This document shows, one piece after another, positions 1 through 40,984 of a stretch of DNA of 40,984 nt. A program made the translations under genes and the position numbers. Source of the DNA: an uncultured Algimonas sp. (GTDB taxonomy: Bacteria > Pseudomonadota > Alphaproteobacteria > Caulobacterales > Maricaulaceae). How positions within the stretch are numbered: the stretch's first letter is position 1; each line of letters opens with the position of its first letter. The notes beneath the pieces are model-generated. The model was given only the letters and a program-made list of their open reading frames with translations. It had not been told where the DNA came from and did no database searches. Where the stretch lies: NCBI GenBank assembly GCA_937923575.1, contig CALDUL010000027.1, forward strand, positions 1 through 40,984. The letters are read 5' to 3'.

Positions 1-201
1 GCGTCGGCGAAAGCCATGAGTGCGAAATTGGATCGGTTGCACAAGGATCTCTTCCTCGACCCAAGCCCCGCGCCCGCAAAATATGGTCTTAGCTTGCTCG
101 GCCGCATGGAGCCTACCGTCCGACTCCCGATCACGCCCTGTCGCGAAGAGACCAAGGGCCGTGTCCGCTCCGCCATGACCCGCGCTGGAATTGTGCTGTA
201 G
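1..201 (+). CDS. dapA: 4-hydroxy-tetrahydrodipicolinate synthase, C-terminal fragment (5' end outside window)
   Basis: The first 66 codons are open from base 1 in the frame that ends at the TAG at 199-201, so this is the tail of a longer gene. The residues read [19 protein letters not shown] followed by a short helix ending in RAGIVL, which is the typical C-terminal helix of DapA. DapA condenses pyruvate with aspartate semialdehyde in lysine and meso-diaminopimelate synthesis in the cytoplasm. dapA directly upstream of smpB is a common alphaproteobacterial arrangement, which supports the call. The active-site part of the protein lies outside the window, so function cannot be checked further here. 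Confidence 0.75.
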
Positions 202-689
202 TGGCGGCCAGGAAACCCAGAGCCGGCATGGGCGAGAACGGCGCGCTGATCGCCGAGAACCGCCGTGCGCGCTTCGACTTTGCGGTCGAGGACACGTTCG
301 AGGCCGGCGTGAAGCTGCTCGGTACAGAAGTGAAAGCGCTGCGCGAGGGCAAGGCGAATATTGCGGAAAGCTATGTCGACGTCGAAAACGGCGAGGCCTA
401 CCTTATCAATGCCAATATCCCGATTTACCCGCCTGCCGCGCAGTTCAACCATCAGCCCAAGCGCAATCGCAAGCTGCTGATGAAGCGCCGCGAGATCAAT
501 GTTCTGATCGGAGAAACCCAGCGAAAGGGCCGCACGGTCGTCCCGCTACGCATGTATTTCAACGAGCGCGGCAAGGTGAAAATCCTGATCGGCCTCGCGA
601 CGGGTAAGCAGAACCGGGACAAACGCGATGTCCAGAAGAACCGGGACTGGCAGAGGGATAAGGCGCGAATCCTGAGAGAGCGCGGTTAG
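201..689 (+). CDS. smpB: SsrA-binding protein SmpB
   Basis: SmpB binds tmRNA and brings it to stalled ribosomes for trans-translation. The 162-residue product has the family core: a short N-terminal stretch, then [36 protein letters not shown], a beta-barrel segment with LLMKRREI, and the basic C-terminal tail [19 protein letters not shown] that becomes helical in the decoding centre. The length is normal for the family. The start is a GTG whose first base is the last base of the dapA stop codon, so translation is probably coupled. No ATG lies upstream in frame; an ATG at 228 would still leave the core intact and is a possible alternative start. Confidence 0.95.
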
Positions 690-692
690 CGA

Positions 693-1340
693 TTATCCGA
701 CTAGCTCTTCCGCCCGCGCGAAGACATCGAAGAACATCGCCTCCGTCAGCCGCCGCGTGTTCGTGTTGTAGCGCGAGCAATGATAGCTGCTGAGTACCGT
801 ATATCCGCCCAGCGCATACTCGCTGCCATGCCCGAACTTGTCACGCGAGACTTTGCCGCCAAGCGCCCGAACGGTGCTGTCATGGCTGATCTTGCCCAAG
901 CAAAGCAGCACCTTCAGCTTTGGCATGGACGCAATCTGAGACTTCAGGAATTCGCGGCAGGTGTTGATTTCGGCCGCGATCGGCTTGTTCTGCGGGGGCA
1001 CGCAGCGGACAGCGTTCGTGATCGCGGCGCGACGGAGGGCGAGTCCGTCGTCGATCCGCTTATCATAATTGTCGTTCGAGAAGCCATGCGCGGCGAGCGC
1101 TTTGTAGAGCAGGTCACCCGCGTAATCTCCGGTAAAGGGGCGTCCCGTCCGGTTCGCCCCATTCACGCCCGGGGCGAGACCGACAATCAGCAATTCTGCA
1201 TCCGCATCACCGAAGGTCTCGACCGGTCCGTTGAAGTGACCGGGAAGGTTGTCGCGGCACTCGTTCAAAAACGTGAAGAGCCGTGGGCAGCGTTGGCAGT
1301 AATAGGGCGGGGAGGGATCACCGCGACTCGTATCACTCAT
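693..1340 (-). CDS. Uracil-DNA glycosylase, family 4/5 (UdgB-like), Fe-S type
   Basis: This enzyme should remove uracil (and possibly other deaminated bases) from DNA to begin base-excision repair. Motif 1 reads GLAPGVNGANRTGRPFTGD (about residues 54-72), close to the family-5 form, and cysteines at about 15, 18, 112 and 127 fit the 4Fe-4S ligands of family 4/5 enzymes. Motif 2 near the C-terminus reads YHCSRYNTNTRRLT, where the family normally has HPS; the Pro is replaced by Cys here. I chose the ATG at 1340, which has GAGG nine bases upstream and overlaps the stop of the upstream NYN gene by 8 nt; a GTG at 1355 is an alternative. It converges on smpB with a 3-nt gap. Confidence 0.85.
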   Translation of the reverse strand: MSDTSRGDPSPPYYCQRCPRLFTFLNECRDNLPGHFNGPVETFGDADAELLIVGLAPGVNGANRTGRPFTGDYAGDLLYKALAAHGFSNDNYDKRIDDGLALRRAAITNAVRCVPPQNKPIAAEINTCREFLKSQIASMPKLKVLLCLGKISHDSTVRALGGKVSRDKFGHGSEYALGGYTVLSSYHCSRYNTNTRRLTEAMFFDVFARAEELVG

Positions 1341-1914
1341 AACCGAAATCCTCACTCTCGCGGGGTCTCCGCGGTTCCGGCGCGCTTTTAGGGCGCCCGA
1401 CTTCGCGTTCTAGATCGTCGATGTCGATGAAGGCATCAGCTTGGCGGCGCAGCTCGTCGGCGAGCATGGGCGGGCTGATCTCCATGCTGCTGACGACTGT
1501 CACCCGCACGCCGCGTTTCTGCACGGCCTCCAGCACGGCACGAAAGTCTCCGTCGCCGGAGAACAGCACCATATGATCGACGTGGGGGGCAAGCTCGACC
1601 ATGGCGAGCGCGATCTCAATGTCCATATTTCCCTTGGTCCGCGTGCGCCCGTCGCGGTCCGTGTGGGTCTTGGCCGGCTTGGTGACGATGTGGAAGCCAT
1701 TGTAGTCGAGCCAGTCGAGCAGCGGCTTCAACGGCGAAAAGTCGTCGCCGTCTCGCACGGCTGTGTAGTAATAGGCTTTGACCAATCGACCCTTGGCCGC
1801 AAAGAACGCCAGTAAACGCTTGTAATCGATGTCGAAATCCAGCGCTTTGACGGTGGAATAGAAATTCGCGCCATCGATGAAAATGGCGAAGCGCTCGTCG
1901 GGATAGAATGTCAT
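1333..1914 (-). CDS. NYN-domain (LabA/DUF88 family) putative ribonuclease
   Basis: The 193-residue product is a PIN-like NYN domain protein. Visible acidic motifs are FAIFIDGANFY near residue 10, KGNMDIEIALAM near 95 and LFSGDGDFRAV near 118, which together supply the conserved Asp cluster for metal binding. The last ~35 residues are charged and low-complexity. LabA/DUF88 proteins are thought to act on RNA, but the substrate is not known, so the activity is family knowledge and the role here is inference. The gene is co-directional with, and overlaps, the uracil-DNA glycosylase gene, so the two are probably co-transcribed. It is divergent from folK across about 29 bases. Confidence 0.85.
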   Translation of the reverse strand: MTFYPDERFAIFIDGANFYSTVKALDFDIDYKRLLAFFAAKGRLVKAYYYTAVRDGDDFSPLKPLLDWLDYNGFHIVTKPAKTHTDRDGRTRTKGNMDIEIALAMVELAPHVDHMVLFSGDGDFRAVLEAVQKRGVRVTVVSSMEISPPMLADELRRQADAFIDIDDLEREVGRPKSAPEPRRPRESEDFGYE

Positions 1915-1943
1915 AAGAGCCTGTGGCTGAAAAATACGAGAAT

Positions 1944-2441
1944 ATGGCGTCGAATATGACTCCGGCGCTTATCGCTTTCGGAGCGAACTTGGCAAACCCG
2001 CGTGAAATGCTGTTGCAGGCTGTCGAAGCGCTCGCGGAGAAAGGACTCGTCATCCTGGCGGTCAGCCCGCTCTACCAGAGTCCGGCCTGGCCACCGGGAA
2101 CGGATGCGCCAGATTATTTGAACGCCATGCTGGATGTGCGAACCGAACTGCCGCCCTCGGCTCTGATGGACCTCCTCTTGAGCGTCGAAAAGCAGCTCGG
2201 ACGCGTCAGAACTGTCGCCAACGCACCGCGGCATATCGATCTGGACCTTATCGACTATGCCGGTCAGCGAAGCAATGACCCTCACGTCACACTTCCGCAT
2301 CCGCGCATGACCGACCGGGCCTTTGTGCTGCTCCCGCTAAAGGATGTTGCGCCGGATTGGCGCCATCCTGACGGTCGAACTATCGATGCGCTTTTGAGAG
2401 CCATCGACTGCGGCGACACCGTGCGACTGGATCACCCATGA
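1944..2441 (+). CDS. folK: 2-amino-4-hydroxy-6-hydroxymethyldihydropteridine pyrophosphokinase (HPPK)
   Basis: FolK transfers pyrophosphate from ATP to 6-hydroxymethyl-dihydropterin in folate synthesis. The protein has the expected LIAFGANLANP start of the fold, VSPLYQSPAW, the linker with VRTVANAPRHIDLDLIDY carrying the paired Asp residues that bind Mg-ATP, and LPHPRMTDRAFVLLPL. The length (165 residues) is normal. Possible starts are GTG 1923, ATG 1944 and ATG 1956; I prefer 1944 because GAG lies six bases upstream, but 1956 would also give a complete fold. The stop overlaps the rsmE start as ATGA. Confidence 0.93.
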   Translation: MASNMTPALIAFGANLANPREMLLQAVEALAEKGLVILAVSPLYQSPAWPPGTDAPDYLNAMLDVRTELPPSALMDLLLSVEKQLGRVRTVANAPRHIDLDLIDYAGQRSNDPHVTLPHPRMTDRAFVLLPLKDVAPDWRHPDGRTIDALLRAIDCGDTVRLDHP

Positions 2442-3154
2442 GACCGAACTACACCCTCCCGCGCCTCTACCTGCCGCAGCCTCTAAAGGGCGAGATCGCG
2501 CTGGCGAAAGAACAGGCGCATTATCTCGGCACCGTCCTGCGCAAGGGCGTCGGCGACGAGGTGCGTCTGTTCAATGCGGAGGACGGGGAGTGGGCGGCTG
2601 TCGTGGTGACCGTTGCCAAACGGGCGATGACTGTGCGCATAGACCGGCAGCTTCGCGCGCCGCGTGTCGTCCCGGACATAAGGCTGCTCTTCGCGCCCAT
2701 TCGCAAACACCGCACGGCCACCATCTTGGAAAAAGCGACGGAGCTTGGTGTGCGCACAATTCAGCCTGTGCTGACGGAACGCACGCAGTTTCCCAAGCTC
2801 AAACTCGAACGCTCCCGCGCGCAGATCATCGAGGCCGCCGAACAGACGGAGAGACTAGACCTGCCGGAACTATGCGAGCCGAAGGCATTGTTCGACGCCG
2901 TTTCGGATCGGACGCTGGTCTTTGCGGATGAAGCGGGCGGGGGGCAGTTGGTTGGGGAGGCGGATCTGGCCACGCCGCTAGACCTGCTCATCGGGCCCGA
3001 AGGCGGGTTCAGCCCGGCGGAGCGCGATAGACTGCTTGGCATGCCCACGACTGTTTCGGTTACCCTCGGTCCGAGAATTCTGCGCGCGGATACGGCGACC
3101 ATCAGCCTGCTGACTTTGGTGCAGGCACGCTGCGGCGACTGGCAACATATCTGA
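2438..3154 (+). CDS. rsmE: 16S rRNA (uracil-1498-N3)-methyltransferase RsmE
   Basis: RsmE methylates N3 of U1498 in helix 44 of 16S rRNA, using SAM. The 238-residue product has the N-terminal PUA-like part (HYLGTVLRKGVGDEVRLFN), then the SPOUT/trefoil-knot part with KATELGVRTIQPVLTERTQ, LLIGPEGGFSPAE and LGPRILRADTATI near the C-terminus; these are the SAM-binding signatures of the family. It overlaps folK by ATGA. In many Alphaproteobacteria rsmE is followed closely by gshA; here two oxidoreductase genes lie between them. Confidence 0.95.
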   Translation: MRPNYTLPRLYLPQPLKGEIALAKEQAHYLGTVLRKGVGDEVRLFNAEDGEWAAVVVTVAKRAMTVRIDRQLRAPRVVPDIRLLFAPIRKHRTATILEKATELGVRTIQPVLTERTQFPKLKLERSRAQIIEAAEQTERLDLPELCEPKALFDAVSDRTLVFADEAGGGQLVGEADLATPLDLLIGPEGGFSPAERDRLLGMPTTVSVTLGPRILRADTATISLLTLVQARCGDWQHI

Positions 3155-3213
3155 ATGCTGATGGGTGCAGTCATGCGCCTATGCACAGCGACGCGTCCGT
3201 GTATGACAGAGTT

Positions 3214-4698
3214 ATGAGCGAAATCTACGACATGGTCATCGTTGGCGCCGGGCTGTCCGGCATTGGCGCGGCCTGTCGGTATGTCACAGAGTTCCCAGGC
3301 GGGAAACTCGCCGTCCTGGAAGCGCGCGACGCCATTGGCGGAACGTGGGATCTGTTCCGCTACCCCGGCATCCGATCCGACTCCGATATGCTGACCCTGG
3401 GCTATGACTTTCGCCCGTGGCCCGGCACGGACACGCTCGCGAGCGGGCCCGCCATTCGCGATTATGTCCGCGATACAGCAGCGGAATACGGCATAGATGA
3501 GCGCGTGCAGTTCCACAGTCGCGTGGATCGCATCGACTTTGACAGTGCCCGCGATATCTGGACACTCATGATTTCGGACGCGCGAAACGGCAGCACGCGT
3601 AGGATCCAGACACGCTTCATACTCTCTTGTGCTGGCTACTATCGCTACGACAAAGGCCATGATCCGCACTTCGAGGGGCGCGAAGACTTCACCGGGCCTA
3701 TCATCCACCCGCAGCTCTGGCCCGAAGACCTCGACTATGCAGGCAAGCGTGTCGCCGTCATCGGCTCGGGCGCGACAGCGGTGACGCTGCTCCCAGAGCT
3801 CGCCAAAACGGCCGCCCATGTCGTGCAGGTGCAACGTACGCCGAGCTATGTGGCGAGCATTCCCAGCGAAGACAGGGTGCTGAAGGTCACATCCAAGCTC
3901 ATGTCGCCGGACCGTAGCTATAGACTGAACCGATGGAAAAACATCAAGATGTCCGCCTTTCAATACCAGTCGGCGCAGAAGCGGCCCGAGAAGGTCAAAA
4001 AGTTCCTGCGCAAGCAGATCGTCAAGGCCTTGGGTCGGGACTATCCCGTCGATGTCCATTTCAACCCGCCCTATAACCCGTGGGACCAGCGCCTCTGCGC
4101 CGTGCCCGACGGCGACTTTTTCGACGCCATCTCGTCGGGCAAGGCCTCGATGGTCACCGGTCATATCGAGCGGTTCGAAGCCGATGGCATCCGGATGAAA
4201 GATGGTTCTTTTGTCGAAGCCGACATCATCATCACCGCGACGGGCCTGGAGATTAAATTCGGTGGCGGCGCGGATATCCACGTCGACGGCGAGCGTATCG
4301 AGATCGGCGATACCGTCGGCTATAAGGGCCTGATGTTCTCCGGCGTGCCGAACCTCGTGAGCGTGTTTGGCTACACCAATGCAAGCTGGACGCTGCGCGC
4401 CGATCTGATGAGCCGCTATGCCGTGAGGATGCTGCGTTATATGAGCGACAACAGGCTGACCCGCGCAGTCCCGATCGCGCCGGACGGCATGGCACGCGAA
4501 CGCTGGCTCGATTTCGACGCGGGCTACCTGGCGCGCGCCGAAGACCAAATGCCGAAACAGGGCGACCGCATGCCGTGGCGCAATATTCAGAATTACAAAC
4601 ATGATCAGAGAATCCTGATCGAAGACCCCGTGCCGGGTGAGGGGCTGCACTTCAGTGCCGCCTCGGCTCCCGCCAAACTCGCAGAGGCCGCCGAATGA
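3214..4698 (+). CDS. EthA-like flavin-containing Baeyer-Villiger monooxygenase
   Basis: The protein is predicted to insert oxygen next to a carbonyl carbon using FAD and NADPH; the substrate cannot be told from sequence. It has the FAD Rossmann motif GAGLSG at 11-16, a second NADPH-binding motif GSGATA at 184-189, and between them FTGPIIHPQLWP at 159-170, an exact match to the BVMO fingerprint F-x-G-x3-H-x3-W-P. Segments such as GGTWDLFRYPGIRSDSD, FNPPYNPWDQRLC and GYTNASWTLRADL recall mycobacterial EthA rather than the FMO branch. The ATG at 3214 places the Rossmann motif at the usual distance from the N-terminus; an in-frame ATG at 3181 would add 11 residues. Its stop overlaps the SDR start (ATGA). 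Confidence 0.88.
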   Translation: MSEIYDMVIVGAGLSGIGAACRYVTEFPGGKLAVLEARDAIGGTWDLFRYPGIRSDSDMLTLGYDFRPWPGTDTLASGPAIRDYVRDTAAEYGIDERVQFHSRVDRIDFDSARDIWTLMISDARNGSTRRIQTRFILSCAGYYRYDKGHDPHFEGREDFTGPIIHPQLWPEDLDYAGKRVAVIGSGATAVTLLPELAKTAAHVVQVQRTPSYVASIPSEDRVLKVTSKLMSPDRSYRLNRWKNIKMSAFQYQSAQKRPEKVKKFLRKQIVKALGRDYPVDVHFNPPYNPWDQRLCAVPDGDFFDAISSGKASMVTGHIERFEADGIRMKDGSFVEADIIITATGLEIKFGGGADIHVDGERIEIGDTVGYKGLMFSGVPNLVSVFGYTNASWTLRADLMSRYAVRMLRYMSDNRLTRAVPIAPDGMARERWLDFDAGYLARAEDQMPKQGDRMPWRNIQNYKHDQRILIEDPVPGEGLHFSAASAPAKLAEAAE

Positions 4699-5516
4699 AG
4701 AGCTATCAGGACAAGGTCTGTGTCATCACGGGTGCGGCGAGCGGGATCGGCCGCGCATTGGCCATTGATCTGGCGAAGCGTGGCGCGCGTTTGGCCTTGT
4801 CTGATATCAATGAGGAAGGCTTGGCCGAAACGATGGAGATGATCGGGCCGTCCAATATGCATATGACCGACCGGTTGGACATGGCCGATGCGGACGCCAT
4901 CGCGGCCTATGCGCCGAAAGTCGAAGCGCAGCTCGGCAAGGCGGACTTCGTGTTTAACAATGCCGGCTTTGCGCGGATCGGCGACTTTCGCAACACCACG
5001 GCGGAGCAGTACGAATCCATCATGGACGTCAACTTCTACGGTGTGGTGCGCATGTCCAAGGCGTTTCTCGAACAGCTCATCGCCACCAAGGGCGGGCTGG
5101 TCAATGTCAGCTCCATCTTCGGCATCGTCGGTTGGCCGGGGCAGGCGCATTACTGCGCGTCGAAATTCGGGGTGAGGGGTTTCTCCGAAGCACTCTCCAT
5201 GGAAATGGAAGAGCACGGGGTCAGCGTGTCCTGCGTCCATCCGGGCGGAGTTCAGACCAATGTCGCACGCAACGCCATCCTCGACCATAACCCTGACGCG
5301 ACCCTGACGCGCGAGCAGATGAACAAGAACTTCGATGACAATGCTCCGACGACGCCCGCGCGAGCGGCGGAGATCATCCTGGCCGGCACGGCGCGCGGGG
5401 ATCAGCGTATCATCGTCGGACCGGATGCGAAGTTCATGCAGCTCTGGAATCGGTTTTTCCCGGTGCGCTACCGCAAGTTGGTCCAGAAGCGCGCTCAGGG
5501 ACTATTGAATACGTAG
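4695..5516 (+). CDS. Short-chain dehydrogenase/reductase (classical SDR)
   Basis: An NAD(P)-dependent oxidoreductase of the classical SDR type. Cofactor motif TGAASGIG is at 12-19, NNAG at 88-91, and the catalytic Ser140, Tyr153 and Lys157 are present (YCASK). The ~40 C-terminal residues after the Rossmann fold are basic and end in KRAQGLLNT. It overlaps the monooxygenase gene by ATGA, so the two are almost certainly translated together. In such pairs the SDR often interconverts the alcohol and ketone that the BVMO then oxidises, but that link is an inference. Asp at about residue 37 after the second strand hints at NAD rather than NADP preference. Confidence 0.88.
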   Translation: MKSYQDKVCVITGAASGIGRALAIDLAKRGARLALSDINEEGLAETMEMIGPSNMHMTDRLDMADADAIAAYAPKVEAQLGKADFVFNNAGFARIGDFRNTTAEQYESIMDVNFYGVVRMSKAFLEQLIATKGGLVNVSSIFGIVGWPGQAHYCASKFGVRGFSEALSMEMEEHGVSVSCVHPGGVQTNVARNAILDHNPDATLTREQMNKNFDDNAPTTPARAAEIILAGTARGDQRIIVGPDAKFMQLWNRFFPVRYRKLVQKRAQGLLNT

Positions 5517-5567
5517 AAAACCATAGTGTGACTTGCCGACGCTCGGCGTCACGCCTAACCCGCCGCC

Positions 5568-6932
5568 ATGAGCGGTCCATCAGCCCCCAACAGCAAACCC
5601 GTCACAGGGAAGGCCGACCTTGTCGAGCGCATTGCGTCTGGCTGCAAACCGAAGGCCGACTGGCGGATCGGGACCGAGCACGAGAAGATCGGCTTTGCCA
5701 AGGCGGATCACACTCCGCTGCCCTATGACGGCAAGACGTCGATCCACGCCATGCTTACCGGAATGCAGCGTTTCGGCTGGGCGCCTGTCGAGGAAGCGGG
5801 CAAGCTAATCGCGCTGAAACGCGACGGCGCGTCCGTCTCGCTGGAGCCTGGCGGGCAATTCGAGCTGTCCGGTGCACCGCTGGAACATATCCACCAAACC
5901 TGCGCAGAAGTCTCTCGCCACCTCAACGAGGTCAAAGAAGTCGCTGACGAGATCGGTGCGGGCTTCCTGTCACTTGGCTTTCGCCCCGAAACCAAGCTCG
6001 AAGATGTGCCAGTCATGCCCAAGGGCCGCTACAAGATCATGCGTGACTATATGCAGAAAGTAGGCACGCATGGCCGCGAGATGATGTTTCGGACGTGTAC
6101 GGTGCAGACCAATCTCGATTTTAGCACGGAAGTCGACATGGTGCGAAAGCTGCGCGTCAGCCTGGCCCTGCAGCCGATCGGCACAGCGCTGTTTGCCAAT
6201 TCGCCTTTCAAGGAAGGCAAGCTGAACGGCTACAAATCCTATCGCTCGCGCATATGGCTCGACACGGATGCGGACCGCACGGGCATGTTGCCGTGGGTGT
6301 TCGAGGACGGAATGGGATTCGAGCGCTATGTCGATTACGCGCTGGATGTGCCCATGTATTTCGTCCACCGCGACGGGCGTTACCTCGATGCCTCGGGTAA
6401 GAGCTTCCGCGACTTCATGGACGGCAAGCTCGACGTCGTGCCGGGCGAGCGGCCGACGATTTCGGACTGGGATGACCATCTCTCGACGATTTTCCCGGAA
6501 GTGCGTTTGAAGCAGTTCCTCGAAATGCGGGGCTCGGACACCGTCGGGTGGGACGGACTCTGCGCTTTCCCGGCTTTCTGGGTGGGGCTGCTTTACGACG
6601 ACGAAGCGCTTACCGTTTGCGAGGACATCATCAAGGACTGGACGGCGGAGCAGCGACAGAAATTGCGCGAGGACGTTCCGGCGAAAGGGCTTAAGGCCGA
6701 GATTGCGGGTCGCACAGTGCTCGACATCGCCGCGCAATGTCTCGACGTCGCGCGTGCGACGCTGAACGGCCGCGCGCGCATGAACGGCTATGGTGAGAAT
6801 GAGACCGTCTTTCTGCAGCCGCTTGATTCGATGGTCCGCGCCGGCCAGTCCAATGCCGACCGATTGATCGAGCTGTTCCAGGGCGAGTGGGGCGGAGATA
6901 TTGCCCAGTGTTACCGAGAGTGCATCTATTAA
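5568..6932 (+). CDS. gshA: Glutamate--cysteine ligase (alphaproteobacterial/plant type)
   Basis: GshA makes gamma-glutamylcysteine from Glu, Cys and ATP, the first step in glutathione synthesis. The 454-residue product has WRIGTEHEKIGF near residue 31, SLEPGGQFELSGAP near 90, MMFRTCTVQTNLDFS near 175 and the FLEMRGSDTVGW segment near 315, all typical of the GCS2-like family found in Alphaproteobacteria and plants rather than the enterobacterial form. The length matches the family. No clear ribosome-binding site precedes the ATG at 5568. It follows the SDR by 51 bases and is followed by a long non-coding gap. Confidence 0.95.
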   Translation: MSGPSAPNSKPVTGKADLVERIASGCKPKADWRIGTEHEKIGFAKADHTPLPYDGKTSIHAMLTGMQRFGWAPVEEAGKLIALKRDGASVSLEPGGQFELSGAPLEHIHQTCAEVSRHLNEVKEVADEIGAGFLSLGFRPETKLEDVPVMPKGRYKIMRDYMQKVGTHGREMMFRTCTVQTNLDFSTEVDMVRKLRVSLALQPIGTALFANSPFKEGKLNGYKSYRSRIWLDTDADRTGMLPWVFEDGMGFERYVDYALDVPMYFVHRDGRYLDASGKSFRDFMDGKLDVVPGERPTISDWDDHLSTIFPEVRLKQFLEMRGSDTVGWDGLCAFPAFWVGLLYDDEALTVCEDIIKDWTAEQRQKLREDVPAKGLKAEIAGRTVLDIAAQCLDVARATLNGRARMNGYGENETVFLQPLDSMVRAGQSNADRLIELFQGEWGGDIAQCYRECIY

Positions 6933-7258
6933 ATGCAACTCGTGCCCAGCATTAAGTCATGCGGATTGCAACAGTTTTGATCTTTAACCCGTGCAAAATT
7001 GAATGAAGCGAGCTGACACTTCACCGAAAACGGCGGACGGTAATTCCCGCTCTCGAAAAAATGTCCCTAAGTCTCTGTTTTAATTTAAGAGTGCCGACGG
7101 TGTCGGATACGGACCCATGCATTCATGCGTGGTCGACATCCAATTTCATTCACCTGCGCATATATGCATAGCGGGGTCGGCAACACTTCATAGCTCGCCC
7201 CGTCTAACGCTGTCTCCAACGGCACCCCCTCGCCGAAACACCAAACTGGAGACCCAAT
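6933..7258. other. Non-coding gap between gshA and the small secreted protein gene
   Basis: These 326 bases hold no gene I can support. The middle part (about 6950-7090) is visibly richer in A and T than the surroundings and contains scattered TTAA words, but none are spaced seven bases apart, so there is no full CtrA box. The short open frames here have no family-like sequence. A promoter for the gene at 7259 must lie here but I cannot place it with confidence. A ribosome-binding site (CTGGAG) sits just before the ATG at 7259. Confidence 0.5.
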
Positions 7259-7606
7259 ATGTCCATCCGTATCGCATCCGTCGCCGCTATCGCCGCTCTG
7301 GCCGTCACGCCGCAAATCGCCTCCGCCGGCTCGTCTGTCACCGAAGCGCTCTCCGTCTGCACCTCCGCTGTCCAGACCGAGCTGCCTCTCGCTGCCGAAG
7401 ACGTTTCCGTGTCCTTCAAGCGCGTCAAAGGCTCATCGCGTGTCAAGACGCTGAAGCTGAAAGTCCGCGCTGGCGAAGAGACTGGCGTTGCAACCTGCAA
7501 GGTCAAGCGCGACGAAGCGCCTGTCGTCACATTCGACAAGGACCTCGAGGCCTACCGCGTCGAGCTCGTCCAGCGCGCCACCAAGACGGCCTCCGGCGCC
7601 AACTAG
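7259..7606 (+). CDS. Small secreted protein of unknown function
   Basis: I do not recognise this 115-residue protein. It begins with a clear Sec signal peptide: a basic n-region, a hydrophobic run to about residue 17, and a cleavage site after ASA (residue 23). The mature ~92 residues have two cysteines (34 and 80) that could form a disulfide in the periplasm, and an alternating Lys/Val-rich pattern that suggests beta strands. GGAG precedes the ATG at normal spacing and an intrinsic terminator follows 26 bases after the stop, so it is probably a single-gene transcript. Its position just upstream of chvI raises the possibility that it belongs to that stress response, but this is only context. 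Confidence 0.75.
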   Translation: MSIRIASVAAIAALAVTPQIASAGSSVTEALSVCTSAVQTELPLAAEDVSVSFKRVKGSSRVKTLKLKVRAGEETGVATCKVKRDEAPVVTFDKDLEAYRVELVQRATKTASGAN

Positions 7607-7631
7607 TCTCGAAGCGACCTTCTCGCCTGAC

Positions 7632-7668
7632 GCGCCGCGTCCGAAAGGGCGCGGCGTCTTCATTTGTG
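7632..7668 (+). terminator. Rho-independent terminator after the small secreted protein gene
   Basis: A GC-rich stem of nine pairs (7634-7642 with 7647-7655, one G-U pair) closes a GAAA tetraloop and can be extended by one or two pairs. It is followed by GTCTTCATTTG, a moderate U-rich tract. It lies 26 bases after the stop codon at 7606 and separates that gene from chvI. Confidence 0.7.
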
Positions 7669-7710
7669 CTGCCGCAATCCCGTCACACTATCCCGAAAAC
7701 AAGGCAGGAA

Positions 7711-7727
7711 GCCGCCATACTGCCGCC
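7711..7727 (+). promoter_or_regulatory. Possible response-regulator direct repeat upstream of chvI
   Basis: Two GCCGCC hexamers start at 7711 and 7722, exactly 11 bases apart, about 120 bases before the chvI start. OmpR-family regulators such as ChvI commonly bind direct repeats one helical turn apart, so autoregulation is possible. The hexamer is simple and GC-rich, so chance is a real alternative in this genome. Confidence 0.25.
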
Positions 7728-7843
7728 AAATCGCTGATCTAGGCCGATCCTAACATCAAAACTGAGTTGGGGTTTTACACATGCACACGATGAGCCTAGT
7801 CAAAGATCGTCACTACACATCCCGCCGGGTTGGGGAGCGGTCC

Positions 7844-8548
7844 ATGGCCACCATATTCCTTGTCGATGACGACGAGAACATTCTGACATCGGTCTCGATG
7901 TATTTGGAAGGCGAGGGCTATGAAGTTCGCAAATTTCATGACGGCGTCAAAGCCCTCGAAGCCCTGAAGGCCAGTCCGCCCGATCTCGCCGTATTCGACG
8001 TGAAGATGCCGCGCATGGACGGGATCGAGCTGCTACGCCGCCTGCGTCAGACGTCCAACCTGCCGGTCATCTTTCTGACCTCCAAGGGCGACGAACTGGA
8101 CGAAGCCATCGGTTTCTCCATGGGGGCGGACGACTACATCACAAAGCCGTTCAGTCAGCGCCTGCTGGGTGAGCGTATCAAGGCCATTCTGCGCCGCGCC
8201 AAGCTGACCAATACCGCTATGCCCGTGCCGGAAGAAGGCGATGACAAGGTCATTCGCCGCGGCCAGCTCGTGCTCGACCCCAACCGCCACGCCTGTTCTT
8301 GGAACGACCAGCCCGTGCGCCTGACCGTCACGGAGTTCCTGATACTTGAATCGCTCGCCAAGCGTCCGGGCTATGTGAAGTCGCGGGACCAGCTGATGGA
8401 CGCGGCCTATGACGACCAGATCTATGTCGACGACCGCACCATCGACAGTCACATCAAGCGATTGCGCAAGAAGTTCCGCAAGACGGACAAGTCGTTTGAC
8501 GCTATCGAAACGCTTTATGGCGTCGGATATAAATACAAGGAAAGCTGA
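7844..8548 (+). CDS. chvI: Two-component response regulator ChvI (OmpR family)
   Basis: ChvI is the DNA-binding partner of the ChvG sensor and controls envelope, acid and cell-surface genes in Alphaproteobacteria. The 234-residue product has a receiver domain (LVDDDENI at 6-13, phospho-acceptor Asp52 in VFDVKMP, Lys in TKPF near 102) and a winged-helix OmpR DNA-binding domain ([19 protein letters not shown] to GVGYKYKES). I chose the ATG at 7844 because GGGGAG sits ten bases upstream; the in-frame ATG at 7781 would add a 21-residue tail not typical of the family. It overlaps the chvG start by 32 bases. Confidence 0.93.
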
Positions 8549-10238
8549 AGCGGCCAACACGTCACCCCAGTCGTCGAAGCCCAAAAAGCCCGCGAAACGA
8601 AGGCGTAATCGCCGCCGTTTCGCGCCGCGGCGCTCTATCCTGCTATCACGCCTGACGCAGCTTATTCTGCTGTCCAATCTTGTCGGCCTGCTGATTCTGG
8701 TCGCAGGCGCTTTGACCATGAGCCGGTTCGAAGACGGGTTGATCCAGGCCAAGGTCGACAACCTTCGCTCGCTTGCCGCGACCATCACGACGGTCATGGG
8801 CGAACAGGCGACGGGAATAGGCGTGCAGTCCGAACTCGATGTCGAAGGCGCGAAACAGGTCCTGCGCGGCATCAATGTGCCGGAAGGATGGCGCGTAAGG
8901 CTGCACGATAGCGGTGGGCAGGTCGTTGCCGACACGCAAAGGCTCGATGAGACCATCACCGTCAGCGAACTCGATCCGGTTAAGACAGCTGATGACCCGC
9001 CGCAGCCCGTGGCTTTGCGCGAGCGCGCGCGGCTCTGGATGCAGGAGACGTTGCACGACCTCCCGTGGCGCCAGCGAGATCGGGACGCCAACCGACGGGA
9101 TCTGAGGAGCGACGTCCGCACGGTGCTGGGCGGGGAGGCTGTTACCGGAGCGCGCTATGACGACGAAGACCAACTCGTCGTGACCGCGTCATTGCCTGTC
9201 ATGAGAGTCAGCCGCATTTTGGGCGCTGTCACTGTGGAGAGTAATGATGTTGGCAGTATCGTCGCCGCCGAACGTGAGGCGCTCGCGCCGATCATCGGCC
9301 TGGCTCTGTTGGCAACGCTCCTCAGCTCGCTCGCGCTAATTTTGTTCATCACACTACCCATGCGCCGACTCGCCAGGGCGGCGGAACAGGTCGCGCGCAA
9401 TCCGCAGAAATTTGACTCGATACCGAATCTCTCGCGCCGCCGGGATGAGATCGGTGATCTCTCTCTGGTGATGCGAGACATGACACGGGGGCTGTATAAC
9501 CGTGTCGATGACATTGCGAATTTCGCGGCTGATGTGGCGCATGAGATCAAGAACCCACTGACGAGCCTGCGCTCCGCTTCTGATACTCTGCGTGTGGCCA
9601 AGACGGATGCGCAACGGGAACAGCTGATCGATATCATCCAGCAAGATGTGTCGCGCATGAACCGCCTGATCACGGACATCAGCCACGCGTCCAAAGTCGA
9701 CGCGAACCTTGCCCGCGACACGGCACAGACGCTCGATGCTGCAGAGATCGTCTCCAATATCGTGTCCTTCTACGAACAGACGAGATCCGGACCGGGCGCG
9801 ACGGTCATGGATAAGACGACGCTAGAAGAGCCAGTCTTTATCCGCGCGTTCGAGACACCCTTCGCGCAGGTGTTGCGCAACCTGCTCGATAATGCGCTGA
9901 CCTTTTCCGACGATGACGGGGAAGTCCGCATTGAAGCCGCAGCCTCGGCGAACCGCGTCATCATCACCGTCGACGACGACGGCCCCGGAATTCCGGAAGG
10001 CAATCTGGAGACCGTCTTCGACCGTTTCTACACCCAACGGCCGGAGGGCGCGAAGTTCGGCTCTCATAGCGGTCTTGGCCTCGCGATCTGTCGCCAGATC
10101 ATCACGGCGCACAAAGGCACGATTAGAGCGCAGAACCGAGCCGGGCCGGACGGACAGGTCGATGGTGCGCGCTTTATCGTGGACTTGCCGCGGCAGACCA
10201 CCGGTGGCGGGCCGTCCGCTCCAAAGCGCAGGCGGTAG
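8517..10238 (+). CDS. chvG: Sensor histidine kinase ChvG
   Basis: An inner-membrane sensor kinase that phosphorylates ChvI. The first 45 residues are a basic cytoplasmic tail, followed by a membrane helix at about 47-68, a ~190-residue periplasmic domain, a second helix at about 258-279, a HAMP-like linker, the H-box [18 protein letters not shown] with His342, and an ATPase domain with [15 protein letters not shown] and HSGLGLAI. This order and the place after chvI identify ChvG. The ATG at 8517 lies inside the end of chvI; no good start lies between the chvI stop and the first membrane helix, so a nested start is likely. In many relatives hprK follows; here it does not. Confidence 0.92.
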
Positions 10239-10309
10239 AGCACAATTCGCTTGCCGGAACGGCTTCCACGCGGTTTAGCTTTGCGAATGCAATTCGGAGC
10301 ACACGAGTC

Positions 10310-10714
10310 GTGATTGGATTGGTCATCGTCACCCATGGCGATCTCGCTATTGAGCTGAAGCGCGCGACAGAGCACGTTGTCGGCCCGCAAGAGAATATTC
10401 GCACGATCTGCATCGGTCCCGACGACGATATGGAACGTCGACGCGACGACATTCGCAACGCCGTGGACAGTGTCGAAGGCGGCAAAGGCGTTATCTTGCT
10501 GACCGATATGTTTGGCGGGACACCGTCAAATCTGGCGATTTCAATGCTGCGCGACGGCGCGGTTGAAGTGGTCGCCGGCGTAAACCTGCCCATGCTGATC
10601 AAGCTCGCCGAGGCGCGCCGCGACGCATCTCTGGACGAGGCTGCGAGCAAGGCGAAAAATGCCGGGCAGCGCTATATCGCCATCGCGTCCCGCATCCTCG
10701 CCGGCGAGGACTGA
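10310..10714 (+). CDS. PTS system EIIA component, mannose/fructose (EIIA-Man) type
   Basis: The 134-residue protein is a single EIIA-Man domain: MIGLVIVTHGDLA with the phosphorylatable His9, the GGKGVILLTDMFGGTPSNLA turn near 57-76, and LPMLIKLAEAR. No EIIB, EIIC or EIID partner is encoded nearby, so it is likely a regulatory phospho-relay protein of PTS-Ntr type rather than a sugar transporter part. The start is a GTG with GGAG about 13 bases upstream. The stop shares one base with the HPr start. Next to chvG this gene normally follows hprK in Alphaproteobacteria, but the 71-base gap here holds no trace of it. Confidence 0.9.
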   Translation: MIGLVIVTHGDLAIELKRATEHVVGPQENIRTICIGPDDDMERRRDDIRNAVDSVEGGKGVILLTDMFGGTPSNLAISMLRDGAVEVVAGVNLPMLIKLAEARRDASLDEAASKAKNAGQRYIAIASRILAGED

Positions 10715-11010
10715 TGTCCGATCAGCAGGCCGCCAGCGCCCGCATGATCCTGCGCAATAAGCGCGGCTTGCACGCGCGCGCATCCAACAAATTCATGGAA
10801 ACCGTCGCGCGGTTTGATGCCCGGGTCTGGGTGCAGAGCCACAACGACGTCTGTGCAGAGCGTGTGGAGGCGGACAGCGTGATGGAACTACTTCTGCTCG
10901 GCGCGGCCTGCGGGCAAGACATCACGGTGACCGCTGTGGGCCCGGACTCGCGAGAAGCCGTTAATGCACTGAGACAACTGGTGGATAGCCGTTTCGGAGA
11001 AGGCGAATGA
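10714..11010 (+). CDS. ptsH: HPr phosphocarrier protein
   Basis: HPr passes phosphate from EI-type enzymes to EIIA. The active-site His20 is in RGLHARAS, and the region ADSVMELLLLGAACG around Ser55 corresponds to the regulatory serine site that HprK phosphorylates in organisms that have it. The loop before that site is three to four residues longer than in E. coli HPr. The ATG overlaps the stop of the EIIA gene by one base and the stop overlaps the next start as ATGA, so EIIA, HPr and the lipoprotein gene form one tightly packed unit. Confidence 0.92.
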   Translation: MSDQQAASARMILRNKRGLHARASNKFMETVARFDARVWVQSHNDVCAERVEADSVMELLLLGAACGQDITVTAVGPDSREAVNALRQLVDSRFGEGE

Positions 11011-11429
11011 GCCGTCATTTGATTCCGCCGCTTTTGCTCGCTGCGACCATGGTGTCGGGCTGCGCGTCATCCGACGTATTCAACGCACGTAGCGTCTACC
11101 CACCCGACCCCTATGTGAAGGGCTATGCCGATCCGCAGGATTGCATTGGCGGCGAACAGCTTGCCGCCGTTTCGCTCGATTTGCCGGATTATCCGGGCCG
11201 TGCGTTTCGGACGGGGCGGCAGGGCTGGACGATTGTAAGGCTTGATGTCGGGGCCGATGGCCGCGTCGCGCGGGCCGATGTCGAACGCGCTGTACCGGAC
11301 GGTGTCTTCGAGAGGGCGAGCGAGCGCGCCGCGCACCAATGGGTGTTCGAACCGCCAGCCGGTGGCGAACTGACCAACTGCCGAGTTTTAATACGCTACC
11401 GTCTTGGCCAAGTGTCTCTCGGCGGCTAG
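11007..11429 (+). CDS. Predicted lipoprotein with TonB C-terminal-like domain
   Basis: The 140-residue product begins with a lipoprotein signal ending in VSGC with Cys19 as the lipidation site. The rest resembles a TonB C-terminal domain: YPGRAFRTGRQGWTIVRLDV, GADGRVARADV, and a helix leading into QWVFEPP. Unlike TonB it has no membrane helix plus Pro-rich spacer, so it is unlikely to energise outer-membrane receptors directly. Proteins of this shape occur in alphaproteobacterial envelopes but their role is not known to me. It overlaps HPr by ATGA and precedes glmM by 29 bases, so it probably shares their transcript. Confidence 0.75.
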   Translation: MSRHLIPPLLLAATMVSGCASSDVFNARSVYPPDPYVKGYADPQDCIGGEQLAAVSLDLPDYPGRAFRTGRQGWTIVRLDVGADGRVARADVERAVPDGVFERASERAAHQWVFEPPAGGELTNCRVLIRYRLGQVSLGG

Positions 11430-11458
11430 GGCGAACGTCTGTAAACAGGATCGAGATC

Positions 11459-12784
11459 ATGAGCCGGTACTTTGGAACGGACGGTGTTCGCGGGCGCGCG
11501 GGCGAAGGAAAGCTGTCGGATGAACGTCTCGCCGAGCTGGGTGCTGCACTGGCGAAATTTGTTGGCGCGGGCGGGTCTGTCGCCATCGGGCGCGACACAC
11601 GGCTGTCCGGCCCGAACATTTTCGGTATTCTCGCAGACCAGCTCCAACGCGGCGGTGTGGATGTGCATGATCTGGGTGTTTTGCCGACACCCGGCACCGC
11701 ACTTCTGACATCGAAACTTGGCGCGCAGCTCGGCGCGATGATTACCGCGTCGCACAATCCCTGGCACGACAATGGCGTCAAGCTGTTCGGTCCCGATGGC
11801 CGCAAACTCCCCGATGCTGCGCAGGACCGGATCGAATCATTGATCGGCCAAGTTACGGAGGCAGCCGATACGCCCGGAACACGTCACACGGTCAACGATG
11901 CAGCGAGCACCTATGCCGACCACGTCGTCGCGGCCGTCGGCGAGGGCGCGCTGTCCGGTCTTACAGTTGTCGCAGATGCCGCGAACGGTGCGGCGCGGAT
12001 TGTGCTGCCGGAGGTGCTGGAACGGCTCGGCGCAACCGTGCCCGCGATCGGCACAGGTGACGATGGACGCCATATCAATGATGGGGTCGGGTCGAATAAC
12101 CCCGAGACCTTGGCCAAGCTTGTCGTCGAAATAGGCGCAGAGGTCGGCGTGGCGGTAGACGGCGATGCCGACAGGATTGTGCTCGTCGATCGTCAGGGCG
12201 TCATTGCAGATGGCGACCAGATCATGGCTCGACTTGCCACTCAGATGCAAAGCCAGGACATGCTCAAGGGCGGTGCGGTCGTCGCGACGGTCATGTCCAA
12301 TCTGGGCCTGGAACGCCATGTCGAAGCGCTCGGGCTGAGCTTTGAGCGCACGAAAGTCGGCGACCGACATGTTGCCAAGCGCATGGCGGAGCTCGGCGCT
12401 AATTTGGGCGGAGAAGCGTCCGGCCATATCATGCTGACCGATCACGCGACGACGGGCGACGGAACATTGTCCGCTGCACTGATCCTCGCGGGCATGAAAG
12501 CGTCTGGACACAATAGTGTGGACTACCTCCGGGCTTTCGTTCCCGTGCCGCAAATGCTCGTCAATGTGCGCTATGCAGGCACCTCGCCGTTGGAGAATGC
12601 GGACGTCACGGACGCCATCGCAGCGGAGCAGGCGGCCTTGAAGGGCCAGGGCCGTATTCTCGTCCGAGCCTCCGGCACGGAACCGCTTATCCGCATCATG
12701 GTAGAGGGCGATGATGCCGAACTCGTTTCGGACGTGGCCGACAAACTTAAGGCAGCCGTGAGTGCGGCAGCAGAAGCCGGGTAA
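11459..12784 (+). CDS. glmM: Phosphoglucosamine mutase
   Basis: GlmM converts glucosamine-6-phosphate to glucosamine-1-phosphate on the way to UDP-GlcNAc for peptidoglycan and LPS. The 441-residue product starts MSRYFGTDGVRG, has the phosphoserine loop ITASHNPWHDNGVKLFG with Ser98, the metal-binding DGDADR near residue 237, the sugar-binding GGEASGH, and the phosphate-binding RASGTEPLIRIM near the C-terminus. The ATG at 11459 is chosen because the family begins at exactly this motif and AGGA lies upstream; a longer open frame to 11339 only covers the upstream gene. Confidence 0.96.
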   Translation: MSRYFGTDGVRGRAGEGKLSDERLAELGAALAKFVGAGGSVAIGRDTRLSGPNIFGILADQLQRGGVDVHDLGVLPTPGTALLTSKLGAQLGAMITASHNPWHDNGVKLFGPDGRKLPDAAQDRIESLIGQVTEAADTPGTRHTVNDAASTYADHVVAAVGEGALSGLTVVADAANGAARIVLPEVLERLGATVPAIGTGDDGRHINDGVGSNNPETLAKLVVEIGAEVGVAVDGDADRIVLVDRQGVIADGDQIMARLATQMQSQDMLKGGAVVATVMSNLGLERHVEALGLSFERTKVGDRHVAKRMAELGANLGGEASGHIMLTDHATTGDGTLSAALILAGMKASGHNSVDYLRAFVPVPQMLVNVRYAGTSPLENADVTDAIAAEQAALKGQGRILVRASGTEPLIRIMVEGDDAELVSDVADKLKAAVSAAAEAG

Positions 12785-12889
12785 ATTTCCTTTGAACTGC
12801 GGTTGCGCCTCGCTAGACCAAGTTTAGGGGATGGCCGCTAATCTCGGGGATGCGCGGCTCCATCAATTTTGCGTGGGAGCGCCGCGATA

Positions 12890-15340
12890 ATGGAGCCGGG
12901 CAGCCTGGATACGAGTGCGGTCGTCAGTGCCATTTCGGTGGCGCTGGCCGTTGGCCTGTCCGTTGTCGTGCTTGTACTGCTCCGCCAGAGCAGCAAGGTC
13001 GAGCGGCGCTGGAAACTACGCGCGCGGGACTTGGACCGCCAGCTGGGCCGCTATGATGCGGTTTTCGGTGCCTATCCTGGGCTGGTCCTCGTTTGGGATG
13101 CGGGCACAATCAAGCCCGAAGATCCTTACGGTAATCCACGCGTCTTCGGCTCGCCCGCGACGCTCGCCTCTATCCTGCGGTTCTCGGAACCGGGCCGCAC
13201 CAGCGAAGTCGCGCGCCGGGTGCTCATGGCGCTCTATGATCTCGACACGATTTCAGAAAACCCAAACAGCGAAACTCTGCGCACACTGCTCGGCGGACTG
13301 CGGGCCAAGGGTGAGACGTTCGCCGTGTCCATCGTACTGCCCGAAGGCAATGTCATCGAGGCGGATGGCCGGGTCGCCGGACAGCAAGTGGTTCTATGGC
13401 TGGAAGACGCGTCGATTCGCGGAGAGGACGAACTGACCGCTATCGAGCGATTTGAGACATCGCGCCTGACCGCCGAGGTCGACCCCGTGGCCTTTGTCGA
13501 GATTATGCGCCGCGCGCCGTTTCCGCTGTGGCGCATGTCGGGCACGGGGCAGATCAACTGGGCGAACCCCGCTTACCTGATAGCCGTTGGCGGCAAGGAT
13601 CTGCGCGATGTCATCGATCGGCAATTGCAACTGCACCCCAGCGCCGGTGCGCGCGCAAACGAAGTGCTGAGCACATTGCAAGCACTGGAGACCGAACTGC
13701 CTATCGTCTCTGCCAATGGTGAACGCCGCGCGATGACGATGAACCTCTTCCCGGTGAATGGCGGCGTCGCCGGTATTGCCGTCGATGCGAGCGAAACCGA
13801 TGAGCTTCGTCGCTCGCTTCAACGCCACATCACAGCGCATCAGGAGTTGCTCGACACGACGGGCGAAGCCGTCGCGGCCTTTAATGCAGACGGAAGCCTA
13901 GCGCGCTACAACCGCGCCTTTGTCGATATGTTCAAGCTCGATGCGGCATGGCTCGACACGCGGCCGACGCATGGGAACGTTCTCGACCGACTGCGCGAAA
14001 CCGAGCAAGTGCCACCGCTCGCCGATTACAAAAGTTGGAAGGCGCAAGAGTTGGCCTACTATTCCGACTGGCCATCCGAAGTGCCAGAAGAGCTCTGGAC
14101 CCTGTCCGACGGTCGCGTTTTCCGCCTTGTGAGGATTCGCGATGCAGACGGTGGGATCAGCCTATTGCTCCACGATATGACTGACCGAATGACGCTGAAA
14201 AGCCAACTCGGCACGCTCATCAATGTACAGCGCGCGACGCTCGACAAGCTCAACGAGGGTATTGCGGTTTTTGGCACGGACGGCCGTTTGCGGCTGCACA
14301 ACTCCGCCTTCGCCAAGCTTTGGGGGTTGAGCGAGGAGGAGCTCCTGGACGGCCCGCTTTTCTCGCGACTTATCGAACTCTGCTTCCCGCTTTATCACGA
14401 TGCCGAGTTTTGGGCCTCCCTCAAGGCGCGCGCGACGGACCCAAACCCTGATGTACGTCGCCATGTCGACGGAGAGATTACGCGCTCTGATGACAAGGTG
14501 ATGCGCTGGCTCTCGCGCCCCCTACCAGATGGTGCGACACTCATTGCCTGGGACGATGTCACGGCCTCTCGCCAGACCGAGCGGGCCCTGCGCGAGCGTG
14601 CTGAAGCGTTGGAAGAAGCTGACCGTATGAAGAGCGAGTTCGTTGGCCATGTGTCCTACCAGCTGCGAACACCGCTCACGACCATTTCGGGCTATTCCGA
14701 TTTCCTGCAGAATGGCGGTGCGGGCGAGTTGAATGACAAGCAGAGCGAATATGTCTTCGCCGTGCAGAGCGCATCAGAGGATCTTGCAAAGGCGATCGAC
14801 GATATTCTCGATATAGCAGCGATCGAGGCCGACAAGCTCGATCTGGAGCTCGGCGATGTCGAGATCTATGGCCTGCTGGACCACGCGATGGATTATGTGG
14901 TGCAGAAGGCCGAGGACACGCGCATCACTCTGGACCTCATCTGTGACCGCAATATCGGCGTTGTGCGCGCGGACGAGACCCGGATGAAGCAAGTCGTTTA
15001 TAATCTGCTCGCCAATGCGCTGCGATTTACCAAGCCGGGTGGTTTCATCGAATTGGGTGCGGAGCGTTCCGCTGGTGGCGGTGTGCGGATCTGGGTCCGC
15101 GATACCGGCGTCGGCATTCCGGTCGAGCGTCAGGGACAGGTTTTCGAGAGCTTTGAAAGCTCGCGCGGCGGGGTAGGCTTGGGGCTGACGTTGGTGCAGC
15201 AGATCATCGAAAAACACGGTGGCTGGGTCGAGCTCGACAGTGTCGAGGGGCAGGGGACGCATGTGTCTTGCTACCTCCCACGTGAAGCAGCGACGGATGC
15301 GGCCCATCCCGAGCTTTTCGCGGTAGCGGATATTGTCTGA
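12890..15340 (+). CDS. divL: DivL-like PAS-domain histidine-kinase homologue with Tyr in the H-box
   Basis: In Caulobacter DivL sits at the membrane, binds phosphorylated DivK and modulates CckA, and so the CtrA pathway. This 816-residue protein has a short N-terminus, one membrane helix (about 12-33), several PAS-like regions (roughly 195-305, 315-435 and 445-560), a HisKA-like helix and an ATPase domain ([29 protein letters not shown]). The H-box reads [10 protein letters not shown]: the phospho-accepting His is Tyr590 (codon at 14657), the hallmark of DivL. The ATG at 12890 has GGGAG ten bases upstream; a TTG at 12869 would add seven residues. The ortholog call rests on the Tyr, the domain order and the size. 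Confidence 0.82.
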
Positions 15341-15368
15341 TAGCGGGCTATCCAAACCGACTCTCCCG

Positions 15369-15396
15369 CTTGCATCGCCCGCCGCGCTGCCATAAG
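15369..15396 (+). promoter_or_regulatory. Possible sigma-70 type promoter for rpoZ
   Basis: TTGCAT at 15369-15374 and ATAAGA at 15391-15396 are 16 bases apart, a workable -35/-10 pair placed 37 bases before the rpoZ ATG. It is a weak match to the consensus and is offered only because the gap between divL and rpoZ is long enough (92 bases) to hold a promoter. Confidence 0.25.
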
Positions 15397-15432
15397 ACGG
15401 GCTCCCGCCTTCCTGCATTTCGAAAGCACACT

Positions 15433-15810
15433 ATGGCTCGCGTCACCGTTGAAGATTGCGTCGAACAGATTCCAAACCGGTTCGATCTCGTCCTGCTCGC
15501 CGCGCACCGTTCGCGTAATATCTCGGCCGGTGCCGGGCTGACCGTGGACCGCGACAATGACAAGACGCCCGTCGTGTCCCTGCGCGAACTCGCGGAAGCG
15601 ACGCTCGATCTGGACGATTTGCGCGAGAGCCTTGTCACCAATCTGCAGCGCGTCATTACAGACGACGACATGCCGGACGAGCTGAACGAAGATGCCGCAC
15701 CCGTGCTCGCTATCGAGCAAGGCGACGCCGCGCCGAAAGAGATGTCCGAAGCCGATCTGCTCCGCGCATTGCAAGGCGACCGCGACAACGACAGCAGCTC
15801 ACGTTTCTAG
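15433..15810 (+). CDS. rpoZ: DNA-directed RNA polymerase omega subunit
   Basis: Omega helps fold and hold the beta-prime subunit of RNA polymerase and contributes to a ppGpp site in proteobacteria. The N-terminal [30 protein letters not shown] is the strongly conserved core. The 125-residue protein has an acidic C-terminal extension with [11 protein letters not shown], as seen in other Alphaproteobacteria. The ATG at 15433 matches the family start; the open frame extends upstream to 15370 without homology. rpoZ next to spoT is a widespread arrangement, but here a terminator lies between them. Confidence 0.95.
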
Positions 15811-15849
15811 CGCTTTACAATCTGTCGGGCGCGACAATCAATCATCAGA

Positions 15850-15878
15850 GCCATCGGCACCCGCCGGTGGCTTTTTTT
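15850..15878 (+). terminator. Strong Rho-independent terminator between rpoZ and spoT
   Basis: A nine-pair stem (15850-15858 with 15863-15871, one G-U pair) closes an ACCC loop and is followed directly by seven T residues (15872-15878). This is the best intrinsic terminator in the window. It lies 40 bases after the rpoZ stop and only 24 bases before the predicted spoT start codon. Confidence 0.9.
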
Positions 15879-15901
15879 GTAGCCCGCGCTATAGCCGCGC
15901 A

Positions 15902-18142
15902 GTGAACGAGCAATCGGTCGATATCAAAGCCGCGCCGAAGAGCGGGGCAAGCTATCTTCGCCAGTTCGAGCTGGTGGATCGGGTCAAGGCCTATGACCCG
16001 AGCGCGGACGAAGCGCTGCTCAACAAGGCTTATGTTTTCACCGTCAAAGCGCATGGCTCGCAGAAGCGTCATTCCGGCGATCCGTACTTCGCACACCCGA
16101 TCGAAGTCGCGGGCATTCTCGCCTCGCTGCACCTCGATGTGGCATCGATCTGCACGGCACTTCTGCATGACGTGTTGGAGGACACAGATGTCACTCATGA
16201 TGAGCTCGCCTCGCAATTTACGCCGGAGATCGCCGATCTCGTCGAGGGTGTGACCAAGCTGTCGGGTTTGAAGCTGCGACCCACGACTCGCGAGGAAGCA
16301 CAGGCGGAGAATTTCCAGAAATTCGTGCTGGCTGTTGCGAAGGACGTCCGGGTCTTGCTCGTAAAGCTCTGCGACCGGCTGCATAACATGCGCACGCTAC
16401 AGCACCATCCGAAGCGCGAGTCGCGCGAGAGGATCGCGCGCGAAACACTTGAAATCTATGCACCTCTGGCCCGCAAGATCGGTGTGCAATCGATCTGTGA
16501 CGAGTTGGAAGATCTGTCCTTCGAGCATCTGAACCCAAGCGCTTTCGTCGGTATTTCGCGAAGGCTCGATGCGTGGCGTGCGGAGCAGGGCGAAGCTATC
16601 AGTGAAGTCTCGACGGCGCTGCGCGATCTGTTCGACAAATCCCCGATGACCGTGCGCATCTATGGTCGCGAAAAGCGACCTTTCGGCATTTGGCGCAAGC
16701 TGCAGCGGCAAAACATCAGCTTTGACGATGTCGCCGATCTCTATGCCTTCCGCATCATCACGGAAGAAGACTCTGATTGCTATCGGGCACTCGGTATACT
16801 GCACCAGCACTACAGGGCGATCCCAGCGCGCTTTCGCGATTTCATCAGCGTGCCAAAGCCCAATGGATATCAGTCGCTTCACACAACCATTCGCACGCCG
16901 GACAATCGTCGGGTCGAAATTCAGATTCGGACCGAGAAGATGGAAGACGTGGCCGAGCGCGGTGTCGCGGCGCACTGGGCCTACAAAGACCAGTCCTACG
17001 CCTATGACCCGGAGAGTGCACGCCAGTCCGGCTCCGATCCACTGTCACGCATTCGGCCGCTGGTCGAGATCATGGAGCAGAGCGGCGATGCGGCGGAGTT
17101 CCTAGAACACGCCAAGCTCGAGATGTTCGCCGACCAGGTTTTCACCTTCACGCCAAAGGGCGACCTGATCGCCCTTCCGCGCGGCGCGACCCCGCTCGAC
17201 TTTGCCTATGCCGTCCACACGCGTGTCGGCGATACCTGCATCGGTGCGGTCGTAAATGGCCGTGAAGTCCCGCTGCGCACGCGGCTCGGTAATGGTGATG
17301 TGGTCAAGATTATCCGTGGTGGCATGGCGGAGCCGCAGGACGGCTGGGAGAACATGGTCGTCACCGGCAAGGCACGGTCGGCGCTGCGGCGGCTGACGCG
17401 GGACGGCGAGTCGGAAGAGTTTCGCCGCATCGGGGCCATGCTCGCCGAACATGCTTTCACGCGTGAGAATCAAAAGTTTTCCGAAGGCGCGCTGGATGAG
17501 GTGATCAAGAAACTCGCCGCCGACTCTGTCGAGGACATCTACGAGCGTCTCGGACGAGGCTCACTGTCGATGACCGAGTTCATCAAGGCTGTGTTTCCAG
17601 AACTGGCTGACCGAGACGCCGACGACGAAATGGCGAAACGGGATATCATTACCGACGGCTCCGTGCGGCTCTACATCAAGGGTGACGGATTAAAGCCCGG
17701 CATCGGCATGCATCTGTCGCCCTGCTGTTCTCCCATTCCCGGTGACCGCATCATCGGCATTCAGTCCGCGCGGGCCGGCATCGACATACACACGATTGAC
17801 TGCGAGGAGCTGGAAGCCCGCGAGGCGCAACAGGAACACTGGATCGATCTTGGTTGGCGGCGGGCGGCCGAACTCGCGGCCTCTGTCGCTCGTCTGACGG
17901 CGACAGTCGAACATGTGCCGGGCGCATTGGCCGATGTAACTCGGATTGTCAGCGAGAACCGCGGCAACCTCATCAACATTCGCACTTTGCAACGGAGTCC
18001 GGCGTTCTTCGACATGCTCTTGGATGTTGAAGTGCGCGATACGCGCCACATTGTGGCTATCATCGCGGCGCTACGGACTTCACCCTATGTCGTGGCCGTG
18101 GACCGGACACGTGCCCTTATGGAGACCCCACATGCACACTGA
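15902..18142 (+). CDS. spoT: Bifunctional (p)ppGpp synthetase/hydrolase (RSH family)
   Basis: RSH proteins make and break ppGpp in the stringent response. The 746-residue product has an intact HD hydrolase domain (H51, H65 and [10 protein letters not shown] with His89-Asp90), a synthetase domain ([16 protein letters not shown] near 245 and [14 protein letters not shown] near 315), a TGS domain ([16 protein letters not shown] near 410) and a C-terminal ACT domain, so both activities are probably present. It is the usual single long RSH of Alphaproteobacteria. The only plausible start before the conserved [13 protein letters not shown] is the GTG at 15902; it has no obvious ribosome-binding site and lies just after a terminator. 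It overlaps pyrE by 11 bases. Confidence 0.95.
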
Positions 18143-18716
18143 AGACGTGCTCGACATGTTCCGCGGAGCGGGCGCTCTGCTGGAGGGTCATTTCATCTTG
18201 TCGTCGGGCCGTCGTTCGCCGGTGTTCCTTCAGAAGGCGCTGATTTTCCAAGACCCGCAACTCACAGCCGAACTCTGCGGTGCACTGGCGCAGAAAGTGC
18301 GCGAGACGCTGGACGTCGTACCAGACGTCATCATCGCGCCAGCTATGGGCGGTGTGATCCCGGGCTATGAAATGGCGCGGCAACTCGGCCTACGGTCGAT
18401 GTTCATGGAGCGGGAAGGGGGAGAATTCACACTGCGTCGCGGTTTCTCGCTGGAGCGCGGCGCCAAGGTGTTGATGGTCGAGGACATTGTCACGACCGGC
18501 TTGTCGTCGCGCGAGACAATCGCGGCAATAACCAAGGCGGGCGGAGACGTCGTGGCGGGATGCTGCATTTTCGACCGCTCCGGCGGAGCTGCAGACATCG
18601 GCGTGCCGCTGATCAGCCTCGCTGCGCGCAGCTTTCCGGATTTTGATGCAAACGATCTGCCGCCAGAGCTGGCCGAGCTTCCAGCTATCAAGCCCGGAAG
18701 TCGGGGCCTCACGTGA
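18132..18716 (+). CDS. pyrE: Orotate phosphoribosyltransferase
   Basis: PyrE joins orotate to PRPP to form OMP in pyrimidine synthesis. The 194-residue product has [15 protein letters not shown] near residue 20, [14 protein letters not shown] near 75 and the PRPP-binding loop [16 protein letters not shown] near 113, all characteristic. GGAG lies eight bases before the ATG at 18132, inside the end of spoT, and the stop overlaps the pdxJ start (GTGA). This begins a run of seven closely packed genes. Confidence 0.94.
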
Positions 18717-19465
18717 GCCTGCGCCTCGGAGTCAATATCGACCACGTCGCTACCTTGCGGAACGCGCGCGGCGGCATGCATCCTGACCCGGTGAACGCGG
18801 CGCGTGTCGCGATCGAAGCGGGAGCTGACGGTATTACGGCACATTTGCGCGAAGACCGCCGTCACATTCGCGACGAGGACATGGAGAGGCTGCAGGCTCT
18901 CTGTCTTAAGACCGAGACGCCGTTAAACTTCGAGATGGCCGCTACCGAAGAGATGGTCGAGATCGCCCGTCGCATCCGTCCCCACGCCGTCTGCCTCGTG
19001 CCTGAAAAGCGCGAGGAGCGAACAACCGAGGGCGGGCTGGAGGTCGCCGGTCAGCACAATCGGCTCGTGCCGATGATCCAACAGCTCGCCGACAGTGGTG
19101 CTCGGGTCTCTCTCTTCATCGAAGCGACAAAGCGACAGATCGAGGCCGCCGCATCGACAGCGGCCGAGGTCGTGGAATTTCATACCGGCGCCTACGCCCA
19201 CGCTTTGGACGACGGCGATCAGGCGCTGGCAGACTCGATACTAACGCAACTCGTCGAGGGCGGAACACTCGCGGCTGCCGCGGGTCTGGAAGTTCATTAC
19301 GGCCACGGTCTGACGTTCGACAATGTCGCGCCCGTCGCAGCCATTTCGGAAGCAATGGAGTTGAACATCGGCCACTTTATCATTGGGGAAGCGGTGTTCA
19401 TGGGACTCGGTCCGGCTATCGCCAAGATGCGAGAGATCATGATTGCTGCGCGCGAGGCCGCATGA
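18713..19465 (+). CDS. pdxJ: Pyridoxine 5'-phosphate synthase
   Basis: PdxJ condenses 1-deoxyxylulose-5-phosphate with 3-amino-2-oxopropyl phosphate to make the vitamin B6 ring. The 250-residue TIM barrel starts [20 protein letters not shown] and includes [54 protein letters not shown] and [13 protein letters not shown]. The start is a GTG overlapping the pyrE stop by four bases. It overlaps acpS by ATGA; pdxJ next to acpS is common in proteobacteria. Confidence 0.96.
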
Positions 19466-19860
19466 TCATCGGCATTGGCACCGATATCTGCGACATCCGC
19501 CGGATACGCACGATCTACGACCGCCATCCGGAGCGCTTTCCCGCCAAGGCCTTCACCGACGCAGAGCGCGAGCGGTGCGACAGGCGCCCCGACCCGGTGC
19601 CCTGCTACGCCAAACGGTTCGCCGCCAAGGAAGCCGTGGCAAAAGCCATCGCGACGGAGGATAGCGGGCCGCTGTCATGGCAGGATGTCGAAGTCATCAA
19701 CCGCAAGTCCGGCCGCCCGGATATCCTATTGCACGCCGGCGCGGCGGCTCGACTCGCCTCTATGACACCCCCCGGCCACACGGCGTCCATCCGCATCAGC
19801 CTCTCTGATGAACGCGACTACGCCGTGGCATTCGCTGTGGTTGAAGCGTATCCGGCCTGA
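19462..19860 (+). CDS. acpS: Holo-[acyl-carrier-protein] synthase
   Basis: AcpS transfers phosphopantetheine from CoA to acyl carrier protein. The 132-residue product has the Mg-binding [12 protein letters not shown] at the N-terminus and [16 protein letters not shown] near 52-67, the two family signatures. It overlaps pdxJ by ATGA and is followed by lepB after 12 bases. Confidence 0.94.
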
Positions 19861-19872
19861 TATGGACGGCAA

Positions 19873-20691
19873 ATGTTGAGACGCAAAGCAAAGCCCGTCG
19901 TGGTGGAAGCCGACACGGAGGAAGAGTCCGCTGGCGGCGTCATGGAGCTGGTCTCCACCGTGCTCTGGGCGCTGGGTATCGCGTTTGTGCTGCGGACCTT
20001 CCTGTTCCAACCGTTCACCATTCCCAGCGCATCCATGTATCCGGGGTTGGTCGAGGGCGATTACATCATCACGTCAAAATACTCGGTCGGTTACGGCAAG
20101 CACGCCGCCGAGCCGTTTCCTTTTCCGAATGTCGAGGGTCGACTGCTAGGCCGGGGTCCAGATCGCGGCGATGTTGTGGTTTTCCGCCCGGACGGCGTGA
20201 ACTACAACTTCATCAAACGCGTCGTCGGCCTGCCAGGCGATCGGATGCAGATGATCGATGGCGTGCTGCACATCAACGGCGCGGCAGCGAAGCTCGAAAA
20301 TATGGGGACGGAGAGCTATCTGCACATTGTCGAGGGGATCGATCGCGACACCTACACGGCCGATATTATCCAGGAAACGCTGACGCCGGGCGACGAACCC
20401 CACATAATCTACAATACGGTCGATAACGATACGGGCGACAACACCAGTGTCTTCACCGTGCCGACGGGACACTATTTCTTCATGGGCGACAATCGCGACC
20501 ATTCGGGTGACTCGCGTTACCCCGTGCAGAACCGAGTCGGCTTCATCAGCGGCACAGGCTATGTCCCAGCGGAGAACATTATTGGCCGTGCGGAGTTCAT
20601 CCTACTGTCTGTCGACCGCGACTTCCGACTCGTCAATCCGCTCAGCTGGGGCAACGTCCGCGGTTCGCGCTTTTTCAAGCGGATCAAGTGA
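19873..20691 (+). CDS. lepB: Signal peptidase I
   Basis: LepB cleaves Sec and Tat signal peptides at the outer face of the inner membrane. One membrane helix (about 26-44) is followed by the catalytic PSASMYPGL with Ser54 and by NFIKRVVGLPGDR with the general-base Lys115; GDNRDHSGDSR near 210 is the box E motif. The charged 20-residue N-terminus is cytoplasmic. The 272-residue length suits the alphaproteobacterial form. The order lepB-rnc-era-recO is strongly conserved. Confidence 0.95.
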   Translation: MLRRKAKPVVVEADTEEESAGGVMELVSTVLWALGIAFVLRTFLFQPFTIPSASMYPGLVEGDYIITSKYSVGYGKHAAEPFPFPNVEGRLLGRGPDRGDVVVFRPDGVNYNFIKRVVGLPGDRMQMIDGVLHINGAAAKLENMGTESYLHIVEGIDRDTYTADIIQETLTPGDEPHIIYNTVDNDTGDNTSVFTVPTGHYFFMGDNRDHSGDSRYPVQNRVGFISGTGYVPAENIIGRAEFILLSVDRDFRLVNPLSWGNVRGSRFFKRIK

Positions 20692-21386
20692 TGCTCGAAG
20701 AGCAGCGCTATAACCGCGTAAAAGCGCTGGAAGGGCGCTTGGGCTACACCTTCAATGACCGCACCCTCGCAGTACGAGCGCTGACCCACAGCAGCTATGG
20801 CGACGGTAATCGCGCGGGGCCGAATAACGAACGATTGGAGTTTCTCGGCGATCGGGTGCTCGGTCTTCTGACGGCCCACGCGCTTTTCGATTATTCGTCG
20901 GAGGCCGAGGGCAAGTTGGCCCGCAGGCTGAACGCGTTGGTCCGTAAGGAAATGTGCGCCAAGATTGCGCGAAAGCTGGGCATGGGCGAAGCGCTATTGC
21001 TGTCACCTTCCGAAGACCGTCAGGGCGGACGCGAGAAGACCTCCATTCTCGGCGATGTCTGCGAGGCCATGATTGCAGCAATCTATATCGACGGCGGGAT
21101 GGAGGCGATCCAGACCTTCTACGACACCCACTGGATGCCCGAGTTTGAAGTCGTTGTGTCCAAGTCTGCCAAGGATCCGAAGACCCATCTGCAGGAAATC
21201 GCAATGGCCGCGGGCCATGGATTGCCGCATTATGAAGTCATCGAGCGTAGCGGTCCCGATCATCGCCCTCTCTTCGTCGTGTCCGTTTCTGTCGACAGCA
21301 TCGGCGAGGCCAAGGGCACAGGCAAATCCAAGCGCGATGCGGAACGTTTCGCCGCGCGGCACCTTATCGAAGCGTGGCCCAGTTGA
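20691..21386 (+). CDS. rnc: Ribonuclease III
   Basis: RNase III cuts double-stranded RNA, including rRNA precursors. The 231-residue product has the signature NNERLEFLGDRVLGL near 41-55, the second acidic site with LGDVCEAMIAAIYIDGG near 116-132, and a C-terminal dsRNA-binding domain (DPKTHLQEIAMAAG to GKSKRDAERFAARHLIEAW). I use the ATG at 20691, which shares one base with the lepB stop; a GTG one codon earlier is possible. It overlaps era. Confidence 0.95.
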   Translation: MLEEQRYNRVKALEGRLGYTFNDRTLAVRALTHSSYGDGNRAGPNNERLEFLGDRVLGLLTAHALFDYSSEAEGKLARRLNALVRKEMCAKIARKLGMGEALLLSPSEDRQGGREKTSILGDVCEAMIAAIYIDGGMEAIQTFYDTHWMPEFEVVVSKSAKDPKTHLQEIAMAAGHGLPHYEVIERSGPDHRPLFVVSVSVDSIGEAKGTGKSKRDAERFAARHLIEAWPS

Positions 21387-22348
21387 ACGATATACAGACG
21401 CGCAGCGGCTTTGCCGCCATCCTCGGCGCACCCAATGCAGGCAAGAGCACACTGACCAATCGATTGGTTGGTGAGAAGATTTCGATCGTCACTCACAAGG
21501 TGCAGACGACCCGTTTTCAGATTCGCGCCATCGCCATGTTGAAAACCAGCGAAGGCCACCCGGCGCAGGTCGTGCTGGTTGACACACCCGGTATCTTCGA
21601 GCCGCGCAAGCAGGACCGGCTATCCAAATCCATGGTCCACGCCGCCTGGTCCGGGGCAGACGATAGCGGAGCTGTCGTGCACGTCGTCGATAGCGGCGCG
21701 TGGTATCGCCATAAACAGGGCGAGGGGACTGCGCAGGACCGGCTCGCGTCAGAGGACACAGAGCGTGTCATGGCGGGCCTCGCGAAGCGCGGGCGAAAGG
21801 CGGCGCTTGTACTCAACAAGATCGACATGTTGCCAACGGACGAGCTGCTGCCGCTTATCGCGCACTTCAACGAGGCGGGCGACTATGAGCGCATCTTTGT
21901 GATTTCCGCGACGTCCGGCGACGGCGTGGGCGACCTCGCGACATATCTGGCAGACGCCATGCCGATAAGCCCGCTGTTGTACCCCGAAGATCAGGCCGCC
22001 GACATGCCGATGCGGTTGATGGCGGCGGAGATCACGCGCGAGAAGCTGTTCTTGCGCCTGCATGATGAGTTGCCCTACGCCTCCATGGTGGAGACCGAAG
22101 GCTGGCAAGAGCGCAAAGACGGATCGGTCAAGATCGATCAGGTCATCTACGTCCGACGTGGCACGCAGAAGGGCATTGTGCTAGGCAAGGGCGGGCTGAC
22201 AGTCAAAGAAATTGGAGCCGCCGCGCGCAAGGATATGCAGGAGTGGCTCGGGCGAAAGGTTCATCTCTTCCTGTTCGTAAAGGTTCGGGAGAACTGGAAA
22301 GACGACCGCGCACGCTACGCCGATACAGGCCTGGAATTTGATCTCTGA
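21374..22348 (+). CDS. era: GTPase Era
   Basis: Era is a ribosome-assembly GTPase that binds the 3' end of 16S rRNA. Visible motifs are the P-loop GAPNAGKST near 18-26, switch region KVQTTRFQIR, DTPGIFEPR, NKIDML for guanine recognition, SATSGDG, and a C-terminal KH domain ending in KVRENWKDDRARYADTGLEFDL. At 324 residues it is slightly longer than usual because of an insertion of about 20 residues after VVDSGAW (RHKQGEGTAQDRLASEDT). The GTG at 21374 is used; a TTG at 21383 overlapping the rnc stop is an alternative. Confidence 0.94.
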   Translation: MAQLNDIQTRSGFAAILGAPNAGKSTLTNRLVGEKISIVTHKVQTTRFQIRAIAMLKTSEGHPAQVVLVDTPGIFEPRKQDRLSKSMVHAAWSGADDSGAVVHVVDSGAWYRHKQGEGTAQDRLASEDTERVMAGLAKRGRKAALVLNKIDMLPTDELLPLIAHFNEAGDYERIFVISATSGDGVGDLATYLADAMPISPLLYPEDQAADMPMRLMAAEITREKLFLRLHDELPYASMVETEGWQERKDGSVKIDQVIYVRRGTQKGIVLGKGGLTVKEIGAAARKDMQEWLGRKVHLFLFVKVRENWKDDRARYADTGLEFDL

Positions 22349-23085
22349 TGGACTTCGTCTCTGAGGCGATCGTGCTGGCCGCGCGGAAGCATGGCGAGAC
22401 ATCGGCGATTGTCGACACTTTTACCAAGCAACATGGGCGGCACCGCGCGCTCGTCCGCGGCGGTATCGGACGGCGACAGCGTCCCGTGCTACAGCCCGGC
22501 AACATTGTCGAGGTCGAGTGGCGCGGGCGGCTGGAAGAGCACCTGGGCTACTATACCGTCGAACTGGTCGAAGCCCTCGCAGGGACCTTTATGGAGGACC
22601 GGCTGAGCCTTGCCGCGCTGAATTCGGTCGCGGCCTTGCTGTTGGAGATGTTGCCGGAAAAGCAGCCGCTGGCCGGACTTTATGACGTCACCCGTATCGT
22701 CCTGGACAATCTTGACGAGCCGCAGGTGTGGCCAGCCCTCTATGTGCGGTGGGAGAGCGTCTTGCTGCAGTCACTGGGCTATGGCCTCGATATGACGACC
22801 TGCGCGGCGACGGGCACGACGGAAAATCTCACTCATGTCAGCCCGCGATCCGGGCGCGCTGTTAGTGCAGAGGCCGCAAAGCCTTATCTTGACAAGCTGT
22901 TCAATTTACCGGGCTTCATGCGCGGGGAGCCGTCAGCCAATGCGCAGGACATTGCGGATGGTCTCCGTCTGACCGGCCACTTCCTGGAAACGCGCGTGCA
23001 ATGGGAGCGCAATAGAACTCTGCCAGAAGCGCGGCGCGTGATGGTCGAGCGGTTGCGAGCGGAGGGGCTGGCAGCCGCATGGTAG
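22348..23085 (+). CDS. recO: DNA repair protein RecO
   Basis: RecO helps load RecA on SSB-coated DNA in the RecF pathway. The 245-residue product has an N-terminal OB fold (SEAIVLAARKHGETSAIVDTFT, LVRGGIGRRQRPVLQPGN) and a helical C-terminal part. The zinc-finger cysteines found in many RecO proteins are not all present: only one Cys is seen in MTTCAATGTTEN, as in other alphaproteobacterial versions I can recall. It overlaps the era stop by one base (TGATG) and ends the long plus-strand run. Confidence 0.92.
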   Translation: MDFVSEAIVLAARKHGETSAIVDTFTKQHGRHRALVRGGIGRRQRPVLQPGNIVEVEWRGRLEEHLGYYTVELVEALAGTFMEDRLSLAALNSVAALLLEMLPEKQPLAGLYDVTRIVLDNLDEPQVWPALYVRWESVLLQSLGYGLDMTTCAATGTTENLTHVSPRSGRAVSAEAAKPYLDKLFNLPGFMRGEPSANAQDIADGLRLTGHFLETRVQWERNRTLPEARRVMVERLRAEGLAAAW

Positions 23086-23569
23086 CAATATGGCGACGTG
23101 AGGTGAGGCGCCGACCGCATGAGCCTGCCCAAGCATTCGATGTCTAGGTAGCATCTACCATATGGTGCATCGACGGATGCATGTTGGGGCATTCCTCGCA
23201 TAGGAAGCGGAGGCTGCCTCAGCCCGTGCCAGCATAGATCACTTGACGTAGACGCTGGACGTCCGCTTCGCCGATCGCGCCGGGGACGAGCATGTTTCGA
23301 CCAACGAGGCCCTTGCCTACCACGGCCGCCGCCAAAACGTTGGACGTGACCCTCCGACGCTTGGGGGTTGTGCACATAGGCGGAGATGACGGAGGTAAGT
23401 AGGGCGGCGCCCAACTATCGGGCTTGTCAGCGACCCGATCGAGCTCGAACAGAGCGTCGGCCTCCGAGCGATCCATGACAAGTCAGCACCGATAGCGCGC
23501 TCCCTGCAAGGGTTGACGGGAACGCTAGCGGGTAACCCTGAAAATAACGCTAAAGCGAAACGACTTTGG
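23086..23569. other. Decayed intergenic region between recO and the bactofilin gene
   Basis: These 484 bases separate two converging units. Apart from the frameshifted TerB-like remnant, the only structure I see is a perfect six-pair inverted repeat, TGCATC-GACG-GATGCA at 23166-23181, which has no T tract and is not a convincing terminator. No intact gene is supported; open frames on both strands lack family sequence. Confidence 0.5.
23219..23476 (-). pseudogene. Degenerate TerB-like fragment, frameshifted
   Basis: An 85-codon frame holds two family-like pieces, DRSEADALFELDRVADKPDSW at one end and GRNMLVPGAIGEADVQRLRQ at the other, separated by a stretch with no family character. In the +1 frame that missing middle appears as ALLTSVISAYVHNPQASEGHV (about 23345-23410), the segment expected between them in TerB-like proteins I recall. 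So two compensating frameshifts, and probably losses at both ends, have broken the gene. The family name is from memory of its motifs and needs a profile search; the frame switching itself is visible. No ribosome-binding site precedes the ATG. Confidence 0.45.
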
Positions 23570-24019
23570 TTAGGCCGACTTTTTCGCGGATTTGATCGGG
23601 GTTGGCGCGGCCGACTTACGGGCGCATTTGCCGTCGAAGAACGCACCGTTGGCGATCATCAGCTGGTCCTGGATAAGGTCCGCTTGCACATTGGCCGTTT
23701 CCGCCAACTCGACGACATTGGCGTCAACTTTGCCGGTGACTTTGCCGCGCACATGGACGGAGGTCGCCACGATCTTGCCGTTGACCGCACCCTGTTCACC
23801 GACCGTGACGATGCCAGCCGTCAGATTGCCGTCGAGGCGGCCATCGATCTGGACTTCGCCGTCCGTCTTGATGTCGCCCGTAATGATGAGGTCGCGGCCG
23901 AGAATCGAGGGGCCAGCGGCACTGCGGGGTGCACTCATGGCCGGGGCCGATGTTTTCGTTGCCTTGGCGGTCGTGGTGGAGGTCGGCGCTGCGGTATTGC
24001 CGGATTGCTTACTGAACAT
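23570..24019 (-). CDS. Bactofilin (BacA-like)
   Basis: Bactofilins polymerise without nucleotide into filaments that scaffold envelope enzymes, for instance at stalks and buds in Caulobacterales. The 149-residue product has a flexible Ala/Thr/Ser-rich N-terminus (to about 37), a right-handed beta-helix core from SILGRDLIITGDIKTDGEVQ to about 125 with regular Gly/Val/Asp spacing, and a basic Ala/Lys tail. AGG precedes the ATG by eight bases. The start lies 11 bases inside the upstream M23 peptidase gene, so the two proteins are likely made together and probably act together, as BacA and LmdC do in Hyphomonas. Confidence 0.92.
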   Translation of the reverse strand: MFSKQSGNTAAPTSTTTAKATKTSAPAMSAPRSAAGPSILGRDLIITGDIKTDGEVQIDGRLDGNLTAGIVTVGEQGAVNGKIVATSVHVRGKVTGKVDANVVELAETANVQADLIQDQLMIANGAFFDGKCARKSAAPTPIKSAKKSA

Positions 24020-25217
24020 AACGACCTGCCTTTAGGTATTTGGCCGGATCCTGTGCACGTCCCTGGAACCGGACTTCATAGTGTAGATGTGTGGCAGTGC
24101 TGCGACCTGTTGATCCCATACCGCCGATTTTCTCGCCCGTTTCCACCCTCTGGCCGCGCTTCACAAACGTTTTCTTCAGATGCGCGTAGCGTGTGATGTA
24201 GCCGTAGCCATGATCAATCTCGACCGTCCGGCCATAGGCACCCTTTCGACCCACGAAGCGTACCGTACCGGGAGCCGTCGCGACAATCGGTGCTCCGGAA
24301 CCACCAATGTAGTCGTGTCCCGCGTGCATGGTCGGACGGCCGGTAAAGGGGTCAGACCGTGTACCGTAATCAGACGTCAAAACGGTTTCGTCGAGAACAG
24401 GGTGCCCGAACGGTAGGCTCTCGACCAGACTGTCGAGACGTTCGACCTCAGCCAGACGTGCTTCAATAGCGGCCTCGCGCGGCAGGAATGCGCCCGTTTT
24501 GCCGTTCAATGGAATCAGCGGGATAAACGGACCGCCCTTACCGCCGCCAGCGCCCTCGAGAAGCTCATCGGCGTCCAGACCTGCTTCTCCGAGCAGCGCG
24601 CGGCTCGCATCAATCCGTTCAATCAGGCCGACTTCGGCGGACATGAGGATTTCGTTCTGGTCTTCGTCCAGCGCGGTCATGGCGCTGTCCAGCGTCAGGC
24701 CGGTCGCGATACCGCGGGTTTCGATAGAGGTCCGCAAGGCGGTGCGCTCGTCCGCATCGCGCATTGTCGGAGCCATGACGCGGTCAGCGTCGGCATAGGT
24801 TACATTTGGTGCCGACGCCGCGCCCGGCAGGTTGTCGGTCCCGGCGAGTTCGGTCAGCGTCCGGTGCTTGGCTTGCAGGCTGGCAGCCATGCGCTCGAAG
24901 CTCTCGCGCTGTTCGGACAGCAGCAGCTTGGCGTTTTCTTCCTTGGCGCGGCTATCGGCCAACATCCGCTCATAGCGAGCCTCGACGCGGCGCATTTCCT
25001 CTGACGGTGTGCTGAACGGGTTGATACCCAGAATCATGTTTAGGATCGACAGAACAAACCAAAGGCAGAGAAAGCCGACGGCGGCGACGAAAGCGAGCTG
25101 ATGCAGCGTCGTCAGGGTCAGATACTTCAACTCGCCGCTGGCGCGCAGGTAGATCTGTCGTTCGGGAAAGATTTGGAGAACGCGCTGATGCGCGTCTTCC
25201 TTGAATTCGTTAAACAT
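24009..25217 (-). CDS. Membrane-anchored M23 metallopeptidase (LmdC-like)
   Basis: A cell-wall endopeptidase candidate. The 402-residue protein has a ~38-residue cytoplasmic tail, a membrane helix at about 40-60, a coiled-coil-prone region at about 72-120, and a C-terminal M23 domain at about 275-395. The zinc ligands are present: His298 and Asp302 in MHAGHDY, and His379 in HLHYE (His377 the catalytic partner). The cytoplasmic tail could contact bactofilin polymers, as described for LmdC. It starts with GGGGAAGT before the ATG and lies downstream of a full CtrA-type box, pointing to cell-cycle control. Confidence 0.92.
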   Translation of the reverse strand: MFNEFKEDAHQRVLQIFPERQIYLRASGELKYLTLTTLHQLAFVAAVGFLCLWFVLSILNMILGINPFSTPSEEMRRVEARYERMLADSRAKEENAKLLLSEQRESFERMAASLQAKHRTLTELAGTDNLPGAASAPNVTYADADRVMAPTMRDADERTALRTSIETRGIATGLTLDSAMTALDEDQNEILMSAEVGLIERIDASRALLGEAGLDADELLEGAGGGKGGPFIPLIPLNGKTGAFLPREAAIEARLAEVERLDSLVESLPFGHPVLDETVLTSDYGTRSDPFTGRPTMHAGHDYIGGSGAPIVATAPGTVRFVGRKGAYGRTVEIDHGYGYITRYAHLKKTFVKRGQRVETGEKIGGMGSTGRSTATHLHYEVRFQGRAQDPAKYLKAGRYVQ

Positions 25218-25301
25218 ACTTCCCCTGCCGGCTTTTCAGCGTCTGGCGCGTTACACCATAAGCTGACTCGAAATCGCAAGTGAATTACCCACTATTTCCG
25301 G

Positions 25302-25316
25302 TTAACAGGCAGTTAA
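25302..25316 (-). promoter_or_regulatory. Full CtrA-type binding box upstream of the M23 peptidase/bactofilin operon
   Basis: The sequence is TTAA, seven bases, TTAA; read on the minus strand it is TTAA-N7-TTAAC, an exact match to the CtrA consensus. It lies 85-99 bases before the peptidase start codon in a 108-base intergenic gap. A GANTC methylation site (GACTC at 25265-25269) lies between the box and the start, which is also common at CcrM/GcrA-influenced promoters. The site is seen directly; regulation by CtrA is inferred. Confidence 0.65.
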
Positions 25317-25325
25317 GTTTGAGCA

Positions 25326-26133
25326 TCAGACCGTGAGCTGCATGTAGTATTTGCGCGGAAAACTCGCACGATCGCGTGCATCAACGTTAAATGGCGGTTT
25401 TACCCGCCCCTTGAAATGCTCGCGCACGAGCTGATCGAAATAGGAATCGCGTGTCATTTCACGCGAATCGGCAACTTTGTGGAACCACCGAACGCCGCAT
25501 TCGACATGGGCGACCTCCTCTGCGTAGATGACTCTCAGAACGTCGGCGCTGGCCCGATCGCCCACGCCATCCAGTTTGCGTATCATGCCCGGTGTCACGT
25601 CCAGGCCGCGTGCTTCCAGCACGAGCGGCGCGATGGCGAGACGCGCTCCGATGTCGTGCCGTGTGGACATGGCGGCCTCCCACAGTCCGTCATGCGCGGG
25701 AAAGTCTCCATAGGTGTAGCCAAGCTCGCCCAGTCTCGCTTCGATCATGAGAAAGTGCCGCGCTTCGTCGTCGCAAACGCTGCTCCAGTCGGCGACGAAA
25801 TCCGCACGTACATTCTTCACTTCCGGCGCGCCTGCAAAACGCGCGATCATATCGGCAGCCAGATCGATCGCGTTGAGTTCGATATGCGCGATAGCATGGA
25901 GGAGGGCTGCGCGGCCCTCCGGCGACCCTAGGCCGCGTTTAGCGACCTTGTGCGGCGGTACAAGCTCGGGGCGCTCTGGACGAGCGGGTCTGTCCGGCAC
26001 TTCGATCGGCGACACAGTGTGACCCGCCAGCACAGAGCGCCGAAACGCGCGCGCCGTGTTCGCTTTCTCGACGGGGTCGGCACAGCAAAGAACATCGGTC
26101 GCCGTCGTGATAGATTCTGAACCGGCCTGATCG

Positions 26134-26144
<11 letters not shown>
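25326..26144 (-). CDS. Ferritin-like domain protein, DUF455 family
   Basis: The 272-residue product fits the DUF455 family, whose members have a ferritin-like four-helix fold. Metal-binding candidates appear as [13 protein letters not shown] near 87, [14 protein letters not shown] near 127 and [17 protein letters not shown] near 207, supplying paired Glu and His residues from three helices. The reaction is unknown; the family is often compared with di-iron proteins. The start overlaps the Bcp gene by 11 bases, so the two are probably co-expressed, which would fit a redox or metal-related role. Confidence 0.85.
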
Positions 26145-26604
<460 letters not shown>

Positions 26605-26675
26605 CGCGGTGTTTCCAAAGTAACTGTAAGGCGGTGGCCGCTTTACGCTGGTGGTTGGAGTGGGTAGCGCGGGCT

Positions 26676-29600
26676 ATGGCCGAGACGTCCCACATCGACA
26701 AGAGCGTCGCCAGCAACCCGAAGGAATTGGTGGCGAATCCCTGGGTTGTCTACGCGCGTCGTGCCGGCGCAGGATTGCTGGCAGTGTTCGGCGACCTCTT
26801 CGCAGCGATTTGCGCGCTCGTTATTGCTGCACTCTGGGTCGTCAACATTGTCGCCAGCCAACAGCAAACGGATCTGTCACCCGTTCGCGGCAATCTCTCT
26901 CGATTGATTGCGCAGGGGTTCGATGGAGCGACCACTGATATCGGCGCCTTGGACTTGCAATGGTATCCGTCCCGCGACGGCGTCGTTTTCACAGCGCGTG
27001 ATGTGGAGGTGTTCGATCGGGACGGACGGACGGTGCAGACATTGCCGCTGTTTAAAGCGGGGGTGAGTGTCAGCGATCTGAGGGCTTTGGGGAGCGGCGC
27101 GCGCCCGGAGCTACGAGATTTGGAACTCGTCGGCGGAGAGGTGACGTGGATCGAGCGCGCGGACGGATCGCTGACTGTGGGGCTGGGCACGCCAGACACG
27201 GTGGGACGCTTTGGGCCGATTTATTCCGGACGCACGCCGCTGGAACGAGGTCCAGCCGGGCAGCGCCCCGAAATTCTGAACGCGTTTCGTTCCCTCTCCA
27301 TCCGAGAGAGCACGGCCTATGTCGTCAATGAAACCAATGGGCTATCTCTGACCGTTGACCTAGAATCGCTGAGAGGCAGCCTCGATGGTGACGCTGTGTC
27401 AATCGATCTGTCCGGATCGGTAACGCAAGACGGCGAAACTGCGGATGCGACACTGCGGCTGCGCTCGCCCGATGCACTGCAGACGCTTTCCCTGGATGGG
27501 TCCTTCGCCAATGTCCGGCTCGATCTACTGGGCCCGGAGCGTGGACGCGCAGCCCCGTTGCGCGGGATTGCGACACCGATCGGCGTGGCAGGCAGCGGGA
27601 TCTACTCGCGCGAGAATGGGCTTCGTGCTGCGGAGATCGACGTCACACTTGGCACTGGGACGATTGACCTGGCGGGCGACAACCGCGCCCTGCGCTCAGC
27701 CGCGCTCACCGCGACCTTCGACCCGGATGCTGAAGTCATGCGGATCGGCAATGTTGATATCGACAGCGCCTTGGTCTCGCTGACAGGGTCAGGCGTCATG
27801 CGGGAAATCGGGCGGCTATACGACGGCGATGTCGGCACGTCGCCGCAGTTCGACGTCAAACTGCGAAACGGCTCGCTCGACCTTACGCCGACATTCGCTG
27901 CTCCGCTCGTGCTCGGTCCGTCATCGGTGAAGGGTCGTTTGGATATCGACAGCGAAACCCTGCGGCTCGATGCCGTATCACTGGGGTTCGACGGCTACAC
28001 GCTCAATGCCGAAGCGGTCGTCACGACGCGTGAGGACGGACTGGAAACGCTCTCCGTGAAGGGCGCGTCGCAAGGCGCCTTTGGTGCCGATGCCTTGCTC
28101 GCCCTATGGCCCGTGAAGTTTGCGGATGGGGCACGGCGCTGGATAGAGCGCTCCATCGTGGGCGGGCAGATTAACCGCCTGGCCTTTGACGTCGATCTGG
28201 ACGAAGCCTTTTTCATCGATCCGAAATTGACGTCTGAGCGCCTCCAACTCGCTTTCGATGTCAGCGGGGGAGAGGTACGCTACATCGAGACCATGCCTCT
28301 GCTGACCGACGCTGTCGCGAGCGGACGCGTAGTTGGCAATGCGCTGGATCTGACGCTATCCACCGGCCGGATCGACAATGTCGTGCTGCAAGGCGGCGAC
28401 GTTAGCATTCCGCAGCTGATGCCGCGCGGCGGTCACATTTTAATCAATGCAACGGGCATGGCGGAGACATCCGAGCTCCTCTCACTCGTCAATAACGAGC
28501 CGTTTCGTTATCTCGACACCTACGGGATCGAGGCGGAGGGCTTCGGCGGCACGGGCAACATCAGTCTGTCTGTCAAACGGCCGCTGCTAGAGTTTTTCGA
28601 CCGAGAGCTGATCGAGTACTCGGTCAAGGGAACGTTCACGGACGCCTCTGCGCCGTTTCGCGTCGGCGATTTCGGTCTGACAGGTGCTGACGTAAACTTT
28701 CGCGGTGGCAAGGACGGCCTGTTCCTGTCAGGCCCCGCCAATCTTGGGCCGTGGCGCGCTCAGATTGACTGGGCGGAACGCTACGGTCGAGACGGAGAGC
28801 CGACGCGCTATTCCGTGTCGGGAACGATGGACCAGAAGGTCATGGACGGTCTCGGGCTCGGCCTGAGGCAAGTGTTTGGCGGCAGTCTCGCGGTACGCGC
28901 TGATGCCATAGGCTCAGGAGTCAACATCGAGAGTGCGACGGTCATGGTCGATATGACGGCCGCCGACATGACGTTGGGAGAGGCCTGGAGCAAGGTCGCC
29001 GGGGAGCGCGCCATTCTGAATGCAGAGCTCATTCGTGACCAGGACGGATTCAACCTGCCGAAACTGGATGTGTCTGCGCCGGGGTTGGTCCTGTCGGGCT
29101 CTGCCGCCTTTCGGGGCGATTATGCTCTGCGCGGCGCCGTGCTCGACGTGCTAAAAATCGACGGACTCGTCGATACCGGCGCGGTGCTTGGTCGAAGCTC
29201 GGACGGCAAAGCGCTGACGCTCGACATCGACGGACGCTGGCTGGACGTGTCGCCCTATGTGCGTAGTGCCTTAGACCGCACGGGCAGCGCGCCGTCCATC
29301 CCACTGCAATTGAGCGGTAGGGTGGACGAATTGGTGTTGAGCGAAGGCTATTCGCTGTCTGACACGATCATCGATTACGACAATGACGGCGAAGCGGTTC
29401 GGAGTTTCCAGCTCTCCGGCGCGCGGCCGAGTGGCCCGTTCTTGGCCTCATTAGACCCTGGCGAGGGCGGCCAGAGCCGGGTGGTTGCCGCCGATGTGCC
29501 TGACATGTCGGAACTCGCACGTGCCGTGACTGGGCTGAACTCTACCCGAGGCGGGCGTTTGAGCGTGTCTGCTGAGTTGCCACTACCCGGAGAACCAGGT

Positions 29601-30125
29601 GCCATGATCGGCACGGGCCGGATTGATGCCTTTGAAGTCGTCGACGCGCCGTTTCTTGCCCAAATCCTGTCGCTCGCGTCCTTATCCGGCCTATTTGACA
29701 CTTTGTCGGGTAGCGGGCTGTCATTCGACGCGATGGAAATGGATTTTGCGCTGCGTGAAGGTTCACTCGCCGTGCGCGACGCTCGGCTCTACGGGCCTGC
29801 TTTGGGCATGACGGGCGAGGGCGATATTGCGCTTGATGACCGCCAGATCGACTTCAGCGGAACGCTCGTGCCTGCCTATACGGCGAATTCGCTGCTCGGC
29901 GACATCCCGATCATCGGCGATGTTTTCGTCGGGCGGGAGGGCGAGGGTATATTCGCGCTCACTTATTCCGTAGACGGGCCCTATGAAGCTGCGCAGATCA
30001 GCGTGAACCCGCTCAGCGCGCTCACCCCCGGTTTTCTGCGCGGAATTTTTCGCAAGAAACGAGACGATATTCCGGACAGTGTTGCCGAAGATATCGCCGC
30101 GGTTCGACCGGGCGCGGAGGACTAG
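26676..30125 (+). CDS. AsmA-like / DUF3971 (YhdP-type) large envelope protein
   Basis: The 1149-residue protein has a single N-terminal membrane segment (about 32-60) and a very long repetitive beta-rich periplasmic region, ending in an AsmA-2-like C-terminal part (GMTGEGDIALDDRQIDFSG, then LLGDIPIIGDVFVGREGEGI, then a basic FRKKRD tail). Such proteins (YhdP, TamB, AsmA) are thought to bridge inner and outer membranes and carry phospholipid; this role is from family knowledge. The ATG at 26676 gives the expected short cytoplasmic tail. The gene ends tail-to-tail with tyrS, the two overlapping by four bases. Confidence 0.85.
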   Translation: MAETSHIDKSVASNPKELVANPWVVYARRAGAGLLAVFGDLFAAICALVIAALWVVNIVASQQQTDLSPVRGNLSRLIAQGFDGATTDIGALDLQWYPSRDGVVFTARDVEVFDRDGRTVQTLPLFKAGVSVSDLRALGSGARPELRDLELVGGEVTWIERADGSLTVGLGTPDTVGRFGPIYSGRTPLERGPAGQRPEILNAFRSLSIRESTAYVVNETNGLSLTVDLESLRGSLDGDAVSIDLSGSVTQDGETADATLRLRSPDALQTLSLDGSFANVRLDLLGPERGRAAPLRGIATPIGVAGSGIYSRENGLRAAEIDVTLGTGTIDLAGDNRALRSAALTATFDPDAEVMRIGNVDIDSALVSLTGSGVMREIGRLYDGDVGTSPQFDVKLRNGSLDLTPTFAAPLVLGPSSVKGRLDIDSETLRLDAVSLGFDGYTLNAEAVVTTREDGLETLSVKGASQGAFGADALLALWPVKFADGARRWIERSIVGGQINRLAFDVDLDEAFFIDPKLTSERLQLAFDVSGGEVRYIETMPLLTDAVASGRVVGNALDLTLSTGRIDNVVLQGGDVSIPQLMPRGGHILINATGMAETSELLSLVNNEPFRYLDTYGIEAEGFGGTGNISLSVKRPLLEFFDRELIEYSVKGTFTDASAPFRVGDFGLTGADVNFRGGKDGLFLSGPANLGPWRAQIDWAERYGRDGEPTRYSVSGTMDQKVMDGLGLGLRQVFGGSLAVRADAIGSGVNIESATVMVDMTAADMTLGEAWSKVAGERAILNAELIRDQDGFNLPKLDVSAPGLVLSGSAAFRGDYALRGAVLDVLKIDGLVDTGAVLGRSSDGKALTLDIDGRWLDVSPYVRSALDRTGSAPSIPLQLSGRVDELVLSEGYSLSDTIIDYDNDGEAVRSFQLSGARPSGPFLASLDPGEGGQSRVVAADVPDMSELARAVTGLNSTRGGRLSVSAELPLPGEPGAMIGTGRIDAFEVVDAPFLAQILSLASLSGLFDTLSGSGLSFDAMEMDFALREGSLAVRDARLYGPALGMTGEGDIALDDRQIDFSGTLVPAYTANSLLGDIPIIGDVFVGREGEGIFALTYSVDGPYEAAQISVNPLSALTPGFLRGIFRKKRDDIPDSVAEDIAAVRPGAED

Positions 30126-31384
30126 CTGGCCTTGAGCAAGGCGTGGCGCTTCTTGCCGACGGAAATCTTGGCAATTCCGTCGCTTAAGTCGCTCTCTTGC
30201 AGCGCATAGTCATGCGCCTTGACTGCTTCGCCGTTGAGCTTCAGCGCACCCGCTTTCACGTGGCGGCGCGCCTCGCCATTGGACGCGGCCAGCCCCGAGG
30301 CGACGGCTGCAGCGAGGATTCCCATGCCGATCAACTCACTGCGCGGGATTTCCGCGGTCGGTAAACCGTCGCTGGCGCCGCCGGCAAAAGTCTCCCGAGC
30401 TGTCGCCTTGGCTCTGGCCGCCGCATCTGCGCCGTGGAGCAGGGTTGTCGCCGCATCGGCGAGCGCCTCTTTCGCGTGATTGATCGCGGCGCCTTCGGCC
30501 GCCTCATGCCGGGCGATGTCAGCCAGTGGCAGGTCGGTGAAAAGGCGCATGAACTTGCCGACGTCGGCGTCATCCGTGTTGCGCCAGAATTGCCAATATT
30601 CGTAAGGGCTTCGGACGAAGTTTTCACCATGAACCGGGTCGGCATTGAGCCACACCGCCCCGTCCGCCGTCTTGCCCATCTTGCCACCCGACGCTGTTGT
30701 AATCAACGGCGTGGTGAAGCCAAAGACTTCCGCGCCTTCCATGCGGCGCGTCAGGTCCACGCCTGTCGTGATATTGCCCCACTGGTCCGACCCGCCGAGT
30801 TGAAGGCGGCATTTGTGACGTCGGTAGAGCTCCACGAAGTCGTAGGACTGCAGCAGCGGATAGTTGAACTCCAGGAAGGTCATCGGCTGTTCGTTCTCCA
30901 ACCGACGCCGCACGGACTCCATTGAAATCATGCGGTTGACCGTGAACTCCTTACCTACATCGCGCAGGAACTCGAGATAGCCGAGAGTGCCGAGCCAATC
31001 GTCATTATCGACCATGATCGCCGCATTCGGGCCTTCGAAGTCCAGAAACTTGGCGAAGACCTGGCGAATACCGTCCTTGTTGGTCTGGATCTGTTCGGGC
31101 GTGAGGATCGGGCGCGACTTGTCCTTGTCCGACGGATCACCGATTTTCGTCGTGCCACCACCGAGCAACACGATCGGGGTACAGCCCGCGCGCTGCATGA
31201 TCCGCAGCATCATGATCTGCACGAGGCTGCCGACATGCAGGCTCGGGGCGGTGCAATCAAAGCCGATATAGCCCGTCACACCGCCATCCGCAGCTGCTGC
31301 ATCCAGCCCGTCCTCGCTCGTGCATTGATAGAGAAACCCGCGCTCCACCAGCGTCTGCATCAGCTCTGATTTGTAGTCTGTCAT
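30122..31384 (-). CDS. tyrS: Tyrosyl-tRNA synthetase
   Basis: Charges tRNA-Tyr. The 420-residue class I synthetase has the HIGH-type motif PSLHVGSL near 48-55, GFDCTAPS, GGSDQWGNI near 197-205, the KMSKS-type GGKMGKT near 234-240, and a C-terminal S4 RNA-binding domain (NGEARRHVKAGALKLNG). It overlaps the AsmA-like gene at its 3' end and is divergent from anmK across 44 bases, where both promoters must lie. Confidence 0.96.
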   Translation of the reverse strand: MTDYKSELMQTLVERGFLYQCTSEDGLDAAAADGGVTGYIGFDCTAPSLHVGSLVQIMMLRIMQRAGCTPIVLLGGGTTKIGDPSDKDKSRPILTPEQIQTNKDGIRQVFAKFLDFEGPNAAIMVDNDDWLGTLGYLEFLRDVGKEFTVNRMISMESVRRRLENEQPMTFLEFNYPLLQSYDFVELYRRHKCRLQLGGSDQWGNITTGVDLTRRMEGAEVFGFTTPLITTASGGKMGKTADGAVWLNADPVHGENFVRSPYEYWQFWRNTDDADVGKFMRLFTDLPLADIARHEAAEGAAINHAKEALADAATTLLHGADAAARAKATARETFAGGASDGLPTAEIPRSELIGMGILAAAVASGLAASNGEARRHVKAGALKLNGEAVKAHDYALQESDLSDGIAKISVGKKRHALLKAS

Positions 31385-31428
31385 GCGCGGGGCTTTGAAA
31401 CGGCGAAGCGATAGTGTCTAGAGCGAGT

Positions 31429-32499
31429 ATGAGCCGTATCTACCGAGCCTTGGGATTGATGAGCGGAACGTCGCTGGACGGCGTCGATGTGGCGCTGCTT
31501 GAAACGGATGGCGAGACGCTTCACAGCTTCGGTCGCGCAATTACCGTTCCTTATGCTGCAGAAGACCGCGCGCTGTTGCAGGAGGCGACCGAAGCGGCGC
31601 TGTCGTGGAACTTTAACGGGCCTCCGCCGAAGATCCTTACCAGAGCCGAGGGCGCCTTGGATCGGGCGCATGTTGCGGCGGCGGGCAGTTTTGGAGCCGT
31701 CGATGTGATCGGCTATCATGGTCAGACGGTGCTGCATCGGCCTGACCGAGCAAAGACCTTGCAGCTCGGAAACGGAAAACGCCTGGCAGATCAGCTCGGC
31801 GCGACCTGCGTCTACGACTTCCGGAGCGCCGACGTCGCGGCTGGCGGGCAGGGCGCACCGCTTGCCCCGGTCTATCATCGCGCGCTGGTGCGAGCTGCCG
31901 ATCTCCCGGGCGTGACGGCTGTGCTCAATTTGGGCGGGGTTGGAAACGTGACGTTGGTCTCTGCCAATCGCATCGGCGCAACGGATACAGGTCCGGCGAA
32001 TGGCCCGCTCGACAGTTGGCTTGGCAGCGTCGACTACGGCGGGACGATAAGCGCGGCGGGCTACCCGGATCTGGCGCGAGTTGAACGCTGGCTCGGCGCG
32101 CCTTTCTTCCAGCGGCCTTGGCCGAAGTCAGCGGATCGCTATGATTTTGACGTGCAGGGCGATCTGCAAGGCATGACCAAAGCGGACGGCGCGGCGACCC
32201 TGTGTGCCTTTACGGCGATGTCTGTTCGACGCACGATGGACCGCATGGTCGCGATACCAGATAGGCTAATTGTCTGCGGCGGTGGACGCCACAACCGCAC
32301 GGTCATGGAAATGCTGCGCTTGGAGTTCGGTTGCCCCGTCGTCCCGGCCGAGAGTTTCGGATGGGACAGCGACGCTATCGAAGCGCAGGCATTCGCTTTT
32401 CTCTCTGTCAGGGTGCTACTTGGCCTCCCTAACAGCTACCCCACGACAACCGGGGTGCCTGCTCCCACCGTCGGCGGGCGCATCGCCTATCCGACTTAG
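31429..32499 (+). CDS. anmK: Anhydro-N-acetylmuramic acid kinase
   Basis: AnmK phosphorylates and opens 1,6-anhydro-MurNAc to MurNAc-6-phosphate during peptidoglycan recycling. The product begins ALGLMSGTSLDGVDVAL, has DVIGYHGQTVLHRP near 100, LNLGGVGNVT near 165, TGPANGPLD and CGGGRHNRTVM, all diagnostic. The ATG at 31429 (356 residues) is preferred over a GTG five codons upstream. Recycling fits the cell-wall theme of glmM and the M23 peptidase but they are not in one operon. Its 3' end overlaps the converging hydrolase gene by four bases. Confidence 0.94.
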   Translation: MSRIYRALGLMSGTSLDGVDVALLETDGETLHSFGRAITVPYAAEDRALLQEATEAALSWNFNGPPPKILTRAEGALDRAHVAAAGSFGAVDVIGYHGQTVLHRPDRAKTLQLGNGKRLADQLGATCVYDFRSADVAAGGQGAPLAPVYHRALVRAADLPGVTAVLNLGGVGNVTLVSANRIGATDTGPANGPLDSWLGSVDYGGTISAAGYPDLARVERWLGAPFFQRPWPKSADRYDFDVQGDLQGMTKADGAATLCAFTAMSVRRTMDRMVAIPDRLIVCGGGRHNRTVMEMLRLEFGCPVVPAESFGWDSDAIEAQAFAFLSVRVLLGLPNSYPTTTGVPAPTVGGRIAYPT

Positions 32500-33185
32500 T
32501 CGTCGCTAAAGTCCAGCAGGCGTGGGACGCGCAGTGGGACGTAGCGGTCATCCAGGTGGTCATCGAGATATTCGTCGATGACGTCCATCGCCTCGTCCAT
32601 CTTGTCCGTGTAGAAGTGATCCGCACCTTCGATCAGGTGGGTCGAGACGACGTGGCCTTTCTGCACGCGAATCTTCTCCGCCACGCGAACCACGTCTTCA
32701 TGCGGCACGATCGGGTCTTCGTCGCCATAGACGATCAGACCCGACGCCGGGCAGGGCGCGAGAAAGCTGAAGTCGTAGGTATTGGTCGGTAGGCTCATCG
32801 AAATGAAGCCAGCGATCTCGGGCCGGCGCATCAGCAGCTGCATACCGATCCAGGCACCGAAATTGTAGCCCGACACCCAGGAGAACGGGGCGTTCTGGTT
32901 GAAGCTCTGCATCCAATCCAGCGCATAGGCCGCGTCCTGCAGCTCCCCCGCACCATTGTCATAAGTCCCCATCGAGCGGCCGATGCCGCGGTAGTTGAAG
33001 CGCAGGACCGCAAAGCCGCGCGCCTTATACTGTTCGTACATAGCGACCGGAATGCGGTGATCCATATGACCGCCCGCCTTGGGATGGGGCGACAGGATCA
33101 GAGCACAAGGCGCAGCGGGATCATCCGACGGATGATAACGGCCTTCGAGACGGCCTTCGGGGCCGGCGAAAATGACTTCAGGCAT
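32496..33185 (-). CDS. Alpha/beta-hydrolase fold protein with Asn at the nucleophile position
   Basis: The 229-residue product resembles the COG2945-type alpha/beta-hydrolases: LSPHPKAGGHMDHR near 31-43, FNYRGIGRS near 63-71, the nucleophile elbow, GDEDPIVPHED near 173, and GADHFYTDK near 204 with the catalytic-His position. The elbow reads GYNFGAW, where the family has G-x-S-x-G; Asn108 (codon AAT at 32862-32864) replaces the Ser while the Asp and His remain. So it is either inactive, a binding protein, or uses another mechanism. It converges on anmK and is divergent from the suf operon. Confidence 0.82.
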   Translation of the reverse strand: MPEVIFAGPEGRLEGRYHPSDDPAAPCALILSPHPKAGGHMDHRIPVAMYEQYKARGFAVLRFNYRGIGRSMGTYDNGAGELQDAAYALDWMQSFNQNAPFSWVSGYNFGAWIGMQLLMRRPEIAGFISMSLPTNTYDFSFLAPCPASGLIVYGDEDPIVPHEDVVRVAEKIRVQKGHVVSTHLIEGADHFYTDKMDEAMDVIDEYLDDHLDDRYVPLRVPRLLDFSDD

Positions 33186-33242
33186 AAGGGGTGCAGCCAG
33201 ACTGTTTGGGGCGGTTTTGTCGCTGTGGAAGCGTGCCCTGTT

Positions 33243-33267
33243 ATTCTTGACTAGATGGGTCGGGAAC
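33243..33267 (+). promoter_or_regulatory. IscR type-1-like operator in the suf operon promoter
   Basis: ATTCTTGACTAGATGGGTC followed by GGGAAC resembles the E. coli IscR type-1 site, in which GACT and GTC half-sites face each other over a central spacer and GGGAA follows. The TTGACT at 33247-33252 could also serve as the -35 element, which would let a bound repressor block transcription. The site lies 87 bases before the Rrf2 start. The centre of the motif deviates from the consensus. Confidence 0.5.
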
Positions 33268-33353
33268 CTTACGTGCCCGCTCCACCCGCGATTCCGACCG
33301 CCCTAACAGACAGGGAACGGGAATTGCAAAAAATTGTGCAGTGAGACGTCTTT

Positions 33354-33773
33354 GTGAAGCTGAGCGCAAAAGGAAGGACTGCCGTAACCGCCGTGGCCGA
33401 CCTGGCCGCGCAGGGCGAAGGCGCGCGCGTGCGCCTCATTGAGATCGCCGAACGACAGGGCCTGTCGCAGAGCTTTCTGGAGCAAGTCTTCGGTGATTTG
33501 CGCCGTGCGGGTGTGGTCGACAGCAAACGCGGCCCGTCTGGCGGCTATGCGCTGACCCGCTCCGCCGACACGCTGTCCGTTTCCGACATCATAGCGGCTG
33601 TGGAGGAAGAGGTCCGCGCAACCGGTTGTAAACCAGAGGTTCTGAAGGCCTGCACGGGCCGCTCCGCCAAATGCCTGACACACGGCCTCTGGGGCGCATT
33701 GGAAGACCACATCGGCGCGTTTCTCTCGGGCGTGACGGTGCAGATGGTCGTGGACGGCGAGGTGTCGCCGTGA
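33354..33773 (+). CDS. Rrf2-family regulator, IscR-like
   Basis: Predicted Fe-S-sensing repressor of the suf operon. The winged-helix part has KLSAKGRTAVTAVADLA, LSQSFLEQVFGDLRRAGVV and SKRGPSGGYAL, which are typical of IscR. Cys92, Cys100 and Cys107, followed by His110 in KCLTHGLW, match the three-Cys plus His cluster site of IscR, although the spacing is 7+6 rather than 5+5 between cysteines. The start is a GTG at 33354. The stop overlaps the next start by three bases (GTGA), so it is co-translated with the desulfurase gene. Confidence 0.9.
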   Translation: MKLSAKGRTAVTAVADLAAQGEGARVRLIEIAERQGLSQSFLEQVFGDLRRAGVVDSKRGPSGGYALTRSADTLSVSDIIAAVEEEVRATGCKPEVLKACTGRSAKCLTHGLWGALEDHIGAFLSGVTVQMVVDGEVSP

Positions 33774-34885
33774 CCCGCATTTATCTCGACCATAACGCGA
33801 CCAGTCCGGCTCCAGACACAGTCATCGAAGCAGTGGCAGACGCCATGCGCACGATCGGTAACGCGTCGGCGCAGCATGGTCATGGCCGCGCCGCAGGGGC
33901 ACTGATCGCAAAGGCGCGCGACGCCGTGGGCATGGCGATGGGCCAGTGCGCGAATGATGTCGTTTTCACCGGCTCTGGGACCGAAGCGATCAATACCGCT
34001 GTGCGCTCTGCCGTGCTGGGTGGCTGCAAGCACATCCTGGTATCGTCCATGGATCACCCGGCCTCGCTCAACGCAGCGGATGGTTACGCTCCCAAAGTCA
34101 CACGCCTCCCTGCGACACGCGGCGGACAGACCGATCTCGACGCCCTGGCCGAGATACTCGCGAATTGGGACGATGCCGACGGCCGTCCGTTCCTCTCTAT
34201 CGTGGCCGCCAATTCAGAGACGGGCGTGATCCAGAACACCGACCGCGCAATCGACATGATGCATGATGCGGGCGGTCTAGTTTTGGTCGACGCTGTGCAG
34301 GTGCTGGGCAAGGGCGACATGCTTTACCCTGCCGATTATGTCGCCGTGAGCGCGCACAAGATTGGCGGGCCGCAGGGCGTCGGGGCGCTCTATGTGTCGC
34401 CCGATGCGCCGTTCACGCCGCTCATTCACGGCGGTGGGCAGGAGCAGCGTCGTCGCGCGGGCACGTCGAATGTACCGGGTATCGCGGGCTTCGGCGCGGC
34501 CTGTGCGGATGCGGCAGAGCGGTTTGCCGATCTTGGCCCACTGCGTGATCACTTCGAGTGTGGGCTGCGAGAGAAATGCCCCGAGGTGATCATATTCGGC
34601 CAAGGCGAGCCGCGCCTACCGAATACGAGCTTCATCGCGCTGCCTGGCATGAACAATATGACCGCCATGATGGCGCTCGACCTGGCTGGTATCAGCGTGT
34701 CCAAAGGCACCGCCTGCGCATCCGGCGTGGTCGGCGAGAGCCGCGCGCTCCGCGCCATGGGCCTTGCCGACGCTGCCCCCGGCGGTGCCATCCGCATCAG
34801 CTTCGGCCCCGGCAATACGACGGCGGACGCCGACGCTACAATAGATGCATTCGCAAAGCAGCGCGCACGGGCGCGTACTGCGTAG
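33770..34885 (+). CDS. Cysteine desulfurase, NifS/IscS class (group I)
   Basis: A PLP enzyme that takes sulfur from cysteine. The 371-residue product starts [14 protein letters not shown], has [11 protein letters not shown], the PLP lysine in [16 protein letters not shown] near 200, [16 protein letters not shown], and the catalytic Cys in [11 protein letters not shown] near 327, the flexible loop of group I enzymes. The GTG at 33770 overlaps the Rrf2 stop and gives the standard N-terminus. A second, group II desulfurase (sufS) closes the operon, so two sulfur donors are encoded together. Confidence 0.93.
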
Positions 34886-34892
34886 GAAGAAC

Positions 34893-36401
34893 ATGGATAC
34901 TCCGAACACATCAGACGTGCGCGTCAAAGACGGCATCGAGGCCGAAACGGTCGAGGGCGTGCGCGCTCTCGAGGCCGATAAATACAAATACGGCTTCGAC
35001 TCAGACATCGAGCAGGAGTTCGCGCCCAAGGGTCTGAACGAGGACATCGTCCGCTTCATCTCCGCCAAGAAGGACGAGCCGGAATGGCTGCTGGAATGGC
35101 GGCTGGAGGCCTATCGCCGCTGGCTGACGCTGGACGAGCCGACATGGGCGATGATCAACTACCCAGAGATCGACTTTCAGGACATGTATTACTACGCCTC
35201 TCCAGTGAAGAAGAAAGAGCTGGAGAGCCTCGACGAGGTCGACCCAGAAATCCTCGAAGTTTACAACAAGCTCGGCATTTCGCTGAAAGAGCAGGAAGTG
35301 CTCGCGGGCGTGAAGGGCGCGCCGAAGGTGGCTGTGGATGCCGTCTTCGACAGTGTCTCCGTCGTCACGACCTTCAAGGACGAGCTGGCTAAACACGGCG
35401 TGATTTTCTGCAGTTTCTCTGAGGCCGTGAAGGAGCACCCGGAGCTGGTTCGCAAATATATGGGCTCGGTCGTGCCGGTCACGGACAATTACTACGCCAC
35501 GCTCAACAACGCTGTCTTTTCCGACGGGTCCTTCGTCTACATTCCGCCGGGCGTGCGCTGCCCGATGGAGCTATCGACCTATTTCCGCATGAATGCTCAG
35601 GGTACGGGCCAGTTTGAGCGCACGCTGATCATCGCGGATGAGGGGAGCTATGTGAGCTATCTCGAGGGTTGCACCGCACCGATGCGGGACGAAAACCAGC
35701 TGCACGCGGCAATCGTCGAGATCATCGTGCATAAGGACGCGGAAGTAAAATACTCGACTGTCCAGAACTGGTGGCCGGGCGACGCGGACGGCAAGGGCGG
35801 GGTCTATAATTTCGTGACCAAACGCGCCGATTGCCGGGGTGAGAACTCAAAAGTCAGCTGGACGCAGGTCGAGACGGGCTCTGCTGTGACTTGGAAATAC
35901 CCCAGCTGCATACTGCGCGGCGACAACAGCCAAGGCGAATTCTATTCCATCGCCATCACCAATGGTCATCAGCAAGCCGACACCGGCACGAAGATGATCC
36001 ATCTGGGCAAGAACACGGCCAGCCGCGTGATCTCCAAGGGTATCAGCGCGGGCCATTCCAACTCGACTTACCGCGGCCTCGTCAGCGCTCACCGCAAGGC
36101 GACGGGCGCGCGGAATTTCACACAATGCGACAGCTTGCTGATCGGCGATCAATGCGGCGCACACACCGTGCCCTATATCGAGACGGGCACGCCGACCGCG
36201 CAATTCGAGCACGAAGCGACGACGTCCAAGCTGTCCGACGATCAGCTCTTCTACTGCCGTCAGCGAGGGCTATCCGAGGAAGACGCCGTGGCGCTGCTCG
36301 TCAACGGCTTCTGCCGCGACGTGCTGCAGAAGCTGCCGATGGAGTTCGCGGTCGAAGCGCAGAAGCTGGTTGCGATCTCGCTGGAAGGGAGCGTGGGCTG
36401 A
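34893..36401 (+). CDS. sufB: Fe-S cluster assembly scaffold SufB
   Basis: SufB forms the SufBCD scaffold on which Fe-S clusters are built. The 502-residue product has [10 protein letters not shown], the long beta-helix core with [59 protein letters not shown], and [20 protein letters not shown], then the C-terminal [19 protein letters not shown]. The conserved Cys near the active site is in [12 protein letters not shown] strong ribosome-binding site (AGGAAG) precedes the ATG at 34893. The stop shares one base with the next start. Confidence 0.97.
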
Positions 36402-36943
36402 TGTCCAAGGGGACAATCGCTCTTGTCCTGGCTGTCATTGGCGGCGTGTGCCTTTTTGTGTTCGCGAAGGACCGACTGACGACTCGCTATGTTATCGAAG
36501 ACACGGCGCTAGATCCGACTCCAGCGAGCACCCCGACACCGGCCACGCCTTCCCGCGACGCCGCCACGGGCAACGCCATGATCGCGGGCGGCGCGGCGAT
36601 CATGCCCGACGACCTGACTCATATCGACCCGTCGGACTACAGCGTCGAGCTCGCCAAGTTCATCCCGGTCGAAGTCGGCATGGACGGCTTTGCGGCGAAG
36701 GACGAATTTCTGGTCTATTACAACTCCGAGCTAGGCCCGACATCGCGCGTGTCCATGACCGAGAAGACCGTGGACGGCGCGACCGTCTTCCTCATCCGGC
36801 GCCTCGGCCTGCAGGACGACAGTGTGTCTGGCGAGGAGAGCTACGCCGTCTTCGACGCAGGCAAGCTCGCCGCCTACGGCACCCGCATTCAATGCGCGCG
36901 GGGCGCGGAGGCGGGCAATTGGACAACGGAGCTTTGCCCGTGA
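36401..36943 (+). CDS. Single-pass membrane protein of unknown function in the suf operon
   Basis: I do not recognise this 180-residue protein. A membrane helix lies at about 5-23, followed by a short basic segment, a Pro/Thr/Ala-rich linker (about 42-58) and a ~110-residue soluble domain, probably periplasmic, with Cys at about 169 and 179. The ATG at 36401 shares a base with the sufB stop, so translation is coupled to sufB. Genes of unknown function between sufB and sufC occur in Alphaproteobacteria, but the role of this one cannot be told. Confidence 0.8.
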   Translation: MSKGTIALVLAVIGGVCLFVFAKDRLTTRYVIEDTALDPTPASTPTPATPSRDAATGNAMIAGGAAIMPDDLTHIDPSDYSVELAKFIPVEVGMDGFAAKDEFLVYYNSELGPTSRVSMTEKTVDGATVFLIRRLGLQDDSVSGEESYAVFDAGKLAAYGTRIQCARGAEAGNWTTELCP

Positions 36944-36954
36944 CAAATACACCC

Positions 36955-36988
36955 GTTCCCGGCCCCTGTGGCTGGGACCTCGGGCTTG
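36955..36988 (+). repeat. REP-like palindromic element, copy 1
   Basis: A stem of CCCGGCC (36958-36964) and GGCTGGG (36970-36976), one G-T pair, closes a five-base loop, followed by a CCTCGGGCTTG tail. It matches the reverse complement of 37037-37070 at 28 of 34 positions by direct alignment. Confidence 0.65.
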
Positions 36989-37036
36989 CCGAGAGCCACT
37001 GACAGCGTAAACCGCCAACCCTACCATTCCCGAACC

Positions 37037-37070
37037 CAAGCCTGAGGCCCCGGCCACGAGGGCCGGGGAC
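37037..37070 (-). repeat. REP-like palindromic element, copy 2 (inverted relative to copy 1)
   Basis: A perfect eight-pair stem, CCCCGGCC (37048-37055) with GGCCGGGG (37061-37068), closes the loop ACGAG; the tail CAAGCCTGAG lies on the other side from copy 1. No T tract follows, so it is not an intrinsic terminator for either strand. Confidence 0.65.
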
Positions 37071-37099
37071 GACCAAGAAAATCAGAGAAGAGACCCAAA

Positions 37100-37486
37100 G
37101 TGACCCAACCCAAACGCCAATTCATCAGCCTATCCGAAGGCGAAAAGACCTATGCCATGTCCCGCGCCGTGGTGCAGGGCGACTGGTGCTTCGTGTCCGG
37201 CACGGTCGGCTACGACTACAAGACCGGGACCATGCCCGAAGGCGCGGCCCAGCAGGCGCTCAACGCCTTCACCAACATCCAGGCCGCGCTGAAGGCCGGC
37301 GGGTTCGAGCTCGGCCACACGATCCGGGTGCAATACACCGTCTCCGACCGCGCCCACGTCGCGAAAGTGCTCCCGGTGATCCAGCAGCACTTCGGCAAGA
37401 TACTGCCCGCCGCGACGATGGTGATCGCGGAACTGGTGGACGAGACTATGAAGGTCGAGATCGAAGTGACGGCGTTTCGGGGGTGA
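37100..37486 (+). CDS. Rid-family protein (YjgF/YER057c/UK114 superfamily)
   Basis: The 128-residue product has the Rid fold motifs: VQGDWCFVSGTVGYDYKTG, QALNAFTNIQAALKAGGFEL, and MKVEIEVTAFRG at the end. RidA proteins remove reactive enamines from PLP enzymes, relying on an Arg near the position that here reads LPAATMVIAEL; this Arg is missing, so the protein is likely a different Rid subgroup without proven deaminase activity. A PLP-linked role beside two PLP cysteine desulfurases is attractive but inferred. The GTG at 37100 follows a purine-rich stretch. Confidence 0.87.
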   Translation: MTQPKRQFISLSEGEKTYAMSRAVVQGDWCFVSGTVGYDYKTGTMPEGAAQQALNAFTNIQAALKAGGFELGHTIRVQYTVSDRAHVAKVLPVIQQHFGKILPAATMVIAELVDETMKVEIEVTAFRG

Positions 37487-37490
37487 TAAA

Positions 37491-37901
37491 ATGAGTTGGC
37501 CAAGAGATAGTTACACAGGCGTCGGTGGAGGCCTCTACACAGGCGTCGGTGGCGGGATGTACACTGGCGTCGGCGGTGGAGCTTACACTGGTGTTGGCGG
37601 CGGCGCTTACTCCGGAGTTGGCGGCGGCATGTATTCAGGAGTTGGAGGCGGATTATACTCCGGTCCTGGAGGCGGACTGTATTCTGGACCCGGCGGAGGC
37701 CTCTATTCCGGCCCCGGCGGTGGACTTTATTCGGGTCCCGGTGGGGGATTGTATTCTGGTCCGGGCGGCGGTCTCTACACGGGACCTTCGTCTGAGCCTT
37801 ATATGTCGAACATTCCCCCACGACCTCTTTATTTGAGGGAACTACGCTCTCGTGGTTACAATCAAATCGCTGATCGCTTGCAACGAGCGTGGAAGCTTTA
37901 G
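37491..37901 (+). CDS. Glycine-rich octapeptide-repeat protein of unknown function
   Basis: The 136-residue product starts MSWPRDS, then has 11 full copies of Y-[ST]-G-[VP]-G-G-G-x (residues 8-95), a degenerate 12th copy YTGPSSEP, and a 33-residue tail, YMSNIPPRPLYLREL onward, that looks helical and basic. The first six copies carry Val at position 4, the later ones Pro. There is no signal peptide or membrane helix. It starts four bases after the Rid gene, has a GGGGTGAT box upstream, and ends eight bases before sufC, so it is translated within the suf operon. I recall similar repeat proteins but know no function. Confidence 0.85.
   Translation: MSWPRDSYTGVGGGLYTGVGGGMYTGVGGGAYTGVGGGAYSGVGGGMYSGVGGGLYSGPGGGLYSGPGGGLYSGPGGGLYSGPGGGLYSGPGGGLYTGPSSEPYMSNIPPRPLYLRELRSRGYNQIADRLQRAWKL
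37512..37799 (+). repeat. Twelve 24-bp tandem repeat units coding the octapeptides
   Basis: Eleven complete 24-bp units and a diverged twelfth encode the repeat. The amino acids are nearly identical from unit to unit while third codon positions differ freely (Gly uses GGA, GGC, GGG and GGT; Ser uses TCA, TCC, TCG and TCT). This pattern argues for an old array kept by selection on the protein rather than recent slippage. Confidence 0.9.
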
Positions 37902-37909
37902 GTCAAACT

Positions 37910-38653
37910 ATGCTTAAAATCCAAAACCTCACCGCCACCGTCGATGACGGCGCGAAGACGATCCTGAACGGATTGTCGCTCTCCGTGCCTGCGGGGGAGG
38001 TCCATGCGATCATGGGGCCGAACGGGGCGGGGAAATCGACCCTGTCCTATGTGCTGACGGGCCGGGACGGCTATGACGTCACAGACGGCACGGTGACGCT
38101 GGACGGCGACGACCTGCTCGACATGGAGCCGGAGGAGCGGGCGGCAAAGGGCGTGTTCCTGTCGTTCCAGTACCCGCTGGAAATTCCCGGCGTTCCGACG
38201 CTGACATTCCTGCGCACGGCCATGAACGCGCAGCGCAAGGCGCGGGGCGAGGAGCCAATCAGCGCGCCCGACTTCATGAAGCGCGCCAAGTCGCTGGCCA
38301 AGGACCTCAAGATCAAGGCCGAGATGCTCCGCCGCCCGCTCAATGTCGGTTTCTCCGGCGGCGAGAAGAAGCGCATGGAGATCTTCCAGATGATGATGCT
38401 GGAACCGCGCTTTATCGTCATGGACGAAACCGACTCTGGCCTCGACGTGGATGCCCTGCGCATCGTGGCGGACGGGGTGAACGCGCTGCGCTCGCCCGAT
38501 CGCGGTATCCTTATCATCACCCACTACCAACGCCTGCTCGACTACATCGTGCCCGACGCCGTGCATGTGCTCAGCTCCGGCGCCATCAAGGCCAGCGGCG
38601 ACGCCGACTTCGCCAAACGCCTCGAAACGGAAGGCTATGACGCATATGCGTGA
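37910..38653 (+). CDS. sufC: Fe-S cluster assembly ATPase SufC
   Basis: SufC is the ABC-type ATPase that drives the SufBCD scaffold. The 247-residue product has Walker A GPNGAGKST at 36-44, Q-loop LSFQYP, the ABC signature GFSGGEKKRMEI, Walker B RFIVMDETDSGLD and the switch His in IITHYQRLLDYI. The ATG at 37910 has AGGT upstream; a GTG at 37889 inside the previous gene is a weaker alternative. It overlaps sufD. Confidence 0.97.
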   Translation: MLKIQNLTATVDDGAKTILNGLSLSVPAGEVHAIMGPNGAGKSTLSYVLTGRDGYDVTDGTVTLDGDDLLDMEPEERAAKGVFLSFQYPLEIPGVPTLTFLRTAMNAQRKARGEEPISAPDFMKRAKSLAKDLKIKAEMLRRPLNVGFSGGEKKRMEIFQMMMLEPRFIVMDETDSGLDVDALRIVADGVNALRSPDRGILIITHYQRLLDYIVPDAVHVLSSGAIKASGDADFAKRLETEGYDAYA

Positions 38654-39656
38654 TCGTCTGCCGCACAAGGGGCTGGAAGCGTGGAAGTGGTCGGATTTGC
38701 GTGGGGTCGTGGGCGAGGCTCCAATCGAAGGGCTCGAAGACCGCATGAAATTGCGGCTTTGGAATTACATCGATTTTTCCGATGGACCGCAGCCCGCGCC
38801 TCGCGACGATGCGATGGGGCAGATTTCCAGCGCATTTGGCGGCGACGCCATTTCATATGTCGTTCCCGAAGGCGCGCAGCCCGAAAGCCCATTGGAGCTG
38901 AGTCAGTTCTCGGCAGGAAACGTCCGAATTCGGGTTGAGCTCAAGGCTGGCGCGCGGCTGCAGGTAAGGGAGGGCTATGGCACGACCGACGGAGGGTTCT
39001 CAAATGTCGAGATCACCTATGTCGTGCATGATGGGGCAGAGCTGGACCGCATCGTCACGACGGCGAAAGATATCGACCCAGGCGTCCTACACGTTCGCGC
39101 ACATGTGACGCTTTGGAACGACGCGAAATTCAACCAGACGCAGCTGACCTTCGGCGGCAAATTCACCCGGCTAGAAACACGGATCGCCTGCATGGGCGCG
39201 GTGGAAGTGGAGATGTCGGGCGCCTATTTGCTCGACGGCAAACGCCATGCCGACATGACCAATTATATCGACTTCGCCGCGCCCGGCTCGACCGTGCGCG
39301 ACGCGGTCGCTGGCGTCGTGACGGACGCTTCGCGCGGTGTTTTCCAAGGCAAGTTCCACGTCCGCCGCCCCGCGCAGGAAACAGACGCCGAAATGCGCCA
39401 CGACGCGCTGATGCTGTCCGACCGCGCTAAGGTGAACGCCAAGCCGGAGCTGGAAATCTACGCCGACGATGTGGAGTGCGCCCACGGCAATACGGTCGGC
39501 CAGCTCGACGAGAGCGCACTGTTCTACATGCGCCAGCGCGGTATTCCGCTAGGGCAGGCGAGGGCGATGCTGCTGGAAGCTTTCGTAGTCGCGCGGCTGG
39601 GCGATGATGAGGCAATGGCGGAGCAAGTGCGCGGCTGGCTGGAGGCGCGGGCGTGA
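38637..39656 (+). CDS. sufD: Fe-S cluster assembly protein SufD
   Basis: SufD pairs with SufB on the SufC dimer and helps acquire iron. The 339-residue product has the N-terminal HKGLEAWKWSDLRG, a beta-helix core, and the C-terminal DDVECAHGNTVGQLDESALFYMRQRG with the conserved His, followed by AMLLEAFV. The ATG at 38637 has GGAAGG just upstream and overlaps sufC by 17 bases; the ATG at 38646 is a close alternative. Confidence 0.95.
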   Translation: MTHMRDRLPHKGLEAWKWSDLRGVVGEAPIEGLEDRMKLRLWNYIDFSDGPQPAPRDDAMGQISSAFGGDAISYVVPEGAQPESPLELSQFSAGNVRIRVELKAGARLQVREGYGTTDGGFSNVEITYVVHDGAELDRIVTTAKDIDPGVLHVRAHVTLWNDAKFNQTQLTFGGKFTRLETRIACMGAVEVEMSGAYLLDGKRHADMTNYIDFAAPGSTVRDAVAGVVTDASRGVFQGKFHVRRPAQETDAEMRHDALMLSDRAKVNAKPELEIYADDVECAHGNTVGQLDESALFYMRQRGIPLGQARAMLLEAFVVARLGDDEAMAEQVRGWLEARA

Positions 39657-39886
39657 TGCCGGAAGCTTTCTACGTTCCACTTCTTATGGTCACGACATGG
39701 CTCGGAACCGCTGTACTGGTCGCACTCGTCGCGATCACTGCCCCCAAGTTTCAACTGATTGAACGCGGCCGCTTGGGTCTTTTCATCTACAGCTTGGTAG
39801 CGGCTCCGTTACTGCTCTTAGGATTGACCATCGTGTTCATGAGTAGCCGTGCCGCTGCTGAAATCCTCGTGCGGACTGCCGGCTAG
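39656..39886 (+). CDS. Small two-helix membrane protein of unknown function
   Basis: A 76-residue protein with two hydrophobic segments, about 7-28 and 42-62, separated by a short charged loop (KFQLIERGRLG). I see no family match. Its ATG shares a base with the sufD stop, and sufS starts four bases after its stop, so it is almost certainly expressed with the suf genes. A GTG one codon upstream is possible. Confidence 0.7.
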   Translation: MPEAFYVPLLMVTTWLGTAVLVALVAITAPKFQLIERGRLGLFIYSLVAAPLLLLGLTIVFMSSRAAAEILVRTAG

Positions 39887-39889
39887 TCA

Positions 39890-40984
39890 ATGACCCTCGA
39901 CCTCCAATCCATCCGCGCCCAATTCCCCATACTCTCCCGCGAGGTAAACGGCCATCCGCTCGCCTATCTCGACAACGCCGCGTCAGCACAGAAGCCGGAC
40001 GCCGTGATTGACGCCATGGCGGGGCAGGCACGCTCAGCATACGCAAACGTCCACCGCGGGCTGCACACGTTGGCGAATGAGACGACGGAAGCCTTCGAAG
40101 CCGCGCGGGGGAAGGTCGCAAACTTTCTGAATGCGCCTTCGCCGGAAAACATCGTCTGGACGCGCGGCGCGACGGAAGCGCTGAACCTCTGCGCCTACGG
40201 TCTCGCCCATACCATCGAGCCGGGCGACGAGATCGTGCTGACGGAGATGGAGCACCACTCCAACATCGTGCCGTGGCATTTCCTGCGAGAGCGGCACGGC
40301 GCGGTGCTGCGTTTCGTGCCCGTGCTGGAGGACGGCTCGCTCGATCTAGCGGCTTTTCGCGAGATGATCGGCGAGCGCACAAAGATTGTCTCCGTGGTCC
40401 ATATGTCCAATGTGCTCGGCACGGTGAACCCGATCGCCGAGATCGCGCGCTGGGCCAAGGCGGCGGGGGCAGTCATGATCGCGGACGGCACACAGGCGGC
40501 GGTGCATCTGGACGTCGATGTGCAGGCGCTGGGCGTCGATCTGTTCTGCATGACGGGCCACAAGCTCTACGGCCCGAACGCCATCGGCGTGCTCTATGGC
40601 ACGTCCGACGTCCTGGAGCGCATGCAGCCTTTCAACGGCGGCGGGGAAATGATCGCGGACGTCTATACCGACCGCGTGACCTATGCCGACGCGCCCGCCA
40701 AGTTTGAGGCCGGCACGCCGCCGATCATCCCCGCCATCGGGCTCGGCGCGGCGATCGATTGGTATTCCCAATTCGACAACGACGCCGTGCACCAGCACGA
40801 GATGGCCTGCTACCACGCTGCTCGTGACGGACTGGCCGGGCTGAACAGCGTGCGGGTATTTGGCGAGACGGACGATAAAGGCCCGGTGCTCGCGTTCAAT
40901 CTCGAAGGTGCTCACGCTCATGACGTGGCGCAGATTCTCGATAAATACGGCGTGGCTGTCAGGGCAGGGCAGCACTGCACTCAG
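39890..40984 (+). CDS. sufS: Cysteine desulfurase SufS (3' end outside window)
   Basis: SufS supplies sulfur for the SufBCD complex, usually with SufE or SufU as acceptor. The 365 codons seen include the start TLDLQSIRAQFPILSREVNG, HRGLHTLANETTEAFE, TEMEHHSNIVPWHF, the PLP lysine in FCMTGHKLYGPNAIG near 222-236, GGGEMI, and RAGQHCTQ with the catalytic Cys363 at the very end of the window. The arrangement is that of group II desulfurases. About 40-45 residues are missing by family length. The ATG at 39890 gives the normal N-terminus. Confidence 0.95.
   Translation, partial: MTLDLQSIRAQFPILSREVNGHPLAYLDNAASAQKPDAVIDAMAGQARSAYANVHRGLHTLANETTEAFEAARGKVANFLNAPSPENIVWTRGATEALNLCAYGLAHTIEPGDEIVLTEMEHHSNIVPWHFLRERHGAVLRFVPVLEDGSLDLAAFREMIGERTKIVSVVHMSNVLGTVNPIAEIARWAKAAGAVMIADGTQAAVHLDVDVQALGVDLFCMTGHKLYGPNAIGVLYGTSDVLERMQPFNGGGEMIADVYTDRVTYADAPAKFEAGTPPIIPAIGLGAAIDWYSQFDNDAVHQHEMACYHAARDGLAGLNSVRVFGETDDKGPVLAFNLEGAHAHDVAQILDKYGVAVRAGQHCTQ

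What the first reader, a model, noticed from the sequence alone, without database searches (positions are those of the whole stretch)
37491..37901. Octapeptide-repeat glycine-rich protein embedded in the suf operon
Eleven near-perfect copies of Y-[ST]-G-[VP]-G-G-G-x, followed by a distinct basic tail, are encoded between the Rid gene and sufC with almost no spacing. Protein repeats are conserved while synonymous positions have drifted, so selection holds the peptide. A Tyr every eight residues with Gly-rich linkers could form a stacked beta structure, bind a metal or ligand, or phase-separate. No function is known to me, and placement inside an essential Fe-S assembly operon suggests a real link or a tolerated insertion.
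Basis: partly seen in the sequence, partly recalled or inferred. Interest (0 to 1): 0.72.

Follow-up and report, generated by a model that had tools for sequence, protein, structure and literature searches.

The report
Mobile eleven-repeat glycine-rich protein family
A small glycine-rich protein built from eleven eight-residue repeats belongs to a rare, unnamed gene family that is often carried by prophages and plasmids; its place inside an iron-sulphur operon here looks like a chance landing.

Summary
The frame and its eleven octapeptides are real, and the protein is under purifying selection. The suf link fails. Twelve same-genus genomes with the rid-sufC junction lack the gene and have 61-1152 bp between rid and sufC. 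SufB, SufC, SufD and SufS match none of 51 loci that hold relatives. GC3 is 0.485 against 0.74-0.88 in neighbours.

It belongs to an unnamed family: the window protein has no Pfam, NCBIfam, PHROGs or PADLOC match. Members are spread over several phyla but rare: 18 of 5,426 E. coli genomes, 2 of 398 phylum-mates. Many lie in P2-like or other prophages, on plasmids or beside integrases. The unexpected result is that 27 of 33 members have exactly eleven units with unit-specific residues, although synonymous sites have diverged widely. That argues for an ordered fold of fixed length, not a slippery repeat.

I read it as mobile-element cargo, most likely acting in phage or element conflict. The function is inferred: defence genes are often neighbours, but about as often in control stretches.

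The parts
37491..37901 (+). octapeptide-repeat gene, 136 aa (with stop codon)
   Evidence: open frame; homologues under purifying selection
37491..37511 (+). N-terminal cap MSWPRDS; family motif W-[PV]-R-[ND]
   Evidence: W and R conserved in alignments A1 and A9
37512..37775 (+). array of eleven octapeptides Y[ST]G[VP]GGG[LMA]
   Evidence: same number in 27 of 33 members
37776..37787 (+). closing half unit YTGP
37788..37898 (+). tail of 37 residues with SNIPP motif and a predicted two-helix hairpin (residues 111-120 and 124-133); Arg here where 24 of 27 members have Trp
37100..37486 (+). Rid/L-PSP gene just upstream (context, not part of the family)
   Evidence: PF01042
37910..38653 (+). sufC just downstream (context, not part of the family)
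   Evidence: TIGR01978

Best explanation
The gene is mobile-element cargo (a prophage 'moron' type gene) that landed as a lone copy in a variable slot of the suf operon and has no role in Fe-S assembly. Shown here: it belongs to a rare, patchy family that in several lineages is carried by prophages or plasmids or lies beside integrases; its peptide is under strong selection; the number of units is nearly always eleven, with residues specific to unit position. Inferred: the array is an ordered glycine-rich fold of fixed length whose two ends meet, and the two-helix tail is the binding part. Inferred, weaker: it works in the cytoplasm in conflict with competing phages or elements (exclusion, defence or counter-defence). 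In the window it is probably made as a passenger of the suf transcript.
For: Absent from 17 other same-genus genomes and from all 12 rid-sufC junctions found, whose gaps range 61-1152 bp. SufB/C/D/S match 0 of 51 family loci, with a working positive control. Low GC3. E. coli: 18 of 5,426 genomes; in the 6 inspected it lies between the P2-like integrase and rcdA, and 17 records share that arrangement; 4 related prophages at the same site have nothing or another ORF there. Viral contigs: next to an integrase (L039, L036) or just after/near the P2-type portal gene (L038, L035), where PMC9122126 (passages) places a hotspot of anti-phage systems. Bacilli-type operon of HTH, M78-Fic and this gene with an 11-bp overlap in 6 of 6 loci. 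Fixed unit number and unit-specific residues; selection. Conflict-type neighbours by hand: CBASS, SIR2-HerA, PDC-M03, dCTPase, AbiU.
Against: Nearest-neighbour PADLOC test: about 6 of 28 family-flanking proteins against about 5 of 32 control proteins, no enrichment. No match in 50,697 phage records (BLAST masks simple repeats). Several loci have housekeeping neighbours (L022, L074-L077, L079), and in the order-mates of one genus the gene looks resident rather than mobile. E. coli L023 has it without the neighbouring HEC-01-like pair. No activity was shown.
Confidence: 0.5

Rival explanations
1. Element cargo with a physiological benefit to the host (lysogenic conversion): a cytoplasmic glycine-rich protein for stress, scaffold or condensate function, not for conflict.
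For: Rarity and carriage by elements fit this too; defence neighbours are not enriched over control; housekeeping neighbours in some loci.
Against: Bacilli-type operon with CapH/CapP-like regulator and Fic; several conflict-type neighbours.
Confidence: 0.25
2. Toxin, antitoxin or anti-defence component: the protein blocks or feeds a partner enzyme such as Fic, a HipA-like kinase or a phage product.
For: 11-bp overlap with M78-Fic genes in 6 of 6 Bacilli-type loci; HipA_C/HIRAN pair beside L014.
Against: Most loci have no constant partner; E. coli and window copies stand alone.
Confidence: 0.18
3. An accessory factor of SUF Fe-S assembly.
For: Tight packing between rid and sufC in the window; sdhB-like gene nearby in four order-mates.
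Against: Absent at 12 of 12 same-genus junctions; no Suf gene in 51 family loci; foreign GC3.
Confidence: 0.03
4. A repeat frame without function, spreading or decaying neutrally.
For: Repetitive; broken copies exist (L009, L017, L079).
Against: pN/pS 0.04-0.21, near-constant unit number and unit-specific residues, conserved non-repeat tail.
Confidence: 0.02

Closest known systems
Accessory slots of P2-like prophages (cos-proximal old/tin hotspot; cI-int hotspot), PMC9122126, passages read
   Same: The E. coli copies sit in an exchangeable slot of a P2-like prophage, and two viral-contig copies lie at the portal gene
   Different: The E. coli slot here is between int and the host junction; the passages I read do not name that slot or this protein; no anti-phage activity is known
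Beta-flower / Tubby-like families PF21784-PF21786, PMC10584680, passages read
   Same: Short repeated units, about 96 residues, C-terminal helix in many
   Different: No Pfam match at E <= 1; octapeptide GG units, not the [DNEQ]xxG hairpins that the paper describes; no fold match
Glycine-rich or octapeptide repeat proteins in general (polyglycine-II bundles, ice-nucleation proteins; recalled, from no call)
   Same: Glycine-rich or octapeptide periodicity
   Different: No Pfam match, only a low-complexity PDB sequence match at 0.009, no fold match; fixed eleven units plus a helical tail
CapH/CapP-type regulation of defence operons (PADLOC models)
   Same: Bacilli-type loci carry capH-like HTH (4.8e-12, L019) and capP-like M78 (5.9e-25, L011) genes upstream
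   Different: Here M78 is fused to Fic and no cyclase is next to it; the octapeptide protein itself matches no PADLOC model

Membership tests
SUF Fe-S assembly component | conserved linkage to suf genes | tested here: not met
   absent at 12 of 12 same-genus junctions; 0 of 51 family loci match SufB/C/D/S
SUF Fe-S assembly component | physical interaction with SufBCD | not testable with these tools
   needs co-purification
Mobile-element (prophage) cargo gene | sporadic presence and exchangeable position in an element | tested here: met
   E. coli slot: gene, nothing or another ORF at the same prophage site
Mobile-element (prophage) cargo gene | the window copy lies in a recognisable element | tested here: not met
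   window ORFs look like housekeeping genes by sight, no tRNA; lone-gene insertion inferred
Anti-phage defence gene | match to a known defence family | tested here: not met
   no PADLOC model at 0.01
Anti-phage defence gene | enrichment beside defence genes | tested here: inconclusive
   about 6 of 28 against about 5 of 32 in control
Anti-phage defence gene | protection against phage | not testable with these tools
   needs a plating assay
Beta-flower (PF21784-PF21786) | Pfam match | tested here: not met
   0 families at E <= 1
Polyglycine-II helix bundle | packed polyglycine-II helices | tested here: inconclusive
   best of five models has array pLDDT about 66-76 without DSSP elements, the other four average 39-48

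The most novel reading that the evidence does not exclude
A new class of mobile-element conflict protein: eleven octapeptides form one ordered glycine-rich fold whose ends meet and which presents a fixed ladder of Tyr/Ser and Thr hydroxyls; a partner enzyme (Fic, HipA-like kinase) or an infection signal modifies the ladder and so switches the binding of the helical tail to a phage or host target.
Probability: 0.08. Interest if true: 0.85.

Novelty: new variant of a known kind. Interest (0 to 1): 0.55.

Why it matters
The window protein matches no model in the four libraries searched, and a close relative's model has no fold match, yet the family crosses several phyla with its length nearly fixed at eleven units. 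A hard count of units suggests a closed or length-gauged structure, so it is a compact target for structure work. The E. coli copies make a direct test of function possible in laboratory strains. It also shows that sitting inside an essential operon is weak evidence of a role in it.

Tried and rejected
Suf partner: rejected on distribution. Beta-flower: my first recalled lead; the passages and the Pfam scan do not support it. Defence-island membership looked strong from hand-picked loci, but the nearest-neighbour control showed no enrichment. That control counts PADLOC model names, of which only the first 25 of 37 and 43 were shown, so both numbers are approximate. The wider 5-kb scan (99 and 128 proteins) had hits on both sides and cannot be resolved by protein; three two-gene cassettes are visible on the family side. 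Loci L076 and L077 were dropped from it as near-duplicates of L074. First AlphaFold job: mean pLDDT 47, only the tail confident. Second job, with L022 and not the window protein as target: best 76, the other four 39-48, so its array is not trusted. Foldseek: nothing at E <= 0.001 in PDB or viral models. phmmer against PDB: one low-complexity match at 0.009. Literature: the repeat strings found 0 papers; the word search listed nothing on point (listing only). A second hit in the own genome (L002, E 0.003, three stops) is a Pro/Ala-rich frame and was dropped. A Cupriavidus-order hit at 6.4e-4 with a stop was not examined. The Clavibacter plasmid hit and 9 of the 12 plasmid hits were not opened. 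My ORF caller takes longest frames and makes spurious ORFs in GC-rich DNA, on family and control sides alike. The promoter scan at L024 found no sigma-70-like site.

Full report
OBSERVATION. The frame at 37491-37901 (+) is open and codes for 136 aa. It lies four bases after a Rid/L-PSP gene (PF01042) and eight bases before sufC (TIGR01978). It consists of a cap MSWPRDS, eleven units Y[ST]G[VP]GGG[LMA], a half unit YTGP and a 37-residue tail. Codons vary between units much more than residues do (pS 0.76, pN 0.17). In the window gene neighbouring units are more alike in DNA than distant ones (0.75 at distance one, 0.58 at ten), which fits old local duplication; in L024 the trend is weak and in L011 it is absent.

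A FAMILY WITHOUT A NAME. The window protein matches nothing in Pfam, NCBIfam or PHROGs at E <= 1 and nothing in PADLOC at 0.01. Yet a scan of genome contigs gave 16 loci, by record title in Pedococcus, Propionibacteriaceae, Bacilli and Clostridia MAGs, an uncultured bacterium, Neobacillus, Helicobacteraceae, Rhodanobacter, Malikia, Cupriavidus, Aeromonas and Aliiroseovarius. Four order-mates of the window carry it, as do 18 of 5,426 E. coli genomes (a DNA search and so a lower bound), 12 of 72,556 plasmid records with the Aeromonas query, one plasmid record with the window query and nine distinct IMG/VR contigs. No record of the phage collection matched; BLAST masks simple repeats.

RARE AND PATCHY. 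Tallies include the seed genome: 5 of 60 relatives, with 0 of the 17 other same-genus genomes; 1 of 385 class-mates; 2 of 398 phylum-mates; 1 of 75 in the Aeromonas family; 3 of 249 in the Neobacillus order, one of them a remnant; 2 of 250 in the Cupriavidus order, one a weak hit that I did not examine. The 12 records opened by handle have one copy each.

NO SUF LINK. Of 18 same-genus genomes 13 gave a sufC match, the window's own and 12 others. In those 12, rid was found too, with 61-1152 bp between rid and sufC; 8 of the 12 gaps exceed 500 bp, and cupin-like and other short ORFs lie in them. The octapeptide gene is in none. SufB, SufC, SufD and SufS of the window match none of 51 loci that hold relatives (some are longer cuts of one place) even at 1e-5, while the positive control matches. 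GC3 of the gene is 0.485 (tail 0.42) against 0.74-0.88 for the five neighbouring genes measured. The rest of the window looks like housekeeping genes by sight, with no tRNA, so no carrier element is visible. Against this reading: in the four order-mates an sdhB-like gene (an Fe-S subunit, by motif) lies on the opposite strand 0, 48, 0.9 and 2.1 kb-scale distances downstream (L075, L077, L076, L074; exact places). The gene seems resident in that genus, and the pair is convergent, so I take it as local gene order.

MOBILE CARGO. In the 6 of 18 E. coli genomes that I inspected (one of the six records is labelled a plasmid) the gene lies between the integrase of a P2-like prophage and rcdA. A query of integrase, gene and rcdA is covered to at least 80% in 17 records. 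Four other strains with a related prophage at this site have nothing annotated there (L096, L098) or a different ORF (L097, L099): an exchangeable slot. In viral contigs the gene adjoins an integrase (L039, L036), follows a P2-type portal gene by about 0.1 kb (L038) or lies about 1.1 kb from one (L035). PMC9122126 (passages) describes the region between gpA and the portal gpQ of P2-like phages as a hotspot of anti-phage systems. In L012 and L013 a Phage_integrase gene ends about ten bases downstream on the opposite strand. A transposase gene lies near L008/L068.

BACILLI-TYPE OPERON. In L011, L012, L013, L015, L019 and L020 (L012 and L013 code for the same protein) the gene overlaps by 11 bp a gene with the same start and length, preceded by an HTH gene. 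For L011 Pfam finds M78 peptidase and Fic in it and PADLOC capP at 5.9e-25; for L019 PADLOC finds capH at 4.8e-12 in the HTH gene and capP. The other four were judged by sight. Synonymous divergence of the octapeptide gene among L012, L019 and L020 is 0.37-0.76, so the arrangement has been kept for some time.

CONFLICT NEIGHBOURS AND THEIR CONTROL. By hand: CBASS cyclase and 2TM effector (L021/L072), SIR2 and HerA (L078), a PDC-M03 pair (L014), dCTPase type (L016), AbiU/AIPR (L017), methylase (L067), a HEC-01-like pair (L024, absent in L023), a DndB-like gene (L009), a HEPN match below its cut-off (L039). No such neighbour was seen at L022/L073, L074-L077, L068, L071 or L079. The test against control was negative: the nearest ORF on each side of 14 family loci (28 proteins) matched PADLOC at 1e-15 in about six, and 32 ORFs in the middle of 16 control stretches, mostly of the same contigs, in about five. 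I claim no enrichment.

ELEVEN UNITS. In 33 members 27 have exactly 11 units, three have 10 (L011, L027, L057), one 7 (L037) and two 4 (L008, L015). Left out: broken L009, L017 and L079, L010 at a contig edge, and L013, the same protein as L012. L035 lacks its N-terminus but shows 11. In 23 less redundant 11-unit members the residue after GG depends on the unit: Ala at unit 3 in 19 of 23, Leu at units 6, 8, 9 and 10 in 22, 22, 22 and 23 of 23; 0 of 5,000 within-protein shuffles reach this. Shared ancestry inflates this, but wide synonymous divergence and the spread over phyla suggest that the residues were kept. Over 252 units of 23 proteins GG is invariant, position 4 is Tyr or Ser in 250 and position 5 Thr or Ser in 214. 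E. coli RM10466 (L027) has ten units where L024 has eleven, so units can be lost.

STRUCTURE. Two AlphaFold jobs give the tail as a two-helix hairpin with block pLDDT 86-95. The array is not secure: blocks of about 26-42 in the first job, about 66-76 in the best model of the second, whose other four models average 39-48. Both best models have two-residue strands at residues 2-4 and 104-106, which I take to pair; the output does not name partners. A divergent viral-contig member (L057) has a hydrophobic N-terminus and two Cys near these places, which fits ends that meet. No fold match.

MECHANISM. Shown: cargo position in E. coli prophages, selection, near-fixed length. Inferred: an ordered glycine-rich array with its ends together and a binding tail; cytoplasmic action in phage or element conflict. 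The window copy has Arg for the Trp of 24 of 27 tails, so its function may be altered. Papers: PMC10584680 and PMC9122126 by passages; others as search listings only.

Noticed in passing
L041-L052, between rid and sufC: The rid-sufC gap is a variable slot in the window's genus: 8 of 12 gaps exceed 500 bp and hold cupin-like or other short ORFs.
   Followed up: partly
L011:3046-5198 and the same in L012, L013, L015, L019, L020: HTH gene, M78-Fic fusion gene and octapeptide gene in a row with a constant 11-bp overlap; resembles CapH/CapP regulation.
   Followed up: partly
L057:5818-6288: Divergent member with a hydrophobic N-terminus and two Cys near the cap and tail start, perhaps an exported form.
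   Followed up: no
L034:5731-6162 and L037:5719-6126: Serine-type arrays with units such as STSQYGGL and STLKYGGM in place of YTGPGGGL.
   Followed up: partly
L017:5001-5400: Neobacillus copy is split over two frames inside the array; described only.
   Followed up: no
L024:4093-5826: A second variable slot of the same P2-like prophage, between cI and int, holds an AAA ATPase and DUF4276 pair (HEC-01-like); related prophages have other ORFs there.
   Followed up: partly
L031 (E. coli record labelled plasmid pE300082_56): A 57-kb record labelled plasmid carries the prophage genes together with host genes rcdA to dacC.
   Followed up: no
L074-L077: In one genus of order-mates the gene keeps its place near an sdhB-like gene, convergent with it.
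   Followed up: partly
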